Assembly (NCBI GenBank): GCA_944386225.1
Contig: CALXAH010000010.1
Span: 1-64,000 of the forward strand
DNA from: an uncultured Gemmiger sp.
Lineage (GTDB): Bacteria; Bacillota; Clostridia; Oscillospirales; Ruminococcaceae
Direction of reading: 5' to 3'
DNA length: 64,000 nt
Under the pieces are notes generated by a model. It was not told where the DNA came from, made no database searches, and saw nothing but the letters and a program-made list of their open reading frames with translations. Made by a program: the position numbers and the translations under genes. This document shows, in pieces, positions 1 through 64,000 of the stretch. The first letter of the stretch is position 1. Each line of letters opens with the position of its first letter.

Positions 1-2
1 CC

Positions 3-902
3 AGCAAAGTCGGCAGCTTTGTCCAAGCCCAGGCTGTGATGCGCCAGCAGGTGCAGGCCTGGATCGACCTTTGCAAGTCCAAGGGCTGCCAAATACTGGC
101 CGTGGACCAGGAGCTGGAGAAAGGCAACACTATGCTGCTGGGAAAGGCATACAACACCCGGTTGCTGCAGGAGGCGGTGGCCATGATCCGCGCCGCCGGG
201 CTGATCCCCATGATCTACACAGGCGCCAGCTGGTGCCTGTCATATATCGACTGGGCGGCAATCGACTGTGACTTCTGGGTAGCCTACTATGCGAACAGCT
301 CCAAGACCAGCGATTTTGTGGCCTATGCAGACGGCACATTCCCGTCTGGCCAGTACGGTGATCTGCTGCGTGCGCTGCAGGCAGCGGACAAGCTGTGGGG
401 TTGGCAGTACGGCTCAACAGGGAACCTTGGGCCGAAGTATGGTGTAGGAAGCGTCAATATCGACCGTAACTGGCAATATAAAGAAATGGAGGACAAACCC
501 ATGGAGTTTATTCCTATCACCGGCAAGCAGCTGGTCGTAACCAGCGAAAAATCCCCGGCCTGTCAGGCTTTTGGCAGCCCGGATGTGAACGACAGCAACT
601 ACAAGAACCTGGCCCTGGGTACCTATGACATCGTGGCCATGGGCGGCAGCATCACCATCGGCGGCATGACCGCGCCTTGGGTACAACTGGCGGATGGCTA
701 TTACTGCCTGGCTCTTTCTGATCGCTGCCGCATCGAGGACAAGCCCCAGACCCCGGCCGTGGATCTGACCGAGGTGCTGGCCTCGCTGGCCCGCATCGAG
801 GCAACCCAGGCAATCCAGGGCAAGCAGCTGACTGAACTGCTCAGCGGCAATAACCTGATGCAGTACAAGCTCACCGCCGCTGGCGCCGCGCTGGCCAAGT
901 AA
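3..902 (+). CDS. prophage endolysin, GH25 lysozyme (5' truncated by window)
   Basis: Muramidase-type endolysin that would cleave the MurNAc-GlcNAc bond of peptidoglycan at phage release. The reading frame is open from base 3, so the N-terminus lies outside the window. Seen: a GH25 acidic motif (LAVDQELEKG), the conserved barrel strands PMIYTGASWC and FWVAYYA, and the GH25 C-terminal signature (LWGWQYGSTG followed by NIDRNW). After about residue 165 comes an SH3-like stretch (GTYDIVAMGG, TAPWVQLADG) and a short helical tail that may be a binding or oligomerisation segment. It is followed by the other two lysis genes after a 13-bp gap. The family call is firm; the role of the C-terminal half is inferred. 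Confidence 0.88.
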   Translation, partial: SKVGSFVQAQAVMRQQVQAWIDLCKSKGCQILAVDQELEKGNTMLLGKAYNTRLLQEAVAMIRAAGLIPMIYTGASWCLSYIDWAAIDCDFWVAYYANSSKTSDFVAYADGTFPSGQYGDLLRALQAADKLWGWQYGSTGNLGPKYGVGSVNIDRNWQYKEMEDKPMEFIPITGKQLVVTSEKSPACQAFGSPDVNDSNYKNLALGTYDIVAMGGSITIGGMTAPWVQLADGYYCLALSDRCRIEDKPQTPAVDLTEVLASLARIEATQAIQGKQLTELLSGNNLMQYKLTAAGAALAK

Positions 903-915
903 GGAGGCGACACCG

Positions 916-1227
916 ATGCAGCTCCCTGACTGGGCCGTGCAGTACTGGGTAGTTTGGGCCTTTGGCCTGCTGACAGCGGGCCTCGCTGCACTGTGGAGGT
1001 ACGCTCTGGCGCAGCACAAACGGCAGAAAGCGCTGGAAACAGGCGTACAAGCCCTACTGCGCGACAGGATCATTCAGTCCTGCGACTACTACCAGAAAAA
1101 GCAGAGCATCTCGGTGCATGGCCGGGAGAACATCCAAAGTATGTACGCAGCCTATCACGCCCTGGGCGGCAATGGGACAGTAACTGCCCTGGTGAAGGAT
1201 GTGAACGAGCTGCCCACTCATTTCTGA
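916..1227 (+). CDS. small phage membrane protein of lysis cassette
   Basis: A 103-residue protein with one N-terminal membrane segment (about residues 9-27, WVVWAFGLLTAGLAALW) and a charged cytoplasmic part. The C-terminal motif YHALGGNGTVT is typical of short proteins found beside holins in Firmicute prophages, in my recollection of such cassettes. It has a good ribosome-binding site (AAGGAGGCGAC) and sits between endolysin and holin, so a role in lysis timing or as a second holin is possible but not shown. Confidence 0.7.
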   Translation: MQLPDWAVQYWVVWAFGLLTAGLAALWRYALAQHKRQKALETGVQALLRDRIIQSCDYYQKKQSISVHGRENIQSMYAAYHALGGNGTVTALVKDVNELPTHF

Positions 1228-1240
1228 AAGGAGAAGACCT

Positions 1241-1513
1241 ATGAAACTGAATATTCCCGTTCGGCTGAAAAATCCGGTGTTCTGGGCGCAGCTGGGCCTG
1301 GCCCTGCTCACTCCCATCCTGGCCTACTTCGGCCTGACCGGTGCGGACATCACCAGCTGGCCGATTCTCGGCCAGACCCTGATGGCCGCGGTCAGCAATC
1401 CCTATGTGTGCGCGCTGGCCGCGGTGAGCGTCTGGAACGCCATCAACGATCCCACCACCAAGGGCGTAGGCGACAGTGCCCGGGCGCTTACTTACGATTC
1501 CCCGGCGGAATAA
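1241..1513 (+). CDS. phage holin, phi-LC3 type
   Basis: A 90-residue holin-like protein that would form the membrane lesion through which the endolysin acts. It starts with the family pattern of N-terminal VRLKNPVFW, then a hydrophobic segment (about residues 15-32) and a second one (about 45-62), and ends with the family-typical DPTTKGVGDSARALTY. The ribosome-binding site is AAAGGAGAAG. It is the last phage gene before the host tRNA-Leu, as expected for the right end of a prophage. Confidence 0.85.
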   Translation: MKLNIPVRLKNPVFWAQLGLALLTPILAYFGLTGADITSWPILGQTLMAAVSNPYVCALAAVSVWNAINDPTTKGVGDSARALTYDSPAE

Positions 1514-1550
1514 GTTGTACCGGCTTGCACGGCGTGCAAAGTCCGTGCGA

Positions 1551-1609
1551 GTTAACATATTAGCTAACAGGTTAACTTAAAGTTAATTTGAAGTTAATTC
1601 AGAGTTATA
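1551..1609 (+). repeat. AT-rich cluster of GTTAA(C/T) repeats, 11-bp phased
   Basis: Six copies of a GTTAAC/GTTAAT-like hexamer start at 1551, 1563 (GCTAAC), 1571, 1582, 1593 and 1604 (GTTATA). The last four are exactly 11 bp apart, about one helical turn. The cluster lies between the holin stop and the phage terminator, in an otherwise GC-rich region. It could be an array of protein-binding sites at the phage end, for example integrase arm-type sites; that role is inferred. Confidence 0.6.
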
Positions 1610-1613
1610 GAAA

Positions 1614-1655
1614 GGCCCCAACCATCCGGACTTCCCGGACGGTTGGGGCCGCTTT
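1614..1655 (+). terminator. Rho-independent terminator of lysis cassette
   Basis: Arms GGCCCCAACC (1614-1623) and GGTTGGGGCC (1641-1650) are perfect complements and are followed by GCTTTTTG. It ends transcription of the endolysin-holin genes. Confidence 0.85.
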
Positions 1656-1681
1656 TTGTTTGCTTCGGTCACATTACAAAG

Positions 1682-1716
1682 CAAAATCCCCCAGCCGCTA
1701 CAACTGGGGGATTTTG
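1682..1716. terminator. bidirectional terminator-like hairpin
   Basis: A perfect 13-bp inverted repeat (CAAAATCCCCCAG, 1682-1694, and its complement 1704-1716) with a 9-base loop. It is A-rich at one base and T-rich at the other, so it can act on both strands. It lies just beyond the 3' end of the minus-strand tRNA-Leu and may end that transcript. Confidence 0.7.
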
Positions 1717-1779
1717 TGGCTATCGCGCGATTTGGAAGCCTATCAAGATATAGGAACCAAGCGGCTTTATAACCATGCG

Positions 1780-1866
1780 TGGTGCCGGTGGTGGGGGTCG
1801 AACCCACACGCGGTTGCCCGCAACGGATTTTGAGTCCGTCTCGTCTGCCAATTCCAACACACCGGC
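1780..1866 (-). tRNA. tRNA-Leu (anticodon CAA)
   Basis: Read on the minus strand, the gene has acceptor arms GCCGGTG and CACCGGC (7 perfect pairs), an anticodon stem ACGGA/TCCGT around the loop CTCAAAA (anticodon CAA), a long variable arm as in class II tRNAs, a T-arm GGGTTCGACCC and an encoded 3' CCA (1780-1782). It is 87 nt long. Its 3' end faces the prophage, the usual orientation when a tyrosine-integrase phage has used the tRNA 3' end as attB. Confidence 0.95.
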
Positions 1867-1884
1867 ATGATGTGTAACATGACC

Positions 1885-1913
1885 ATTATAATATGAAAAC
1901 AGGGACAAATCAA
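1885..1913 (-). promoter_or_regulatory. sigma-A promoter of tRNA-Leu
   Basis: Minus strand TTGATT, 17-bp spacer, TATAAT. The -10 box ends 18 bp upstream of the mature 5' end of the tRNA. Confidence 0.75.
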
Positions 1914-1996
1914 GGACATTTTGACGGAGAAAAACGCGAAAGGATGCAAATTATGCAGGTTGGTGGAACAGATGGGTAAAGAGACGAAAAAATTTA

Positions 1997-2025
1997 TTGA
2001 CAAATGCCAAAAGACGGTGTACCCT
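1997..2025 (+). promoter_or_regulatory. sigma-A promoter of the sigma-factor gene
   Basis: TTGACA (1997-2002), 17-bp spacer, TACCCT (2020-2025), 37 bp upstream of the ATG. The -35 is a perfect match, the -10 is weaker. Confidence 0.6.
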
Positions 2026-2062
2026 ATTAAGGTATAGAATCCCAGGTTTCAGGAGGCCGCAT

Positions 2063-2620
2063 ATGCCGTCCCGCCAACCGCTTTCCCTTGAACTGCTGCG
2101 CCGGGGGGACGAAGCCGCCATGGCGGCGGCCATCGCCCGCATGATGCCCGCGATCCGCCGGGGCGCCGCGTTCTGCGCCGGCCCCGGTATGGAGTTTGAG
2201 GACGCCGTGCAGGAGGGGATTATCGGCCTGTTCCGCGCGATCCAGACCTACGATCCCGGCCGGGGCGCGTCCTTTGAAACCTACGCCGGCGTGTGCGCCC
2301 TTAATGCGCAGATCGCCGCCGCCCGCTCCGCCCGCAGCAAAAAGCACGGGCCGCTGAACGACAGCGTCCCGCTGGAGGAAAGCGGTACCGCCCAGAGCCC
2401 CGAAGAACTGGCCATCGCCGCCGAGCGGTACCAGCAGATCGTGCGGGAGATGGAGGTTCGTCTGTCTGAGTTGGAGCGTCAGGTGCTGGCCCTCTATCTG
2501 GCCGGGTGCAGCGCCCGGCAGATCGGGCAGCGATTGGGCCGGGATGAAAAAACGGCGGAAAACGCCATGGGCCGGGTGCGCCGCAAGCTGCGCCGCTATC
2601 TGCCCGAAGATCTGGTCTGA
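2063..2620 (+). CDS. sigma-70 family RNA polymerase sigma factor, SigH-like
   Basis: A 185-residue alternative sigma factor. The start at 2063 is chosen because of AGGAGG at 2051-2056; an in-frame start further upstream would overlap the promoter. Region 2 is clear (FEDAVQEGIIGLFRAIQTYD, about residues 48-67, matching the DLIQEG-type core-binding helix of SigH), and region 4 has a helix-turn-helix (SELERQVLALYL ... ARQIGQRLGRDEKT ... NAMGRVRRKLRRYL). Length and the DPGRGASFETYA segment resemble the sporulation/competence sigma factor SigH more than ECF sigmas. No anti-sigma gene is adjacent. Its target promoters cannot be told from this window. Confidence 0.85.
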   Translation: MPSRQPLSLELLRRGDEAAMAAAIARMMPAIRRGAAFCAGPGMEFEDAVQEGIIGLFRAIQTYDPGRGASFETYAGVCALNAQIAAARSARSKKHGPLNDSVPLEESGTAQSPEELAIAAERYQQIVREMEVRLSELERQVLALYLAGCSARQIGQRLGRDEKTAENAMGRVRRKLRRYLPEDLV

Positions 2621-2648
2621 CAGGCCCCACGGCCTGCCGCGATAAATG

Positions 2649-2721
2649 TGCCCTATGTAGCTTAACAGTCAGAGCGTTGGTCCCAAAACCAAAGGTGTCG
2701 GTTTGAATCCTTCCGCGGGCA
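2649..2721 (+). pseudogene. degenerate tRNA-Trp-like element
   Basis: A 73-nt stretch that reads like a tRNA: TAGCTT...AGAGC D-arm, anticodon stem TTGGT/ACCAA, T-loop GGTTTGAATCC, and 5-bp outer acceptor pairing TGCCC/GGGCA. The order and several blocks (GGTC, CCAAAACC, AAGGT) match tRNA-Trp(CCA), but the anticodon loop is one base short (CCCAAA, the U33 position is missing), the inner acceptor pairs and T-stem are mismatched and no CCA follows. I read it as a tRNA-derived remnant rather than a working tRNA. It lies between the sigma factor and the zinc-ribbon gene, 29 bp upstream of the latter start. Confidence 0.5.
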
Positions 2722-2749
2722 AAAAATTTCCATTAAGGAGACAGAAATC

Positions 2750-3028
2750 ATGTACGAAGACAAAACTTTAGTATGCAAAGACTGCGGTAAGGAATTCGTT
2801 TTCACCGCCGGCGAGCAGGAGTTCTACGCCAGCCGCGGCTTCGAGAACGAGCCCCAGCGCTGCAAGGCCTGCCGTGACGCCCGCAAGAGCGCTACCCGCG
2901 GCACCCGTGAGATGTACGAGGCTACCTGCGCTGCTTGCGGCGGCGTGGCCCGCGTGCCCTTCCAGCCCCGTGAGGACCGTCCGGTCTACTGCAGCGAGTG
3001 CTTCGCCAAGATGAAGGAGAACCAGTAA
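2750..3028 (+). CDS. zinc-ribbon domain protein (zf-trcl type)
   Basis: A 92-residue protein with four CxxC knuckles: CKDC near residue 9, CKAC near 40, CAAC near 62 and CSEC near 83, enough for two zinc ribbons. The N-terminal half (EFVFTAGEQEFYASRGFENE) is the probable zinc-binding domain family seen widely in Clostridia; the C-terminal half has the VPFQPREDRPVYC motif. Function is unknown; nucleic-acid binding is a guess. Ribosome-binding site AAGGAG sits at proper distance, and a strong terminator follows, so it is probably a short transcript of its own or with the preceding region. Confidence 0.85.
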   Translation: MYEDKTLVCKDCGKEFVFTAGEQEFYASRGFENEPQRCKACRDARKSATRGTREMYEATCAACGGVARVPFQPREDRPVYCSECFAKMKENQ

Positions 3029-3068
3029 TCTCCCCATCCGGCTGCATAGCTGAACAAATGCATGAAAA

Positions 3069-3097
3069 AGCGCTCTCCGTCCGGAGGGCGCTTTTTT
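3069..3097 (+). terminator. Rho-independent terminator
   Basis: Arms AGCGCTCTCC (3069-3078) and GGAGGGCGCT (3083-3092), one G.U pair, four-base loop, followed by TTTTT. Ends the zinc-ribbon transcript. Confidence 0.9.
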
Positions 3098-3155
3098 GTA
3101 TGTCCGGCCGGCGAAAAAGGAGAGCGTCCCGCGGCCGCCGGGCGCTGCGCGTTTC

Positions 3156-3184
3156 TTGCGTCCGGGCGGATTTTAGGGTACAAT
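3156..3184 (+). promoter_or_regulatory. promoter of the DUF2142 gene
   Basis: TTGCGT, 17-bp spacer, TACAAT. Its position means translation cannot begin in the longer upstream frame and supports the start at 3251. Confidence 0.75.
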
Positions 3185-3250
3185 GGTACACACCGGGGCG
3201 CGGGCCGGAGATCGCCGCGCCCGCAAAATTTGTGCAGCGGGGGACCTTTC

Positions 3251-5449
3251 ATGAACAAGACATGCAGACGCTGGCTGGCCGGCGTGGTGCTGGCGGCGAT
3301 CGTGCTGGCGGCGCTGGCCTGGACCTGGTACGGGGTGCGCCAAACCGCCGACGGCCGCTCGCGCTATGAACAGATCAACGACGAATACAGCCGGGTGGTG
3401 GATCCGGCCGACCCGTCGGCGGGGCTGGTACAGACCTTTGCCTGGGAAAAAGGCGGTGCTGTATACGGGGTACGTCTGCTGTTTTCCATCCATGGCCGGG
3501 TGGCGCACGGTACCATGCACGCGGAACTGCAGGACAGTGCCGGAACCCGTCTGGCAGGGGGTTCCTGCAATATGACCGCCCTGCTGGACAATACCTTCTA
3601 TACCTTTATATTTAAGGAAGGCCCGGTGAACCTGACCGCCGGGGAATCCTACCGGGTGCGGATCTGGTATGAGCCGGCCACGGCGGAGGACGTAGTGGGC
3701 CTGTGGGCCAGCGAGACGGTGCTGGCGGATATGCCGCTTACCGGCGGAACCGCGGACAGCGGGGAAGGCACCGCCGCTTTGCAGCTGGTCACCGACCACA
3801 GCGGCAGTTTTGCTTCCCGCGCGTTCTGGGTACCGGGTGCGCTGCTGGCGCTGGCAGTGCTGGGTGGCTGGTGGCTGCTGTTTGTAAAAAAAGCCGGGGC
3901 GGTGCCGGTATTCTGTGTGGCCGGCGCGCTGCTGGGCCTGGTGATGAGCCTGATTATTCCGCCGCTGGCCGGGCCCGATGAATATGCCCACGCCGCCACC
4001 GCCTACGTCCAGGCCAGCGAGCTGCTGGGCCAGGAGCCCTACGACGAGCAGGGCCGCCTGCGGATGCGGAAATGCGATGCCCCCTACATGACCGACGAAA
4101 CCGGGGAACGGGGCGTATTTGCCTACAAGCGGATGGCCGGACAGCTGCTGGAGACCGGCCACGACGGGGCGCTTACAGCCGTTGCGGAAGATGTGCGCGC
4201 CGCCGAGTCCGGCAACCGGCTTCTTTACGTGCCCATGGTACTGGGGATGGCGCTGGGCCGCGGGCTGGGTCTGAGCTTTTACGGCATGCTCTGGCTGGCC
4301 CGGCTGTGCAATCTGGCGGTTTATCTGGTGCTGGCGGCGCTGGCGCTGTATCTGACCCCACGGGCCAAAAACATCTTTTTCTGCGCCGGGCTGCTGCCCA
4401 TGGCCCTGCAGGTGGCGGGCTGCCTGTCCGCTGATATGATGGCGGTGGGACTGGTGCTGGTCTGGCTGGCCTGGTGTTTGCGGGGAATGGCGCAGCCGCT
4501 TCCCCCGGCAGGCTGGGTGGTAACGGCAGTGCTGGCGGCATTGCTGGCCCCGGCCAAAGCCATTTATATGCCGCTGGTGGGCCTGTGCCTGGCTGTGCCC
4601 GGGCAGCATCTGGGGACGCGTCCGGCCTGGAAAAAGGCTGCCGTTCTGGCGGCGGCCGCCGGTTCCTGGCTGTGGGCGAATGCCGGGTATATCCGGTATC
4701 AGATGCGGGAGTTTACCCCTAATATCTATCCGATTCTGCTGGCGGTCGGCCTGGCGGCAGCCCTGATCGCAGCCGGAGGGATCTGGCTGTTTATCCGGCG
4801 GCCGCGGCTGCGGCCCTGGCTGCTGCTGGCGCTGGCGGTGCTGCTGCTGGGCGGGCTGCTGGGCGGCCATCGGCTGTTCCAGTTCAAGCAGGCCGGTCCC
4901 ACTGCCCAGCAGCTGGTGGAAGGGATTCTGCCCAACGGCGATTCAATCTACACCTACAGTGTGGGTACCATGCTGCGTTATCTGCCCCGGGTGGTCAAGC
5001 TTACGGTGGCCACCTTTGCTGCCAATCTGCCCGCCTATTGGCAGCAGATGCTGGGTACCGCGCTGGGCGAACCGGTGGTCTATTCGGTGGAGGTCAGCTG
5101 GCTGCTGACCCTGGCCATGACCGGGGTGCTGTGGCTGGCTGCCATGCCGGCCGCCGACCGCCCCCGCCGTCTGCCCGGCTGGCAGCTGTGGTGGGCACTG
5201 GCGCTGTGTGCGGGCTGTGTGGGCCTGTGCGTGGTGGCCTGCCTGACCTGGACCCCGATGAACTATGAACTGATCTTTGGCATCCAGGGCCGGTACTTCC
5301 TGCCGCTGGCGCCGCTGCTGGCCCTGGCCGCCGGGGAATGGCGGGGCGTGGTGCGCAGCCGGGATCTGTCCGCCGGGGTGCGCCTGGCCCAGATCGGCCT
5401 GTCCGCCGCGGTGCTGCTGGAAGCGATTTCCCAGCTGGCCGCCCTGTGA
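3251..5449 (+). CDS. DUF2142 family polytopic membrane protein
   Basis: A 732-residue membrane protein of the DUF2142 family, which resembles GT-C-fold glycosyltransferases acting on lipid-linked sugars at the outer face of the membrane. Seen: an N-terminal anchor (residues 9-28), an extracellular beta-rich domain to about residue 200, then about ten or more hydrophobic segments. Family hallmarks are the first-loop acidic motif PPLAGPDEYAHAA (DE and H are the likely catalytic residues) and the late GIQGRYFLPL. The ribosome-binding site is weak (GGGGAC). It is monocistronic between a promoter and the next gene's promoter. A cell-wall or capsule glycosylation role is inferred. Confidence 0.85.
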   Translation: MNKTCRRWLAGVVLAAIVLAALAWTWYGVRQTADGRSRYEQINDEYSRVVDPADPSAGLVQTFAWEKGGAVYGVRLLFSIHGRVAHGTMHAELQDSAGTRLAGGSCNMTALLDNTFYTFIFKEGPVNLTAGESYRVRIWYEPATAEDVVGLWASETVLADMPLTGGTADSGEGTAALQLVTDHSGSFASRAFWVPGALLALAVLGGWWLLFVKKAGAVPVFCVAGALLGLVMSLIIPPLAGPDEYAHAATAYVQASELLGQEPYDEQGRLRMRKCDAPYMTDETGERGVFAYKRMAGQLLETGHDGALTAVAEDVRAAESGNRLLYVPMVLGMALGRGLGLSFYGMLWLARLCNLAVYLVLAALALYLTPRAKNIFFCAGLLPMALQVAGCLSADMMAVGLVLVWLAWCLRGMAQPLPPAGWVVTAVLAALLAPAKAIYMPLVGLCLAVPGQHLGTRPAWKKAAVLAAAAGSWLWANAGYIRYQMREFTPNIYPILLAVGLAAALIAAGGIWLFIRRPRLRPWLLLALAVLLLGGLLGGHRLFQFKQAGPTAQQLVEGILPNGDSIYTYSVGTMLRYLPRVVKLTVATFAANLPAYWQQMLGTALGEPVVYSVEVSWLLTLAMTGVLWLAAMPAADRPRRLPGWQLWWALALCAGCVGLCVVACLTWTPMNYELIFGIQGRYFLPLAPLLALAAGEWRGVVRSRDLSAGVRLAQIGLSAAVLLEAISQLAAL

Positions 5450-5454
5450 AAGGC

Positions 5455-5483
5455 TTGCCAAACCTGCCCCTTTGGAGTACAAT
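5455..5483 (+). promoter_or_regulatory. promoter of the DUF1858-trmK-Nif3 operon
   Basis: TTGCCA (5455-5460), 17-bp spacer, TACAAT (5478-5483), starting six bases after the DUF2142 stop. Confidence 0.8.
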
Positions 5484-5550
5484 ACCGATATATATGCAAA
5501 AACGGGCGCTATGCCCCGGAAAATACTATATGAAAGCGAGAGATACAACT

Positions 5551-5748
5551 ATGATCACGAAGGATTCCATCATCGGTGATATCCTGGATATGGACCGCAA
5601 CACCGCCCCCTACTTCCTGGAGATCGGGATGCACTGCCTGGGCTGCCCGGCTTCCCGCGGGGAAACCCTGGAGCAGGCCTGCATGGTTCACGGCACCAAC
5701 GTGGACGAGCTGGTGGCCAAGCTGAACGCCCATTTTGGCAACAACTGA
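5551..5748 (+). CDS. DUF1858 domain protein
   Basis: A 65-residue protein of the DUF1858 / hybrid-cluster-protein-associated disulfide family: MITKDSIIGDIL at the start and the redox-type CLGCPASRGETLEQAC motif (two close cysteines plus a third). The family start matches the ATG at 5551; an ATG at 5530 would add seven residues and cannot be excluded, since neither has a strong ribosome-binding site. Function is unknown; a small redox or Fe-S-linked role is suggested by the cysteines. It overlaps the start of trmK by 14 bp. Confidence 0.85.
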   Translation: MITKDSIIGDILDMDRNTAPYFLEIGMHCLGCPASRGETLEQACMVHGTNVDELVAKLNAHFGNN

Positions 5749-6409
5749 CCGGCCCGCGCCCCATCTGGACGCCCGCCTGTTGACTGCCGCCCGTCTGGTG
5801 CGGCCGGGCAGTGTGGCGGCGGATGTGGGCTGTGACCATGGCCGTCTGGCCGCCTGGCTGGCCTGTACCGGCCGATGCCCCCGGGTGATGGCCAGCGATC
5901 TGCGTCCCGCTCCGCTGGAAACCGCCCGGCAAACCTGCCGGGCCTTTGCCTGCGAGGATCAGGTGGACTGCCGGCTGGCCGCAGGGCTGGAGGGCCTGGA
6001 GCCCGGCCAGGTGCAGGATATCGTGGTGGCGGGCCTGAGCGCCGAAACCATGATTGAAATTCTGGAAGCCGCGCCCTGGGTGTTTGCGCCCGGCATGCGG
6101 CTGGTACTGGTTCCCGCCACCCGGCATGAGCTGCTGCGCCGCTGGCTGGCTCGCCGGGGGTTTGCCCTGGCCGCGGACATTCCGGTACAGTGCGCCGGGC
6201 GCTGGTACGCGGTGATTGCCGCGGATTATACCGGCGAGAGCCGGGAACCGGAGGAGACCTGGTGCCAGCTGGGGTATACCGGCCGCCATCCCGGCGGGGA
6301 AGGCTACAAAGCCGACCGGCTGGCCCGCTGGCGCAAGCGGCTGCGGGGGCTGCCCGATGAAGGGGAACGGGCCCGGCAGCTGGCAATGATCGAAGAACTG
6401 GAAGGATAG
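5735..6409 (+). CDS. trmK: tRNA (adenine(22)-N(1))-methyltransferase TrmK
   Basis: SAM-dependent methyltransferase that makes m1A22 in the D-loop of tRNAs. The Rossmann motif I is ADVGCDHGRLA (residues 29-39), followed by VMASDLRPAPL (motif II acidic residue) and DIVVAGLSAETM, the family-specific motif IV. Length (224 residues) is normal. The only plausible start is TTG at 5735, inside the end of the DUF1858 gene, which implies translational coupling. It is followed at once by the Nif3-like gene, the conserved Firmicute pairing. Confidence 0.9.
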   Translation: MATTDRPAPHLDARLLTAARLVRPGSVAADVGCDHGRLAAWLACTGRCPRVMASDLRPAPLETARQTCRAFACEDQVDCRLAAGLEGLEPGQVQDIVVAGLSAETMIEILEAAPWVFAPGMRLVLVPATRHELLRRWLARRGFALAADIPVQCAGRWYAVIAADYTGESREPEETWCQLGYTGRHPGGEGYKADRLARWRKRLRGLPDEGERARQLAMIEELEG

Positions 6410-6421
6410 GGGGTGGCCTTC

Positions 6422-7162
6422 ATGGCCCGTGTGGACGAGATCCTGGCCTATGTACAGCAGCTGGCCCCGCCGGAACTGGCGGAAAGCTGGGACAATCCCG
6501 GCCTGCTGGTGGACTGTGGCGCGGAGGTCACCAGCATCCTGGTGGCGCTGGACGTGACCGACGAGGTCATCGCCGAGGCGGAGTACCAGGGCTGCCAGCT
6601 GATCGTGACCCACCATCCGGTGATCTTCAAACCGCTGCGGTCGCTGGCGCGGGGGTCGCTGCCCTACCGCCTGATCAAGAAAAACATCTCCGCCCTCTGC
6701 GCCCACACCAACCTGGACGCGGCCGAGGGCGGGGTCAACGACATTCTGTGCCGCCTGCTGGGGGTGCAGGATGCGCAGCCGCTGGACAAGCTGGCCCGGA
6801 TCGGCCGGGTGCGCACCACCAGCGCCGCCCTGCTGGCGGAACAGTGCCGCCAGGTGCTGGGGGCACATGTGAAGCTGGTGGACGCGGGTAAACCCATCAA
6901 CCGGGTGGCGGTGGTGGGCGGCAGCGGCGGGGATTTTCTGGAAGCTGCTGTGGCCGCCGGGGCGGACGCGCTGGTAACCGGCGAGGCCGGGCACCACACG
7001 GCGCTGGACGCACGCCACGCAGGGATCAGCCTGGTGGCGGCCGGACACTACGCCACCGAGCTGCCGATCGTACCGGTGCTGGCGGACAAGCTGGCCCGGA
7101 AGTTTGCCGGCGTGCGGGTGCTGTGCAGCCGCCGCTGCAAGGACCCCTTTACCTATCTGTAA
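6422..7162 (+). CDS. Nif3-like dinuclear metal-centre protein
   Basis: A hexameric toroid-forming protein with a two-metal site; its biochemical role is not settled (GTP cyclohydrolase-like folds and DNA/tRNA links have been suggested for relatives). Metal-binding motifs are visible: LIVTHHPVIF, CAHTNLDAAEGGVND and, near the C-terminus, GEAGHHTALDA. Start at 6422 is preferred over GTG 6413 because GATAGGGGG lies about 8 bp upstream of the ATG. 246 residues, the short form without the inserted PII-like domain. Confidence 0.9.
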   Translation: MARVDEILAYVQQLAPPELAESWDNPGLLVDCGAEVTSILVALDVTDEVIAEAEYQGCQLIVTHHPVIFKPLRSLARGSLPYRLIKKNISALCAHTNLDAAEGGVNDILCRLLGVQDAQPLDKLARIGRVRTTSAALLAEQCRQVLGAHVKLVDAGKPINRVAVVGGSGGDFLEAAVAAGADALVTGEAGHHTALDARHAGISLVAAGHYATELPIVPVLADKLARKFAGVRVLCSRRCKDPFTYL

Positions 7163-7169
7163 CGGCTTG

Positions 7170-7211
7170 CGGGGCTGTGGGGGCAGGATGCTGTCTCCGC
7201 AGCCCCGTTTT
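7170..7211 (+). terminator. possible terminator after the Nif3-like gene
   Basis: Arms CGGGGCTG (7170-7177) and CAGCCCCG (7200-7207) with further internal pairing, followed by TTTT. The U-tract is short, so termination may be partial. Confidence 0.55.
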
Positions 7212-7243
7212 GGCCATTGTCTTTTTTGTATGTGAGGTGAACC

Positions 7244-8980
7244 ATGGCTCTGGATGCCGCTACGCTGGCGCTCTGCGCCCGCGAGTTGAAAACCACCCTG
7301 CTGGACTCCCGGATCGACAAGATCTTTGAGCCCACCCGGGACGAGGTGCTGTTGCTTCTGCGCACCCGCACCGATACCTACCGTCTGCTGCTCAGCGCCC
7401 GCAGCGGCTCCGCCCGGGTCTGCCTGACCGGCGAGAGCTTTGAAAATCCGGCCACCCCGCCGGGGTTCTGTATGCTGCTGCGCAAGCATCTGGCCGGCGG
7501 CCGGCTGCTGGATATCCGGATGGAGCCGGGGGAACGGATCGTCTTTTTTGATTTCCAGTGTGTGAATGAGATGGGCGACCTGGTCAAAAATACCCTGGCC
7601 GCCGAGCTGATGGGCCGCTATTCCAATCTGGTGCTGGTACAGGAGGGCCGCATCCTGGACGCCCTCAAACGGGTGGATTTTGAGGATTCCGCCATTCGCC
7701 AGCTGCTGCCCGGCCTGCCCTATACCATGCCGCCCCGGCCCGCCCGGCCGGACTTCTTCTCGGTAAGCAGCGCCGCGCTGGTGGCGCTGGCCATGCAGAA
7801 GGATCTGCCGGTGGCCGACGCGCTGATGAAAAGCTGCGGCGGGGTAGGCCCGGTCATCTGCCGGGAAGCCGCCTTCCGGGCGCTGGGGGACGGCCACCGC
7901 CCGGCCAATGAACTGACCGCCGCCGAGCAGTCCGCCCTGGCCGCCGCGCTGGACGCCATCCGGGACGATCATGCTGCCGGCGGGGTGCCCACCGCCGCCG
8001 CGGCGCCGGACGGCCGCCCGGTGGAGTTCAGCTTTACCGCCCTGACCCAGTACGGCCCCGATGCCTGCCGCACCTACCCGAACTTCAGCGCCCTGCTGGA
8101 GGATTACTACGCGGTCAAAGATCGGGCCGAGCGTCTGCGCCAGAAGAGCCGCGATCTGCTCAAAACGGTGCGCAACCTGCACGAGCGGGCGGTGCGCAAG
8201 CAGGCCGCCCGTACCGAGGAACTGGCCCAGAGCGAAGCCAGCGACGAGCTGCGCGTCAAGGGTGAACTGGTGCAGGCCAACCTGTGGCAGATCCAGCGGG
8301 GCATGGCCAGCGTCACGGTGGACAACTACTACACCGGCCAGAAAGAGACCATTCCGCTGGATGTGCGGCTGTCTCCCAGCGGCAACGCCCAGAAGTATTT
8401 CAAGGAATACAAAAAGAAACAGACCGCCGCCAGAATGCTGGCCCGCCTGCTGGAAGAAGGCGCCCGGGAGATCGAGTATCTGGAGACGGTAGTCTATGAG
8501 GTGGAGACCGCCACCGGCGAGCAGGCCCTGGGGGAGATCCGGGCCGAGCTGAAAAGCCAGGGGTATCTGAAATATTATAAGGTGCGGGACAAAAAGCAGA
8601 AGCCTGCCGATTTCTTCCGTTACCGTTCCACCGACGGTTTTCTGATCCTGGTGGGCCGCAACAACGCCCAGAACGACAAACTTACTCTGCATACCGCCCG
8701 GGGCCGGGATCTGTGGTTCCATGTGAAGAACGCCCCCGGCAGCCATACGGTGGTTATCAGCGAGGGCCAGCCCATCCCGGACTCCACCCGGGAAGAGGCC
8801 GCCCAGCTGGCGGTACTCCACTCCAGCCAGGCGGGGGGCGCCAAGGTTCCGGTGGACTACACCTTTGTGCGCAACATCCGCAAGACCGGCGATCTGAAGC
8901 CCGGTATGGTGCTCTACGACACCTACGAGACCGCCTACATCACACCGGATCCCGCGCTGCAGGAGAAACTGCGGGTGTAA
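7244..8980 (+). CDS. rqcH: RqcH (NFACT family), ribosome-associated quality control
   Basis: Bacterial Rqc2 homologue that binds the peptidyl-tRNA-blocked 50S subunit and recruits tRNA-Ala to add a C-terminal alanine tail marking the stalled chain for proteolysis. Seen: NFACT-N domain (MALDAATLALCARELKTTL to about residue 190, with the ENPATPPGFCMLLRKHL segment), a central region with a long helical coiled coil (about 270-430), and the NFACT-R domain (FFRYRSTDGFLILVGRNN, LWFHVKNAPGSHTVV). 578 residues, full length. Alone on its transcript or with the next gene, 23 bp downstream. Confidence 0.93.
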   Translation: MALDAATLALCARELKTTLLDSRIDKIFEPTRDEVLLLLRTRTDTYRLLLSARSGSARVCLTGESFENPATPPGFCMLLRKHLAGGRLLDIRMEPGERIVFFDFQCVNEMGDLVKNTLAAELMGRYSNLVLVQEGRILDALKRVDFEDSAIRQLLPGLPYTMPPRPARPDFFSVSSAALVALAMQKDLPVADALMKSCGGVGPVICREAAFRALGDGHRPANELTAAEQSALAAALDAIRDDHAAGGVPTAAAAPDGRPVEFSFTALTQYGPDACRTYPNFSALLEDYYAVKDRAERLRQKSRDLLKTVRNLHERAVRKQAARTEELAQSEASDELRVKGELVQANLWQIQRGMASVTVDNYYTGQKETIPLDVRLSPSGNAQKYFKEYKKKQTAARMLARLLEEGAREIEYLETVVYEVETATGEQALGEIRAELKSQGYLKYYKVRDKKQKPADFFRYRSTDGFLILVGRNNAQNDKLTLHTARGRDLWFHVKNAPGSHTVVISEGQPIPDSTREEAAQLAVLHSSQAGGAKVPVDYTFVRNIRKTGDLKPGMVLYDTYETAYITPDPALQEKLRV

Positions 8981-9003
8981 AGAGGCCGTAAGGAGGAAGG
9001 CTT

Positions 9004-10137
9004 GTGGCGATTGCTATTTACACGCTGATTGACGGCACGAACTACGGCCAGCGGCTGCAGAATCTGGCACTTCAGACGGTGCTGGAACAGATCACCGGAT
9101 CCCGGGTGGAGACGGTGGGCTACTACCGGCCGCTGTCCGGCAAGTATCAGGATACGCTGAGCCTGCGCAACCGCGTATCGTATCTGGTGTACGAGGCGCT
9201 GACCCTGCACTATCCGCCGGCCCGGCTCTGGCGGCGGTTCTGGCAGCGGACAGCTTTTTACCGGTTCAACCGGGACCGCATCCATCTGGCGCCCCGGCAG
9301 TTTGCCGTGGGGGAGGAGAATATTGCCGCCCCCAACTACTGGAGCGAGCGGTACGACGGTTTTATCGCGGGCAGTGACCAGATCTGGAATCTGGATATTC
9401 CCACCGTTACGCCGCTGGCCTTTCTGCGTTTTGCACGGCCCGGCCAGCGATACAGCTATGCGGCCAGTGTCTGCTGTGCGCCGGAGGTTCTGCATGAAAC
9501 CGACTGGGCCCGGGAGGGCCTGCGGGAGATGGATGGCCTTTCGGTTCGGGAGGATGTGGGCCTGGATACGGTGGAACAGATTACGGGCCGCCGCCCCGTC
9601 TGGGACCTGGACCCGGCGCTGCTGCTGGATGCGGATGCCTGGAACCGCCTTCTGGCACTGCCCGCCGGACGCAGCCGCCGTCCCTATATTTTGGTCTATC
9701 AGATCGATTCCAGCGCGGATCCGGCGCTGGAACCCTGGGCCCGGGCCTTTGCGGATGCCCGGGGCTGGCAGCTGGTTCATGCCCGGGAGATCGGCTGCGG
9801 GCCTGCCGGCTGGGTACGGCTGGTGCGGGATGCTTCCCTGGTGGTGGCGGACTCGTATCACGGCCTGATATTTTCGCTTTTGTTCCGGGTGCCGTTCGTA
9901 CTTAGCAGCAGCCGGGGAGAAGGGATGAACACCCGCTTGTCCTCCCTGCTGAACCGTCTGGAACTTCCGCCCCGGCACTACGACGGTATGCCGGACGCCG
10001 AGATTCTGGAGGGCGTGGACTGGCAAGCGGTTCATGCCCGGTTGGCCGACCTGCGCCGGGAGAGCCTGGAACACCTGACAAATACCGTCGCCCGTCTGGA
10101 AGGGAGAGAATCGGATGCCTGTGCTGTCACCCTCTGA
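9004..10137 (+). CDS. polysaccharide pyruvyl transferase family protein
   Basis: Predicted to transfer pyruvate from PEP onto a sugar of an envelope polysaccharide, giving it a negative charge. Family motifs are visible: NYGQRLQNLALQ near the N-terminus, YDGFIAGSDQIWN (about residue 120) and VVADSYHGLIFSLLF (about 280). Start is GTG at 9004 with AAGGAGGAAGG just upstream. 377 residues. It overlaps the next gene, an F420-hydrogenase-beta-like Fe-S protein, by 23 bp; this pair recurs in gut Firmicutes and Bacteroidetes glycan loci, so the two probably act together. The sugar acceptor is unknown. Confidence 0.88.
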   Translation: MAIAIYTLIDGTNYGQRLQNLALQTVLEQITGSRVETVGYYRPLSGKYQDTLSLRNRVSYLVYEALTLHYPPARLWRRFWQRTAFYRFNRDRIHLAPRQFAVGEENIAAPNYWSERYDGFIAGSDQIWNLDIPTVTPLAFLRFARPGQRYSYAASVCCAPEVLHETDWAREGLREMDGLSVREDVGLDTVEQITGRRPVWDLDPALLLDADAWNRLLALPAGRSRRPYILVYQIDSSADPALEPWARAFADARGWQLVHAREIGCGPAGWVRLVRDASLVVADSYHGLIFSLLFRVPFVLSSSRGEGMNTRLSSLLNRLELPPRHYDGMPDAEILEGVDWQAVHARLADLRRESLEHLTNTVARLEGRESDACAVTL

Positions 10138-11257
10138 TTGCTGTACCGGATGCGGGGCCTGCTCTGCCGTTTGCCCGCGCGGGGCGATCCGGATGCTTCC
10201 CGACCGGCTGGGGTTCGATGCACCCCGCGTGGACAAAAGTCTGTGCGTGGAATGCGGAAGCTGTTCCAAAGCCTGTCCGGTGCTTGCGCCTCTTTCGCGC
10301 TGCCCTGTGCCGGAACAGGCCTGGGGTTTGTACGCCAAGGAACAGGCTCTGCGGGATGCCTCTTCTTCCGGGGGCGTATTCGGCCTGCTGGCCCGGCAGA
10401 CCCTGGCAATGGGCGGGCGGGTTTTCGGCGCGGCCTTTGATGGGGGGCTGAACCTGGAACACCGGGAAGCCGGTGACGAGACCTCCCTGCTTCCGCTGCT
10501 GAAATCCAAGTACCTGCAAAGCCGTTGCTGGCCGGTTTATTCACGGATACGGCAGCTGCTGCAGCAGGATGTACCGGTTCTGTTCTGCGGCACCGGCTGC
10601 CAAACGGCGGGCCTGCGGCGTGCACTGGGAAAGCTGGCGGATTCCGATAAGCTGCTCTGCGTGGCGGTGATCTGCCACGGGGTACCGTCACCGCAGCTGT
10701 GGCACTCCTATCGCCGCTGGAGAGAGCGTCAGCAGCATGCTGCCATGACGAATATGGATTTCCGTGCGGAAGCCGGCGGCATCTGCCTGCGGGCAACCTT
10801 TTCAAACGGGTCCAATGTGCGCTATGGAGGCTGGAGCGATCCCTATATTCAACTGTTTCTGACCGATGCGTCCCTGCGGCCTTCCTGCAGCCGGTGTACC
10901 GCCCGCCTGGACGGGAACGGCGCGGATCTGACCCTGGGGGACTTCTGGGGTGCTGAAAAAATTCTGCCGGAATTTGCCCGGAAGGGGTTGTCTCTGGCTT
11001 TTGTCCAGAGCGAAAAAGGCCGTCGGGCGCTGGAAAGCATTCTGCCGCTGACCAGTTGGAAAACGGTGCCGTCCGAACCGGCGCTGCGGGAAAACCCCTC
11101 CGCCGTAAAGCCGGCACCCGAACCGCCGGAAGCGGAGGCTTTCCGCCGCGGCTGGGGCGCCTGGCCGTTTCCTGTTCTGGCGGCCGGACGGGGCTTTGTG
11201 CCGCGTATGCGCGCGGCTGCGGGCTGGCTGTTGGACGGGATCCGTCCCGCCCGCTGA
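10115..11257 (+). CDS. coenzyme F420 hydrogenase/dehydrogenase beta-subunit-like Fe-S protein
   Basis: A 380-residue protein with two N-terminal [4Fe-4S] ferredoxin motifs (CCTGCGACSAVCP and CVECGSCSKACP, residues 9-55), then FrhB-type domains: SSSGGVFGLLARQTL, VPVLFCGTGCQTAGL, CHGVPSPQLWHSY and the late CSRC...GADLTLGDFWG. It probably reduces a flavin-bound substrate with low-potential electrons; true F420 use is unlikely in this organism group. It is translationally coupled to the pyruvyl transferase, which points to a redox step in polysaccharide modification. The substrate is unknown. Confidence 0.87.
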   Translation: MPVLSPSDCCTGCGACSAVCPRGAIRMLPDRLGFDAPRVDKSLCVECGSCSKACPVLAPLSRCPVPEQAWGLYAKEQALRDASSSGGVFGLLARQTLAMGGRVFGAAFDGGLNLEHREAGDETSLLPLLKSKYLQSRCWPVYSRIRQLLQQDVPVLFCGTGCQTAGLRRALGKLADSDKLLCVAVICHGVPSPQLWHSYRRWRERQQHAAMTNMDFRAEAGGICLRATFSNGSNVRYGGWSDPYIQLFLTDASLRPSCSRCTARLDGNGADLTLGDFWGAEKILPEFARKGLSLAFVQSEKGRRALESILPLTSWKTVPSEPALRENPSAVKPAPEPPEAEAFRRGWGAWPFPVLAAGRGFVPRMRAAAGWLLDGIRPAR

Positions 11258-11338
11258 AAAGTATGTTTCCGGCGAAGGCGGAAAAACAGCGTGCCGCCGC
11301 CGGGAATTGGCTCCCCTAACAAGGAGGACAAAGGTTTC

Positions 11339-13234
11339 ATGCAGCAAACTACCCCAATACCGACCCTCTGGATACGCCTGCGCCGCTGGTTTGCGGCGCG
11401 GCCGGTGCTCTGCGCGGTGATCAGCCTGCTGGCCTGCGCCGGGGTGCCGCTGCTGTACCAGGTGCTGATCGAGTTTACCCGCATCCGCTCCTTTACCGTT
11501 ACCCTGACCTATCTGAGCGGCCGGGTGCCCAACCTGCTGCTGGGCTGGGTGCCGCTGGCGCTGCTGTTTCTGGCGCTTACCCTGCTCACCCGGCGGCCCG
11601 CTGTGCCCGCCGGGATCATGGGGGTCATCCTGGCTACCGGCGGGATCTCCAATTATCTGAAACTTTCCTACCGGGACGAGCCGGTGGTGCCCAGCGACCT
11701 GTTCATCCTGCGGGATGCGGCCACCATCGGCACCGAGATGCGGCCCGCCATTACCCGGGAGATGGTGATTTTTGCCCTGGCGGTGATCCTGATCACCGTG
11801 GCACTTTCCTTTGTGCGGCTGCCCTGGCCGAAGGGTGGCCGGGGCTGGGCGCTGCGGGCGCTGTCCGGCGGGATGGCGCTGGTCTGCGCCTGCCTGTTCA
11901 CCGTGCGGGAAATCTGGCACGAGCCCAGCATGCGGGCCCGGGGGCTGGGATACTTTTCCACCGGTCTGGCCGACGAATACTACCGGGGCACCTTTGTGCC
12001 CATCTTCCTGCATCTGGTGGGGGATCTGAAGATTGATCCGCCCGCCGGATACCGGGAAGCTTCGGTGGAACAGCTGGCGCAGGAGATGGCCGCCCGGGCA
12101 GGGGAACGGGACTCCCGTACAACGCCGGATATCCTGGTGGTCATGTCCGAAAGCTGGTTTGATCTGGAGCGGGTGATTCCCGGGCAATACTCCCAGGATC
12201 TGACCGCCAACTTCGACCGGCTGGCCCGGGAAGGGGTCAGCGGGTATTTCCTCAGCGAGGGCTATACCGGGGGCACCGCCAACATCGAGTTTGCGGCTCT
12301 TACCGGTTTCTGCACCGATCTGCTGCCCCAGGGCAGCACCGCCTACAGCGAGTACATGCACGAGGACTTCGCCGGCTATCCGCGTTATCTGAAGCAGCAG
12401 GGCTATACCAATGTGGCCATCCATCCCTACCTGCGCAGCTTCTATGACCGGGAGGACGCCTACGCGGATATGGGATTCGACGCCTTCTACGATATGGAGG
12501 ACTTTGCCGACCCGGTCTACGCCGGCGATTACATCAGCGAAAAGAGCACCATCGACAAGCTCATCGATACCTATAAAAAGGAGACCGCCAAAACCGACGG
12601 CGGCGTCTTTATCCATACCGTGACCATCCAGAACCATGTGTCCTATACCGGAGGCATCTATCCGGACGGCTACCGGGTCACCGCCAGGGTGCCGGGGCTC
12701 AACAAGGAGGAGACCGCCCTGCTGGAGACGGTGGCCACCAACATGCGGGACATCGACCGGGCGCTGGGCCGCCTGACCGACTATCTGGAAACGGTGGACC
12801 GGGAGGTGATCGTCCTGTTCTTCGGCGATCACCAGACCGGCGTGGCCGATGACGATACCATCAACGTGAACGAGAAGGCGGCCTCCTATCTGGGCCTGCC
12901 CGACCGGGAGCAGATGGTGGAGAAGTACAAGGTGCCTTTCCTGATCTGGAGCAACCACGACAAGAAGGACGCGGTCACCGAGCCGCTCACCACCGCCTAT
13001 ATGCTGCTGCCCCTGCTGGGCGCTTATTACGATGCGCCCCGTCCGGCCTGGATGGACTGGCTGTACACCACCCTGCCGGAATGCCGGGGCCTGGCCCGGG
13101 GCTACGCCATCGCCCCGGATGGCAGCGTGGGCCTGCCGGAAGGGCAGATCAACGAACTGCTGAGAAAATACTGGACCGTCCAGTACGATCTGATGTTCGG
13201 CAAAGAGTACAGCCGGGATATTCTGTACAGCTGA
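11339..13234 (+). CDS. LTA-synthase-like membrane sulfatase
   Basis: Predicted phosphoglycerol (or related) transferase of the LtaS/sulfatase fold, acting outside the membrane. Start 11339 has AAGGAGG at 11321-11327. N-terminal membrane segments cover roughly residues 17-200; the extracellular domain starts with DILVVMSESWFD (first metal-binding acid), has the nucleophile Thr in GYTGGTANIEF, and HTVTIQNHVSY and FFGDHQTG as later metal ligands. 631 residues, near the usual LtaS length. Whether it polymerises lipoteichoic acid or decorates another glycan cannot be told. It ends at a strong terminator before the ribosomal superoperon. Confidence 0.9.
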   Translation: MQQTTPIPTLWIRLRRWFAARPVLCAVISLLACAGVPLLYQVLIEFTRIRSFTVTLTYLSGRVPNLLLGWVPLALLFLALTLLTRRPAVPAGIMGVILATGGISNYLKLSYRDEPVVPSDLFILRDAATIGTEMRPAITREMVIFALAVILITVALSFVRLPWPKGGRGWALRALSGGMALVCACLFTVREIWHEPSMRARGLGYFSTGLADEYYRGTFVPIFLHLVGDLKIDPPAGYREASVEQLAQEMAARAGERDSRTTPDILVVMSESWFDLERVIPGQYSQDLTANFDRLAREGVSGYFLSEGYTGGTANIEFAALTGFCTDLLPQGSTAYSEYMHEDFAGYPRYLKQQGYTNVAIHPYLRSFYDREDAYADMGFDAFYDMEDFADPVYAGDYISEKSTIDKLIDTYKKETAKTDGGVFIHTVTIQNHVSYTGGIYPDGYRVTARVPGLNKEETALLETVATNMRDIDRALGRLTDYLETVDREVIVLFFGDHQTGVADDDTINVNEKAASYLGLPDREQMVEKYKVPFLIWSNHDKKDAVTEPLTTAYMLLPLLGAYYDAPRPAWMDWLYTTLPECRGLARGYAIAPDGSVGLPEGQINELLRKYWTVQYDLMFGKEYSRDILYS

Positions 13235-13244
13235 GAGAAAAAAG

Positions 13245-13285
13245 GGCCGCCGGAGGGGCAGAAAACCGCTTCCGGCGGCCTTTTT
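13245..13285 (+). terminator. Rho-independent terminator after LTA-synthase-like gene
   Basis: GGCCGCCGGA (13245-13254) pairs with TCCGGCGGCC (13271-13280), then TTTTT. Confidence 0.9.
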
Positions 13286-13359
13286 CCGGCCGTTTGGGAC
13301 CCGTTTGCGCAAAAGGGAGAAATTCTCAAAAAAAATTCTAACTTTTTTACAAAAAGGGG

Positions 13360-13388
13360 TTGCAACACCCGGCAGTGTGTGCTAAAAT
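13360..13388 (+). promoter_or_regulatory. main promoter of the S10-spc-alpha superoperon
   Basis: TTGCAA (13360-13365), 17-bp spacer, TAAAAT (13383-13388), preceded by an AT-rich tract (13320-13355) that may be an UP element. Predicted start near 13395, giving a leader of about 320 nt before rpsJ. Confidence 0.8.
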
Positions 13389-13394
13389 AAACCT

Positions 13395-13713
13395 CGGCTG
13401 CAAAGGACCCCGTGCACAATGGGGTACGGGGCCACGATATGCGATGATGCGGGAGGTTGCCGTAGCGATACGGGTTTTTCCGCGGAGTATGTCCGATCTA
13501 GAACCGGGCGAAAGAATTACTGACAGCAAAGGGATACGTTCTCACCGGCTTGCCGTGCGAACCAATGTCCAACTTAATTTGCTACAGGTCTGTCCGGGGG
13601 AACTGCCTAGCGGTTCACCGGCTTTTCTGATGCAAAAACGTGAAACACCCGGCGCTGTGTACAGTGGTTTATCGGCTCGCCTAGGCACCAAATTTTAACA
13701 GGAGGCGAACAAA
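13395..13713 (+). promoter_or_regulatory. structured leader RNA of the S10 operon
   Basis: A gene-free stretch with strong structure. Best element: stem GCGGGA/TCCGC (13449-13454 with 13479-13483) enclosing an internal loop and the hairpin CCGTA-GCGA-TACGG (13460-13473) with a GNRA tetraloop. A second stem, CCCCGT/ACGGGG, lies just upstream (about 13408-13432). Further down, GAAC/GTTC and an ACACCCGGC...TGTGT block (13648-13664) that echoes the promoter spacer. A ribosomal-protein-responsive leader, as in other S10 operons, is the likely role; the protein is not identifiable here. Confidence 0.6.
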
Positions 13714-14025
13714 ATGGCAGTCAAGGAGAAAATCAGGATTCGTTTGCAGAGCTACGACCACCAGCTGGTGGACGCGGCTGCGGAAAAGATCGTGGAGACC
13801 GCTAAGCGCACCGGCGCCCGCGTGTCCGGCCCGATCCCCCTGCCCACCGACAAGGAAGTGGTGACCATCCTGCGCGCTGTTCACAAGTACAAGGACAGCC
13901 GCGAGCAGTTTGAGACCCGCACCCACAAGCGTCTGGTGGACGTCCTGAAGCCGTCCAACAAGACGGTCGAGGCCCTCATGGGCCTGCAGCTCCCCGCCGG
14001 CGTGGACATCGAGATCAAGCTGTGA
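13714..14025 (+). CDS. rpsJ: 30S ribosomal protein S10
   Basis: First gene of the superoperon; 103 residues, start with ACAGGAGGCGAAC upstream. Opens with [21 protein letters not shown] and has the S10 loop ([16 protein letters not shown]) that also contacts NusB in antitermination. It is followed by a 167-bp GC-rich spacer with several potential hairpins before rplC, long for this operon. Confidence 0.97.
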
Positions 14026-14192
14026 GCGCGCACGGGCGCCTTACTTAACCGGTAAGGGCCGCCGGCGAGCCGCCAACTGCCGGAAACCCCGGCGCCCTTC
14101 GCAAACACCCGATCCCGAGCACCGCTCCCCAGCGGAGAGGTCATGTTGGCGCGAAAGCGCGTCAACCAATAACCTTATAGGAGGAAAAGAAA

Positions 14193-14825
14193 ATGCAAAA
14201 AGGTATCATCGGCAAGAAACTGGGCATGACTCAGCTGTTCGATGAGAACGGCAAGGTCGTTCCCGTCACCGTGATCGAGGCTGGCCCCTGCACCGTGGTG
14301 CAGAAGAAGACCGTGGAAAGCGACGGCTACCAGGCCGTGCAGCTGGGCTTCGGCGACATCGCCGCCCGCAAGGTCAACAAGCCTGCCAAGGGTCATTTCG
14401 ACAAGGCCGACGTGGCCCCCAAGAAGACCCTGCGTGAGTTCCGTCTGGCTGACATCAGCGCCGTGAACGTGGGCGACATCCTGAAGGCCGACGTCTTCGC
14501 CGCCGGCGACCACATCGACGTGGTCGGCGTCAGCAAGGGCAAGGGCTACGCCGGCACCATCAAGCGCTGGAACGGCCATCGCCTGCGCGAGAGCCACGGC
14601 ACCGGCCCCGTTTCCCGCCATGCCGGTTCCATGGGCGCCTGCTCCACCCCCAGCCGTGTGTTCAAGGGCAAGAAGCTGCCCGGTCACCTGGGCGCTGAGC
14701 GCGTGACCATCCAGAACCTGACCGTCGTCAAGGTGGACGCGGAAAATAATCTGATCGCCGTCAAGGGCGCTGTGCCCGGCCCCAAGGGCGCCGTGGTCTG
14801 CATCTGCGACAGCGTGAAGGCGTAA
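14193..14825 (+). CDS. rplC: 50S ribosomal protein L3
   Basis: Binds 23S rRNA near the peptidyl transferase centre. 210 residues; starts [16 protein letters not shown] and contains the extension [22 protein letters not shown] that reaches toward the active site. Ribosome-binding site AGGAGGAAAAG. The preceding 167 bp (14026-14192) holds no gene and may include an attenuator. Confidence 0.97.
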
Positions 14826-14839
14826 AGGAGGAAAGCACA

Positions 14840-15463
14840 ATGGCACAGTTTGACGTTTTGGATATGAACGGCAAGAAGGTTTCCACCGTAGAGCTTTCCG
14901 ACGCCGTTTTCGGTATCACCCCCAATGAGAAGGCCGTGCACATCGCGGTCGTCAACTTCCTGGCCAACCAGCGCCAGGGCACCCAGAGCACCAAGACCCG
15001 CAGCGAGGTTTCCGGCGGCGGCCGCAAGCCCTGGCGTCAGAAGGGCACCGGTCATGCCCGTCAGGGTTCCACCCGCAGCCCGCAGTGGACCCACGGCGGC
15101 GTTGCCCTGGGCCCCAAGCCCCGCGATTACAGCTACCGCATCAACAAGAAGGTCCGCCGTCTGGCCGTGCTGAGCGCCCTGAGCGCCAAGGCCCAGGCCG
15201 GTGACATGATTGTGATCGACAAGCTGGCCTGCGAGGAGTACAAGACCAAGACCGTGGTCAACATGCTGGCCGCTGTGGGCGCTTCCAAGAAGGCCCTGAT
15301 CGTGAACGACGCTGTGGACGCCAAGTTCGTCAAGAGCGCCGCCAACGTGCCCGGCGTCAAGACCACCACCGCTCTGAGCGTGAACACCTACGACGTCGTG
15401 AACGCCGACAAGTTCATCATCAGCGTGGACGCTGCCAAAAAACTCGAGGAGGTTCTGGGCTAA
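14840..15463 (+). CDS. rplD: 50S ribosomal protein L4
   Basis: 207 residues. The tunnel-lining loop is recognisable (EVSGGGRKPWRQKGTGHARQ), the site of macrolide-resistance changes in other species. In proteobacteria L4 autoregulates the S10 operon; whether it reads the leader here is unknown. Its stop codon overlaps the rplW start by one base. Confidence 0.97.
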   Translation: MAQFDVLDMNGKKVSTVELSDAVFGITPNEKAVHIAVVNFLANQRQGTQSTKTRSEVSGGGRKPWRQKGTGHARQGSTRSPQWTHGGVALGPKPRDYSYRINKKVRRLAVLSALSAKAQAGDMIVIDKLACEEYKTKTVVNMLAAVGASKKALIVNDAVDAKFVKSAANVPGVKTTTALSVNTYDVVNADKFIISVDAAKKLEEVLG

Positions 15464-15756
15464 TGAAAGCTGCACAAGACATCATCCTGGCCCCTGTCAT
15501 TACCGAGAACTCGATGCAGGGTATTGCCAGCAAGAAGTACACCTTCAAGGTTGCGACCGACGCCAACAAGATCGAGATCGCCAAGGCTGTTGAGAGCCTG
15601 TTCGGCGTGAAGGTTGCCAAGGTCAACACCATCAACGTGCGCGGCCGTTACCGCCGCCAGGGCATGCATGCCGGCTACACCGCCGCTGCCAAGAAGGCCA
15701 TCGTGACCCTGAAACAGGATTCCAAGGGCATCGATTTCTTCGAGTCCATGGTATAA
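15463..15756 (+). CDS. rplW: 50S ribosomal protein L23
   Basis: 97 residues; lies at the polypeptide exit and docks trigger factor and SRP. Sequence is typical (ILAPVITENSM, YTFKVATDANKIEIAKAVE, VNTINVRGRYRRQG). Translationally coupled to rplD through TAATG. A 73-bp spacer with a GC-rich hairpin (AGCCCCCGAGGGCT) precedes rplB. Confidence 0.97.
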   Translation: MKAAQDIILAPVITENSMQGIASKKYTFKVATDANKIEIAKAVESLFGVKVAKVNTINVRGRYRRQGMHAGYTAAAKKAIVTLKQDSKGIDFFESMV

Positions 15757-15829
15757 AGAGCCCCCGAGGGCTTGCTTATGGGGATATGACCCCGATAATA
15801 ATTCATAAGATCAAAAGGAGAAAATAGCC

Positions 15830-16660
15830 ATGGCTATCAAAAAGTATAAGCCGACTACCCCGGGCCGCCGCGGCATGACTGTTACCGATTACAGCCAGCT
15901 GAGCAAGGTCGCGCCCGAGCGCAGCCTGCTGGAGCCTATGAAGAAGGCTGCCGGCCGCAACAACACCGGCCGGATCACCGTTCGCCATCACGGCGGCGGC
16001 AACCGCACCAAGTACCGCGTGATCGACTTCAAGCGCAACAAGTTTGACGTGCCCGCCACTGTCAAGACCCTGGAGTACGATCCCAACCGCAGCGCCCACA
16101 TCGCCCTGATCGAGTACGAAGACGGCGTCAAGAGCTACATCCTGGCTCCGGACGGCCTGAAGGTGGGCGACACCGTGATGGCCGGCCCCAACGCCGACAT
16201 CAAGCCGGGCAACGCGCTGCCCTTCGCCAACATCCCCGTTGGTACCACCATCCACAACATCGAGCTGTACCCCGGCAAGGGCGGCCAGCTGGTGCGCAGC
16301 GCCGGCAACATGGCTCAGCTGATGGCTAAGGAGAACGGCTACGCCCTGGTGCGTCTGCCCAGCGGCGAGATGCGCAACGTGCCTCTCAACTGCATCGCCA
16401 CCATCGGTCAGGTCGGCAACCTGGATCACGAGAACGTGAACATCGGCAAGGCCGGCCGCAAGCGCCACATGGGCTGGCGTCCCACCGTCCGCGGTTCTGT
16501 CATGAACCCCTGCGACCACCCCCACGGCGGCGGCGAGGGCAAGAGCCCGGTTGGCCGTCCCGGCCCTGTTACCCCCTGGGGCAAGCCGGCTATGGGTTAC
16601 AAGACCCGCAAACATCACAACCGCTCTGACAAGTTCATTGTCAAGCGCGCGAACGGTTAA
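15830..16660 (+). CDS. rplB: 50S ribosomal protein L2
   Basis: 276 residues, full length. Needed for subunit association and the peptidyl transferase fold. The conserved C-terminal [20 protein letters not shown] block with the critical histidine is intact. Start has AAAAGGAGAAAATAGCC upstream. Confidence 0.98.
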
Positions 16661-16675
16661 GAGAGGAGAAGGAAC

Positions 16676-16948
16676 ATGGGTAGAAGTGTTAAGAAGGGAC
16701 CTTATGTCCTGCCTGTTCTGCTGAAGCGTGTCCGTGAGATGAACGAGTCCGGCGAGAAGCGCGTGCTCAAGACCTGGAGCCGCTCCTCCACCATCTTCCC
16801 CGACTTCGTGGGCCACACCTTCGCCGTGCACGATGGCCGCAAGCATGTGCCTGTGTACGTGACCGAGGATATGGTCGGCCACAAGCTGGGCGAATTCGCC
16901 CCCACCCGGACCTTCAAGGGCCACGCGGGCGCGAAGACCACGAAATAA
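16676..16948 (+). CDS. rpsS: 30S ribosomal protein S19
   Basis: 90 residues. Head protein next to S13. Opens [11 protein letters not shown] and has [19 protein letters not shown]; typical throughout. Confidence 0.97.
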
Positions 16949-16967
16949 GAGAAGGAGGAACACAACC

Positions 16968-17303
16968 ATGGAAGCTAGGGCACATCTTCGATACGCCCGC
17001 ATCAGCCCCCGGAAGGTCTCGATCGTGCTGGATCTGATCCGCAATCAGCCTCTGGACAAGGCGCTGGCGATCCTGCAGTACACCCCGAAGGCCGCTTGTG
17101 AGCCCCTTCTGAAGCTGGTGAAGTCTGCTGCCGCGAACGCGGAAACCAACCACAACATGGACAAGAACAACCTGTACGTGGCCGAGTGCTTTGTCACCCC
17201 CGGTCCCACCCTGAAGCGCATCATGCCCCGCGCCCAGGGCCGTGCCTACCGCATCCTGAAGCGGACCAGCCACGTGACCGTCGTTCTGAAAGAGAAAGAG
17301 TAA
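16968..17303 (+). CDS. rplV: 50S ribosomal protein L22
   Basis: 111 residues. Lines the exit tunnel opposite L4; the beta-hairpin tip ([19 protein letters not shown]) is present. Start follows GAGAAGGAGGAACACAACC. Confidence 0.97.
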
Positions 17304-17317
17304 GGAGGAGGTAAACA

Positions 17318-18004
17318 ATGGGCCAGAAAGTCAATCCCCACGGTCTGCGCGTGGGCGTAATTAAAGATTGGGACAGCCGCTGGTTTACTTCCAAGAAGGA
17401 GTTCGGCGACACCCTGGTCGAGGATTACAAGATCCGTAAGACCCTGAAGAAGCAGCTGTTCGACGCGGGCCTGCCCAAGATCGAGATCGAGCGCACCGTA
17501 GACAACCAGACCGGCGCTCCGAAGGTTCGCATCAACCTGTACTGCGCCAAGCCCGGCATGGTGATCGGCAAGGGCGGCGCCGAGATCGAGAAGCTCCGCG
17601 TTCAGCTGGAGAAGATGATCGGCAAGAGCGTCAACCTGAACATCGTGGAAGTCAAGAACATGGACACCAACGCTCAGCTGGTGGCCGAGAACATCGCCGC
17701 TCAGCTGGAGCGCCGCATCGGCTTCCGCCGCGCGATGAAGCAGTGCATGGGCCGCGCTATGCAGCGCGGGGCCAAGGGCATCAAGACCCAGGTTTCCGGC
17801 CGTCTGGGCGGCGCGGACATCGCCCGCACCGAGCACTACCATGAGGGCACCATCCCCCTGCAGACCCTGCGTGCCGACATCGACTACGGCTTCGCTGAGG
17901 CCGACACCACCTACGGCAAGATCGGCGTCAAGGTCTGGATCTACAAGGGTGAGGTTCTGAAGGGCGCCAAGCCCGCATCCCGCAAGGAAGGAGGCAACAA
18001 GTAA
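17318..18004 (+). CDS. rpsC: 30S ribosomal protein S3
   Basis: 228 residues. KH domain with the loop [19 protein letters not shown]; part of the mRNA entry helicase with S4 and S5. The stop overlaps rplP by one base (TAATG). Confidence 0.98.
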
Positions 18005-18426
18005 TGTTACTGCCTAAGCGCGTTAAATACCGCCGCGTCCATCGCGGCCGCATGACCGGTAAGGCCATGCGCGGCAACACCGTCAACCAGGGCCAGTACG
18101 GCCTTGTTGCCCTCGAGCCCGGCTGGATCGACAGCCGCCAGATCGAGGCCGCCCGTATCGCCATGACCCGTTACATCAAGCGTGGCGGTAAGGTTTGGAT
18201 CAAGATCTTCCCCGACAAGCCCGTTACCGAGAAGCCGGCCGAGACCCGCATGGGTTCCGGTAAAGGTTCTCCGGAGTACTGGGTGGCCGTGGTCAAGCCC
18301 GGCCGCGTGCTGTTCGAGCTGGCCGATGTGGATGAGGCCATTGCCCGCGAGGCGCTGCGCCTGGCTATGCACAAGCTGCCGGTCAAGTGCAAATTCGCAA
18401 AGCGTGAAGAGGAGGTTGAAGCCTGA
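18004..18426 (+). CDS. rplP: 50S ribosomal protein L16
   Basis: 140 residues. Opens [20 protein letters not shown]; contacts tRNA in A and P sites. Overlaps both neighbours by one base, so rpsC-rplP-rpmC are tightly coupled. Confidence 0.97.
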
Positions 18427-18611
18427 TGAAAGCCGCAGAACTGCGTGATATGTCCAGTGCCGAGCTGAACAAGAAGCTGGCTGAGCTGAAAGAAGAGCTG
18501 TTCAACCTGCGCTTCCAGCACACCATCAATCAGCTGGACAACCCCGGCCGTATGGAGATCGTCCGCAAGGACATCGCCCGCGTGCTGACCGTCCTGGCGG
18601 AGAAAGCGTGA
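18426..18611 (+). CDS. rpmC: 50S ribosomal protein L29
   Basis: 61 residues, two-helix protein at the exit site. Sequence typical: [35 protein letters not shown]. Coupled to rplP through TGATG. Confidence 0.96.
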
Positions 18612-18624
18612 GGAGGAGTAAACG

Positions 18625-18879
18625 ATGGAACGCAATTTGAGAAAGACCCGTGTGGGCACCGTTGTCTCCGATAAGATGGACAAAACCATCGTCGTGGCCG
18701 TCAAGGACAGCGTTCAGCATCCCCTGTACAAGAAGATCCTGAAGCGCACCGTCAAGTTCAAGGCGCATGACGAAAAGAACGAGTGCCGCGTGGGCGACCG
18801 CGTGCGCATCATGGAGACCCGCCCCCTGTCCAAGGACAAGCGGTGGCGCCTGGTCGAGATCGTAGAAAAGGCGAAATAA
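18625..18879 (+). CDS. rpsQ: 30S ribosomal protein S17
   Basis: 84 residues, OB fold, early 16S rRNA binder. Opens [20 protein letters not shown] and contains the [19 protein letters not shown] motif. Confidence 0.97.
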
Positions 18880-18909
18880 GCCTGATACTTTGAAAAGGAG
18901 GATCTGGCA

Positions 18910-19278
18910 ATGGTTCAGATGCAAACGTATCTCAAAGTGGCCGACAACACCGGTGCCAAGGAGTTAATGTGCATCCGTGTGCTGGGCGGCTCCCGCAAGA
19001 GATATGCCAACATCGGCGACGTCGTGGTGGCTTCCGTCAAGAAGGCGGCCCCGGGCGGCACCGTGAAGAAGGGCGACGTGGTCAAGGCTGTGATCGTTCG
19101 CAGCAAGCATGGCCTGCGCCGCGAGGACGGCAGCTACATCCGTTTCGACGAGAACGCCGCCGTTATCATCCGTGACGACAAGAATCCGCGAGGCACCCGT
19201 ATCTTTGGGCCCGTGGCGCGCGAGCTGCGCGAGAACGGCTACCTGAAGATCCTGAGCCTGGCTCCCGAATCGCTGTAA
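18910..19278 (+). CDS. rplN: 50S ribosomal protein L14
   Basis: 122 residues. Opens [19 protein letters not shown], ends ILSLAPESL; contacts 16S rRNA helix 14 and is the docking site of silencing factor RsfS. AAAAGGAGGATCTGGCA precedes the ATG. Confidence 0.97.
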
Positions 19279-19291
19279 GGAGGTTTTAAGA

Positions 19292-19606
19292 ATGAACAAT
19301 CTTCATGTTAAAACCGGCGACACCGTTATGATCATCAGCGGCAAGGACAAGGGCCAGACCGGCAAGGTGCTCGCTGTGAGCCCCAAGGAGGGCAAGGTCA
19401 TCGTTGAAGGCCGCAACATGGTTACCAAGCACGTCAAGCCTCGCCGTCAGGGCGAGCAGGGCGGCATCGTGAAGGCCGAGGGCGCTATGTATGCCTGCAA
19501 GGTCATGCCCGTATGCCCCAAGTGCGGCAAGGCCACCCGCGTGGCCCACTCCGTCAAGGACGGCAAGAATGTGCGCGTGTGCCGCAAGTGCGGCGCCGAG
19601 CTGTAA
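19292..19606 (+). CDS. rplX: 50S ribosomal protein L24, zinc form
   Basis: 104 residues. N-terminal KOW motif (GDTVMIISGKDKGQTGKVL). The C-terminal part has two CxxC pairs (CPKCGK and CRKCGA), so this is the zinc-binding variant of L24. Confidence 0.97.
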   Translation: MNNLHVKTGDTVMIISGKDKGQTGKVLAVSPKEGKVIVEGRNMVTKHVKPRRQGEQGGIVKAEGAMYACKVMPVCPKCGKATRVAHSVKDGKNVRVCRKCGAEL

Positions 19607-19622
19607 GGGAGGTAAGTGACAC

Positions 19623-20162
19623 ATGGCACGTTTGAAAGAAAAGTATGTGAATGAAGTCGCTCCCGCCCTGATGAGCAAGTTTGGGTACAAGAGCGTGATG
19701 CAGATCCCCAAGCTGGATAAGGTCGTTGTCAACGTTGGCTGCGGCGACGCCAAGGACAACGTCAAGATGATGGACGCCATCCTGAGCGATCTGGCTCAGA
19801 TCACCGGCCAGAAGGCCGTGGTCTGCCGCGCCAAGAAGAGCGTTGCGAACTTCAAGCTGCGCGAAGGCATGCCCATCGGCGCGAAGGTCACCCTGCGCGG
19901 CGAGCGTATGTACGAGTTCGTGGATCGTCTGTTCAGCGTGGCTCTGCCCCGCGTGCGTGACTTCCGCGGCATCAACGGCAACTCCTTCGACGGCCGCGGC
20001 AACTACGCCGTGGGCATCAAGGAGCAGCTGATCTTCCCTGAGATCGATTACGAAAAGATCGACGCGGTGCGCGGCATGGACATCTGCTTCGTCACCACCG
20101 CCAACACCGACGAAGAGGCCAAGGAGCTGCTGAAGGCTCTGGGCGCCCCCTTCGCCAACTAA
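19623..20162 (+). CDS. rplE: 50S ribosomal protein L5
   Basis: 179 residues. Binds 5S rRNA and forms a bridge to the small-subunit head. Typical blocks: [60 protein letters not shown]. Confidence 0.97.
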
Positions 20163-20177
20163 GGGAGGAAACGCACG

Positions 20178-20363
20178 ATGGCTAAGACTTCTATGAAAAT
20201 CAAGCAGCAGCGCGAGCCCAAGTTCTCTACCCGCGCCTACAACCGCTGCAAAATCTGCGGCCGTCCCCACGCCTACCTGCGCAAGTACGGCATCTGCCGT
20301 ATCTGCTTCCGTGAGCTCGCTTACAAGGGCGAGATCCCCGGCGTGAAGAAAGCCAGCTGGTAA
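20178..20363 (+). CDS. rpsZ: 30S ribosomal protein S14, zinc type (type Z)
   Basis: 61 residues with the [20 protein letters not shown] zinc ribbon, the short C+ form usual in Gram-positives. A 71-bp spacer precedes rpsH and holds a short inverted repeat (CGGC...GCCG). Confidence 0.97.
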
Positions 20364-20434
20364 ATTCGGCTTTTACCAAACAGGCCGAAACAGCCTGAAA
20401 TTACGAAACGAAGAACCTTAAGGAGGTTAGTGGC

Positions 20435-20833
20435 ATGCAAATCACCGATCCTATCGCGGACCTGCTCACCCGCATCCGCAACGCCAGCACTGCCAAACAC
20501 CCTTCTGTCGAAGTTCCCGCTTCCAACCTGAAAAAGGCAATTTGCCAGATCCTGGTTGACGAGGGCTACATCAAGGGTGTGCAGATGATCGAAGACAACA
20601 AGCAGGGGACCCTGCGCCTGACCCTGAAGTATCAGGAGAACGGCGCCCCCGTTATCTCCGGCCTGCGCCGCGTGTCCAAGCCTGGCCTGCGCATCTACAC
20701 CAACTGCGAAGATATGCCCCGGGTCATGAAGGGCCTGGGCACCGCGATCATCTCCACTTCTAAAGGCGTCATGACCGACAAGGCTGCCCGCGCTGCCAAC
20801 GTCGGCGGTGAAGTTCTCGCCTTTGTGTGGTAA
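20435..20833 (+). CDS. rpsH: 30S ribosomal protein S8
   Basis: 132 residues. Opens [17 protein letters not shown] and ends with the S8 signature [10 protein letters not shown]8 represses the spc operon in E. coli; no obvious mimic of its site is seen here. Ribosome-binding site TTAAGGAGG. Confidence 0.97.
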
Positions 20834-20850
20834 GAAAGGGGTATAAGACA

Positions 20851-21393
20851 ATGTCGAGAATTGGAAGAAAACCCATCGTCATCCCCGCCGGCGTGGAAGT
20901 TGCCGTTGAGGGCAACGCCATCACGGTGAAGGGCCCCAAGGGTACCCTGCATTCCAACTTCCACCCCCTCATGACCGTTAAGGTCGAGGGCAGCGAAGTT
21001 CTGGTTACCCGCCCCAATGACGAGAAGCAGGCCCGCAGCCTGCACGGCCTGACCCGCACCAACATCAGCAACATGGTGGAAGGTGTTGTGAACGGCTTCG
21101 AGAAGAAGCTGGAAGTGCAGGGCGTTGGCTACCGTGTGTCCAAGCAGGGCACCGACCTGGTGATGAACCTGGGCTACAGCCATCAGGTCATCGTCAGCGA
21201 GACCGACGACATCAAGATCGACGCTCCCGATGCCAACACCATCATCATCAAGGGCATCGACAAGCAGAAGGTCGGCCAGTTCGCGGCGGAAGTCCGCGAG
21301 AAGCGTCCGCCTGAGCCGTACAAGGGCAAGGGCATCCGCTATGCGGGCGAGCACATCATCCGCAAAGAGGGCAAAGCCGGTAAGGGCAAATAA
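20851..21393 (+). CDS. rplF: 50S ribosomal protein L6
   Basis: 180 residues. Start at 20851 (MSRIGRKPIVIPAGV) is the family start, with AGAAAGGGG upstream; an in-frame upstream ATG would overlap rpsH. C-terminal PEPYKGKGIRYAGE signature present. Confidence 0.97.
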   Translation: MSRIGRKPIVIPAGVEVAVEGNAITVKGPKGTLHSNFHPLMTVKVEGSEVLVTRPNDEKQARSLHGLTRTNISNMVEGVVNGFEKKLEVQGVGYRVSKQGTDLVMNLGYSHQVIVSETDDIKIDAPDANTIIIKGIDKQKVGQFAAEVREKRPPEPYKGKGIRYAGEHIIRKEGKAGKGK

Positions 21394-21411
21394 GGGAAGG
21401 AGTGAAAGACA

Positions 21412-21771
21412 ATGGTTAATAAACCTGATAAGAACGTTGCGCGTCTGCGCCGTCACCGCCGTGTGCGCGGTAAGATCAGCGGCACCGCTGAGCGGCCCCG
21501 TCTGGATGTATTCCGCTCCTCCAAGCACATCTACGCCCAGATCATCGACGATGTGGCCGGCGTCACCCTGTGCAGCGCGTCCACCATGGACAAGGACTTC
21601 GAGGGCTTCGGCGGCAACATCGAAGCTGCCGGCAAGATCGGCCGCAAGATCGCTGAGCGCGCTCTGGAAAAAGGCATCAAGGTCGTCGTGTTCGACCGCG
21701 GCGGCTTCGTGTACCACGGCCGCGTGAAAGCTCTGGCTGAGGGCGCCCGCGAAGGCGGCCTGCAGCTGTAA
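21412..21771 (+). CDS. rplR: 50S ribosomal protein L18
   Basis: 119 residues. 5S rRNA-binding protein with [20 protein letters not shown] and the C-terminal [24 protein letters not shown] end (here [15 protein letters not shown]). Confidence 0.97.
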
Positions 21772-21785
21772 GGAGGAGGATACAG

Positions 21786-22289
21786 ATGGAAAGAAGAAAT
21801 CGTGAAGTCGATGACGGCATGCTGGAAAAAGTCGTCGCCATCAACCGCGTATCCAAGACCGTCAAAGGTGGCCGCGTAATGAAGTTCAGCGCCCTGGTCG
21901 TTGTGGGCGACGGCAAAGGCACCATCGGTTTTGGCATGGGCAAGGCCGGTGAGGTTCCCGAAGCGATCCGCAAGGGCCTTGAGGCTGCCAAGAAGAACAT
22001 GCACAAGATTGCCATGAAGGGCACCACCATCCCCCACGAGATCGTGGGCGAGTTCGGCGCCGGCCGCGTGCTGATGCGTCCGGCTCCCGAAGGCACCGGC
22101 GTTATCGCCGGCGGCCCGGTGCGTGCGGTTCTGGAAGCTGCCGGCATCAAGGACATCCGTACCAAGAGCCTGCGCTCCAACAACCCCTGCAACGTGGTCA
22201 CCGCCACCTTCAACGGCCTGTGCAGCCTGGTCAGCGCTGAGGAAGTGGCTGCCAAGCGCGGCAAGACCGTGAAAGAACTGTTTGAGTAA
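21786..22289 (+). CDS. rpsE: 30S ribosomal protein S5
   Basis: 167 residues. Typical dsRNA-binding start ([20 protein letters not shown]), then [21 protein letters not shown]; site of spectinomycin-resistance changes elsewhere. Confidence 0.97.
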
Positions 22290-22303
22290 GGAGGCAGCTA
22301 ACA

Positions 22304-22531
22304 ATGGCAGAAACCAAGAAGCCCGCGGCGAAGAAGCCCGCTGTTAAGAAGGCTGCCAGCCTGACCATCAAGCTGACCCGCAGCCTGTCCGGCCGCAGCG
22401 AAAAGCAGATCGCCACCGCCCAGAGCCTGGGCCTGAAGAAGATCGGCGATGTGACCGTGCAGCCCGACAACGCCCAGACCAACGGCAAGATCGCCAAGAT
22501 CAGCCACCTGGTTCTGGTCACCAAAGCGTAA
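22304..22531 (+). CDS. rpmD: 50S ribosomal protein L30 with Lys/Ala-rich N-terminal extension
   Basis: 75 residues. The L30 core ([20 protein letters not shown] ... HLVLVTKA) begins near residue 19; the first 18 residues are a Lys/Ala/Pro-rich tail ([17 protein letters not shown]) absent from the usual 58-60-residue protein. The extension is likely disordered and rRNA-binding. Confidence 0.95.
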
Positions 22532-22551
22532 AGGCAAGGAGGTGCAAGCAC

Positions 22552-22992
22552 ATGAAGCTTCATGAATTAAAGCCCGCGCAGGGCGCGAACACCGCGGCCA
22601 AGCGCAAAGGCCGCGGCCACGGCAGCGGCAACGGCAAGACCGCCGGCTACGGCCACAAGGGCCAGAAAGCCCGCTCCGGCGTCAAGAAGGCCGGCTTCGA
22701 AGGCGGCCAGATGCCTCTGCAGCGTCGTCTGCCCAAGCGCGGTTTCAACAACATTTTCGCCACCGAGTATGCTACCGTTAAGATCAGCGATCTGGACAAG
22801 AAGTTCGCTGAGGGCAGCGTGGTGGACACCCAGGCCCTGCTGGACTGCGGCCTGATCAAGAAGAGCCTGGACGGCGTCAAGGTTCTGGGCAACGGTGAAC
22901 TGACCAAGGCCCTGACCGTAAAGGTCGCCGCCTACACTGCCTCTGCCAAGGAGAAGATCGAAAAGGCGGGCGGAAAGGCCGAGGTGATCTGA
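22552..22992 (+). CDS. rplO: 50S ribosomal protein L15
   Basis: 146 residues. Basic Gly-rich N-terminus ([20 protein letters not shown]) and the [16 protein letters not shown] motif. Its stop is one base before the secY start. Confidence 0.97.
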
Positions 22993-22993
22993 G

Positions 22994-24286
22994 GTGTTTG
23001 AGACGTTCCGCAACGCGTGGAAGGTGGAGGAGCTTCGCAAGCGCATCCTGTATACGCTGCTGATCCTGGTCATCTTCCGCCTGGGCTGTGCGGTGCCGGT
23101 GCCCTACGTGGATGCATCGGTGCTGGACGCCTGGTTCGGCACCGGCAACATGCTGGACTACCTGAACATGATGTCTGGCTCTGCTCTGTCGCAGTGCACG
23201 CTGTTCGCCCTGGGCGTTTCCCCCTACATCAACTCCTCCATCATCATTCAGCTGCTCACGGTGGCCATCCCGGCCCTGGAGCGGCTGAGCAAGGAGGGTG
23301 AAGAGGGCCGCCGCAAACTCACCCGCATCACCAAATACGTCAGCGGCGGCATCGCCCTGGGTATGTCCATCGGTTACTACTTCGTGCTGCGCAACCTGGG
23401 CGCTCTGAGCGTCACCGGCTGGCAGGCCTGGTTCGTGGCCGTGGTCATCATCCTGTGCTTTACGGCCGGCGCGCAGCTGGCTACCTTCCTGGGCGAGCAG
23501 GTTGACAGCAAGGGCATCGGCAACGGTGTTTCCCTGCTGATCTTCACCGGCATTATCGCCAACTGGAGCACCGTGGTCACCGCTGTCAACAGCATCCTGA
23601 CCAAGGCTGCCAGCCAGCCCTTGTACTACCTGGCCTTCCCGGGCGTGGTCATCCTCGCCCTGGCTGCCGTGGTGTTCGTGGTCATCCTGACCAACGCCGA
23701 ACGCCGCCTGCCGGTGCAGTACGCCAAGCGTGTGGTGGGCCGCAAGATGTACGGCGGTCAGTCCAGCCACATTCCCATCAAGGTGAACATGAGCGGCGTT
23801 ATGCCCGTCATCTTCGCCAGCGCCCTGTGCAGCATCCCCGGCACCATCGGCGGGTTCATCAACCTGGACGCCGCTGCCCACCCCTACTGGACCGCGTTCT
23901 TCAACTTCTTCAGTGCCCGCGGCTGGGGCTACATGGTGTTCTACCTGCTGCTGATCATCGGCTTCAACTACTTCTATGTGGCTATCCAGTACAACCCGGT
24001 TGAGATCGCCAACAACCTGCGCCAGAACAACGGCGCGATCCCCGGCTACCGTCCCGGCAAGCCGACCAGCGATTTCATCACCAAGGTACTGGGCAAGATC
24101 ACCCTGGTGGGCGCCCTGTTCCTGGGCGTGGTCGCCGTGCTGCCCATTCTGCTGGGCAACGTGACCGGCCTTCCCATCCAGCTGGGCGGTACCAGCCTGC
24201 TGATCGTGGTAGGCGTGGCCCTGGACACCTCCCGCAGCATGGAAAGCTTCATGGTGATGCGTCACCACAAGGGCTTCCTGCAGTAA
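22994..24286 (+). CDS. secY: preprotein translocase subunit SecY
   Basis: 430-residue channel subunit of the Sec translocon with ten membrane segments. GTG start at 22994, coupled to rplO. Family signatures: MLDYLNMMSGSALSQCTLFA (plug/TM2 region), GVSPYINSSIIIQLL, and the cytosolic loop RRLPVQYAKRVVGRKMYGG that binds the ribosome/SecA. Confidence 0.98.
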   Translation: MFETFRNAWKVEELRKRILYTLLILVIFRLGCAVPVPYVDASVLDAWFGTGNMLDYLNMMSGSALSQCTLFALGVSPYINSSIIIQLLTVAIPALERLSKEGEEGRRKLTRITKYVSGGIALGMSIGYYFVLRNLGALSVTGWQAWFVAVVIILCFTAGAQLATFLGEQVDSKGIGNGVSLLIFTGIIANWSTVVTAVNSILTKAASQPLYYLAFPGVVILALAAVVFVVILTNAERRLPVQYAKRVVGRKMYGGQSSHIPIKVNMSGVMPVIFASALCSIPGTIGGFINLDAAAHPYWTAFFNFFSARGWGYMVFYLLLIIGFNYFYVAIQYNPVEIANNLRQNNGAIPGYRPGKPTSDFITKVLGKITLVGALFLGVVAVLPILLGNVTGLPIQLGGTSLLIVVGVALDTSRSMESFMVMRHHKGFLQ

Positions 24287-24316
24287 ACTAACTATCGAAA
24301 GGGGACGTAAAGCGCT

Positions 24317-24949
24317 ATGAATCTGATTCTGTTGGGCGCCCCGGGCGCCGGCAAAGGCACGCAGGCGGAAGTTGTCTGCGAAAAGCTGAATATTCCCGCC
24401 ATCAGCACGGGTAACATCATCCGCGCGGCAGTCAAGGAAGGCACCGAAATGGGCGTTAAGGCCAAGAGTTACATCGATTCCGGCGCCCTGGTCCCCGACG
24501 ATGTGATCATCGGCATCATCAAGGAGCGCCTGGCTGAGCCCGATTGCCAGAACGGCTTTATCCTGGACGGCGTGCCCCGCACGGTGGCCCAGGCCGAGGC
24601 TCTGGAGACCATGGGCGTGCGCATCGACAAGGTCGTGGACATCGAGGTCGCCGACGAGAAGATCATCGAGCGGCTGAGCGGCCGCCGGGTGTGCAGCGCC
24701 TGCGGCGCTTCCTACCACACCGCCTTCAAACCCAGCAGCCAGCCGGACAAATGTGACCGGTGCGGCGGGGCCCTGATCATCCGCAAGGATGACGAGCCCG
24801 CCACGGTGCTGGAGCGGCTCAAGGTCTATCACGAGATGACCGAGCCCCTGATCGACTTCTACCGCCAGCGGGGTAAGCTGGTGGTGGTGGAAGGCCAGGA
24901 GGAGATCGCCGATACCACCGCGCTGCTGATGAAAGCTCTGGAGGCGTAA
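24317..24949 (+). CDS. adk: adenylate kinase, zinc-containing long form
   Basis: Interconverts AMP + ATP and 2 ADP. P-loop GAPGAGKGTQ (residues 7-16), AMP site (STGNIIRAAVKEGTEMG), and a LID domain with a CxxC...CxxC zinc site (CSACGASYH and CDRCG). 210 residues. Position after secY is the conserved spc-operon order. Confidence 0.97.
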   Translation: MNLILLGAPGAGKGTQAEVVCEKLNIPAISTGNIIRAAVKEGTEMGVKAKSYIDSGALVPDDVIIGIIKERLAEPDCQNGFILDGVPRTVAQAEALETMGVRIDKVVDIEVADEKIIERLSGRRVCSACGASYHTAFKPSSQPDKCDRCGGALIIRKDDEPATVLERLKVYHEMTEPLIDFYRQRGKLVVVEGQEEIADTTALLMKALEA

Positions 24950-24952
24950 ACC

Positions 24953-25726
24953 GTGATCCAGATCAAAAATGCCCACGAACTGGCCGCCATGCGCCGCGCC
25001 TGCGCCATCAGCGCGGCGGCGCTGCGCCTCGCGGGCGAATCCATTGAGGCGGGCATAACCACCGCCGACCTGGATAAGATCCTGTTCGACTATATCAAGG
25101 GCAAGGGCGCCCGCCCCAACTTCAAGGGGCTGTACGGGTTCCCGGGTACCGCCTGCATCAGCATCAACGATGAGGTGATCCACGGCATCCCTTCCCACAA
25201 GCGCCAGATCCGCCCGGGCGATATCGTCAGCATTGACACCGGGGCTGCCATCGACGGCTTCAACGGCGACAACGCCTGCACCTTCGGGTGCGGCAAGATC
25301 GACCTGGAAGCCCAGCGGCTGCTGGACGTCACCCGTGAAAGCCTGCACCGCGGCATTGCCGCTGCGGTGTGCGGCAACCGGGTGGGGGACATCAGCCACG
25401 CGGTACAGTCCTATGTGGAGCAAAACGGCTTTTCGGTCGTGCGCAGCTTTGTGGGCCACGGAGTGGGCCGCGAGCTGCATGAGGACCCGGAGGTCCCCAA
25501 TTTCGGCACCGCCGGCCGGGGCCCCCGCCTTGTGGGCGGGATGACCCTGGCCATCGAGCCGATGGTCAACCAAAAGCATCACTCCGTCATCACGTTACCC
25601 GACGGTTGGACGGTAAAAACGGCGGACGGCGGCCTTTCTGCTCACTTTGAGCACACCGTGGCCATCCTGCCCGCCGGCCCCGAGATCCTGACCCTGGGCT
25701 GGGAGGAGCCGACATGCAGTTTGTAA
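24953..25726 (+). CDS. map: methionine aminopeptidase type I
   Basis: Removes the initiator methionine. Metal ligands of the pita-bread fold are all visible: Asp in SIDTGA, Asp in FNGDNACTF, His in FVGHGVG, Glu in LAIEPM, Glu in AHFEHTV. 257 residues, GTG start three bases after the adk stop. Overlaps the KOW gene by 13 bp. Confidence 0.96.
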   Translation: MIQIKNAHELAAMRRACAISAAALRLAGESIEAGITTADLDKILFDYIKGKGARPNFKGLYGFPGTACISINDEVIHGIPSHKRQIRPGDIVSIDTGAAIDGFNGDNACTFGCGKIDLEAQRLLDVTRESLHRGIAAAVCGNRVGDISHAVQSYVEQNGFSVVRSFVGHGVGRELHEDPEVPNFGTAGRGPRLVGGMTLAIEPMVNQKHHSVITLPDGWTVKTADGGLSAHFEHTVAILPAGPEILTLGWEEPTCSL

Positions 25727-25974
25727 AAGGACAGCTTGTCCGCTCCCTGGCCGGGCGGGATAAGGGCCATACCTTCGCGGTTCTGGCCGTGGAAGGCCAG
25801 ATTCTTCTCCTGGCGGACGGCTCACGCCGCACGCTCTCGAATCCCAAGCGGAAGAAGGAGAGGCATGTGGCCCCCACCGCCACCGTCCTGCAAGGCGAGT
25901 GTCTCGCCGGCGACAATCAGCTCAAAGCCGCCATTGAAGCCTTTGAAGGCCGGGCGGCGTGCGTGAACGCATGA
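25714..25974 (+). CDS. KOW-domain RNA-binding protein
   Basis: 86 residues. The N-terminal half (FVKGQLVRSLAGRDKGHTFAV) is a KOW-type SH3 fold of the kind found in L14e/L27e-like proteins; the middle is basic (RTLSNPKRKKERH). It lies between map and infA and overlaps map, so it is made with the translation machinery. Proteins like this sit at the same place in other Clostridia; the exact role is unknown, ribosome binding is the natural guess. Confidence 0.8.
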   Translation: MQFVKGQLVRSLAGRDKGHTFAVLAVEGQILLLADGSRRTLSNPKRKKERHVAPTATVLQGECLAGDNQLKAAIEAFEGRAACVNA

Positions 25975-25986
25975 GGAGGTAAGAGC

Positions 25987-26205
25987 TTGTCTAAAGAAGA
26001 CGTCATCGAAGTTGAGGGTATCGTGGTCGAGGCTCTGCCCAACGCTACCTTCCGGGTGGAGCTGGAAAACGGCCACCGCCTGCTGGCACACATCTCCGGC
26101 AAACTGCGCACCAACTTCATCCGCATTTTGCCCGGCGATAAGGTCACCCTGGAAATGTCGCCCTATGATCTGACCAAGGGCCGCATCACCTGGCGCTCCA
26201 AGTAA
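25987..26205 (+). CDS. infA: translation initiation factor IF-1
   Basis: 72-residue OB-fold protein that blocks the A site during initiation. Sequence is canonical ([46 protein letters not shown]-like end). The start is TTG at 25987, with GAGGAGGTAAGAGC upstream; no ATG or GTG is available at the family start. Confidence 0.96.
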
Positions 26206-26234
26206 GGCGCCCTGTCAAAAGGAGGTTTGTCATC

Positions 26235-26348
26235 ATGAAGGTTAAGCCTTCCGTGAAACCCATTTGCGAAAAGTGCAAGGTCATCAAGCGCAAAGGCCGC
26301 GTGATGGTCATCTGCGAAAACCCCAAGCACAAACAGCGCCAGGGCTAA
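26235..26348 (+). CDS. rpmJ: 50S ribosomal protein L36, zinc form
   Basis: 37 residues: [20 protein letters not shown] followed by [17 protein letters not shown]. Ligands C11, C14, C27 and H33 are all kept, so this is the zinc-binding form. Ribosome-binding site AGGAGG at 26219-26225. An 85-bp spacer with GGCC/GGCC pairing precedes rpsM. Confidence 0.97.
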
Positions 26349-26433
26349 GCCCGGCTATGGGGCCAAGTGCGTAGAGTCCCGGCGCAGGCCCCGAGAAGGA
26401 CATGGGATGGAAACTTAGGAGGTTCTAAGAACT

Positions 26434-26805
26434 ATGGCACGTATTGCCGGCGTAGACCTGCCCCGCGAGAAGCGGGTGGAAGTGGGCCTGACCTACATTT
26501 ATGGTATCGGACCCAGCACCGCGAAGAAGATCCTGGAAGGCACCCAGATCGATCCCGACACCCGGGTTAAGGATCTGACCGCCGATCAGGAAGCTCTGAT
26601 CCGCGATTATATCGACAAGAACAACCTGGTTGTGGAAGGCGATCTGCGCCGTCAGGTCGCCCTGGATATCAAGCGTCTGGTAGAAGTCCAGTGCTACCGC
26701 GGCGTCCGTCACCGCAAGGGCCTGCCCGTCCGTGGCCAGCGCACCAAGACCAATGCCCGCACCCGCAAGGGCCCGAAGCGCACGGTCGCCAACAAGAAGA
26801 AGTAA
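26434..26805 (+). CDS. rpsM: 30S ribosomal protein S13
   Basis: 123 residues. [20 protein letters not shown] start and basic C-terminal tail ([20 protein letters not shown]) that reaches the P-site tRNA. Confidence 0.97.
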
Positions 26806-26823
26806 GCACAAGGAGGAACAGAA

Positions 26824-27231
26824 ATGGCAACGAAAGCTGCTGCTAAAAAGGGCGCTGTCCGTACCAAGCGGCGCGAGCGCAAGAACATCGAGCGCGGCGC
26901 GGCCCACATCCAGAGCACCTTCAACAATACCATCGTCACCATCACCGATACGCAGGGCAACACTGTTTCCTGGGCCAGCTCCGGCGGGCTCAACTTCCGC
27001 GGTTCCCGCAAGAGCACTCCGTTCGCCGCTCAGTCTGCTGCTGAGACCGCTGCCCGCGCTGCGATGGAGCATGGCATGAAGACCGTTGAAGTCTACGTCA
27101 AGGGCCCCGGCGCCGGCCGTGAGGCTGCGATCCGCGCCCTGCAGGCCACCGGCCTGGAGGTCAACATGATCAAGGACGTGACCCCGGTCCCCCACAACGG
27201 CTGCCGCCCCCCGAAGCGCCGCCGGATCTGA
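26824..27231 (+). CDS. rpsK: 30S ribosomal protein S11
   Basis: 135 residues. Contains [19 protein letters not shown] and the end [10 protein letters not shown]; platform protein lining the mRNA exit. Confidence 0.97.
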
Positions 27232-27252
27232 TTGAAAGGAGAACCAACACTT

Positions 27253-27855
27253 ATGGCTAAGAATATGCAGCCGATCGCCAAGCGCTGCCATGCGCTGGGC
27301 ATTTCTCCTGCCGTGATGGGCTATGCCAAGAAGACCACCAAGCGTAAGCCCGGCAGCCAGATGAGAAAGAAGAAGAGCGAGTACGCTCTGCAGCTGGCCG
27401 AGAAGCAGAAGGTCAAGTTCGTGTACGGCATCATGGAGCGTCAGTTCCGTTCCTACTACGAGAAGGCCAGCCGCATGCAGGGCAAGACCGGTGAGAACCT
27501 GCTGATCCTGGTGGAACGCCGCCTGGACAACGTGGTCTACCGCCTGGGCTTTGCCAACACCCGCCGCGAGGCCCGTCAGCTGGTGAGCCATGCTCACTTC
27601 ACTGTGAACGGCAAGAAGGTCAACATCCCCTCCTACCTGGTCAAGCCCGGCGACGTGGTCGAGGTTGCCGCTTCCAGCCGTTCTTCCGTCAAGTTCTCCA
27701 AGCTCACCGGTGAGGACGCCCCCCTGGTGACCCTGCCTGAGTGGCTGGAGCGCGAGAAGAACACCCTGAAGGGCACCGTTGTGAAGATGCCCGTCCGTGA
27801 GGCCATTGATCTGCCCATCGAGGAGCACCTCATCGTCGAGTTGTACTCCAAGTAA
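27253..27855 (+). CDS. rpsD: 30S ribosomal protein S4, zinc-less N-terminus
   Basis: 200 residues from ATG 27253 (GAAAGGAGAACC upstream); an upstream in-frame ATG adds seven residues but has no ribosome-binding site. The S4 RNA-binding domain is typical ([38 protein letters not shown]). The first 40 residues differ from the common S4: the four-cysteine zinc site is gone (single Cys in [11 protein letters not shown]). Confidence 0.96.
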
Positions 27856-27887
27856 GCCGGTTGATCACTGCAACGCGAATACAAACA

Positions 27888-27910
27888 GCCGGCGGTTTTC
27901 CGCCGCCGGC
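27888..27910 (+). promoter_or_regulatory. hairpin between rpsD and rpoA
   Basis: GCCGGCGG (27888-27895) pairs with CCGCCGGC (27903-27910) around a 7-base loop. No U-run follows, so it is more likely an RNA-processing or attenuating structure than a full terminator. Confidence 0.55.
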
Positions 27911-27930
27911 TTACCAAGGAGGGTTATTGC

Positions 27931-28887
27931 ATGATGGAGATTGAACGCCCCCGAATCGACACCGCCGCGCTCAGCCCGGACGGCCGCTACGGCAAGTTCG
28001 TTGTGGAGCCTCTGGAGCGCGGATTCGGCACGACTCTGGGCAACAGTTTACGGCGCGTCCTGCTCTCCTCTCTGCCCGGCGTAGCGGTTATCAGCGTTAA
28101 GATCGATGGTGTAGTTCACGAATTCAGCACCGTCCCCGGCGTTAAGGAAGACGTCACCGAGATCGTGCTGAACCTGAAAGGCATTGCCGCCAAGCTGTAT
28201 TCCGACGGCCCCAAGACCGTCCGGATCGAGGCGGCAGGCCCCGGCGAAGTTACCGCCGGCAGCATCAAGCAGGCCGACGACATCGAGATCCTGAACCCCG
28301 AATGGCACATCGCCACCCTGTCCGAAGACGGCAAGCTGGTGATGGAGCTGACCTTTGACAAGGGCCGGGGCTACGTTCCCGCCGAGCGCAACAAGCAGGC
28401 AGTCCAGGAGAAGAACGACATCAACACACTCCCCATCGACAGCATCTATACCCCGGTGCTCAAGGTGAACTACACGGTGGAAAACACCCGTGTGGGCCAG
28501 ATCACCGACTACGACAAGCTGGCGATCGAAGTGTGGACCGACGGCACCATCAGCGCACAGGAAGCGGTCAGCCTGGCCGCCCGGGTGCTCACCGAGCATC
28601 TGAACCTGTTCGTGAACCTCTCGGAAGAGGGCATGGGCGCTGAGATCATGGTGGAAAAAGACGACAAGGGCAAGGAGAAGGCTCTGGAGATGACCATCGA
28701 AGAGCTGGATCTGTCCGTGCGTTCCTTCAACTGCCTCAAGCGCGCCGGCATCAATACGGTTGAGGACCTGATCAACAAGTCGGAAGACGAAATGATGAAG
28801 GTTCGCAACCTGGGCCGCAAGAGCCTGGAAGAAGTCATGGCAAAGCTGGATTCTCTGGGCTTTACCCTGACGAAAGACGACGAGTAA
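27931..28887 (+). CDS. rpoA: DNA-directed RNA polymerase subunit alpha
   Basis: 318 residues. N-terminal dimerisation domain ([20 protein letters not shown]) and C-terminal DNA-binding domain ([35 protein letters not shown]). AAGGAGG precedes two tandem ATGs; the first is given. Confidence 0.98.
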
Positions 28888-28911
28888 TTACAGCAAAAGG
28901 AGTGAAACGGG

Positions 28912-29253
28912 ATGCCCGGTACCAGAAAGCTTGGCCGTACCAGCGACCACCGCAACGCGATGCTGCGCGCTATGGTGACCTACCTGTTTGAGAACGGCAA
29001 AATCGAAACCACCGTTACCCGTGCCAAGGAAGTTCGTTCCATGGCCGAAAAGATGGTCACCCTCGGCAAGCGGGAAGACCTGCACGCAAAGCGTCAGGTG
29101 TTCTCCTACATCACCAAGGAGACCGTTGCCAAGAAGGTTATTGATGAGTACGGCCCCAAGTATGCCGACCGCAACGGCGGCTACACCCGCATCATCAAGA
29201 CCGGTATGCGCCGCGGCGACGCCGCCGAGATGGCGATTATCGAGCTGGTTTGA
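28912..29253 (+). CDS. rplQ: 50S ribosomal protein L17
   Basis: 113 residues. Opens [20 protein letters not shown]; last gene of the alpha cluster, followed by a strong terminator. Confidence 0.97.
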
Positions 29254-29260
29254 TTTTAAT

Positions 29261-29292
29261 AAAGACGGCTGCCTTTGGGCGGCCGTCTTTTC
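29261..29292 (+). terminator. terminator of the ribosomal superoperon
   Basis: AAAGACGGCTGCC (29261-29273) pairs with GGCGGCCGTCTTT (29278-29290), one G.U pair, TTTG loop, T-rich tail. Confidence 0.9.
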
Positions 29293-29322
29293 TGTTTTGA
29301 CCAAACTTTATCAGGTTGATTT

Positions 29323-29344
29323 GTACAAAACGCGCATTTTGTAC
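29323..29344. promoter_or_regulatory. 22-bp near-perfect palindrome, operator-like
   Basis: GTACAAAA-N6-TTTTGTAC with a CGCGCA centre; 20 of 22 positions are symmetric. It lies alone between the superoperon terminator and prs, 179 bp before the prs start. No U-run follows, so it is not a terminator. A binding site for a dimeric regulator is likely; which one is unknown. Confidence 0.5.
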
Positions 29345-29522
29345 GCACGCCGGCGAGAAGAAACCGACAAGGCGCGGAAAAAGTTGTCTATAGGCGGAAA
29401 TCGTCGCAAAAGCACTGTTTCTTTTGTAAAATATATGTTAAACTGAACATGAAATAGGCACCGTGTACCGCCGCGGGGGCGGCACGGAAAAACGAAGAGA
29501 AAAATAGGACGGGAGAAGATTC

Positions 29523-30674
29523 ATGATTCACGCAGTATCGGAAAAGGACTTCTTTAGCCGCGAGGACAGCGTGGCCGACCTGGGGCTGATCGTGGCCCCC
29601 GGCGCCAAGGAGCTGGGCGAAAAGATCAACGGGCATCTGGTGCGCTGGGCCCAGCGGGTGGGGATGGACAAGGAAACCTTTATCATCCCCAGCGAGTGCC
29701 CCCGGTTCTCCTCCGGCGACGGCAAGGGCGTTATCAAGAGCACGGTCCGGGGCGACGATCTGTATTTCATCGTGGATGTGGGCAACTACAGCTGCAAGTA
29801 CCGGCTGTTCGGCGCGGAAAACAGCATGAGCCCGGATGACCATTATCAGGACCTGAAGCGCCTGATCCAGGCCGCCTCCGGCAAGGCCCACCGGATCACC
29901 GTCATCATGCCGCTGCTCTACGGCAGCCGCCAGCACCGCCGCACCTACCGGGAAAGCTTGGACTGCGCCTACGCCCTGCAGGAACTGCAGCAGATGGGCG
30001 TGACCAACATCGTCACCTTTGACGCCCACGATCCCCGGGTGCAGAACGCTGCCCCGCTGATGGGCTTTGACAACGTGATGCCCACCTACCAGGTGCTCAA
30101 GGCAATGTTCAACAGCATCCCGAATTTCCAGCCCACCCGGGACAACTTCATGGTCATCAGCCCGGACGAGGGCGCCATGAACCGCAACATGTACTACGCC
30201 AGCGTGCTGGGCGTGAACCTGGGCATGTTCTACAAGCGCCGGGATTACTCCCGCATGGTCAACGGCCGCAACCCCATCGTGGCCCACGAGTACCTGGGCG
30301 AGAGCGTGGAAGGCAAGGACGTGTTCATCGCCGACGACATCATCTCCTCCGGCGAGAGCATGCTGGATATCGCCTACGAGCTGAAGAAGCGGGGCGCCGG
30401 CCATATCTACTCCTATGCCACCTATCCCATCTTCACCGGCGGCGTGGCCGAGTTTGACAAGGCCTACGAGGACGGCATCGTGAGCGGCGTGTTCGGCACC
30501 AACCTGACCTACCGCACCCCCGAGCTGCTCAGCCGCGAGTGGTTCCATGAGGTGGACGTGTCCAAGTACATCGCCTACTTTGTGGCCGCCATCAACCACG
30601 ACATGTCGGTGAGCGCCATCATCGATCCCCACGAGAAGATCAGCCACCTGCTGGAAGAGCACGGCATCCGCTGA
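29523..30674 (+). CDS. prs: ribose-phosphate pyrophosphokinase (long clostridial form)
   Basis: Makes PRPP from ribose-5-phosphate and ATP for purine, pyrimidine, His, Trp and NAD synthesis. 383 residues, about 65 longer than the usual 315-320. The catalytic flexible loop region (YGSRQHRRTYRESLD) and TFDAHDPRVQN are present, and the PRPP-binding loop is FIADDIISSGESM. Extra length is spread over the N-terminal 40 residues and internal insertions. The 268 bp upstream hold no gene, an isolated palindrome (29323-29344) and an AT-rich tract with a weak extended -10 (TGTTAAACT, to 29444). Confidence 0.9.
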   Translation: MIHAVSEKDFFSREDSVADLGLIVAPGAKELGEKINGHLVRWAQRVGMDKETFIIPSECPRFSSGDGKGVIKSTVRGDDLYFIVDVGNYSCKYRLFGAENSMSPDDHYQDLKRLIQAASGKAHRITVIMPLLYGSRQHRRTYRESLDCAYALQELQQMGVTNIVTFDAHDPRVQNAAPLMGFDNVMPTYQVLKAMFNSIPNFQPTRDNFMVISPDEGAMNRNMYYASVLGVNLGMFYKRRDYSRMVNGRNPIVAHEYLGESVEGKDVFIADDIISSGESMLDIAYELKKRGAGHIYSYATYPIFTGGVAEFDKAYEDGIVSGVFGTNLTYRTPELLSREWFHEVDVSKYIAYFVAAINHDMSVSAIIDPHEKISHLLEEHGIR

Positions 30675-30710
30675 TTGAACCGGGCCGCGGCCCGCACAAA
30701 CCAACATCGA

Positions 30711-30746
30711 ACCGGCGCACAGCCTTTGCCTGTGCGCCGGTTTTTT
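30711..30746 (+). terminator. Rho-independent terminator of prs
   Basis: ACCGGCGCACAG pairs with CTGTGCGCCGGT around CCTTTGC, followed by TTTTT. Confidence 0.92.
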
Positions 30747-30777
30747 GGCGTAACCGCGCCACTCTACCAACAATCGG

Positions 30778-30807
30778 TTGACCAAAACCCCGCAGGCGGG
30801 GTAGGAT
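30778..30807 (+). promoter_or_regulatory. promoter with palindromic spacer, XRE gene
   Basis: TTGACC (30778-30783), 18-bp spacer, TAGGAT (30802-30807). The spacer carries CCCCGC-AG-GCGGGG (30788-30801), a good candidate operator for the regulator's own gene. Confidence 0.6.
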
Positions 30808-30825
30808 GGGGGAGAGGTGAACGGC

Positions 30826-31620
30826 ATGTATCAGATCGACAAAACCAGCTGGGGCGCGTTTGTGGCCCGGCTGCGCAAGGAAAAAGGGATGACCCAGAAA
30901 GAACTGGCCCAGCGGCTGCTGGTGTCCGACAAGGCGGTGAGCAAATGGGAGACCGGCGCCAGCCTGCCGGATACCCAGCTGCTGATCCCGCTGTCGGAAC
31001 AGCTGGGGGTGACGGTAACCGAACTGCTGATGGGTAAACGGATGGAACAGCCGGCCCCGATGGCGCCCGACCAGGTGGAGGACCTGCTGCAGACGGCGGT
31101 AAGGGCCACCGGCCGGGAAAAGCTGCCCCGGGCCTGGCAGGAGGGCCCGCGCTGGAAATGGCGGTATGCGGCTGCGCTGCCCGTCGGTGCGGCGGGAACA
31201 GCCGCCGCCATCTGGCTGTCCCGGCGGGCGGACTGCCTGCCCTTCGTGCTGCCCGGCTGCCTGACCATGACCTTCCTGTGCGCATTCTTCGGGGCGTATG
31301 CCTGCTTCTTTGCCCCCACCCGGCTGCCGGCCTGGTACGATGCGCACCCCATGGAGCTGTTCTGCGACGGGCCCATCCGGATGCACCTGATGGGGCTGAA
31401 GCTGCACAACGGTAACTGGCCCCATGTTCTGCGCGCCCTCCGTTGGTGGTGCTGCGGAGCGCTGGCCCTGCTGCCGCTGCTGTGTGCCGCCGCAGTCTGG
31501 CTGCCCGCCCGATGGCGGGAAGCGGTGCCCCTGGTGCTGGCGGTGATGGCCATGGCGGGCCTGTTTGTGTTCCTGTACGGGGCCGGTCTGCGGCATAAAA
31601 ATGATCCGCCTGCCCAATAA
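30826..31620 (+). CDS. XRE-family regulator with C-terminal membrane domain
   Basis: 264 residues. The N-terminal helix-turn-helix is canonical (FVARLRKEKGMTQKELAQRL, VSDKAVSKWETGASLPDTQL; residues 10-65). From about residue 110 there are four hydrophobic segments in two pairs (for example YAAALPVGAAGTAAAIWL and FVLPGCLTMTFLCAFFGAY), with a final pair near the C-terminus. So it is a membrane-anchored DNA-binding protein, a layout common in Clostridia. ATG 30826 is preferred to GTG 30817 because GGAGAGGTG overlaps the latter. Convergent with the following lipoprotein gene; ligand unknown. Confidence 0.85.
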   Translation: MYQIDKTSWGAFVARLRKEKGMTQKELAQRLLVSDKAVSKWETGASLPDTQLLIPLSEQLGVTVTELLMGKRMEQPAPMAPDQVEDLLQTAVRATGREKLPRAWQEGPRWKWRYAAALPVGAAGTAAAIWLSRRADCLPFVLPGCLTMTFLCAFFGAYACFFAPTRLPAWYDAHPMELFCDGPIRMHLMGLKLHNGNWPHVLRALRWWCCGALALLPLLCAAAVWLPARWREAVPLVLAVMAMAGLFVFLYGAGLRHKNDPPAQ

Positions 31621-31628
31621 AACAACAA

Positions 31629-31660
31629 GCGCCCGGGCCGTCTGGCCCGGGCGCGTTTTT
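31629..31660. terminator. terminator between convergent genes
   Basis: GCGCCCGGGCC pairs with GGCCCGGGCGC, four-base loop, then GTTTTT on the plus strand. It separates the XRE gene from the minus-strand binding-protein gene. Confidence 0.88.
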
Positions 31661-31683
31661 GCAGAGGGAGGCCGCCGTTCCGG

Positions 31684-33240
31684 TCAGGGCCGGGTGGCGG
31701 CGGTCAGATCCACCGTGGGGCCAAAGGGGCTGAAGCCCAGGCCCTGTACCGTGGGATCCACCAGCAGATACTGCTGCTGGCAGTAAAGCGGCGCAAAGGG
31801 GGCCGCGTTCAGGATGGCCTTTTCCAGCGCCAGCACCGTCTGGGCGTTCACCCGTTCCGGCTCGGCCTGGAGAGAGGTGAGCATGGCGTGCACACCGCTG
31901 TCGGAGAAGCCGGCCAGCTCCCCGTCAAAGCGGGCGGGCAGGTCCAGCAGGGCCGAGGAAGAGGGCTCCAGCGAGGCCAGCGCGATCTGATAATCACCGC
32001 TGGCCAGTGCGGCCTGGTATTCCTCCTGGGGCAGCTGCCGCACCGTGAAGAAGCAGGCAAACAGCTGCTGCCAGCGGGCGTTGATCGCCCCCACCAGCTG
32101 GGTGTATTCGCTGCCCTCCGGCGCCAGAATGCTGATACTGCGCAGGGTGGTCTGGCCCAGTTCCGCCATGCCCTGCTGGTACAGCGCCACCGGATCGGAG
32201 GCGGTAAACAGCGCGCTGCCCACCGTAGCCCGGTAGCTTTCCCCCGCATAGTTCACCGAGGGCGGGATCAGCCCCTGGGCCGGCTCGCAGCCGTCGGGCA
32301 GGGTCAGTTCCGCACTGGACGCCGCCGATGCCAGCGCCTGCCGCACCGAGACGTTGGCCAGCGGGTTATCCTCGCCGCCGCAGTTGAACAGCAGCCCCCA
32401 GGTGCGGCTGGTGTAGGCAATCTGGGCCAGATCCTCCGCCGCGGTGTCGCTCAGCTCCGCGCTGCTGGAACCGTCCCGCACCCGGTCGGCGGGGGAGGCG
32501 GTGTCCTCCGGATCCCGCAGTACCAGCCGCAGGTTGTTGATCGCGCCGCCGGAACTGCCCCGCCGCAGAAACAATCCCTCGCTGGTCCAGTTGTACAGAT
32601 AAAAGGGCCCGTTGCCCATCACCGAGCTGGAGGACAGCCCGTAGGAGCCCTCGGTGCTTTCAAAGAACTCCCGGTTGCAGGGCATGGCCCCGGGCAGGCA
32701 CAGTTTGGTCAGAAATTCCGGGTCGGCGGTTTCCAGGGTGATGCGCACCGTGCGCTCGTCCACCGCCTCCACCCCCAGGGCGGACGGATCGGCCCGGCCT
32801 TCCCGCACGGCGTCGCTGCCGGCAATGCAGCTGAAATCGTCCGCGTAGGGGCTGCCGGTTTCCGGGTCAAACACCCGCCGGAACCCGTACACATAATCCT
32901 CCGCGGTCACCGCCCGCAGGTAGTCCTGGCTGCGCTGCCGGTACCAGACCCACTCCAGATCCTCTTTCAGGGTAAAGGTGTATACCTTGCCGTCCTCGCT
33001 CACCGTCCAGCTTTCCGCCGCGTCGGGCTGGGGCTCGCCGGATGCGTCCAGACGCATCAGCCCCCGGAACAGGTGCATCACCGCGGTCACGTCCTCGCTG
33101 CTGACCGCCAGCTGCGGGTCCAGGTTCACCGGCACCGCGTCCACCCGCCAGGTAAAGGTGTTCAGATCGGCGCCGCAGCCGGTCAGGCCCAGCGCCAGCA
33201 GCAGTATACAAAAAAGGCTCCAAAGCCTGGTTCGCTTCAT
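31684..33240 (-). CDS. ABC transporter substrate-binding lipoprotein, family 5 (oligopeptide type)
   Basis: 518 residues. Start 33240 has GGAGATCTGCC upstream; a longer in-frame start runs into the promoter. Signal peptide with lipobox (LLLALGLTGCGAD, Cys near residue 21) marks an extracytoplasmic lipoprotein. SBP family 5 features: NTFTWRVDAVPVNLDPQLAV, FRGLMRLDASGEPQPDAAES, TVSEDGKVYTFTLKEDLEW, and VFDPETGSPYADDF. It probably binds peptides for an Opp/Dpp importer, but no permease or ATPase gene is adjacent, so it is an orphan here. Confidence 0.9.
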   Translation of the reverse strand: MKRTRLWSLFCILLLALGLTGCGADLNTFTWRVDAVPVNLDPQLAVSSEDVTAVMHLFRGLMRLDASGEPQPDAAESWTVSEDGKVYTFTLKEDLEWVWYRQRSQDYLRAVTAEDYVYGFRRVFDPETGSPYADDFSCIAGSDAVREGRADPSALGVEAVDERTVRITLETADPEFLTKLCLPGAMPCNREFFESTEGSYGLSSSSVMGNGPFYLYNWTSEGLFLRRGSSGGAINNLRLVLRDPEDTASPADRVRDGSSSAELSDTAAEDLAQIAYTSRTWGLLFNCGGEDNPLANVSVRQALASAASSAELTLPDGCEPAQGLIPPSVNYAGESYRATVGSALFTASDPVALYQQGMAELGQTTLRSISILAPEGSEYTQLVGAINARWQQLFACFFTVRQLPQEEYQAALASGDYQIALASLEPSSSALLDLPARFDGELAGFSDSGVHAMLTSLQAEPERVNAQTVLALEKAILNAAPFAPLYCQQQYLLVDPTVQGLGFSPFGPTVDLTAATRP

Positions 33241-33305
33241 GGCAGATCTCCTTATCCCACAGGATCGGCACGGCCTTTGTACAGCGCTGTGCCGCATACA
33301 AATTC

Positions 33306-33334
33306 ACTATACCAAATATCACAGGCCAAAACAA
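33306..33334 (-). promoter_or_regulatory. promoter of the binding-lipoprotein gene
   Basis: Minus strand TTGTTT, 17-bp spacer, TATAGT; 66 bp upstream of the ATG. Confidence 0.75.
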
Positions 33335-33366
33335 GGCCGAACGCCGCTTTCTGTGCGGGATTTCGT

Positions 33367-33395
33367 TTGCATCCGGCAGACAAAGCGGCTATAAT
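33367..33395 (+). promoter_or_regulatory. promoter of murD
   Basis: TTGCAT, 17-bp spacer, consensus TATAAT; 51 bp upstream of the start at 33447. Divergent from the lipoprotein promoter. Confidence 0.85.
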
Positions 33396-33446
33396 GAGAA
33401 TGCCCGGCCACAACATCCTATGCCGGGCGGTAAGGGAGGATGCGGG

Positions 33447-34838
33447 ATGCAGCAGTACTATGAACCGCTGGCTTCGCGGGTACGGGGCCGCAAGGTAGCG
33501 TTTATCGGGGCCGGTGTCAGCCATCGGGAGCTGATCGGCCAGTTTGTGGAGATGGGCGCTCAGGTGACCCTGTGCGACAAGCGCACCGCCGGCCAGATGG
33601 GCGAACTGGCGGGCCAGCTGGCCGCCAAAGGGGTGACCCTGAGCCTGGGGCCGGACTATATGCAGGGCTTTGCGGGGCAGGACATGATCATGCGCACCCC
33701 GGGCTTTGAATTCTTTACCCCGGAACTGCAGGCCGCAGGCAAGGCCGGCGCCGAGATCACCAGCGAGATGGAGCTGTTCTTTGAGCTCTGCCCCTGCGAG
33801 ATCGTGGCGGTGACCGGTTCCGACGGCAAAACCACCACCACCAGCCTGATCGCCGCCATGCTGCGGGAAGCCGGCCGTACCGTCCATCTGGGCGGCAACA
33901 TCGGCCGGGCGCTGCTGCCTATTATTGGGGAGATCACCCCGGCGGATATCGCGGTGGTAGAGCTGTCCAGCTTCCAGCTGATCAGCATGCGCCGCAGCCC
34001 AAAGATCGCGGTGGTCACCAACGTGACCCCCAACCACCTGGATCATCATAAGGATATGCAGGAGTATATCGACGCCAAGCGGAACATTCTGCTGTGGCAG
34101 ACCCCGCCCTGCCGGGCCGTGCTGGGCTACGAGAACGAGGTCAGCCGCTCCATGCAGGCGGACTGCAAGGGCGAGCAGGTCTGGTTCACCCGCCTGCGGG
34201 AGACCGACAACGGCGCCTTCCTGCGGGAGGACGGTATGCTCTGCATGGCCGAAAAGGGCACCGTAACCCCCATCCTGCCCAAGGACGAGGTGCGGCTGCG
34301 GGGCCTGCACAACATCGAAAACCTGCTGGCGGCCACCGCCGCGGTGTGGGGCCTGGTGCCGGTGGCGGACATTGCCGCCGTGGGCCGGGAGTTCGCCGGG
34401 GTGGAGCACCGCATCGAGCCGGTGCGTACCCTGGACGGGGTGCAGTGGTTCAACGACTCCATTGCCTCCAGCCCCACCCGCACCATCGCGGGGCTGCGCA
34501 GCTTTGACCAGAAAATCATCATCATCGCCGGTGGCTATGATAAAAAGATCCCCTACGAGCCGCTGGCCCCGGAGATCCTGGCCCACGTCAAGGCGCTGGT
34601 GCTCATGGGCCAGACCGGCCCGCTGATCGAAAAAGCGGTGCGGGAGTGCCCGGGCTTTGCCGAGAGCGGCCTGGTCATCGAGCACGCCTCTGACATGGCC
34701 GAGGCGGTGGCCGCCGCCCGCAAGCTGGCCAAACCGGGGGATATCGTAAGCCTGTCCCCGGCGTCCGCCAGCTTTGACCTGTACCCCAACTTTGAGGTGC
34801 GGGGCCGCCACTTCAAGGAACTGGTGAACGCTCTGTGA
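33447..34838 (+). CDS. murD: UDP-N-acetylmuramoyl-L-alanine--D-glutamate ligase
   Basis: Adds D-Glu to UDP-MurNAc-L-Ala in cytoplasmic peptidoglycan synthesis. 463 residues. ATP site VAVTGSDGKTTTTSLIAAML, NVTPNHLDHHKDM and the third-domain WFNDSIASSPTRT are all intact. The start at 33447 follows GGGAGGATGCGGG. It is outside the usual dcw cluster and instead heads a run of plus-strand genes. Its stop overlaps the next start (GTGA). Confidence 0.95.
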   Translation: MQQYYEPLASRVRGRKVAFIGAGVSHRELIGQFVEMGAQVTLCDKRTAGQMGELAGQLAAKGVTLSLGPDYMQGFAGQDMIMRTPGFEFFTPELQAAGKAGAEITSEMELFFELCPCEIVAVTGSDGKTTTTSLIAAMLREAGRTVHLGGNIGRALLPIIGEITPADIAVVELSSFQLISMRRSPKIAVVTNVTPNHLDHHKDMQEYIDAKRNILLWQTPPCRAVLGYENEVSRSMQADCKGEQVWFTRLRETDNGAFLREDGMLCMAEKGTVTPILPKDEVRLRGLHNIENLLAATAAVWGLVPVADIAAVGREFAGVEHRIEPVRTLDGVQWFNDSIASSPTRTIAGLRSFDQKIIIIAGGYDKKIPYEPLAPEILAHVKALVLMGQTGPLIEKAVRECPGFAESGLVIEHASDMAEAVAAARKLAKPGDIVSLSPASASFDLYPNFEVRGRHFKELVNAL

Positions 34839-35584
34839 TCGCTCCGCTCACCGGCCCGGCGCCGCTGGGCCCGAACCCGGGGGCGCTGGCCGCTACCATT
34901 GCGGTCAATCACCGGCTGTACGCGGATTGCCCCTCTCTCTGCCGCACCTTTGCCGCCAGCGAAGGGGGTCTGGTGCAGCTGCGGGGGGACGGGGCTCTGG
35001 CCGCCGGCCCCGCCGACAGCGAGGAACTGGCGGGCTTTCTGGCCTTTGCCGGGGTGCGGGCCCTGCGCAGCGACGGGCCCATGCCGGAGGGCTGGCAGGC
35101 CGGGGAGCCGGTGTGCCAGCTGGCGCTGACCGGGCCGCTGCCCGCGCTGCCCGCCCCAAAGGGGGCGCGGCTGACCGAAGAACCCTCCCCCCGGCTGGCG
35201 GCGCTTCTGCAGCCCGGCCTGACCGGGGAGGAGCGGGACAATTTTTACGCCGACCTGTGCACCCGCCGCAACCACGGCCTGGGGGCGCTGGTCACGGCGG
35301 TGGAGGAGGGCGGCGGGCCGCTGGGCTGCGCCGCCCTGCTGCTGGAACCCGGCACCCGCACCGGGGTGCTCACGGCGGTGGCGGTGGCCCCCGCCGCCCG
35401 GGGCAGAGGCCTGGGCCGGTGGCTGGTGGCGGAACTCTGCCGCCCCTACGGGGGCTGGCGGCTGCTGCTGGAGTGTGCCCCCGCCCTGACCGCCTTTTAT
35501 GGCCCGCTGGGCTTTACCCAGCCAAACGATATCCCCGCGCCCCGCTGGTGGGTGCCGGCGGATCAGGATAATTGTAAAATATAA
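34835..35584 (+). CDS. GNAT-family N-acetyltransferase
   Basis: 249 residues. GTG start overlaps the murD stop by four bases. The N-terminal half has no clear motif; the C-terminal half holds the acetyl-CoA loop (VAVAPAARGRGLGRWLVAEL) and the terminal GNAT strand (FYGPLGFTQPN). Substrate unknown. Tight coupling to murD may only reflect operon packing. Unusually rich in Ala, Gly and Pro. Confidence 0.82.
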   Translation: MIAPLTGPAPLGPNPGALAATIAVNHRLYADCPSLCRTFAASEGGLVQLRGDGALAAGPADSEELAGFLAFAGVRALRSDGPMPEGWQAGEPVCQLALTGPLPALPAPKGARLTEEPSPRLAALLQPGLTGEERDNFYADLCTRRNHGLGALVTAVEEGGGPLGCAALLLEPGTRTGVLTAVAVAPAARGRGLGRWLVAELCRPYGGWRLLLECAPALTAFYGPLGFTQPNDIPAPRWWVPADQDNCKI

Positions 35585-35599
35585 GGAGAATTATACGGA

Positions 35600-36859
35600 A
35601 TGTTGAAGGAATGGTTCGGCATCAGCGACGCGCTGCTGGCCGTGGATAGGCAGGCGCTGGAACTGTGCGCGCCGGAATTTGCCAAGGTGGACGCCATCCG
35701 CGACCACAACCAGCTGAAGATGCTGCACGCCTTTACCGAAAACCGGGTGGCTGCCACCCATCTGGCGGGCAGCACCGGGTACGGCTATGACGACGCGGGC
35801 CGGGATAAGCTGGACCGGGTATTCGCGGATCTGGTGGGGGCGGAGGACGCTCTCTGCCGGCCGCATTTTCTCTCCGGTACCCATGCGCTGACGGTGGCGC
35901 TGTTCGGCTGCCTGCGGGCGGGGGATACCCTGCTGGCGGTGACCGGCCGCCCCTACGATACCCTGGAAGGGGTCATCGGCATCGACGGGGCCGGGGCAGG
36001 CTTCGGCAGCCTGGCCGAGTACGGCGTGAAGTACGACGAGGTGCCGCTGGTGAACGGCCGGGAACCAAACTGGGAACAGATCGCCCAAAAGGCCCCCGGA
36101 GCCACCGTCTGCCACATCCAGCGCAGCCGGGGCTATGCCAACCGCCCCGCCTTTGATCTGGAGACCATCGGCCGTATTGTAAAGACGGTCAAGGCCGCCA
36201 ACCCGGACGCGGTGGTGCTGGTGGACAACTGCTACGGCACCTTTACCCAGACCGAGGAGCCCACCGCTGTGGGGGCCGACCTGATCGTGGGCAGCCTGAT
36301 CAAGAACGCGGGCGGCGGTATCGCCCCCACCGGCGGCTATATCGCGGGCCGGGCCGATTTGGTGGAGAAGTGCGGCCACCGGCTTACCGCCCCGGGCACC
36401 GGTCGGGAGCTGGGCTGCACCCTGGACACCCTGCGGCAGCTGTATCTGGGCCTGTACTACGCCCCGGGCGTGACTGCCGAAGCCCTCAAGAGCAGCATCT
36501 ACGCCAGCTGCCTGCTGGAGCTGCTGGGCCGTACCGCCACCCCCCGGTACAACGAGCCCCGCAACGACATTATCACCAGCCTGGACACCGGCAGCGCCGA
36601 GGCGCTGGTGGCCTTCTGCCAGGGCATCCAGGCGGGCAGCCCGGTGGACAGCTTTGTGGCCCCGGAACCCTACGCCATGCCCGGCTACGAGAGCCCGGTG
36701 GTCATGGCGGCGGGGGCCTTTACCCTGGGCAGCAGCATCGAGCTGAGCTGCGACGGGCCGCTGCGTGAGCCCTACACCGCCTATCTGCAGGGCGGGCTGA
36801 ACTTTACCGCCACCCGTGCCGGTATCCTGGTGGCGGTGCAGCGGGCGTTCCGGCTATAA
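35600..36859 (+). CDS. methionine gamma-lyase family PLP protein (aluminium-resistance type)
   Basis: 419-residue fold-type I PLP enzyme of the Met_gamma_lyase family, annotated in places as aluminium-resistance protein. Seen: MLKEWFGISDALL, AGSTGYGYDDAGRDKLDRVF, the PLP region HFLSGTHALTVALFG, LVDNCYGTFTQTEEPT and the Schiff-base lysine in VGSLIKNAGGG. The physiological reaction is uncertain; C-S lyase activity is the family guess. Ribosome-binding site AAGGAGAA. Confidence 0.9.
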   Translation: MLKEWFGISDALLAVDRQALELCAPEFAKVDAIRDHNQLKMLHAFTENRVAATHLAGSTGYGYDDAGRDKLDRVFADLVGAEDALCRPHFLSGTHALTVALFGCLRAGDTLLAVTGRPYDTLEGVIGIDGAGAGFGSLAEYGVKYDEVPLVNGREPNWEQIAQKAPGATVCHIQRSRGYANRPAFDLETIGRIVKTVKAANPDAVVLVDNCYGTFTQTEEPTAVGADLIVGSLIKNAGGGIAPTGGYIAGRADLVEKCGHRLTAPGTGRELGCTLDTLRQLYLGLYYAPGVTAEALKSSIYASCLLELLGRTATPRYNEPRNDIITSLDTGSAEALVAFCQGIQAGSPVDSFVAPEPYAMPGYESPVVMAAGAFTLGSSIELSCDGPLREPYTAYLQGGLNFTATRAGILVAVQRAFRL

Positions 36860-36933
36860 AATGTAATATTCTGGCGCTTTTGTCCGTATTGTGAAAAACA
36901 GAACAGCCCTTGCGGGCTAACGGAGGTACGGCG

Positions 36934-38055
36934 ATGCAGCCGAAGGAATTTATTCTCAGAAAAAAGGAACACAAACGATATCTGAATGCCCTGATGCGGA
37001 TGCCCGGCACCCAGCTGCACAAACAGCTGGTGCTGACCCGCGCCATGACCGCGGTGATCTTTGTGGTGATCCTGGCGCTGGCCTTTCTGGTGCAGCTGCC
37101 CGGGGCTCTGCAGGATCCGGGCCGCCTGCAGACGCTGGGCAGCACCACCCTGGTGGAGATCGTTCTGCTGGCGCTCCTGGCCTGGTTCATGCCGCCCTGG
37201 AGCCTGCGCCGACGCCAGATGCGGATGGAAACACTCAACGGCATCAAGGGCGACCGCTTCAAGGAGACCAGCCGCGTCTGGGTGGAGGACGGCTTCTACA
37301 TCCGGCAGACCGGTCAGGCCGCCGCCAACCGGCTGCCGCTGGCCGGGCTGCAGTGGGCCCGGCTGGGGGAGGGCTGCGGCGTGGTGCTGCAGTTTGAAAA
37401 CGGCATGTGCGACTATGTGCCGGTGCAGGCTTTCCACGCCGGATGCCCCGCGCCCGCCTGGTGCCGCTGGCTTATGGAGCAGGCGGACGCCGCCCGGCAG
37501 CAGGATCTGGGCGAGCCCACCCCGCCCGCGGTGACCGACGGGGAAGGGCAGGTCTGCTTTACGCTGGACAGGGAAGAACTGGCCGCGCTGCTTGCCGAGA
37601 TGAGCAGCCTGGTAATGCGCACCGGCAGCTACTGGCGGTTCCTGGCGCCCCAGCTGGCGGCGCTGGTGCTGGTGCTGGCGATGCTGATCCCGCTGGCCTT
37701 TTCCGAGCCGCTGCTGGCGGCGGTGCTGGGGCTGATGCTGGCGCTGGTGGTGGTCATGCGGCTGCCCCCGGTGCAGCGGGCGCTGGTGCGCCGGCAGGCC
37801 AAGCGGCCGGAGCTGGCCCGGTTCCTGGGCCCCCAGAGCCTGACCCTCACCCCGCAGGGGGTGCTGGTGCGCCGGGCGGACGGGGACAGCCTGATCCGGT
37901 ACGAGATGTTCCGCCGGGTGCTGGCGGGCAGGCAGGGGGTCTATCTGGTGATGCGCAGCGGGGTACAGGCCCATGTGATCCCCAACGCGGCCTTTGCGGA
38001 CGAGGACGCCCGGCAGGCGTTTCTCCGTCAGGCGGAGGACATGATCCATTCCTGA
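36934..38055 (+). CDS. membrane protein with duplicated YcxB-like module
   Basis: 373 residues, function unknown. Two similar halves can be seen: each has a pair of membrane segments (about residues 37-60 and 72-92; then about 240-260 and 262-282) followed by a soluble beta-rich part resembling the YcxB C-terminal domain (VWVEDGFYIRQTGQ ... LPLAGLQWARLG in the first, LTLTPQGVLVRRADG ... IRYEMFRRVLAG in the second). The start at 36934 has CGGAGG at good spacing. The internal duplication is inferred by eye. Confidence 0.7.
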   Translation: MQPKEFILRKKEHKRYLNALMRMPGTQLHKQLVLTRAMTAVIFVVILALAFLVQLPGALQDPGRLQTLGSTTLVEIVLLALLAWFMPPWSLRRRQMRMETLNGIKGDRFKETSRVWVEDGFYIRQTGQAAANRLPLAGLQWARLGEGCGVVLQFENGMCDYVPVQAFHAGCPAPAWCRWLMEQADAARQQDLGEPTPPAVTDGEGQVCFTLDREELAALLAEMSSLVMRTGSYWRFLAPQLAALVLVLAMLIPLAFSEPLLAAVLGLMLALVVVMRLPPVQRALVRRQAKRPELARFLGPQSLTLTPQGVLVRRADGDSLIRYEMFRRVLAGRQGVYLVMRSGVQAHVIPNAAFADEDARQAFLRQAEDMIHS

Positions 38056-38076
38056 ACCATAAAGGAGGCAGAAACC

Positions 38077-38583
38077 ATGAACGGAACCGAACTGATCCGG
38101 GCACGCCGCAGCGTGCGGCGTTTCAAGGCAGGGCAGCCGGTGCAGCCGGAACACCTGCATCTGATGCTGGAAGCGGCCATGATGGCCCCCAGCGCCTGCA
38201 ACACCCGCCCCTGGGAGTTTGTGGTGGTGCGCAGCCGCCCGGTGCTGGATTCCATCATGGAACTGCATCCCTATACCAAAATGCTGGCCACCGCGGCGCT
38301 GGCGGTGGTGGTCTGCGGCCGGCCGGACCGGCAGCAGGGCCGCTGCGCCGAGTTCTGGCCCCAGGACTGCGGGGCCGCCATCGAAAACCTGCTGCTGCAG
38401 GCGGTGGAACTGGGCTACGGCGGCTGCTGGTGCGGCTGCTGGCCGGTGGAGGACCGGGCCCTGGCGCTGAAAGAGCGGCTGGGCACCCAGGGCATGCCGC
38501 TGGCGGTGGTGGCACTGGGGGTGCCGGACGAGGCGCCCGCCGCCCGGGGCTTCTACGACCCGGCCCTGGTGCGGGAGATCTGA
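38077..38583 (+). CDS. nitroreductase family protein
   Basis: 168-residue FMN-binding nitroreductase fold. IRARRSVRRFK at residues 8-18 and the MMAPSACNTRPWEFVVV FMN motif are clear; the C-terminal GGCWCGCWPVEDRA region shapes the active site. Short form of the family, probably a homodimer. Substrate unknown. Last gene of the murD run, followed by a strong terminator. Confidence 0.9.
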   Translation: MNGTELIRARRSVRRFKAGQPVQPEHLHLMLEAAMMAPSACNTRPWEFVVVRSRPVLDSIMELHPYTKMLATAALAVVVCGRPDRQQGRCAEFWPQDCGAAIENLLLQAVELGYGGCWCGCWPVEDRALALKERLGTQGMPLAVVALGVPDEAPAARGFYDPALVREI

Positions 38584-38590
38584 CAGAAAA

Positions 38591-38637
38591 AACCGGCAGG
38601 GGGCGCGCTCCGTATGGAACGCGCCCCCTGCCGGTTT
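38591..38637. terminator. bidirectional terminator
   Basis: CCGGCAGGGGGCGCG pairs perfectly with CGCGCCCCCTGCCGG; A-run on one side and T-run on the other. Separates the nitroreductase (+) from the DegV gene (-). Confidence 0.9.
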
Positions 38638-38665
38638 GTATGTGTGCAGTGAAAATGGCGAAGGA

Positions 38666-39514
38666 TCAGCCCTCTTTGGCAAAGAAGGCGATGCCGCAGG
38701 CGCCGGGGCCCGCGTGGGTGCCCACCGCCACGCCGATATGGTACAGCGGGCAGGAGGGCAGTTTCAGGTTGGAGGTCAGGTACCGGTGCAGCGGCTCCGC
38801 CCCTTTGCGGCGGGCGGTGTAGCCCAGCACATAGGGCATGGAGCTGTCCAGCCCGCCCTGTTCGTCCATCAGCTTGAACAGGGCCACATAGGCGCCGGGC
38901 AGGCCGCGGGCCTTGCCGGCCAGCACCACCTTGCCCTCCACCACGCTTACCACCGGCTTGATGCCCAGCACCGCGCCGGCAAAGGCCGCGGCGGCGGGCA
39001 GACGGCCGCCCTTGCGGAAGTATTTCAGGTCGTCCACAATGGCCAGCAGACGCACCCGCTGCTTGGCCTTTTCCAGTTCCTCCACAATGTGGGGGGCGCT
39101 GTGGCCCTCATTCCGCAGCTTCAGCGCCAGCTCCACCAGCAGCCGCAGGCCCAGGGTGGCGTTGCGGCTGTCGATGAAGTGGACATCCTCATACTCCACC
39201 GTCTGGGCGGCGATGCGGGCGCTCTGCAGCGTGCCGCTCAATTCGCCCGAGATCAGGATCACAATGGTGGTGTCCCCGGCGGCCATGGCCTCCTCAAAGT
39301 GGGGGATAAAGGCGTCCGGGCTGGGCTGGCTGGTGGTGGGCAGCTTGTCGCATACCGCCAGCTTGGCGTAAAACTCGTCGGGGGTCTGGTCGATGCCGTC
39401 CCGCAGTACGGTGCCGTCCTCAAAGGTCACGGTCAGGGGAACCACCTCCACCCCCAGGCGGGCGGCCTCGGCGGGCAGGATGTCGGCGGAAGAGTCGGTC
39501 AGGATGCGGATCAT
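38666..39514 (-). CDS. DegV family fatty-acid-binding protein (FakB-like)
   Basis: 282 residues. DegV proteins bind a fatty acid in a buried tunnel and, as FakB, present it to the kinase FakA for phosphorylation and entry into phospholipids. Seen: MIRILTDSSADI (N-terminal phosphate/FA loop), VCDKLPTTSQPSP, VILISGELSGT, DSRNATLG and LKYFRKGGRLP, all family motifs. Ribosome-binding site GAGGAGAACG. It follows the MarR gene by 55 bp on the same strand, so both are probably one transcript; no FakA gene is in the window. Confidence 0.92.
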   Translation of the reverse strand: MIRILTDSSADILPAEAARLGVEVVPLTVTFEDGTVLRDGIDQTPDEFYAKLAVCDKLPTTSQPSPDAFIPHFEEAMAAGDTTIVILISGELSGTLQSARIAAQTVEYEDVHFIDSRNATLGLRLLVELALKLRNEGHSAPHIVEELEKAKQRVRLLAIVDDLKYFRKGGRLPAAAAFAGAVLGIKPVVSVVEGKVVLAGKARGLPGAYVALFKLMDEQGGLDSSMPYVLGYTARRKGAEPLHRYLTSNLKLPSCPLYHIGVAVGTHAGPGACGIAFFAKEG

Positions 39515-39569
39515 AAAGCTCGTTCTCCTCTCAGATTTCTCTTGGTTCAGGCGGGCTCTCCGGCCCGGG

Positions 39570-40052
39570 TCAGGTCGTTTGTTCCGGGGTGTGCTGCCCG
39601 TTTTCTCCGGACAGCTCGGTAAAGAAGCCGTGCAGCCGGGCCAGCGCCTGGCACAGCGCGTCCAGTTCCGGGCCGGTCAGCCGGGTGCTTACCTGATGCA
39701 CCAGTTCTTCGTGGAACCGGGCATGAGCCTCCAGTGCCCGCAGCGCGGGCTCGGTCAGCTGTACCACCACCCGGCGCTTGTCCGGCAGCGGGCGCAGCCG
39801 CACCAGGTATCCCTTGCGCTCCAGCGTCTTGACCGCGATGGTCAGGGTGCTGGCGGTAACCCCCAGCCCGGCGGCCAGCTGCCGCATGGTCACGTCGGCT
39901 TCGCCCTGCTGGCGCACCGCTTCCAGCACGTGCATCTCGCTCACGCTCAGCCGCTTGCCCTCCAGGCAGCGCAGGTTTTCCTCCTCCAGGCGCAGCACGT
40001 CGTTGAATACATTCACCAGAAAGGCGTTGATCTGTTCCTCCTGCCGGGTCAT
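39570..40052 (-). CDS. MarR family regulator, FabT-like
   Basis: 160-residue winged-helix regulator. Seen: LSVSEMHVLEAVRQQG, MRQLAAGLGVTASTLTIAVK (recognition helix), LERKGYLVRLRPLPDKRRVV (wing). Start 40052 has GGAGGGAGACTGCC upstream. The helix sequence and the TTTGA-N3-TCAAA palindromes flanking its own promoter match the established FabT operator of Firmicutes, which controls fatty-acid synthesis. Its neighbour is a DegV/FakB-type fatty-acid-binding protein, which fits. FabT identity is inferred, not shown. Confidence 0.85.
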   Translation of the reverse strand: MTRQEEQINAFLVNVFNDVLRLEEENLRCLEGKRLSVSEMHVLEAVRQQGEADVTMRQLAAGLGVTASTLTIAVKTLERKGYLVRLRPLPDKRRVVVQLTEPALRALEAHARFHEELVHQVSTRLTGPELDALCQALARLHGFFTELSGENGQHTPEQTT

Positions 40053-40072
40053 GGCAGTCTCCCTCCAATCTG

Positions 40073-40085
40073 TTTGAAGTTCAAA
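40073..40085. promoter_or_regulatory. MarR/FabT-type operator 2
   Basis: TTTGAA-G-TTCAAA, a perfect 13-bp palindrome (15 bp with flanking G/C), lying between the -10 box and the ATG of the MarR gene, where a bound repressor would block transcription. Confidence 0.7.
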
Positions 40086-40093
40086 CAATTCCG

Positions 40094-40122
40094 ATTGTAG
40101 CGGCTGTCAGGGCAAAAGTCAA
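40094..40122 (-). promoter_or_regulatory. promoter of the MarR-DegV operon
   Basis: Minus strand TTGACT, 17-bp spacer, TACAAT. Flanked on both sides by palindromic operators at 40073-40085 and 40129-40141. Confidence 0.8.
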
Positions 40123-40128
40123 GGCAAT

Positions 40129-40141
40129 TTTGATATTCAAA
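40129..40141. promoter_or_regulatory. MarR/FabT-type operator 1
   Basis: TTTGATATTCAAA, the same TTTGA-N3-TCAAA pattern, six bases upstream of the -35 box. It also lies 33 bp upstream of the -35 of the divergent DUF3810 gene and might affect it too. Confidence 0.7.
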
Positions 40142-40174
40142 CTATTATTCGCGCATTTTTCACATTCCCGCCGC

Positions 40175-40204
40175 TTGCGCCCGGGTGCCGGGCGCGTCTA
40201 TACT
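40175..40204 (+). promoter_or_regulatory. promoter of the DUF3810 gene
   Basis: TTGCGC, 18-bp spacer, TATACT; 33 bp upstream of the ATG. Confidence 0.6.
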
Positions 40205-40237
40205 GGAAGAAACGGACGAAAAAGGGGAGAAAATCGG

Positions 40238-41338
40238 ATGAACCGATACAAACGGGTTCTGGGCCGTCTGGCCGGGCCGCTGGCCGTGCTGGCAGCAGGG
40301 GCGGCGGCGCTGGCGCTCTTTTGGGGCTTCAGCGGCCATCGGGCGGTGATGAACGCCCTGGTGCAGAAGATAAGCCGCCCGGTGCGCGGCGCGGTAAGCG
40401 CCGTGCTGGATCCGCTGCCCTTCAGCGGCGCGGAACTGCTGATCACCCTGGCGGTGCTGGCCGGGCTGTGGATGCTGGCGGGGGCGGTGCGCCGCGCCGT
40501 GCGCCGTCAGTGGCTGGCGGCGGGGCGCCGGCTGGCGATCCTGGCGGCCGCCGGGGTATGGATCTGGGTGGGGGTCTGCCTGTTCTGGGGGGCGGAGTAT
40601 TACGCCGACACCTTTGCCGAAACCGAGGGCATCCAGGTGAAGCCGGTTTCGGTGGAGCAGCTGGCGGCCACCGCCGAATGGTTTGCCCAGCAGGTAAACG
40701 CCACCGCCTCCGGGGTGCCCCGGGATGAAAGCGGGGACTTTTCGGTAAGTGTGGAGGAGATCTTTGACCGCTGCGAAGGGCTGTACGACGGGGTCAGCCA
40801 GCGGTATCCCAGCCTGGCCGGGCCCCAGCGCAGCCCCAAACCGGCGGTGTATTCCTATATTATGAGCCTGACCGGATTTACCGGGTATATCTTCCCCTTT
40901 ACCGGCGAGTCCACCCTGAACGTGCACTGCCCGGCTGTGTTCCTGCCGGTGACGGTGGCCCACGAGTTTGCCCACCAGCGGGGGGTGGCCCCGGAACAGG
41001 AGGCCAACTACGTGGCGGTGGCCGCCTGTGCCGACAGCGGCGACCCGGTATATGAATATTCCGGCTGGCTGTTCGGATTCCAGCACCTGTCCAACGCGCT
41101 CTGGTCTGCCGATCCGGAGCGCTGGGCCCAGGTGTACGGAACCCTGTGCCCCCAGGCGCTGCAGGATCTGGCGGTGAACAACGACTACTGGGCCTCCATG
41201 GAGGGCCCGGTGCAGGCGGTGGCGGAAAGCACCTATACCGGCTTTCTGCAAAGCTACGGTCAGGAGATGGGCATGCGCAGCTACGGCGCCTGTGTGGATC
41301 TGCTGGTGGCCCGGTGGTGCCCTGCCAGCGCCCGGTAA
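40238..41338 (+). CDS. DUF3810 membrane protein with HExxH metalloprotease-like motif
   Basis: 366 residues. Three N-terminal membrane segments (about residues 12-30, 67-84 and 97-116), then a long extracellular or luminal domain. It contains VAHEFAHQRGVAPEQEANYV, an HExxH site with a downstream Glu as a possible third zinc ligand, the M48-like layout. No substrate is known for DUF3810. Start 40238 has AAGGGGAGAAA at proper spacing. Confidence 0.85.
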   Translation: MNRYKRVLGRLAGPLAVLAAGAAALALFWGFSGHRAVMNALVQKISRPVRGAVSAVLDPLPFSGAELLITLAVLAGLWMLAGAVRRAVRRQWLAAGRRLAILAAAGVWIWVGVCLFWGAEYYADTFAETEGIQVKPVSVEQLAATAEWFAQQVNATASGVPRDESGDFSVSVEEIFDRCEGLYDGVSQRYPSLAGPQRSPKPAVYSYIMSLTGFTGYIFPFTGESTLNVHCPAVFLPVTVAHEFAHQRGVAPEQEANYVAVAACADSGDPVYEYSGWLFGFQHLSNALWSADPERWAQVYGTLCPQALQDLAVNNDYWASMEGPVQAVAESTYTGFLQSYGQEMGMRSYGACVDLLVARWCPASAR

Positions 41339-41361
41339 AAGGTGAAATATGTGGAAACTCC

Positions 41362-41389
41362 TTGTTTTTTATCAGGGGTATGATATAGT
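41362..41389 (+). promoter_or_regulatory. probable promoter of the secreted GH25 gene
   Basis: TTGTTT, 16-bp spacer, TATAGT; a second overlapping TATAGT lies 5 bp on. 47 bp upstream of the ATG. Confidence 0.55.
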
Positions 41390-41436
41390 ATAGTTATCTG
41401 TGAGATTTTACGCGTTTTACATAAGGAGCACCCACT

Positions 41437-43473
41437 ATGCGACATGATTTTTCCCGATACTTTTCCGGCAGCCGGCTGGCCCGTCTGCCCCTGTACAAGG
41501 CGGCGATGGCCGTTTGCTGCGCAGGGCTTCTGGTGGTGAGTACCGGCACCGGCATCGCCTACGCGGCAGCCACGGCCCTTTCACCGGAACCGGTGGTCGT
41601 GCCGGTGGCCACCCCGTCGCCCACGGCCACGGCGGAGCCCACCGCCGATCCGTCTCCCACCCCCAGCCCGGATGTGCCGCTGACCCTGGTGGCCACCGTG
41701 GTACAGCAGGATCTGGGCCTGGAGGTGCTGATGCCCGCCCCCCAGACCGACGGGGAGGAACAGGACCCGGCTGCCAGCCCCGAAACGGAAGCCGACAAGG
41801 GCGACAAGGAAGATATGGTACCCGCCCTGGGCGTTGAGTTTGTGGCGGTAGTGGCCGATGAGGACGGAAAAGAGACCGAGTATCCGGTTGACCCGGACAC
41901 CGCTACCGTGCTGATCGAGGAACTGGATCCGGGCGACTACACCGTATCCCTGGCCCCTGCCGAGGGCTACCAGGTGCCCGAAGCCCAGACCGTGACGGTG
42001 GAAAAGAAAAAGGTCTACAAGGTAGATATTGAGAAGGTTGAGGAAGAGATCGTCCAGGCGGATGAGATCAACGAGGCGGAGGAAGACAACAGCTATGGCA
42101 GCAGCGGCAGCGCCGGCGCCGGCGGCGGTACGCTGACCGATACGGTTTCCTATGCCGAACCCTCTTCCACCACGGTGCCGGTGATGGCCCAGGCCTATGC
42201 CAAGAACGGCAACGTGAACAGCGAAGGCTATGTGTACTACAGCGACGGCTCCGTCAGTCCCTACAAGGCGGTGCTGGACAGCAGCAATACATACATCGTA
42301 AGCCTGAGCCTGGATAAGAATAAGGTTGCAGCGGCTTCCAGCCAGGCCGCGGGCGTGTCCGCCCAGGCGCTGGGCCACTGGTACGCGCCGCTGAGCGGCA
42401 TCCTGCGGGAGGACGATTCCTCTGTGGTGGTGGAGCCCACGCCCGATGGAAGCACCGCACCGGAAGCCACTGTGAGCCCGGATCCCACCGTCACTCCGAC
42501 GGCGGAGCCGACCGCAGAGCCGACCGCTGAACCTACGGCCACCCCGACCCCGGCGCCCACGGCGACCCCGGAGGTGACCCCCACCCCGACCGCAACCCCG
42601 ACCCCCACCCCGACCCCCACCCCGGCGCCTACCCCGACCCCGGTTCTGGACGAGAGCATCGTGGTATTTGACACCGCCAGCAATACGCTGGTTCCCAACA
42701 GCAACTTCAAGCTGACCGCCAGCCAGGTGCAGGTGGGCACCACCACCCAGTATACCGGCTGGCAGACCATCGGCGGCAAGCAGTACTACTACGATCCCGC
42801 CACCCATCAGCCGGTGACCGGCGTACAGGTGATTGCGGGCGAGATGTACACCTTTGGCGCGGACGGCGCCATGGGCGTCAACCGCAAGGGCATCGACGTG
42901 TCCAAGTACCAGGGCGTGATTGACTGGAACAAGGTCAAGGCGGACGGTGTGGAATTTGCCATCATCCGCGTGGGTTACCGCGGCTACGGCACCGGCGCCC
43001 TGGTAGAGGACAGCCAGTTCAAGAACAACATCAAGGGCGCTACCGCCGCCGGCATCAAGGTGGGCCTGTACTTCTACAGCCAGGCTATCAACGAGCAGGA
43101 AGCGGTGGACGAGGCTGCCATGGTGCTGGCTTTGTGCAAGGGCTATCCCATCACCTACCCCATCTTCTTTGATACCGAGAAGGTGGCGGGCGCCACCGGC
43201 CGCGCCGACAACATCAGCGCCGCCCAGCGCACCGCCAACGCAGTGGCCTTCTGCAACGCCATCCAGAGCGCGGGTTACTCCGCGGGCGTGTACTCCTACC
43301 GCGACTGGTTCTACTACTACCTGAACTTTGCCAACATCCAGAAGTACAAGATCTGGATCGCCCAGTACCGCACCACCCTGGACTTCAAGTACCGCTACGA
43401 TATCTGGCAGTACTCCTCCAGCGGCACGGTCAACGGCATCAACGGCCGCGTGGATATGAACATCGGCTACTGA
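41437..43473 (+). CDS. secreted GH25 lysozyme-like cell-wall hydrolase
   Basis: 678 residues. Order: N-terminal signal/anchor (about residues 17-46), a Pro/Thr/Ala-rich stretch, a charged domain with VDIEKVEEEIVQADEINEAE, a beta-rich region, a second long Pro-Thr linker (about 345-405), a choline-binding-type repeat (TGWQTIGGKQYYYDPATHQP, about 445-480), and a GH25 domain at the C-terminus (GIDVSKYQGVIDWNKVKADG, FAIIRVGYRGYG, PIFFDTEK, IWIAQYR, YDIWQYSSSG) with the DxE acidic pair in DTE. It probably remodels the cell's own peptidoglycan at the surface. Ribosome-binding site AAGGAGC. Confidence 0.9.
   Translation: MRHDFSRYFSGSRLARLPLYKAAMAVCCAGLLVVSTGTGIAYAAATALSPEPVVVPVATPSPTATAEPTADPSPTPSPDVPLTLVATVVQQDLGLEVLMPAPQTDGEEQDPAASPETEADKGDKEDMVPALGVEFVAVVADEDGKETEYPVDPDTATVLIEELDPGDYTVSLAPAEGYQVPEAQTVTVEKKKVYKVDIEKVEEEIVQADEINEAEEDNSYGSSGSAGAGGGTLTDTVSYAEPSSTTVPVMAQAYAKNGNVNSEGYVYYSDGSVSPYKAVLDSSNTYIVSLSLDKNKVAAASSQAAGVSAQALGHWYAPLSGILREDDSSVVVEPTPDGSTAPEATVSPDPTVTPTAEPTAEPTAEPTATPTPAPTATPEVTPTPTATPTPTPTPTPAPTPTPVLDESIVVFDTASNTLVPNSNFKLTASQVQVGTTTQYTGWQTIGGKQYYYDPATHQPVTGVQVIAGEMYTFGADGAMGVNRKGIDVSKYQGVIDWNKVKADGVEFAIIRVGYRGYGTGALVEDSQFKNNIKGATAAGIKVGLYFYSQAINEQEAVDEAAMVLALCKGYPITYPIFFDTEKVAGATGRADNISAAQRTANAVAFCNAIQSAGYSAGVYSYRDWFYYYLNFANIQKYKIWIAQYRTTLDFKYRYDIWQYSSSGTVNGINGRVDMNIGY
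42483..42645 (+). repeat. Pro-Thr linker coding repeats
   Basis: Imperfect in-frame repeats encoding P-T/A dipeptides (AEPTAEPTAEPTATPTPAPT and PTPTPTPTP types), a flexible spacer between the surface region and the enzyme. Low-complexity and prone to length change by slippage. Confidence 0.8.
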
Positions 43474-43493
43474 TTTTCCGGCACACACAAACA

Positions 43494-43538
43494 AACGGCG
43501 GGCCCGTTCTCGGCTAGAGAACGGGCCCGCCGTTTTTG
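43494..43538. terminator. bidirectional terminator
   Basis: ACGGCGGGCCCGTTCTC pairs with GAGAACGGGCCCGCCGT, then TTTTT. Serves the GH25 gene (+) and the serine dehydratase operon (-). Confidence 0.92.
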
Positions 43539-43544
43539 TTTTAT

Positions 43545-44429
43545 TCAGTTCTGTTTGCCGAACAGCCGTTCCCGGATGCGCTGGCCGGTGGGGGTGGCCG
43601 CCAGGCCGCCCTGAGCGGTCTCCCGCAAGGCGCAGGGCAGGCTTTCGCCCACCTCCCGCATGGCGCCGACCACCTCATCCACCGGGATCACGCTCACGAT
43701 CCCGGCCAGGGCCATGTCCGCGGCGGTCAAGGCGTTGGTCACGCCGCCCGCGTTCCGCTTGATGCAGGGCACCTCCACCAGACCCGCCACCGGGTCACAC
43801 ACCAGCCCCAGCTGGTTCTTGATGGCAATGGCCGCCGCCTGCTCCGCCATGGCCGGGCTGCCGCCCCGCATCTGCACCAGCGCCGCCGCCGCCATGGCGC
43901 TGGCGCTGCCGCACTCGGCCTGGCAGCCGCCCTCCGCGCCCGCAATGCTGGCCTGGTTCGCAATCACCATGCCGATGGCCCCGGCACAGAACAGCCCGTC
44001 CACCGCCGCGTCCTCGTCGGCCAGACCCTGCTCCAGCAGAGCCAGCACCGCGCCGGGCAGAATGCCGCAGCTGCCCGCCGTGGGGGCCGCCACGATCCGG
44101 CCCATGGCCGCGTTGTATTCCGCCACCGCCAGGGCAATGGCGATCGCCCGTGCGCCCACCGGGCCGCAGAGTGCCCCACCCCGGGCCAGGTACTCCCGCA
44201 TCTTCCAGGCGTCGCCGCCGGTCAGCCCGCTGGTGGAGCGCAGGTCTTTGGCCGCCCCGTCCCGGGCAGCCGCCTGCATGACCTCCAGATTGCGGCGCAT
44301 CCGGCGCACCAGGATGTCCGGGGCGGTCTCGGTCTGGGCCGCCTGATCGGCCAGGGCCAGTTGCCCGATGGTCATGCCTTTGGCGGCAGCCTGTACCGCC
44401 AGTTCGTGAATGGACGTATAATCCAGCAT
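43545..44429 (-). CDS. sdaAA: L-serine dehydratase, iron-sulfur type, alpha subunit
   Basis: Catalytic subunit that, with the beta subunit, turns L-serine into pyruvate and ammonia using a [4Fe-4S] cluster. 294 residues. Cluster and active-site cysteines lie in APTAGSCGILPGAV, GGCQAECGSASAMAAAA and VPCIKRNAGGVTNA. Starts 13 bp after the sdaAB stop on the same strand. Confidence 0.95.
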   Translation of the reverse strand: MLDYTSIHELAVQAAAKGMTIGQLALADQAAQTETAPDILVRRMRRNLEVMQAAARDGAAKDLRSTSGLTGGDAWKMREYLARGGALCGPVGARAIAIALAVAEYNAAMGRIVAAPTAGSCGILPGAVLALLEQGLADEDAAVDGLFCAGAIGMVIANQASIAGAEGGCQAECGSASAMAAAALVQMRGGSPAMAEQAAAIAIKNQLGLVCDPVAGLVEVPCIKRNAGGVTNALTAADMALAGIVSVIPVDEVVGAMREVGESLPCALRETAQGGLAATPTGQRIRERLFGKQN

Positions 44430-44442
44430 CCCGTGCCCCTCC

Positions 44443-45111
44443 TCAGTTTGTGTTGTTGGCGGGGATGGGCACGATCCGCAGAATGCCCGGCACAGCCCGC
44501 AGCTCGTCCAGCAGCGCCGGCGCCACCGCCCCGTCGGTCTCGATGGTCATTACCGCTTCCGCCCCCTTGTGGGGACGGCTCAGGCGGAAGTTGCCGATGT
44601 TCACGCCGGAATCCGCCACCCGGCCGGTCACCGCCGCGATCATGCCCGGTACATCCCGGTGCAGCACGATCAGGGTATCCCGCTGGCCGGTGACGCAGGT
44701 TTCCATCTCGTTGATGCGGCTGATCAGGATATTGCCGCCGCCCACCGAAGCCCCCTGCACCTGGCAGGACGCGCCGCTTTTGCCCCACAGTTCCAGAATG
44801 GCGGTGTTGGGATGGGCGCCCGCCAGGCTGCGGGTCTCAAAGGAAAAATCCAGCCCCGCCTGCCGGGCCAGGGTCAGGCTGTCCCGGATGCGGGCGTCGT
44901 CCGGTGCAAAGCCCAGAATGCCCGCCACCAGCGCCTTGTCGGTGCCGTGGCCCCGGTAGGTCTGGGCAAAGCTGCCGCACAGGCCGATCCGGGCGGTGCG
45001 CACCGGCTCACCCAGGATCTCGGTGGCCACCCGGCCGATCCGCACCGCCCCCGCGGTATGGCTGCTGGAAGGGCCGATCATCACCGGCCCGATGATATCA
45101 AAAATGTCCAT
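44443..45111 (-). CDS. sdaAB: L-serine dehydratase, iron-sulfur type, beta subunit
   Basis: 222 residues from ATG 45111. Opens MDIFDIIGPVMIGPSSSHTA, the SDH-beta signature whose serine-rich loop meets the substrate; the C-terminal third is an ACT domain (RDTLIVLHRDVPGMIAAVTG) that probably senses serine. Cotranscribed with sdaAA. Confidence 0.95.
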   Translation of the reverse strand: MDIFDIIGPVMIGPSSSHTAGAVRIGRVATEILGEPVRTARIGLCGSFAQTYRGHGTDKALVAGILGFAPDDARIRDSLTLARQAGLDFSFETRSLAGAHPNTAILELWGKSGASCQVQGASVGGGNILISRINEMETCVTGQRDTLIVLHRDVPGMIAAVTGRVADSGVNIGNFRLSRPHKGAEAVMTIETDGAVAPALLDELRAVPGILRIVPIPANNTN

Positions 45112-45206
45112 GAAATGCCCCTTTGCCGCAGACTTGTCCGTATTATTGCGTACACAGGCGGAACAAAATGCCCTGCCTTTTCGCCCGGACAGGTTTTTCC
45201 TGCTAT

Positions 45207-45235
45207 ATTGTACCCCGCCTGCGTACAAAAGTAAA
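45207..45235 (-). promoter_or_regulatory. promoter of sdaAB-sdaAA
   Basis: Minus strand TTTACT, 17-bp spacer, TACAAT. The GTAC bases of the -10 and of the upstream spacer form a small inverted repeat. Confidence 0.55.
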
Positions 45236-45263
45236 TGCCGGGCCCTGTTTTTGCAAAAGGAAA

Positions 45264-45290
45264 CCGGGCCCGCGCAGCAGGCCCGGTTTT
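45264..45290. terminator. hairpin downstream of the small GNAT gene
   Basis: CCGGGCC (45264-45270) pairs with GGCCCGG (45280-45286); T-run on the plus side and TTTCCTTTT on the minus side. Overlaps the last codons' side of the minus-strand gene's 3' end. Confidence 0.6.
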
Positions 45291-45292
45291 TC

Positions 45293-45562
45293 TCATACCA
45301 GCAGATCGGCGTATTCCGGATGGGTTTCAAACCAGCGCACCGCGTAGGAGCAGGTGGGCCGCGCCTTGCGGCCCTGGGCCCGCAGGGTGTCGGCGGCGGC
45401 CTGCAGCAGCTGCCCGGCCACCCCCTGCCCGCGCAGGGAAGGATCCACAAAGGTATGGTCAATCTCGGCCGCGCCCTCCCGTTCGGGGAAGGTCACCTCG
45501 GCCAGCAGGCGGCCGTCCTCGCCGGTGGCGAAGATGCGGCCCGGTTCCTGACGGAATTCCAT
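45293..45562 (-). CDS. small GNAT-like N-acetyltransferase (YjdJ type)
   Basis: 89 residues from ATG 45562, with GAGGTGATAGCT upstream. Compact acetyl-CoA-binding fold: EIDHTFVDPSLRGQGVAGQL and TCSYAVRWFETHPEYADLL. Belongs to the minimal N-acetyltransferase group found beside many housekeeping genes; substrate unknown. Confidence 0.9.
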   Translation of the reverse strand: MEFRQEPGRIFATGEDGRLLAEVTFPEREGAAEIDHTFVDPSLRGQGVAGQLLQAAADTLRAQGRKARPTCSYAVRWFETHPEYADLLV

Positions 45563-45630
45563 AGCTATCACCTCACCCCCAGTGTACCAGACCCGCCCCA
45601 TGCCCGCAAGGGGAAATCTGCCGGCGGCCC

Positions 45631-45678
45631 AAAACAGAGGCAGCCGCCCATGGAACTGCGTCCACAGGCGGCTGCCTC
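45631..45678 (-). terminator. terminator of the ABC/DUF4340 operon
   Basis: GAGGCAGCCGCC (45637-45648) pairs with GGCGGCTGCCTC (45667-45678); on the minus strand a TTTT run follows. Confidence 0.85.
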
Positions 45679-45711
45679 CAGAAAAGAAAAGAAGAAAAGA
45701 GGATAGCGTTG

Positions 45712-47046
45712 TTATTCCAGCCCCAGGGTGATGGCGTTGACCGCTTCGGTCAGGTCCACCGCCAGAGAGCGGTCCACCAGGCCCAACGTCGCGCCGTCCA
45801 GGGTGGCCAGACAGCTTTCGCCGTCGTACTGGTAAAGCACCACCGTCAGGCTGGGCCAGGTCTCGTTGTCCAGGTGTACGGTAAAGGCGATCTCCTGCTT
45901 CTTGGCGGGTTCCTCGCTGTTGAATTCGCTTACCGTCAGCGCGTCCACCGCGCTGCTCACCTCGTCAAATTCCACCTCGGTGTCGTTGATGGTCCAGGTA
46001 TCGCCGGAGTGGGTCAGGGTATATACGGTGTCATCCAGGGTAAAGCCCACGCTGGTCACCGCGTCCCAATCCAGGGCCAGCACCTCGTCCGGGCGCAAAG
46101 CGTCATAGTCGGTGGCGGTGATCTCCTCGTAGGACGTCTCGTCCACCTCATACACGATGGGGGAGTCATCCATCCGCATATAGCCGTTGCCGTCCTCGTC
46201 CTGCCCGAAGGCCAGCACAAAGCTGCTCTGGGCCTCGTCGGCGGTGCAGGTCACGGTAAACTGAAGGGCGGGCGCATCCAGCCCCCACTGGGCCAGATCC
46301 TCGTCGGTGGCGGTGTAGCTTACGTAATTGGCCCGGTCCAGTCCGTCAAAGGTGCTGATCAGGCCGGTCACCTTACCGGTGTCCAGCGCCTGGAAGCTGC
46401 CGTCCTGGTTCAGGTAGTAGTCGTAGGCATCGGTGTAGGTCAGTTCCTCGTCCGGGCGGTATTCCACCGTCAGGCTGGCCTCGCCCTCCACCGTGATGCT
46501 GTCCATGGTGGAGTAGTCGGGAATGGTATCCTGGGCCATCAGCTCATCCCGGTCCTCGGCCAGATATTCCGCCGGGTCGTCCTCGATCAGGTAGACCGTG
46601 CCGGTGCCCAGGGTCACATACCGCTTGCTGTCCATGGTGGAGTAGTCGCCCAGCTCCAGCACCGTCTCCCCGTCGGCGGTGGTCAGGGTCACCGTGCCGG
46701 TGGGGCTGGCCAGGCCGTACTGGGTAAAGTCCTCCACATCCTCGATGATAAAGCTGGCGGTCACGCTTTCAAAGTGTGCCAGCAGATCGGCCATCTTCTC
46801 CTGGTCGATCGGAAAGTCCGCGTCCGAGGCATCCTGCCAGACCCCGTCGGTCTGGGTAAAGCTCAGGCTGGTTTCGCCGTTTGTCCAGGAGATGCCGGTC
46901 AGATCATCGGAGGAGAGGGCCAGGATCTCCTCGCTGGTGGCGGAGATGCTGTCCATGTGGCGCTCCACCCCGGTGGCGATCACGATCGCCAGGCAGAGCA
47001 CCGCCAGAATCAGCAGCAGAATGGTCAGCTGTTTTGTCCGCTTCAT
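45712..47046 (-). CDS. DUF4340 domain protein of a Gld-type ABC operon
   Basis: 444 residues. N-terminal membrane anchor (TILLLILAVLCLAIVIATG) and an extracytoplasmic part with repeated beta-rich modules: SSDDLTGISWTNGETSLSFT, LELGDYSTMDSKRYV, LDWDAVTSVGFTLDDTVYTL. DUF4340 proteins recur next to GldG-like and ABC-2 genes; an accessory or sensor role at the outer face is inferred. Start overlaps the GldG stop by four bases. Confidence 0.85.
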   Translation of the reverse strand: MKRTKQLTILLLILAVLCLAIVIATGVERHMDSISATSEEILALSSDDLTGISWTNGETSLSFTQTDGVWQDASDADFPIDQEKMADLLAHFESVTASFIIEDVEDFTQYGLASPTGTVTLTTADGETVLELGDYSTMDSKRYVTLGTGTVYLIEDDPAEYLAEDRDELMAQDTIPDYSTMDSITVEGEASLTVEYRPDEELTYTDAYDYYLNQDGSFQALDTGKVTGLISTFDGLDRANYVSYTATDEDLAQWGLDAPALQFTVTCTADEAQSSFVLAFGQDEDGNGYMRMDDSPIVYEVDETSYEEITATDYDALRPDEVLALDWDAVTSVGFTLDDTVYTLTHSGDTWTINDTEVEFDEVSSAVDALTVSEFNSEEPAKKQEIAFTVHLDNETWPSLTVVLYQYDGESCLATLDGATLGLVDRSLAVDLTEAVNAITLGLE

Positions 47047-47891
47047 AGTTTCTTCCTCCTGCGCAGAATTTCGTCAATACCCAGCAGCAGGAAGCCCACC
47101 GGGATCACGCCGATCATCACGATCTTCAGCCAGGTGGCGGCCGAGGAGGAGATGGTCAGGTAGTTGTAGTCCAGGGATTTGGCGCGGATGGACACCGCGT
47201 CGATGTTCAGCAGCGAGAAATCGCTCGCCGTCTCGTAGTTGCTGCGGGCCAGCTCGTCGGTAAAGGTCTCGGACAGGGCCTGTTCCCCGTGGCCGCTGAG
47301 CAGGTAGACCTGGGGCAGATCCTCCCGCACCACATAGTCGATGGCCGAGGTGATCTGACCCTCGCCGTCAAAGGACTGGGACACCGATCCGGTGGTGTAG
47401 TAGCTGCTGGTATCGTATTCGTAGATGTCCTCGTAGGCGATGTACCGGCTCTTTTCACCGGATTCCACCACCAGCGAGTTGTTGGTCACCGTCTGGTCGG
47501 TGTACTGCTGGGCAAAGGTGGGGTAGACGTCCGGGTCCTTCTTGACCACGGTGATGTGCTCGGACAGGTCACCGTACCGGTCCAGCAGTTTTTCGATGAC
47601 GGTGTCCTCTTTGCCGGCCTGCACGATCCAGTAGATGGTCACATCCTGTTCCAGGTTGGTGGCCACCACCTTGGTGTCGGCGGTCAGGGAATAGAGCTGT
47701 GCCGCCGAGATATCCAGCTGGGTAAAGCGGGAGGGCAGCAGCCCTGCCAGCACGTTCACCGCGATCAGGATGGCCAGCACCACCAGGCACAGCACAAAGC
47801 TGTATCCGCCCACCTTGGCGGTGCGGGTGCCCAGCGCCTGCCGGTTTCTGGCCAGGGCGCTGTGCAGCTTGTTTTTATAACTGTTCTTCAT
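47043..47891 (-). CDS. GldG-like ABC accessory protein, internally shortened
   Basis: 282 residues. N-terminal membrane segment (FVLCLVVLAILIAVNVLAG), then the GldG/DUF4350-type domain (FTQLDISAAQLYSLT, EQDVTIYWIV, VYLLSGHGEQALSETF), then a C-terminal membrane anchor (WLKIVMIGVIPVGFLLLG). In relatives I know, a block of roughly 150-190 residues separates the HGEQ region from the conserved RAKSL-YLTI segment; here they are joined directly near residues 226-234 (about 47189-47213). No frameshift is present. It may be a natural in-frame deletion. Confidence 0.8.
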   Translation of the reverse strand: MKNSYKNKLHSALARNRQALGTRTAKVGGYSFVLCLVVLAILIAVNVLAGLLPSRFTQLDISAAQLYSLTADTKVVATNLEQDVTIYWIVQAGKEDTVIEKLLDRYGDLSEHITVVKKDPDVYPTFAQQYTDQTVTNNSLVVESGEKSRYIAYEDIYEYDTSSYYTTGSVSQSFDGEGQITSAIDYVVREDLPQVYLLSGHGEQALSETFTDELARSNYETASDFSLLNIDAVSIRAKSLDYNYLTISSSAATWLKIVMIGVIPVGFLLLGIDEILRRRKKL

Positions 47892-48751
47892 CCGTTATAC
47901 CTCTTTTTCTCCCAGGACTGTACGCACAGGAACAGGAAGAACGCGGCCACGCTCAGGTAGTATACGATGGCGGTCACGTCAAAGACCCCGTTCACAAAGG
48001 TGTAGAACCGCTCAAACAGAGACAGACGGCTCATCAGGTCGGGCAGCAGGGTGGCCAGAGAATCCGGGTTTACCAGCCAGACAACCCCCACCGCCGCCAG
48101 GCAGAGCACCAGCACCAGGATGCCCGCCGCGTCGGAGCAGGTCAGCCGCCGTACCAGCAGCGCCAGCAGGGCAGCGATCACCACCAGCGCCACCAGGTTG
48201 AAGGCGGTGGAGGCGATGTAGTCGGCCAGGGAGGCGCTGTAGCAGCAGAAGAGCATGACCACCACGCAGAGCCCTGCCGCCATGCCCTGGGATTCGGTCA
48301 GGGAGGAGATGAACATGCCGATGGCGATCAGCGCCAGACCCAGGAACACAAAGGCGATGAGCGCGCCGTAGGAGGTGGGCAGGTAGACTTCGCCGTACAG
48401 GGAGAAGATCAGCGGGTAGACACAGGCTACCAGCATGGGAATCACAAACACCAGCGCCATGGCAAAATACTTGCCCAGGATGATGTCGGTGGAAGAAAGG
48501 GGCAGCAGGGAGAGCAGCTGGTCGGTTTTCTGCTTTTTCTCCTCCGCCAGCACCCGCATGGTCAGGATGGGCACCAGGGCCACAAACCCGATGCAGAAGG
48601 TGCCCAGGGCATACTCAAAGTTGGCCACCGCCGCGTTGATGTTGTAGAGCATCGCGCCGATGCCGATGAATTCCAGCAGGAATGCCCCGAATACATAGGC
48701 CAGCAGCCCGTGGCTGTACAGGCCGGCCTCGTGCTTAAATACCGCTTTCAT
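47888..48751 (-). CDS. ABC-2 type permease (GldF-like)
   Basis: 287 residues with six or seven hydrophobic segments. FKHEAGLYSHGLLAYVFGAF start, EEKKQKTDQLLSLLPLSSTD cytoplasmic loop typical of ABC-2 permeases. Pairs with the ATPase encoded just upstream (17-bp overlap). Probably an exporter or a membrane-stress transporter; substrate unknown. Confidence 0.9.
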   Translation of the reverse strand: MKAVFKHEAGLYSHGLLAYVFGAFLLEFIGIGAMLYNINAAVANFEYALGTFCIGFVALVPILTMRVLAEEKKQKTDQLLSLLPLSSTDIILGKYFAMALVFVIPMLVACVYPLIFSLYGEVYLPTSYGALIAFVFLGLALIAIGMFISSLTESQGMAAGLCVVVMLFCCYSASLADYIASTAFNLVALVVIAALLALLVRRLTCSDAAGILVLVLCLAAVGVVWLVNPDSLATLLPDLMSRLSLFERFYTFVNGVFDVTAIVYYLSVAAFFLFLCVQSWEKKRYNG

Positions 48752-49712
48752 GGATGGGCTCCTTCTTTCCGGACGGTTCGTCCTCGGTCAGTTCGATAAA
48801 GATGTTCTCCAGATCCGCCCGCACCGGGGTCATCTGCAGAATGGGCCGTCCGGCTTTGGCAAAGGCCAGGAAGATGGCCCGGGCGGCGGCGTTCGCGTCG
48901 CCCTGCAGGGTCAGCTCGGCCCGGCAGCCGCCGGCCGCCTCGTCCGCCTGAACTTCGCAGCCGGTCACCTCCCGCACGCCGGCCAGCAGCCCCTGCACCT
49001 GGTCGGGGGTGGCCTCGGCGCACAGGGTCATCCGCCCGGCGGCGGTGAGCATCTTTTCCAGGTTCTGGGGGGTATCAAAGGCCACCAGTCTGCCGTGGGC
49101 GATGATCAGCACGCTCTCGCAGATGGCCTGCACCTCGCTCAGGATATGGCTGCTCAGGATTACGGTGTGCTTTTCGCCCAGCTGGCGGATCAGGTCGCGG
49201 ATCTCGATGATCTGCAGCGGATCCAGGCCCACGGTGGGCTCGTCCAGAATGATGTAGGGCGGGCTGCCCAGCAGCGCCTGGGCGATGCCCACCCGCTGCC
49301 GGTACCCCTTGGACAGGTTGCGGATCAGCCGCCCGGCCATCTCGTCCAGCCGGGTCTCGGCCACCACCCGGGCTACCTCGTCCGGGATCTGTTTGGCCGG
49401 GATGCCCTTGGCCTGGGCCACAAAGCTCAGGTACTCCCAGGGCGTTTCGTCGGTGTACAGGGGCGGGATCTCGGGCAGATACCCGATCAGCCGCTTGGCC
49501 TGCCGCGCGTCCTCAAAGATGTCGTGACCGTCGATGGTCACTTCCCCCGCGCTGGCGGCCAGACACCCGGTCATGATGTTCATGGTGGTGGATTTGCCCG
49601 CGCCGTTCGGCCCGAGGAACCCATAGATATGGCCCGTTTCCAGGGTGAACGAGATGTCGTCCACCGCGGTGACGCTGCCGTATCGTTTGGTCAAGTGTTC
49701 AACCGTTATCAT
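48735..49712 (-). CDS. ABC transporter ATP-binding protein (GldA-like)
   Basis: 325 residues. Walker A GPNGAGKSTT, signature LSKGYRQRVGIAQ, Walker B YIILDEPTVGLDP, H-loop VILSSHI. The C-terminal 90 residues are an accessory domain seen in this subfamily. First gene of the ABC-GldF-GldG-DUF4340 operon, all overlapping. Its promoter carries the direct repeats described at 49742-49774. Confidence 0.93.
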   Translation of the reverse strand: MITVEHLTKRYGSVTAVDDISFTLETGHIYGFLGPNGAGKSTTMNIMTGCLAASAGEVTIDGHDIFEDARQAKRLIGYLPEIPPLYTDETPWEYLSFVAQAKGIPAKQIPDEVARVVAETRLDEMAGRLIRNLSKGYRQRVGIAQALLGSPPYIILDEPTVGLDPLQIIEIRDLIRQLGEKHTVILSSHILSEVQAICESVLIIAHGRLVAFDTPQNLEKMLTAAGRMTLCAEATPDQVQGLLAGVREVTGCEVQADEAAGGCRAELTLQGDANAAARAIFLAFAKAGRPILQMTPVRADLENIFIELTEDEPSGKKEPIHESGI

Positions 49713-49741
49713 GGCAGATACCTCCGTAGTTCTTGGACTTT

Positions 49742-49774
49742 ACTGTATCACGCCGGGCTGAAACCAAACTGAAA
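49742..49774 (-). promoter_or_regulatory. response-regulator-type promoter of the ABC operon
   Basis: Minus strand: TTTCAG-N5-TTTCAG-N10-TACAGT. The two hexamers are 11 bp apart and sit where a -35 box would be; no consensus -35 is present. The geometry is identical to that of the two-component promoter at 51773-51805. Confidence 0.75.
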
Positions 49775-49826
49775 AAACCGCCCCCCGTCTGTGAAAGTTC
49801 CGCGAAACTGCCCGTAAGCGGGAACG

Positions 49827-49856
49827 AAAAACCGGACACACCGCGGTGTGTCCGGT
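49827..49856 (-). terminator. terminator of the two-component operon
   Basis: ACCGGACACACC pairs with GGTGTGTCCGGT around CGC; a T-run follows on the minus strand. Confidence 0.88.
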
Positions 49857-49863
49857 CAGAGTT

Positions 49864-51075
49864 TCAATGGCGCAGGGCGGGCAGCGATACGTAAAAGGTG
49901 TTGACACCCCTCTCGCTGGCAGCCCAGATGCGGCCCCGGTGGGCGGTCACGATCCGGTGGGCGATGGCCAGCCCCAGCCCGCAGCCCTCCCCGTGCCGGT
50001 GCTCCGGGTCGGCCCGGTAGAACCGCTTGAACAGCTTGGGCAGTTCCTGCGGGGGGATGGTGTCGCCCCGGCTGGTCACCGCCAGCACCGCCCGCCGCCC
50101 CTCCCGGTGCAGGGAGATGTGCACCACACTGGCGGGCGCGGCGTATTTCTGCCCGTTGTCCAGCAGGATGGCGGTCACCCGGCGCAGCTGGTCGGCGTTG
50201 CCCCGCACCCGGATGCCGGGCGCAAGGCTGGTGTCCAGCCCCAGCCCCTTTTCAAAATACAGCGGCTCAAAGGGCAGCAGGGCTTCCTCCACGGCGGCGC
50301 TCCAGTCCACCGGGCAGCGGGCCGCCCGCTCCGGCTCCCGGTCGGCCCGGGCCAGTTCCAGCAGCCGTTCCACCAGATCCTTCATCTGGCGGGACACGGT
50401 GCGGATATCCCCGGCCAGCCGGTCTTTCTCCGGCCCGGCGCTCTCCGGTGCGCAGAGCAGCTCCGCGTCGGTGAGAATCACGGTCAGCGGGGTTTTCAGC
50501 TCGTGGCTGGCGTCCGCCACAAATTGTTTCTGCTGCACCCAGGCCCGCTCCACCGGGCCCACCGCCCAGCGAGCCAGCAGGATACTCAGCACCAGAAAAG
50601 CCAGGAACGCCCCGCCGCAGATCAGAAGGCAGCTTTCCAGCAGACCGTTCAGGGTGCGGGTTTCGCCGGATATATCGGCGAACACGATGTAGCCGGTCTG
50701 GGGCATGTCCACCCGCAGAAACCGCAGCCCATAGGCCTCCAGCATGCCGCTGGCCGCCTCCTGCTGCAGCACCTCGTTCACGGCCTGCTGCAGAAATTCC
50801 GAATCGGACAGGTCGTAGTAGCCGCCGCCGGTGCCCTGCACCTGGCCGCCCTTGTCCACCTCCAGCACAAAATAGGGCAGCCGCATGCCGGAAAATTCCT
50901 CGTCCGGCGCCTGGGGCCGGGCCGGGTTCAGGGCGATCTGCCACATGGTGCGCAGGCTTTCCCGCTCCAGGCTTGCCCGGGTCAGCCCCAGCACCGCTGC
51001 CAGCACACAGAGCAGGATCACCGTCACGATGCTCATGGTGATGCAGACAAACTTGATCTTGAGCCGCCGGATCAT
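49864..51075 (-). CDS. sensor histidine kinase
   Basis: 403 residues. Membrane segments at residues about 8-30 and 160-180 flank an extracytoplasmic sensor loop of about 125 residues. HisKA motif VADASHELKTPLTVI (His is the phosphorylation site), N-box LLDNGQKYA, and G-box HGEGCGLGLAIAHRIV. Overlaps the response regulator by four bases. Stimulus unknown; the neighbouring ABC operon suggests envelope stress or an antimicrobial compound. Confidence 0.93.
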   Translation of the reverse strand: MIRRLKIKFVCITMSIVTVILLCVLAAVLGLTRASLERESLRTMWQIALNPARPQAPDEEFSGMRLPYFVLEVDKGGQVQGTGGGYYDLSDSEFLQQAVNEVLQQEAASGMLEAYGLRFLRVDMPQTGYIVFADISGETRTLNGLLESCLLICGGAFLAFLVLSILLARWAVGPVERAWVQQKQFVADASHELKTPLTVILTDAELLCAPESAGPEKDRLAGDIRTVSRQMKDLVERLLELARADREPERAARCPVDWSAAVEEALLPFEPLYFEKGLGLDTSLAPGIRVRGNADQLRRVTAILLDNGQKYAAPASVVHISLHREGRRAVLAVTSRGDTIPPQELPKLFKRFYRADPEHRHGEGCGLGLAIAHRIVTAHRGRIWAASERGVNTFYVSLPALRH

Positions 51076-51746
51076 CCCTGCGCCACCTCCAGATGATAGC
51101 CCACCCGGCGCACCGCCGCGATGTTCACGTCGGACCCCAGGCTTTTCAGCTTCTTGCGCAGAAAGCCCACATAGACCTCCACGCTGTTTTCCCCCGCGCC
51201 GGATTCAAAGCCCCACACCCGCGTCAGGATGACCTCTTTCGGGATATTGCCGCCCCCCGCCTGCATCAGCAGCCGCATCACGTCAAACTCCCGGGCGGAC
51301 AGGCGCAGGCTTTTTTCTCCGCAGCACAGGGTGGCCGCGTCCAGATCCAGGGCGGTGTTGCCGAACCGCAGCTGATCCACCTGGCCGCCCTGCCGCCGCA
51401 GCAGAGCCCGCACGCAGGCCAGCAGTTCGCCGATCTCGAAAGGTTTGGTCAGGTAGTAGTCCGCCCCGGCGTTCAGCCCCTCGATCCGATCGGAAAGATC
51501 CGAGCGGGCGGTGAGCATCAGAATCGGCACGGCGCTGTGCTTTCGGCGCAGATGCCGCGCCAGCTCAAAGCCGTTCAGCCCCGGCATCATCACATCCAGG
51601 ATCAGCAGGTCGTAGATGCCGGTGTCGGCGTATTCGGCGCCGGTGGCGCCGTCATAGGCAAGCTCCACCGCAAAGCCCTTGCGCTCCAGCAGGGTTTTCA
51701 GCGACTGGGCCAGCCGCTTTTCGTCCTCCACAATCAGAATCCGCAC
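51072..51746 (-). CDS. OmpR-family response regulator
   Basis: 224 residues from GTG 51746 (MRILIVEDEKRLAQSLKTLL), chosen because ATGAGG lies just upstream; a longer in-frame start adds 13 residues. Receiver Asp in LLILDVMMPGLNG, switch Thr in LMLTARSD, Lys in LTKPFEIGELLA; winged-helix effector with LSAREFDVMRLLMQ and VEVYVGFLRKKL. Autoregulation is likely from the repeats at 51773-51805. Confidence 0.94.
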   Translation of the reverse strand: MRILIVEDEKRLAQSLKTLLERKGFAVELAYDGATGAEYADTGIYDLLILDVMMPGLNGFELARHLRRKHSAVPILMLTARSDLSDRIEGLNAGADYYLTKPFEIGELLACVRALLRRQGGQVDQLRFGNTALDLDAATLCCGEKSLRLSAREFDVMRLLMQAGGGNIPKEVILTRVWGFESGAGENSVEVYVGFLRKKLKSLGSDVNIAAVRRVGYHLEVAQG

Positions 51747-51772
51747 ACAACGCACCTCATTTCTTCCCTTAT

Positions 51773-51805
51773 ATTGTAAAGACAAAAGCTGAAAAGAAGC
51801 TGAAA
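51773..51805 (-). promoter_or_regulatory. response-regulator-type promoter of the two-component genes
   Basis: Minus strand: TTTCAG-N5-TTTCAG-N10-TACAAT. Same hexamer, same 11-bp phase and same 10-bp gap to the -10 box as the ABC operon promoter. Confidence 0.78.
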
Positions 51806-51825
51806 GTCTTGTGTAGATTTGGTGG

Positions 51826-51854
51826 AAAAAAGCCGCACCCCGAAAGGTGCGGCT
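51826..51854 (-). terminator. terminator of the GltD-like gene
   Basis: AGCCGCACC pairs with GGTGCGGCT around CCGAAA; T-run follows on the minus strand. It also isolates the two-component promoter from upstream reading. Confidence 0.88.
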
Positions 51855-51862
51855 GTGCGGAT

Positions 51863-53080
51863 TTATTCCACTGTCTGCAGATACTCGTCCATGGCGCGGG
51901 CCACGTCCTTGGAATGGCGTACCGCCTCCACCACGGTGCGGGCGCCGCTTACCACGTCGCCGCTGCCGAAGATCCCCGGGCGGCTGGTGCGGCCCTCCTC
52001 GTCCGCGGCCAGCAGGCCCCGGTCGGTCACGGCCAGGCCGGTGGTGGTATTCACGATCTTGTCCTTGGGGCCCTGGCTGGCGGCGATCACCACGCTGTCC
52101 GCCCGGAACAGCTTCGGCTCGCTCAGCCCGGTTACCTCGTTGTTTTCGTCAAAGGTGGCCTGCTGGTAGAGCACCCCTTCGTCGGTGATCTCCACCGGGC
52201 GGGCGCCGTAGTGCATCTCCACCCCGTCGGCCACCGCGTATTCCAGTTCCCGCACGCTGGCGGCAGCCTGGTTGCGGCGGCAGAACACATGCACCTGCCG
52301 CACCCCCTTGCGGATGGCGGTGCGGGCCACGTCCATGGCCGAGTTGCCCGCCCCGATCACCACCAGGCTGCGGCCCAGATCGTATACGTCCGGGTTTACC
52401 AGGTAGTCGATGGCAAAGTGCACATGGCCCAGGCTCTCGCCGGGGATGCCCAGCTTTTTGGGCCGCCATACGCCGGTGCCGATAAAGATGGCCTTGTAGC
52501 CGTCCCGCTGCAGGTCGTCCACCGTCAGCGCCCCGCCGATCACCGTGTTGGGCCGGATCTTGATGCCCAGCTGCACCAGCTGGGCCTGGTACCGGTCCAG
52601 CACGCTCTTGGGCAGGCGGAACTCCGGGATGCCGTACCGCAGCACGCCGCCGATCTTGTCCCGGCTTTCAAACAGGGTCACGTCGTAGCCCTTCTGGGCC
52701 AGCAGCACCGCGATGGTGATGCCCGCCGGGCCGGAGCCGATGATGGCCACCCGTTTGCCCCTGGCGGCCTGCCGCTGCAGCTGCAGCCGGTCCAGATGGG
52801 CGTCGGAAATGTAGTTTTCAATACTGGAAATGTGCACCGGCGCGCCCTTGCGGCCCAGTACACAGTGCCCCTCGCACTGCTTTTCGTGGTCGCACACCAG
52901 CGAGCAGATCACGCTCAGCGGGTTGTTTTCAAACAGCATCTGACCCGCCTCTTCGGTGCGGTGCTCCAGAAACATCCGGATCATGTCCGGGATCGGGGTA
53001 TTGATGGGGCAGCCCTTGCGGCACTGGGGAACCTTGCAGTTCAGGCAGCGCCGGGCTTCGTTTACCACATGGATGGCCAT
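51863..53080 (-). CDS. GltD-like FAD/NAD(P) oxidoreductase with Fe-S domain
   Basis: 405 residues, like the glutamate synthase small subunit and relatives (NfnB, SudA, dihydropyrimidine dehydrogenase A). N-terminal cysteine cluster (RRCLNCKVPQCRKGCPINTP and CSLVCDHEKQCEGHCV) for two [4Fe-4S] clusters, FAD site VAIIGSGPAGITIAVLLAQK, NAD(P) site VVIGAGNSAMDVARTA, and the C-terminal GIFGSGDVVSGARTVVEAVR. No glutamate synthase large subunit or partner gene is near, so the electron acceptor is unknown. Confidence 0.9.
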   Translation of the reverse strand: MAIHVVNEARRCLNCKVPQCRKGCPINTPIPDMIRMFLEHRTEEAGQMLFENNPLSVICSLVCDHEKQCEGHCVLGRKGAPVHISSIENYISDAHLDRLQLQRQAARGKRVAIIGSGPAGITIAVLLAQKGYDVTLFESRDKIGGVLRYGIPEFRLPKSVLDRYQAQLVQLGIKIRPNTVIGGALTVDDLQRDGYKAIFIGTGVWRPKKLGIPGESLGHVHFAIDYLVNPDVYDLGRSLVVIGAGNSAMDVARTAIRKGVRQVHVFCRRNQAAASVRELEYAVADGVEMHYGARPVEITDEGVLYQQATFDENNEVTGLSEPKLFRADSVVIAASQGPKDKIVNTTTGLAVTDRGLLAADEEGRTSRPGIFGSGDVVSGARTVVEAVRHSKDVARAMDEYLQTVE

Positions 53081-53106
53081 GCGTACTCCCTCCTGACTGT
53101 AAAGAT

Positions 53107-53133
53107 AAAGCGGACGGCCCGGCCGTCCGCTTT
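53107..53133 (-). terminator. terminator of the GH2 gene
   Basis: AAAGCGGACGGCC (53107-53119) pairs with its complement at 53121-53133; flanked by A-rich and T-rich bases, so it can act on both strands. Confidence 0.8.
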
Positions 53134-53138
53134 TATAG

Positions 53139-54887
53139 TTATACCAGATTCGGCTGCTTCATGCAAGAAACGGTGTTCTCCTCCAGGGCTGCCTGCAGCC
53201 GGCGGGCCAGTTCCCGCATGGGGGCTTCGTCCAGCTTGACGGTGCGGCGGTCGTAGGTCACCAGACCGTTGATCTCGTCCTCCACGTCGGACAGCTGGGT
53301 ATAGATGGCGGCGCACAGCCCCCTGGAAACCACCGGCAGCACCCGCCGCTCGTACAACTCCCGGATGGCCCGGCCGAACTCCTCCCGGGTCTTGCAGGCG
53401 CTGTAGCCGTAGGTCTTGTCCGGGTGGAACATATGCCCCTCCACCGGCAGGCAGCAGCCGCCGAATTCGCTCAGCACCAGCGGCTTTTCGCCCGCGTCCA
53501 GCTTCCAGGGGCCAAAGTAGATATGGCGGCTGTCCACATCGGTCTCGCCGCCCCGGAACCAGCCGGAGGTGCTGTCGATAAACCGGCTGCCGTCCAGCCG
53601 GCGCAGCCGCCGGAATGCCCGGGAGGATTCAAACTGGCCCCAGCCCTCGTTGAAGATGGTCCAGTACAGGATGCAGGGGTGGTTTTTCAGCTGGGCCACC
53701 GTGGCCTCCATCCCGGCCAGGAACGCCGTCCGGGCCGCCGGGTCCCGGTGCATGCCCGCGTCGCGCCGCCGGTGCTGGAACCCCACGGTGGGCAGCACCG
53801 TGTCCCGCAGATAGCGGTAATCCCCGTTGTTCACCATGTCCTGGAACACCACCATCCCCAGCCGGTCGCAGAGGGTATAGAAGATGTCCGGCTCCACCTT
53901 GATGTGCTTGCGCAGGGTATTGAAGCCCAGCGCCTGCATGGTGCGGATGTCCTGCTCATAGCAGGCGGGGCTGGCGGGGGTGAACAGCCCGTCGCTGTAA
54001 TAGCCCTGATCCAGTACGCCGTGGAAGAAATACGGCTTTCCGTTCAGGCACAGCCGGGCATAGCCGCCCACCCGGCGGATCTCCAGGGTACGCAGGGCAA
54101 AATAGCTCTCCACCCGGTCGGCCCCGGCCTCGATCACGCAGCCATACAGGTAGGGATCCTCCGGGCTCCACAGCCGGGGGGAGGGCGGCGAAACTTCCGC
54201 CCGGCCGTTTTCCAGCGGAACCGTCAGCGGCCCCTCCGGGGTATGTACCGTCACGGTGCCGGTCAGCGCCGGGTCGCCGGTGTCCAGAATGGCCCGGGTG
54301 CTGTCCGCCTGCACATCCAGCCGTTGGATATATCGGTCGGGCACGCTCTCCAGCCAGACGGTCTGCCAGATGCCGGACACCGGGGTGTACCACATGCCGC
54401 CCCGGTTCATCGTCTGCTTGCCGTAGGGCAGCACCGGGCTGCGCAGATCGTCCCGCACCCGCAGCACCAGTTCGTTTTCCGCCGCCAGCGCCCGGGTGAT
54501 GTCAAAGGTCATTTGCTCATAGCCGCCGGTGTGGCTGCCCACCGGAACCCCGTTCAGCCAGGCGTCCAGCACCTGATCCGCCGCGCCGATCTGCAGCAGC
54601 ACCCGCCCCTTTACAAAACCGTCGGGCAGGGTGAACCGCCGCCGGTAAAACAGGTGCCAGCCCTCCGGAAAATGGGTGTGCACACCGGACAGCAGGCTCT
54701 CCGGGCAGAAGGGCACAAGGATCGTCCGGTCGTAGGCGGCGGGCGGGTCGGCTTCTTCCCGGGCGGTGAACTCCCACCGGCCGTTCAGGTTGAAAAAGCT
54801 GTTCCGCCGCAGCCGGGGCCGGGGATAGTCCGGCCAGGGGGTGCCGGTCAGGGCCTCGCCCTCGGGGGTGTAAAGGTCATAAAACAT
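53139..54887 (-). CDS. glycoside hydrolase family 2 (beta-galactosidase/beta-glucuronidase type)
   Basis: 582 residues from ATG 54887, with TAGGAGGAGCCC upstream. Sugar-binding domain with FNLNGRWEFTAREE, jelly-roll and Ig-like parts, then the TIM barrel. The acid/base Glu is in LYWTIFNEGWGQFE and the nucleophile Glu in KPLVLSEFGGCC. No signal peptide, so cytoplasmic. Substrate is not predictable; a host or plant beta-glycoside is likely. The LysR gene just upstream is on the same strand, 10 bp away. Confidence 0.9.
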   Translation of the reverse strand: MFYDLYTPEGEALTGTPWPDYPRPRLRRNSFFNLNGRWEFTAREEADPPAAYDRTILVPFCPESLLSGVHTHFPEGWHLFYRRRFTLPDGFVKGRVLLQIGAADQVLDAWLNGVPVGSHTGGYEQMTFDITRALAAENELVLRVRDDLRSPVLPYGKQTMNRGGMWYTPVSGIWQTVWLESVPDRYIQRLDVQADSTRAILDTGDPALTGTVTVHTPEGPLTVPLENGRAEVSPPSPRLWSPEDPYLYGCVIEAGADRVESYFALRTLEIRRVGGYARLCLNGKPYFFHGVLDQGYYSDGLFTPASPACYEQDIRTMQALGFNTLRKHIKVEPDIFYTLCDRLGMVVFQDMVNNGDYRYLRDTVLPTVGFQHRRRDAGMHRDPAARTAFLAGMEATVAQLKNHPCILYWTIFNEGWGQFESSRAFRRLRRLDGSRFIDSTSGWFRGGETDVDSRHIYFGPWKLDAGEKPLVLSEFGGCCLPVEGHMFHPDKTYGYSACKTREEFGRAIRELYERRVLPVVSRGLCAAIYTQLSDVEDEINGLVTYDRRTVKLDEAPMRELARRLQAALEENTVSCMKQPNLV

Positions 54888-54897
54888 AGGGCTCCTC

Positions 54898-55815
54898 CTA
54901 TTCCGATTGGGGATAGCAGCGGTGCAGATACCGCCAGAACAGCCCGGCTGCCCGGGAGTGCTCCGCCTGGTGCAGCCGCACAAAACACAGATAGCTGCGC
55001 CAGTCCGACAGCAGGGGAACCACCGCCAGGCCGGGGGTGCGCTGGCGCCGTACCGCCTGTTCCATCAGGATCGAGATGCCCATGCCCTTGGCCACCAGAT
55101 CCAGAATGTTGTCGATGTGGTCGCCGGTGAACAGCACCCGGGGCTCAAATCCGGCCCGGGCGCAGAGCTGCCGCACCACCCCGAACAGCCGGGTTTTCTC
55201 GTTCAGCTGCAGAAAGGCTTCCTCCCGCAGTTCCGCCGGGTCGATCTGCGGCCGGCCGCTCAGCGGGTGGCCCGCCGGCAGCACCACCGCAAACCGGTCC
55301 TCCATCACCGTGAGCAGGTCAAACCGGTTCGGATCGGCCCGGTTCAGCCGCATATAGGCCACGTCGCACCGGCCGCTTTCCAGCTCCTGCAACAGGTCGA
55401 TGCTTTCGCTCTCCGACACCTGCAGCTGGATAAGCGGGTGTTCCCGGTGAAAGCCTGCGATCACGTCGGTCACCCCGTGCATCCCCATCACCGGGATGGC
55501 GCACAGCCGCAGCGGCGTCTGTTCCCCGTTGTAGGGGGCCATGGCCCGGCACAGCTGTTCCTGCGCCGCCACCACCGCCTGGGCCCGGGGCAGCAGTGCC
55601 TGGCCCGCCGCCGTCAGGTTGGCCCGGCGGGCCGTGCGTTCAAACAGCTGCACCCGCAGCTCCTTTTCCAGTGCCAGAATCTGCTTGGATACGTTGCTCT
55701 GGGTGGTGAACATCAGCTCCGCCGCTTCGGTGTAATTGCCGGTGGCCGCCACCTGCAGAAAGTATTCCAGCCGTTTGGTTTCCGTGCCGTCCGCCTCCTT
55801 TTTTGTGTATTCCAT
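54898..55815 (-). CDS. LysR family regulator (start codon uncertain)
   Basis: About 295-305 residues. The DNA-binding domain begins TKRLEYFLQVAATGNYTEAA with MFTTQSNVSKQILALEKELR as the recognition region; the rest is the usual periplasmic-binding-like effector domain. Three starts compete: GTG near 55833, ATG 55815, and ACG 55785. The promoter's predicted start site (about 55817) excludes GTG and makes ATG 55815 leaderless, whereas a perfect AAGGAGG sits 7 bp before ACG 55785, which would give the family length. The ATG is given. It is divergent from the UbiX operon, which it probably controls; it may also drive the GH2 gene. Confidence 0.85.
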   Translation of the reverse strand: MEYTKKEADGTETKRLEYFLQVAATGNYTEAAELMFTTQSNVSKQILALEKELRVQLFERTARRANLTAAGQALLPRAQAVVAAQEQLCRAMAPYNGEQTPLRLCAIPVMGMHGVTDVIAGFHREHPLIQLQVSESESIDLLQELESGRCDVAYMRLNRADPNRFDLLTVMEDRFAVVLPAGHPLSGRPQIDPAELREEAFLQLNEKTRLFGVVRQLCARAGFEPRVLFTGDHIDNILDLVAKGMGISILMEQAVRRQRTPGLAVVPLLSDWRSYLCFVRLHQAEHSRAAGLFWRYLHRCYPQSE

Positions 55816-55823
55816 TTTGGAAT

Positions 55824-55852
55824 AGTATACCACGAAAGTTGAATTGCTCCAA
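55824..55852 (-). promoter_or_regulatory. promoter of lysR
   Basis: Minus strand TTGGAG, 17-bp spacer, TATACT. Its -35 shares bases 55847-55849 with the -35 of the divergent ubiX promoter. Confidence 0.75.
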
Positions 55853-55872
55853 GCCCCGGCCGGGACTACAAT
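55844..55872 (+). promoter_or_regulatory. promoter of the ubiX-ubiD operon
   Basis: TTGCTC, 17-bp spacer, TACAAT. Overlaps the lysR promoter, so a single bound regulator can act on both. Confidence 0.78.
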
Positions 55873-55908
55873 ACAAATGCTGACAAAATTCTATCAGGAG
55901 GTGCGCCC

Positions 55909-56484
55909 ATGAAACAGCGAATTGTGGTGGGGGTCAGCGGGGCCTCCGGCATGCCGCTGGCGGTGGAGGTGCTGAGCCAGCTGCGCCGGCAGCCGGATGT
56001 GGAGACCCATCTGGTGCTGTCCCGGGCGGCGGAGATCACCCTGCGGGAGGAGAGCAGCCTTACGGCGCAGCAGCTGCGCGAGCTGGCGGACGTCTGCTAC
56101 GACAACGGGGATATCGGCGCGGCGCCGGCCAGCGGCAGTTTCCGCACGGCGGGGATGATCGTGGTGCCCTGCAGCATGAAAACCGTGGCGGGCATCGCCA
56201 CCGGATACAGCGACAGCCTGCTGCTGCGGGCCGCCGACGTAACCCTGAAGGAACGCCGCAAGCTGGTGCTGGCGGTGCGGGAGTGCCCCTTCTCCACCAT
56301 CCACCTGCGCAACATGCAGGAACTGAGCAGTATGGGGGCGGTGATCCTGCCCATGGTGCTCAGCTTTTACAACCGCCCGGACGGTCTGGAGGACTGTGTG
56401 CGCCATCTGGCCGGCAAGATCCTGGATCAGTTCGGGATCGAGGGCGAGCGGTTCGCCCGCTGGGAAGGGAGGCGGCAGACGTGA
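55909..56484 (+). CDS. ubiX: UbiX family flavin prenyltransferase
   Basis: 191 residues. Makes prenylated FMN, the cofactor of UbiD decarboxylases, from FMN and a prenyl phosphate. Family motifs: VVGVSGASGMPLAVEVL (flavin site), MIVVPCSMKTVAGIATGYSD, and LVLAVRECPFSTIHLRNM. Ribosome-binding site AGGAGG. Its stop overlaps the next GTG start. Confidence 0.93.
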   Translation: MKQRIVVGVSGASGMPLAVEVLSQLRRQPDVETHLVLSRAAEITLREESSLTAQQLRELADVCYDNGDIGAAPASGSFRTAGMIVVPCSMKTVAGIATGYSDSLLLRAADVTLKERRKLVLAVRECPFSTIHLRNMQELSSMGAVILPMVLSFYNRPDGLEDCVRHLAGKILDQFGIEGERFARWEGRRQT

Positions 56485-56858
56485 TCCGGATTCGCCGAAG
56501 TCTGTTCGGGCGGCCGGTCACGGCCCGCATCACCCTGCTGACCCGGGACCTGCATGTGCTGCTCACCGGCGGCAGCCTGCCCCATATCGGGGCGGTGTCG
56601 GTATACAGCGGCGGAATGCCCGAGGGGGCGATCCAGCCCGACGGCCACCGGGAACAACTGCTTACCGACCGGTGGGCGGAGGCCCTGTCCCGGCAGTTTG
56701 ACTGCCGGGTGGCGGTGGTGGGAGGCGTGCATTACGACGCGCTGCGCCCGGATCAGATCGGGATGGTGGTAACCGCCGCCGATGAAATGCTGAACGAGGC
56801 GATCCGGGTGATCGCCGCTATGAAAAAGGAGGAAGTAGAAAATGAACAGGGTAAATGA
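56481..56858 (+). CDS. LpdD-like small protein of aromatic decarboxylase operon
   Basis: 125 residues from GTG 56481. Opens VIRIRRSLFGRPVTARITLL and contains GGSLPHIGAVSVYSGG and VVVGGVHYDALRPDQI. It matches the small third component (LpdD / prenylated-flavin chaperone-like) that accompanies UbiX and UbiD in gallate and hydroxybenzoate decarboxylase operons. It is overlapped by four bases with ubiX and 17 with ubiD. Role in cofactor transfer is the family proposal. Confidence 0.82.
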   Translation: MIRIRRSLFGRPVTARITLLTRDLHVLLTGGSLPHIGAVSVYSGGMPEGAIQPDGHREQLLTDRWAEALSRQFDCRVAVVGGVHYDALRPDQIGMVVTAADEMLNEAIRVIAAMKKEEVENEQGK

Positions 56859-58314
56859 CCTGCGTTCGGCGCTGGCGCTGCTGGAAAGCCTGCCCGGCCA
56901 GCTGGTGCAGACCGATGTGGAAGTAGATCCGATGGCGGAACTGTCCGGTGTATACCGGCATGTGGGCGCGGGCGGCACGGTGCAGCGTCCCACCCGGGAA
57001 GGCCCGGCCATGGTATTCAACAAGGTCAAGGGGCATCCCGATGCCCGTGTGGCCATCGGCCTGCTGGCCAGCCGCACCCGTGTGGGTCATCTGCTGGGCT
57101 GCGACCCCAAGCGTCTGGGCTTTCTGCTCAAGGAGTCTGTGGCCAATCCGGTGCCCCCGGTGACCATTCCCGGCGAGCAGGCCAAGTGCCGCGAGGTGGT
57201 GCATCTGGCCACCGATCCGGATTTCGATGTGCGCAAGCTGGTGCCCGCCCCCACCAATACCCCCGAGGACGCGGGCCCCTACATCACCCTGGGCATGTGC
57301 TATGCCTCCAACCCGGAAACCGGTGAGTCGGACGTGACCATCCACCGGATGTGCCTGCAGGCCAAGGACGAGATCTCCATCTTCCTGCAGCCGGGCGCGC
57401 GGCATATCGGCTATTTCCGTGAGCTGGCGGAGGCCAAGGGCCAGCCGCTGCCCATCTCGATCAGCATTGGTGTGGATCCGGCCATCGAGATCGCGGCCTG
57501 CTTTGAGCCCCCCACGACCCCGCTGGGCTACGACGAGCTGCAGGCCGCCGGCGCCATCCGCAACCAGCCGGTAGAGCTGGTGCAGTGCCTGACCATCAAC
57601 GAAAAGGCCATCGCCAACGCGGAATACGTGATCGAGGGCGAGATTCTGCCCGGCGTGCGTGTGCGGGAGGATCAGAACTCCAACACCGGCAAGGCCATGC
57701 CGGAGTTCCCCGGCTACTGCGGCCCGGCCAATCCGGAACTGCCCATCATCAAGGTCAAGGCGGTCACCCATCGACGCAACCCCATCCTGCAGACCTGCAT
57801 CGGGCCCAGCGAGGAGCATGTGTCCATGGCGGGCATCCCCACCGAGGCCAGCATCCTGGCCATGGTGGAAAAGGCCATGCCCGGCAAGCTGCAGAACGTG
57901 TACTGCGCTTCCAGCGGCGGCGGCAAGTATATTGCGGTGCTGCAGTTCAAGAAATCGGTTCCCTCGGATGAGGGGCGTCAGCGCCAGGCTGCTCTGCTGG
58001 CCTTCAGCGCCTTTGCGGAACTCAAGCATGTGTTCCTGGTGGACGAGGACGTGGACTGCTTCGACATGAAGGATGTATTGTGGGCCATGACCACCCGTTT
58101 CCAGGCGGACAAGGATCTGATCTGCATTCCGGGCGTTCAGTGCCACCCGCTGGATCCTTCCAACCAGCCGGAGTACGCCGCCGGTATCCGGGCCCGGGGC
58201 GTGGCCTGCAAGGCCATCTTCGACTGCACCGTGCCCTTTGACCAGAAGCGCCGGTTTGAGCGGGCCAAGTTTATGGACGTGGATCCCGCCCGCTGGGTAC
58301 CGGAACTGTTTTGA
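56842..58314 (+). CDS. UbiD family prenyl-FMN-dependent decarboxylase
   Basis: 490 residues. Reversible decarboxylation of an unsaturated or aromatic acid; closest in context to the gallate/protocatechuate/hydroxybenzoate decarboxylases because of the LpdD-like gene. Seen: MAMVFNKVKGHPDARVAIG-like region (here AMVFNKVKGHPDARVAIG), VLQFKKSVPSDEGRQ, LKHVFLVDEDVDCFDMKDVL (a conserved metal/cofactor region) and ILPGVRVREDQNSNTGKAM. AAGGAGGAAG precedes the ATG. Exact substrate unknown. Confidence 0.9.
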   Translation: MNRVNDLRSALALLESLPGQLVQTDVEVDPMAELSGVYRHVGAGGTVQRPTREGPAMVFNKVKGHPDARVAIGLLASRTRVGHLLGCDPKRLGFLLKESVANPVPPVTIPGEQAKCREVVHLATDPDFDVRKLVPAPTNTPEDAGPYITLGMCYASNPETGESDVTIHRMCLQAKDEISIFLQPGARHIGYFRELAEAKGQPLPISISIGVDPAIEIAACFEPPTTPLGYDELQAAGAIRNQPVELVQCLTINEKAIANAEYVIEGEILPGVRVREDQNSNTGKAMPEFPGYCGPANPELPIIKVKAVTHRRNPILQTCIGPSEEHVSMAGIPTEASILAMVEKAMPGKLQNVYCASSGGGKYIAVLQFKKSVPSDEGRQRQAALLAFSAFAELKHVFLVDEDVDCFDMKDVLWAMTTRFQADKDLICIPGVQCHPLDPSNQPEYAAGIRARGVACKAIFDCTVPFDQKRRFERAKFMDVDPARWVPELF

Positions 58315-58342
58315 AAATACGGAAAGTGAGTGAGGAGATCGT

Positions 58343-59074
58343 ATGCCGATCGGAGTGATCATCGATGCCGCCTCGGTAGCCCTGGGCGGTATTCTGGGCG
58401 CGCTGGCGGGCCATAAACTGCCGGAAAACCTGAAGGTTCAGCTGAACATCGTGCTGGGTCTGTGCTCTGTGGGCATGGGCATCAGCGCCGTGGGGCTGAT
58501 GAAAAATATGCCCGCCGTAATCTTTGCCATCGTGCTGGGTTCCGGCATCGGCCTGGCCGTGGGTCTGGGCGGCTGGATCAACAGGGGCGCCGAGGCCATG
58601 CAGCGGCCGGTTGCCCGGCTGCTGCACAGCCAGAACAGCAGCATGAGCCAGGAGGAGTTCACCGCTACCCTGGTTACCGTTATCGTGCTGTTCTGCGCCA
58701 GCGGCACCGGTATCTACGGTTCGCTGGACGCGGGCATGACCGGTGACAGCACCATCCTGATTTCCAAGTCCATCCTGGATCTGTTCACCGCGGCGGTGTT
58801 CGCCTGCAACCTGGGCTATGTGGTTTCGCTGGTGGCGCTGCCCCGGCTGGTGATCTTCCTGGCTCTGTTCTTCGGGGCCAAGGGCATCCTGCCCATGATC
58901 ACCCCCGATATGATCGCCGATTTCAAGGCCTGCGGTGGTTTCCTGATGGTGGCCACCGGCCTGCGGATGACCAAGATCAAAGCCTTCCCCATTGCGGACA
59001 TGATCCCGGCCATGGTGCTGGCCATGCCGTTCAGCTGGCTGTGGAGCAGCTGCATCGTACCCCTGCTGGGCTGA
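58343..59074 (+). CDS. DUF554 membrane protein
   Basis: 243 residues, about seven hydrophobic segments. GVIIDAASVALGGILGALAG and GSGIGLAVGLGGWINRGAEA match DUF554. Function is not established; here its place as last gene of the decarboxylase operon suggests transport of the substrate or product, but DUF554 also occurs elsewhere. Terminator follows. Confidence 0.87.
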   Translation: MPIGVIIDAASVALGGILGALAGHKLPENLKVQLNIVLGLCSVGMGISAVGLMKNMPAVIFAIVLGSGIGLAVGLGGWINRGAEAMQRPVARLLHSQNSSMSQEEFTATLVTVIVLFCASGTGIYGSLDAGMTGDSTILISKSILDLFTAAVFACNLGYVVSLVALPRLVIFLALFFGAKGILPMITPDMIADFKACGGFLMVATGLRMTKIKAFPIADMIPAMVLAMPFSWLWSSCIVPLLG

Positions 59075-59103
59075 TGCGACATCCCCGTACACCGTAACCA
59101 TAC

Positions 59104-59143
59104 AGCAAAGCACCCCGGAACAACGGTTCCGGGGTGCTTTGCT
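59104..59143. terminator. terminator between DUF554 and MBL-fold genes
   Basis: AGCAAAGCACCCCGGAAC pairs with GTTCCGGGGTGCTTTGCT around AAC. Bidirectional between convergent genes. Confidence 0.9.
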
Positions 59144-59949
59144 TATTGCAGGGAGATGGTTTCCAGATCGTAGGGAACCTGCAGATCACCGGTATAATAC
59201 CGGCTTCCTTCCGCCATGTACAGTTCCTTACGCCGGTCGTAGTGCTTGTCCTCGGTGTGCCAGAGCACCAGATGGGGCACCCCCAGGCTTTGGGCCAGCT
59301 CGCAGGCGTCCTTGACGGTGCTGTGATGCTTTTCGTAGGGCTTGAACCGGTCCCGGTCGCCGTACAGGCAGAACGCCTCGCTCAGCAGCCAGTCGCTGCC
59401 AGTCACGTAGGGCTCGCACAGCGGATTGTAAGGCTCGTCCCCCAGGCAGGTGAGCTTCTTGCCGGGCCACCGGGCGGTGAAGCCGTATTGGGGCGCCTTG
59501 GTGGAGTGAATGTCGAAAAAGGTAAAGGCGCTGCCCAGCAGGCTGGCGGTTTCCCCGTCGGCCACCGGATGCAGGGCGATGCGATCGCCCTGCAGATCGC
59601 TGAACTTTTTCTGCAGGGTCAGCCGGCAGAGGGTGCGGATGGTTTCGATCAGCCCGGCGTGGCACCACAGGTGCAGGGTGCCCTCGTATCCACCATTCAG
59701 CATCAGGGTGCCGATCTTGCGCACGATCCACACCACACCCAGCAGGTGGTCGCAGTGTTCATGGGTCACGATCAGGTGCCGGATGGCCGCCGGGTCGATG
59801 CCCGCCTTTTCCAGCTGCACCAGAATGCCGTTGCCGCCGCCCGCGTCCACCAGAATGTATTGCGCGCCGCACTGCAGCGCAAAGCAGGTGTTGTAACAGT
59901 GGGTCGCCAGCGCATTGCCGGTGCCCAGAACGATCAGCTTTTCCATCAT
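59143..59949 (-). CDS. MBL-fold metal-dependent hydrolase (RNase Z-like)
   Basis: 268 residues from ATG 59949 (a second ATG follows at once). KLIVLGTGNALATHCYNTCF at the start and the metal motif LIVTHEHCDHLLGVVW (HEHCDH form) place it in the metallo-beta-lactamase superfamily, close to RNase Z/ElaC-type or phosphodiesterase members. The usual later ligands (for example HSTKAP and LVLWHTEDKH) are present. AAAGGGAT precedes the start. Substrate unknown. Confidence 0.88.
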   Translation of the reverse strand: MMEKLIVLGTGNALATHCYNTCFALQCGAQYILVDAGGGNGILVQLEKAGIDPAAIRHLIVTHEHCDHLLGVVWIVRKIGTLMLNGGYEGTLHLWCHAGLIETIRTLCRLTLQKKFSDLQGDRIALHPVADGETASLLGSAFTFFDIHSTKAPQYGFTARWPGKKLTCLGDEPYNPLCEPYVTGSDWLLSEAFCLYGDRDRFKPYEKHHSTVKDACELAQSLGVPHLVLWHTEDKHYDRRKELYMAEGSRYYTGDLQVPYDLETISLQ

Positions 59950-60003
59950 TCGATCCCTTTCCTTCCGCCTTGTATGCCGCGGCTTGCAATGCCCGGCAAC
60001 AAC

Positions 60004-60033
60004 AGTATAGGCCCGGAGAACGGCTGGTGTCAA
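60004..60033 (-). promoter_or_regulatory. promoter of the MBL-fold gene
   Basis: Minus strand TTGACA, 18-bp spacer, TATACT. Confidence 0.8.
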
Positions 60034-60051
60034 TCAACAGGGGCAGCTGGT

Positions 60052-60080
60052 TTGTACTTTGCGGCAAATTGCCGTATACT
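60052..60080 (+). promoter_or_regulatory. promoter of the SGNH gene with palindromic spacer
   Basis: TTGTAC, 17-bp spacer, TATACT. The spacer contains CGGCAA-A-TTGCCG (60062-60074), a perfect 13-bp palindrome, a likely operator. Confidence 0.7.
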
Positions 60081-60128
60081 GATGAAAAGCTCTTTTGCAA
60101 GGGCTGCAGATCCGGAAGGAGGATACCG

Positions 60129-60809
60129 ATGACACAGGTTACCGGCGGCAACGACTCCGCCTATGCTTTTTCCTGTATGGAACCGCTGGCCGGCAGCCCG
60201 CTGCGGGGCGGGCACATCGCGGTGCTGGGCTCCTCGGTGGCCCGGGGCGAGGCCTCGGAGGGCTGGGCCGTGGGGGAGTATCTGGCGGCCCGGCTGGGCA
60301 CGCAGCTGACCAAAGAAGCGGTCAGCGGCACTACGCTGGCGGATACCGGGCCGCAAAGCTATGTGCGGCGGCTGCGCCGGCTCGACCCGGATGCCCGGTA
60401 TGATCTGTTCCTCTGCCAGCTGTCCACCAACGATGCCACGCTGCGGCTGCCGCGGGGCGGAATCGCACCGGGGCGGGATCCGGCAGAATTTGATGCGTCT
60501 ACCACCCTGGGCGCGCTGGAGACCATTCTGGAATACGCCCTGCGTACCTGGCATTGCCCGGCGGCGGTATTCACCGGCAGCCGGTACGACAGCGGAGAGT
60601 ACGCCGCCCTGGTGGCCTGCCTGCCCGCGCTGCGGCGCAAATGGGGGATCGGTGTGCTGGATCTGTGGAACGGGGAAGGCTTCAACGATATTCCGGATGC
60701 GTCCCGCCGGCTGTATATGCGGGATCCAATCCATCCCACCAAAGCCGGATACCGGGACTGGTGGGGCCCGGAGCTGGAACGGCAGCTGCTGGCATTTTTG
60801 AAGAGATAA
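60129..60809 (+). CDS. SGNH/GDSL-type hydrolase
   Basis: 226 residues from ATG 60129, with AAGGAGGATACC upstream. Block I AVLGSSVARGEASEGW (Ser nucleophile region), block III QLSTNDATL (Asn), block V MRDPIHPTKAGY (Asp-His). So it is an esterase, acetyl-esterase or lipase of the SGNH clan, without a signal peptide. Physiological substrate unknown. Confidence 0.88.
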   Translation: MTQVTGGNDSAYAFSCMEPLAGSPLRGGHIAVLGSSVARGEASEGWAVGEYLAARLGTQLTKEAVSGTTLADTGPQSYVRRLRRLDPDARYDLFLCQLSTNDATLRLPRGGIAPGRDPAEFDASTTLGALETILEYALRTWHCPAAVFTGSRYDSGEYAALVACLPALRRKWGIGVLDLWNGEGFNDIPDASRRLYMRDPIHPTKAGYRDWWGPELERQLLAFLKR

Positions 60810-60894
60810 GAAAGATTTTGCATCTACCTGGCTAACCTGGACAGCGAGGGCTTCAATCCCATTGCCTGACCGCACAACCCTATACGTTCCGCCA

Positions 60895-60941
60895 AATGGC
60901 GGGAGAATGCCTGAAATGCGCATTCTCCCGCCATTTTTTTG
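60895..60941 (+). terminator. terminator upstream of the acp operon
   Basis: AATGGCGGGAGAATGC pairs with GCATTCTCCCGCCATT around a short loop, followed by a run of seven T. The 85 bp before it (60810-60894) hold only an in-frame remnant-like stretch and no gene. Confidence 0.9.
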
Positions 60942-60960
60942 TTCTGCCGAAAAAATATGC

Positions 60961-60990
60961 TTGACAAACCGGGGCGGGCGGGTGTAAGAT
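60961..60990 (+). promoter_or_regulatory. promoter of the acp-acc operon
   Basis: TTGACA (60961-60966), 18-bp spacer, TAAGAT (60985-60990). Predicted start near 60997, immediately before a cluster of palindromes. Confidence 0.75.
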
Positions 60991-61001
60991 ACTTAAAACA
61001 A

Positions 61002-61039
61002 TTTAGTTAAATTATTTTAATTAAATTGTTTGAATCAAA
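61002..61039. promoter_or_regulatory. palindrome cluster downstream of the acp promoter
   Basis: Three symmetric elements follow the start site: TTTAGTTAAA (61002-61011), TTTAATTAAA (61016-61025) and TTTGAATCAAA (61029-61039). The first two lie inside a 30-bp near-palindrome (61000-61029, 26 of 30 symmetric). They would place a dimeric repressor across the start site. The third shares the TTTGA/TCAAA half-sites of the MarR operator at 40 kb but with a one-base centre. Confidence 0.65.
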
Positions 61040-61063
61040 AATACGGGAAAGAAGGATTTACTT

Positions 61064-61288
61064 ATGTTTGAGAAGGTCAAGAAGATCGTTGTGGATACCC
61101 TGAACTGCGAGATGGAGGACGTGACCATGGAGGCCCGTCTGGCGGAGGATCTGGAGGCGGACAGCCTGGACGCGGTGGAGCTGAACATGGCCCTGGAAGA
61201 CGAGCTGGGCGCCGGCGTGCCGGACGAGGAGCTGGCCAACATGAAGACCGTGGGCGACATCGTGAACTATCTGGAGGCCCACGCCTGA
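61064..61288 (+). CDS. acpP: acyl carrier protein
   Basis: 74 residues. Carries growing acyl chains on 4'-phosphopantetheine attached to Ser in EADSLDAVELNMALEDEL (the DSL motif). Rest of the sequence is typical and acidic. First gene of the acp-accB-accC-accD run. Start has AGAAGGATTTACTT upstream. Confidence 0.96.
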   Translation: MFEKVKKIVVDTLNCEMEDVTMEARLAEDLEADSLDAVELNMALEDELGAGVPDEELANMKTVGDIVNYLEAHA

Positions 61289-61316
61289 TCGGGCGGCGGC
61301 GAGAGGAGGGCTTTGC

Positions 61317-61745
61317 ATGACACAGCCGGAGCTGTTCGCGCTGATGGATAAATTTGCGGCGGGCGGGCTGACCCGCCTGGAATACGAGGCGGGCGGGGCC
61401 CGTCTGGTGCTGGAAAAATCGGCGCCCGGGCAGGCAGTGCCGGCTCCGGTTCCGGCGGCGGTTCCCGCTGCGGCGGCCGCGCCGGAACCCCCGGCCGGTG
61501 AGGAAGGCGCCTGCATCAAGGCCCCGCTGGTAGGCACCTTCTATGTGGCGCCCCAGCCGGGGGCCGCCCCCTTTGCCGCTCCGGGCGCCCGGCTGAAAAA
61601 AGGCGAGCCGGTCTGTGTGCTGGAGGCCATGAAGATGATCAATCAGGTGCCCGCCCCCTGCGACTGCGAGGTGCTGGCGGTGCTGGCAAAAGACGGGGAA
61701 CTGGTGGGCTTTGATGCGCCGCTGTTCCGCATCCGGGAGCTGTAA
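61317..61745 (+). CDS. accB: biotin carboxyl carrier protein of acetyl-CoA carboxylase
   Basis: 142 residues. Helical start, an Ala/Pro-rich linker (about residues 40-60) and the biotinyl domain with EAMKMI (biotin on Lys) and FDAPLFRI end. GAGAGGAGGGC precedes the ATG. Confidence 0.95.
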   Translation: MTQPELFALMDKFAAGGLTRLEYEAGGARLVLEKSAPGQAVPAPVPAAVPAAAAAPEPPAGEEGACIKAPLVGTFYVAPQPGAAPFAAPGARLKKGEPVCVLEAMKMINQVPAPCDCEVLAVLAKDGELVGFDAPLFRIREL

Positions 61746-61748
61746 ACC

Positions 61749-63128
61749 ATGCTGAAACGAGTGCTGATCGCCAACCGGGGCGAAATCGCGGTGCGGATCA
61801 TCCGCGCCTGCCGGGAACTGGATATTGAAACGGTGGCGGTGTACTCCACCGCCGACGCGCAGTCGCTGCCGGTGCAGCTGGCCACCCGGGCGGTCTGCAT
61901 CGGGCCGCCCCGCGCCGCCGACAGCTATCTGAACCAGACGGCGGTGCTTGCCGCCGCGGTGGAAAGCGGCTGTGACGGGGTGCACCCGGGATACGGCTTT
62001 CTGTCGGAAAACGCCGACTTTGCCGACCTGTGTGCCCGCTGTGGGCTGAAATTCATCGGCCCTTCCGGGGATGTCATCCGCCGCATGGGCAACAAGGCCG
62101 CGGCCCGGGCGCTGATGCAAAGCGCCGGGGTGCCGGTGGTGCCCGGCTCGGACGGCCCGGTGCCCGACGCGCAGACGGCGGCCCGGGTAGCCGAAACGAT
62201 CGGCTATCCGGTGCTGCTCAAAGCCAGCGCCGGGGGCGGCGGACGGGGGATGCGCCGGGTGTATGATCCCGAAAACCTGATTTCCGCCTTTGAAGAAGCC
62301 CGGGCCGAGGCGGTTGCCTGCTTCGGCGACGGGGAGATGTATCTGGAAAAACTGATCCTGAATCCGCGCCATATCGAGTTTCAGATCCTGGCCGACAGCC
62401 AGGGCAACGTGGTGCATTTAGGGGAACGGGACTGCTCCATCCAGCGGCGCAACCAGAAACTGATGGAGGAATCCCCCAGCCGGGCCCTCACCGACCAGCT
62501 GCGTGCCCGGATGGGCCGGGACGCGGTGCAGGCGGCCCGGGCCTGCGGCTACGAGGGCGCGGGCACGGTGGAGTTCGTGCTGGACAGCGCGGGCAACTAC
62601 TATTTCATCGAGATGAACACCCGCATCCAGGTGGAGCATCCCATTACCGAGATGGTCACCGGCCTGGATCTGGTGCGGGAACAACTGCGGATCGCCGCCG
62701 GGCTGGAACTGCCGGTGCGGCAGGAACAGGTGACCCTCACCGGCCACGCCATCGAAGTGCGGGTCAACGCCGAGGATCCGGCTCATGATTTCCGTCCCGC
62801 GCCGGGGATTACCCGGTTTCTGCATCTGCCCGGCGGCTGCGGGGTGCGGGTGGACACCGCTTTGTACAACGGCTGTGAACTGAGCCCCTGGTACGATTCG
62901 CTGGCGGCCAAGGTCATTGTCCACGCCCCCACCCGCCTGCAGGCCATCCGCCGGATGCGCCGGGCGCTGGAAGAACTGGTGGTGGAGGGCTACCCCACCG
63001 GGGCCGACCTGGCCCACATGATCCTGTATCACCCGGATTATCTCAAGGGCGAGTACGATACCGGCTTTCTGGAACAGAATCTGGAAAGCCTGCTGCGGCT
63101 GAGCCGCGTGGAGGAGGCGAGCGAATGA
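61749..63128 (+). CDS. accC: biotin carboxylase of acetyl-CoA carboxylase
   Basis: 459 residues. ATP-grasp enzyme that carboxylates biotin on AccB. RVLIANRGEIAVRIIRACRE start, glycine loop KASAGGGGRGMRR, catalytic ERDCSIQRRNQKLMEE, and FIEMNTRIQVEHPITE. Starts three bases after accB; stop overlaps accD (ATGA). Confidence 0.97.
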   Translation: MLKRVLIANRGEIAVRIIRACRELDIETVAVYSTADAQSLPVQLATRAVCIGPPRAADSYLNQTAVLAAAVESGCDGVHPGYGFLSENADFADLCARCGLKFIGPSGDVIRRMGNKAAARALMQSAGVPVVPGSDGPVPDAQTAARVAETIGYPVLLKASAGGGGRGMRRVYDPENLISAFEEARAEAVACFGDGEMYLEKLILNPRHIEFQILADSQGNVVHLGERDCSIQRRNQKLMEESPSRALTDQLRARMGRDAVQAARACGYEGAGTVEFVLDSAGNYYFIEMNTRIQVEHPITEMVTGLDLVREQLRIAAGLELPVRQEQVTLTGHAIEVRVNAEDPAHDFRPAPGITRFLHLPGGCGVRVDTALYNGCELSPWYDSLAAKVIVHAPTRLQAIRRMRRALEELVVEGYPTGADLAHMILYHPDYLKGEYDTGFLEQNLESLLRLSRVEEASE

Positions 63129-64000
63129 ACGACTGGTTTGCCGCCCGGCGGCAGCGGATGCTGCGGCTCAAGGTGCGGCGGGAGGGCGAGCGCCCCTTTA
63201 CGCCCCGCCTCTCGGCCGCCGCGCCGGTGTTTGAACAGTGCCCCCGCTGCCGTGCGGCTGTGACCCGGGCCCGCTGGGAGAAAAACCGGCTGGTCTGCCC
63301 GGAATGCGGATTCCACCGTCCGGTGGGGGCCTACCGGCGGCTGTCCATGGTGCTGGATCCGGGCACCTTTCAGGAACTGGATCCGGAACTGGCCGCCGGC
63401 GACCCGCTGGATTTCCCCGGCTACGGGGAAAAGCTGGCGGGGCTGCGCCGCCGCACCGGCCTGCGGGAAGCCGCCGTGGCCGCCAGAGGGCGGATCGGCG
63501 GGCTGCCTGTGGTGGTGGCGGTGCTGGACAGCCGGTTTCTGATGGGCAGCATGGGGGTGGCCGTGGGGGAGAAGATCGCCTGCGCCGCCGAGACCGCCGA
63601 AAAAGCCCGGCTGCCGCTGGTGATCTTCTGCGCCTCCGGCGGGGCCCGGATGCAGGAGGGAATCCTCTCCCTGATGCAGATGGGCAAAACCGCCGCCGCC
63701 GTGACCCGCTTCCGGGAAAAGGGCGGGCTGTACATTGCGTACCTGACCCATCCCACCACCGGCGGGGTCACCGCCAGCTTTGCCATGCTGGGGGACATCA
63801 CCCTGGCCGAACCGGAAGCCCTGATCGGGTTTGCCGGGCCCCGGGTGATCGAACAGACCATTGGCGAAAAGCTGCCCGCGGGATTCCAGCGGGCGGAATA
63901 TCTGCAGGAGCACGGTTTTGTGGACGCGGTGGTGCCCCGGGACGAAATGCGGGACACCCTGGCAAAGCTGCTGCGCCTGCATCAAAAAGGAGGTGCGCGC
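63125..64000 (+). CDS. accD: acetyl-CoA carboxylase carboxyltransferase beta subunit (3' end at window edge)
   Basis: Transfers carboxyl from biotin to acetyl-CoA to make malonyl-CoA. Zinc ribbon near residues 39-62 (CPRCRAAVT and CPECGF), then the crotonase-fold core with VIFCASGGARMQEGILSLMQ, YLTHPTTGGVTASF and LIGFAGPRVIEQTIGEKLP. The frame is open to the last base (292 codons), about the usual full length, so only a few residues are missing. AAAGGAGG at 63988-63994 implies another start (probably accA) just outside. Confidence 0.95.
   Translation, partial: MNDWFAARRQRMLRLKVRREGERPFTPRLSAAAPVFEQCPRCRAAVTRARWEKNRLVCPECGFHRPVGAYRRLSMVLDPGTFQELDPELAAGDPLDFPGYGEKLAGLRRRTGLREAAVAARGRIGGLPVVVAVLDSRFLMGSMGVAVGEKIACAAETAEKARLPLVIFCASGGARMQEGILSLMQMGKTAAAVTRFREKGGLYIAYLTHPTTGGVTASFAMLGDITLAEPEALIGFAGPRVIEQTIGEKLPAGFQRAEYLQEHGFVDAVVPRDEMRDTLAKLLRLHQKGGAR

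Follow-up and report, generated by a model that had tools for sequence, protein, structure and literature searches.

Two neighbouring operons in the 64,000-nucleotide stretch of DNA analysed here, which we call the window, begin with promoters of the same layout, and this raises the question whether the response regulator encoded in one operon controls its own genes as well as the Gld-type ABC transporter encoded in the other. Each promoter has two TTTCAG half-sites separated by 5 bp and then, after 10 bp, a -10 (Table 1), a box that we take to resemble the PmrA/QseB box. The two sites, with their coordinates and -10 positions, had been given in a preliminary description of this DNA and they agree letter for letter with the sequence; its statement that neither promoter has a real -35 is likewise borne out, as no sigma-70 -35/-10 pair was found in 49700-51900. 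There are 26 bp between the end of the -10 of the regulator promoter and the GTG start of the response regulator gene, the box of the transporter promoter is 29 bp ahead of the GldA-like ATPase gene, and in the transporter promoter a TG lies one base ahead of the -10. The same description called the promoters unlinked, which is wrong in the window, where they head adjacent operons on the same strand and are 2 kb apart with a terminator in between. As this terminator follows the kinase gene and precedes the transporter promoter, the transporter operon is probably a separate transcription unit. The spacers and flanks of the two promoters, compared by eye, are unlike each other.

Table 1. Promoters, terminators and genes of the two operons (positions in the window)
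Feature	Positions	Strand	Details
Two-component operon promoter	51773..51805	minus	TTTCAG 51805-51800, N5, TTTCAG 51794-51789, N10, -10 TACAAT 51778-51773
Gld-type ABC operon promoter	49742..49774	minus	TTTCAG 49774-49769, N5, TTTCAG 49763-49758, N10, -10 TACAGT 49747-49742
Intrinsic terminator upstream of regulator promoter	51831..51854	minus	10-bp stem then T run
Intrinsic terminator between kinase gene and transporter promoter	49830..49857	minus	12-bp stem then T run; perfect 13-nt inverted repeat
OmpR/PhoB-family response regulator, 224 aa, GTG start	51072..51746	minus	Pfam Response_reg 4.4e-31, Trans_reg_C 6.6e-16
Sensor histidine kinase, 403 aa	49864..51075	minus	Pfam HisKA and HATPase_c only
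ABC transporter ATPase, GldA-like, 325 aa	48735..49712	minus	Pfam ABC_tran
ABC-2 type permease, GldF-like, 287 aa	47888..48751	minus	Pfam ABC2_membrane_3
GldG-like auxiliary protein, 282 aa	47043..47891	minus	Pfam DUF7088 only
DUF4340 protein, 444 aa, fourth operon gene	45712..47046	minus	Pfam DUF4340 2.4e-38

The regulator had been placed in the OmpR/PhoB class, and the Pfam matches agree with this, a receiver and a winged-helix Trans_reg_C domain both being present; the N5 spacing would give the head-to-tail sites at a phase of about 11 bp that are a trait of this family. Its recognition helix in the alignments is SVEVYVGFLRKKL. No HAMP match was found in the kinase with Pfam. The usable kinase model was obtained with AlphaFold from 31 sequences (mean pLDDT 79.8; a single-sequence model was poor, 46.8), and in it a long N-terminal and a long middle helix, which are probably membrane helices, flank one domain of about 85 aa. 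A fold search with this kinase gave no lead on the sensor domain among 50 of the 1,031 Foldseek rows, the titles of which were mainly those of kinase structures.

The transporter operon resembles GldA-GldF-GldG of gliding Bacteroidota in that it encodes an ATPase, an ABC-2 permease and a GldG-like protein in one operon, but it differs by its DUF4340 partner and because all three proteins are under the NCBIfam equivalog cut-offs, with 271.4 bits against 402.6 for GldA, 66.5 against 288.5 for GldF and 18.3 against 389.85 for GldG, the last score being that of a shortened protein. Gliding is presumably not to be expected in this organism. The GldG of the window is without about 205 aa, including the ABC_transp_aux domain (PF09822), that are present in the sister genome G008, the lengths being 282 in the window, 487 in G008 and 485 in G127. 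The deletion is in frame with DAV on both sides of the junction, as read by eye from the proteins, and it may be real or a fault of the assembly; if the assembly is right, the transporter may not work in the source genome because its GldG is internally shortened. Searches of the open-licence literature found no report pairing GldG with DUF4340 and, by titles among the matches listed, no functional study of such a Gld/DUF4340 transporter in Firmicutes.

Occurrence and conservation of the tandem box

The pattern TTTCAG-N5-TTTCAG-N10-TANNNT was searched over its 15 fixed positions with the reversed pattern as control. In the window, with at most 2 mismatches, 2 matches were observed against 0.03 expected, and this number was reached in 1 of 100 shuffles. 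Because the operons are adjacent, two sites in one genome are less striking than they would be at unlinked promoters and are weak evidence alone, and the strength of the case for the box comes from the comparative data and not from the two sites in the window.

A genome search for the full pattern had been proposed, and in the 3.38-Mb source genome the two window sites (49742-49774 and 51773-51805) are the only perfect copies. The 7 further matches there had 2 mismatches each, against 3 matches for the reversed control, and are unconvincing as further targets. Over the 4 genomes of the genus there were 27 matches with at most 2 mismatches, 8 of them perfect and 19 imperfect, and 15 for the reversed control; as 19 is to be compared with 15, the imperfect matches are no evidence for more targets. 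That there is no third copy, which had been noted by eye, is true of the perfect copies in the 4 genomes, each of which has two (15/15), at the regulator and ATPase promoters. In one of these (G197) the perfect copies are kept though the two operons are on different contigs, in G073 the regulator and Gld operons are also on different contigs, and the box is also present where the two operons diverge or are separated.

The comparison was extended to 87 loci, made up of the best 80 of 564 regulator-homologous stretches from a contig scan and 7 more that came from the family search, two of these lying in the genus; a box was called when at least 13 of the 15 fixed positions matched at most 160 bp upstream. 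By this call the box was present at 38 of the 52 regulators with at least 60% identity, the other 14 having no 13/15 site within 160 bp, and at 10 of the 35 regulators with 44-60% identity. At Gld-type ATPase genes with at least 50% identity it was present in all 18, of which 15 came from the contig scan and 3 from the family, 2 of those from the genus. The reversed pattern was found in 0/105 and shuffled upstream regions gave 0/2,100. When the spacer was set to N2-N4 or N6-N8 there was 0 or 1 site per cell, unlike with N5, and the 10-bp column of the repeat-to--10 distance was the highest in every set, where the counts at other distances are high because 13 is already reached when the twelve hexamer bases match and one further position does so by chance. 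These related loci are not independent, with near copies in L017/L018 and L029/L033. Conservation upstream of orthologues, which had been named as a check on the proposed control, is thus seen in 4/4 genomes of the genus and at 18/18 Gld promoters. A changed repeat, TTCAAG-N5-TTCAAG, was noticed post hoc in G098 at the regulator promoter (L114) and at a Gld-like ATPase promoter on another contig (L224), 9 and 10 bp ahead of a -10.

Whether the box follows the regulator was examined in a family sample of 197 genomes, in which the Gld-like ATPase was present at 1e-80 in 142 and the regulator at 1e-60 in 28. Among the best 30 ATPase loci the box was found in 5 (G000, G008, G127, G130 and G073), all with the regulator at 1e-70 or better; these five genomes are of three genera, with one genus counted three times. 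The 25 loci without the box were in genomes without the regulator at 1e-60 in 23 cases and with one at 1e-64 to 1e-66 in 2. When 15 ATPase loci from 14 further regulator-bearing genomes were added none reached 14/15, and all 15 fall in another clade of the ATPase tree. In the added loci from genomes with a weaker regulator the box was absent in 12/12, and the three box-less loci despite a regulator at 1e-70 or better (one in G190 and two in G188) are likewise of the other ATPase clade. For the combined 45 loci the box was therefore present in 5/8 from genomes with the regulator at 1e-70 or better and in 0/37 elsewhere. The box-bearing clade of the ATPase tree has 25 rows (support 87), 18 with and 7 without the box, and of these 7, six are from genomes without the regulator at 1e-60 and the seventh (G145) has one at 1e-65. 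The second, paralogous Gld-like operon of the source genome has no box, and the same is true in G008. No Gld operon of G190 has the box, which there faces a VTC-DUF4956-CotH-like operon adjoining the regulator (L121). That the box occurs wherever the regulator does is ruled out by the 15 box-less added loci; the box, the regulator and one ATPase subfamily go together, and the presence of the regulator alone does not predict a box at other Gld-like operons.

Comparison with CiaR and other known systems

The closest precedent is CiaRH of Streptococcus, in which an OmpR-family regulator acts on its own operon (PMC3091779, PMC8186281, PMC8317062), as the regulator of the window is predicted to do. 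The CiaR site is described as NTTAAG or TTTAAG, N5, TTTAAG and, after 10 bp, TATAAT, with the G called extremely important, and the 10 bp from repeat to -10 is the distance used in predicting CiaR-dependent csRNA promoters (PMC3091779). The sites in the window share the N5 direct repeat, the 10 bp to the -10 and the G at position 6 of each half-site, but in both of them position 4 of each half-site is C and not A, so that neither matches the CiaR repeat NTTAAG-N5-TTTAAG. The recognition helices, SVEVYVGFLRKKL here and VVEVYVSKVRKKL in CiaR (PMC3091779), are identical in 9 of 13 residues, a comparison that covers the helix. We call the system CiaR-like in its working and a variant in its sequence, because the spacings and the G are the same and the helix shares 9 of 13 residues while C stands for A. 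Among 108 related rows 65 had a site of at least 14/15, with C in both halves in 42, A in both in 11, C then A in 11 and T then A in 1. Covariation of base 4 of the half-site with regulator residues did not lead to the helix, as none of the 15 top-scoring positions lies in it.

As to targets, those of CiaR include ciaRH itself, by feedback, and htrA (PMC8317062). HtrA is a predicted target in several relatives, but in this genus the TTTCAG box is absent from 4/4 htrA promoters (best 12/15), which have TTTCAC half-sites instead, and HtrA was rejected as a box target there; the target differing from CiaRH is the Gld-type transporter. BAS0540-BAS0541 of Bacillus anthracis is called the closest CiaRH homologue of that organism, and in gel shifts BAS0540 bound TTTAAG-N5-TTTAAG ahead of two genes, its own and one for an RND-family MFP transporter (PMC4938410). 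A tandem N5 repeat at the own gene and at a transporter gene is common to both systems, but the half-sites there are TTTAAG and a Gld-type target is absent from the targets in the available part of that account. RR_1586 of Clostridioides difficile binds a similar box in vitro (PMC6222199), but its half-site is TTAAG and its predicted targets, as far as the excerpt gives them, include phosphate transport and sporulation genes. CutRS, a two-component system of secretion stress in Streptomyces, binds at its own promoter as well as at the promoters of genes for HtrA-family proteases (PMC10433416); it is alike in having both kinds of target, but the targets in the available text are HtrA3, HtrB and a VKOR and include no Gld-type transporter, and a matching box is absent from that description. 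A search of the open-licence literature found no paper on a TTTCAG-box regulator paired with a Gld-type transporter. The preliminary description had not recognised the circuit as one already described, and this agrees with the search for the pairing and not with the promoter layout, for which CiaR is a precedent.

Proposed control of the two operons

The explanation that we consider highly probable as a whole is that the kinase-regulator pair controls itself and the transporter through the CiaR-like tandem box. The kinase would sense a condition of the cell envelope and phosphorylate the regulator, which would then bind as a head-to-tail dimer to the two TTTCAG half-sites 11 bp apart. These half-sites would be on one face of the DNA and occupy the location of the -35, and the bound regulator would bring RNA polymerase to the -10 close by. 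Two promoters would be activated in this way in this genus, that of the regulator's own operon, giving positive feedback, and that of the adjacent Gld-type ABC operon. Binding, activation and export, as well as the signal and the substrate, are what we infer from the sequence, activation from the position of the box alone. Control of both operons by the regulator via the box had been proposed before, and the conservation of the box upstream of orthologues supports this prediction.

The regulator might instead act from the box as a repressor of one operon or of both, with the kinase signal either lifting the repression or adding to it. A site that overlaps the -35 region would fit this, and there are precedents in CiaR, which acts negatively at one promoter, manLMN (PMC8317062), and in CutR of Streptomyces, which activates htrA3 and represses htrB, both directly (PMC10433416). 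However, there is no -35 with which the promoter could work unaided, the 10 bp from repeat to -10 is that of the predicted CiaR-dependent csRNA promoters (PMC3091779), and the fixed distance to the -10 argues for contact with the polymerase, and we think repression unlikely. It is very unlikely that the box is read by another OmpR-like regulator of the genome and not by the adjacent one. There are 18 OmpR-like regulators in the source genome at 1e-15, and the presence of the window regulator does not predict a box at every Gld-like operon, but it is the only one of the 18 that combines the VEVYV..LRKKL helix with an own-promoter box of at least 13/15; of the others 0/17 have the helix and 0/17 have such a box, the next best being 12, and among close homologues the box is at the regulator's own promoter in 38/52.

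The probability that the likeness of the two promoters is due to chance, or to a promoter duplicated along with the neighbouring operon, is negligible. The two sites are 2 kb apart in one genome, their hexamers are of a common OmpR-family type, and one window shuffle in 100 did give two matches at 2 mismatches. Against this, the two promoters look different by eye in their flanks and spacers, and the box is kept in all 4 genomes of the genus, at all 18 Gld promoters near a regulator and where the operons are divergent or apart; on the grounds of conservation, the specificity of the spacing and the differing flanks we reject both chance and duplication. We therefore retain activation of both operons by the adjacent regulator as the preferred reading.

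Other genes behind the box in relatives

A relaxed search of the 87 loci (972,603 bases), in which position 4 could be C or A and the -10 could follow after 9-11 bp, gave 41 sites at regulators and 13 at Gld ATPases; 32 more lay elsewhere, and by hand count 26 of these 32 were within about 420 bp of a regulator start and faced the opposite way. Pfam searches of the boxed genes identified HtrA-type trypsin-PDZ proteases at L012, L013, L015 and L044 and a VTC-DUF4956-CotH operon at L024; an HtrA gene with the box is also present at L157, and the operon divergent from the regulator at L053 encodes an SLH-domain protein, an HlyD-like adaptor and an ABC ATPase. When the 87 loci were labelled by these genes, with or without a box, 41 had none, 17 Gld, 16 VTC and CotH, 4 VTC, 4 HtrA, 4 adaptor and 1 Gld and HtrA, where "none" can mean that the gene is cut off because some loci are short. 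On a quick tree of 82 regulators, many forks of which are weak, the labels need 30 changes (minimum 6, shuffled mean 39.2, 0/200 as low), so that the effectors appear to be clustered on the regulator tree yet exchanged repeatedly.

Genome-wide, 12 relatives gave 48 matches with at most 1 mismatch against 1 for the reversed control. Of the three sites in Candidatus Faecousia faecavium (G202), two are at the regulator and the Gld ATPase, and the third is at an HtrA gene located on another contig; in G201 a VTC-DUF4956 operon, likewise on another contig, has one site. In Flavonifractor plautii (G198) and in G205 there is a second regulator that has a box pair in common with a divergent gene, which in G205 is an adaptor. 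Since boxes also precede HtrA, VTC-CotH and adaptor-ABC operons, the regulon of the family is wider than a transporter, and these boxed HtrA, VTC-DUF4956-CotH and adaptor-ABC operons suggest a cell-envelope regulon.

For the broader proposal, that gut Clostridia share a cell-envelope stress regulon, so far undescribed, that is built on the TTTCAG variant of the CiaR box and has effectors exchanged between lineages, we put the chances at about even. A regulator family with a nearly fixed helix would then keep the box and the feedback, and the effector would be the Gld-type ABC/DUF4340 transporter, an HtrA protease, a VTC-DUF4956-CotH operon or an adaptor-ABC exporter. If this is true, the box could be used as a search pattern to predict targets in other genomes, and the exchange of effectors under a regulator-box pair that is kept would offer an example in which the rewiring of regulons could be studied. 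The Gld-type transporter would be a machine for envelope maintenance or export in non-gliding Firmicutes, and a transporter family of gut Firmicutes would gain a regulator and a promoter code, together with a role at the cell envelope that can be tested.

Changed repeats at regulator and ATPase promoters

In the genome G098 the repeat TTCAAG-N5-TTCAAG is common to the regulator promoter and an unlinked Gld-like ATPase promoter (L114, L224), and these two sites may have changed together. The Gld ATPase promoters of the sister ATPases L189 (G145) and L193 (G189) carry diverged 11-bp repeats, CTTTAG-N5-ATTTAG and CTTTAG-N5-ATTAAG, with TATACT 10 bp past them. TTTAAG-type boxes are present at L064 and L074, which are putative sugar ABC transporter operons, judged from N-terminal sequences alone, and are divergent from a regulator that is 45-48% identical to the window regulator.

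Gld-like operons and deletions in the genus

The GldG-like gene of the window is shorter by about 205 codons, in frame, than that of the sister genomes G008 and G127; the missing stretch includes the ABC_transp_aux domain, and both sides of the deletion junction read DAV. In the sister genome G197 (L215/L214), residues near 103 of the kinase are fused in frame to residues near 261, and GldF residue 202 adjoins DUF4340 residue 11; these joins are more deletions at the regulator/Gld locus, in an assembly that is 75% complete. The window's genome has a second Gld-like operon, without the box.

Positions of features in the window's genome
Feature	Locus	Position
GldG-like gene		window 47043-47891
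Second Gld-like operon	L212	G000:C6:82834-83781
htrA promoter	L149	G000:C22

TTTCAC-type repeats

The htrA promoters of all four genus genomes (L148-L151) carry TTTCAC-N5-TTTCAC, which is related to the TTTCAG box but has C in place of G. A third TTTCAC lies 22 bp further along and is followed by 10 bp to TATACT. Perhaps this box is read by another regulator. Resembling it are the repeats, for example TGTCAC-N5-TTTCAC or TTTCAC-N5-TTTCAC, at promoters of Gld-like ATPases outside the box-bearing clade (L216, L225, L226, L227 and L230), where a -10-like hexamer lies 10 bp past the repeats. The repeats of this other clade are perhaps those of a second regulon.
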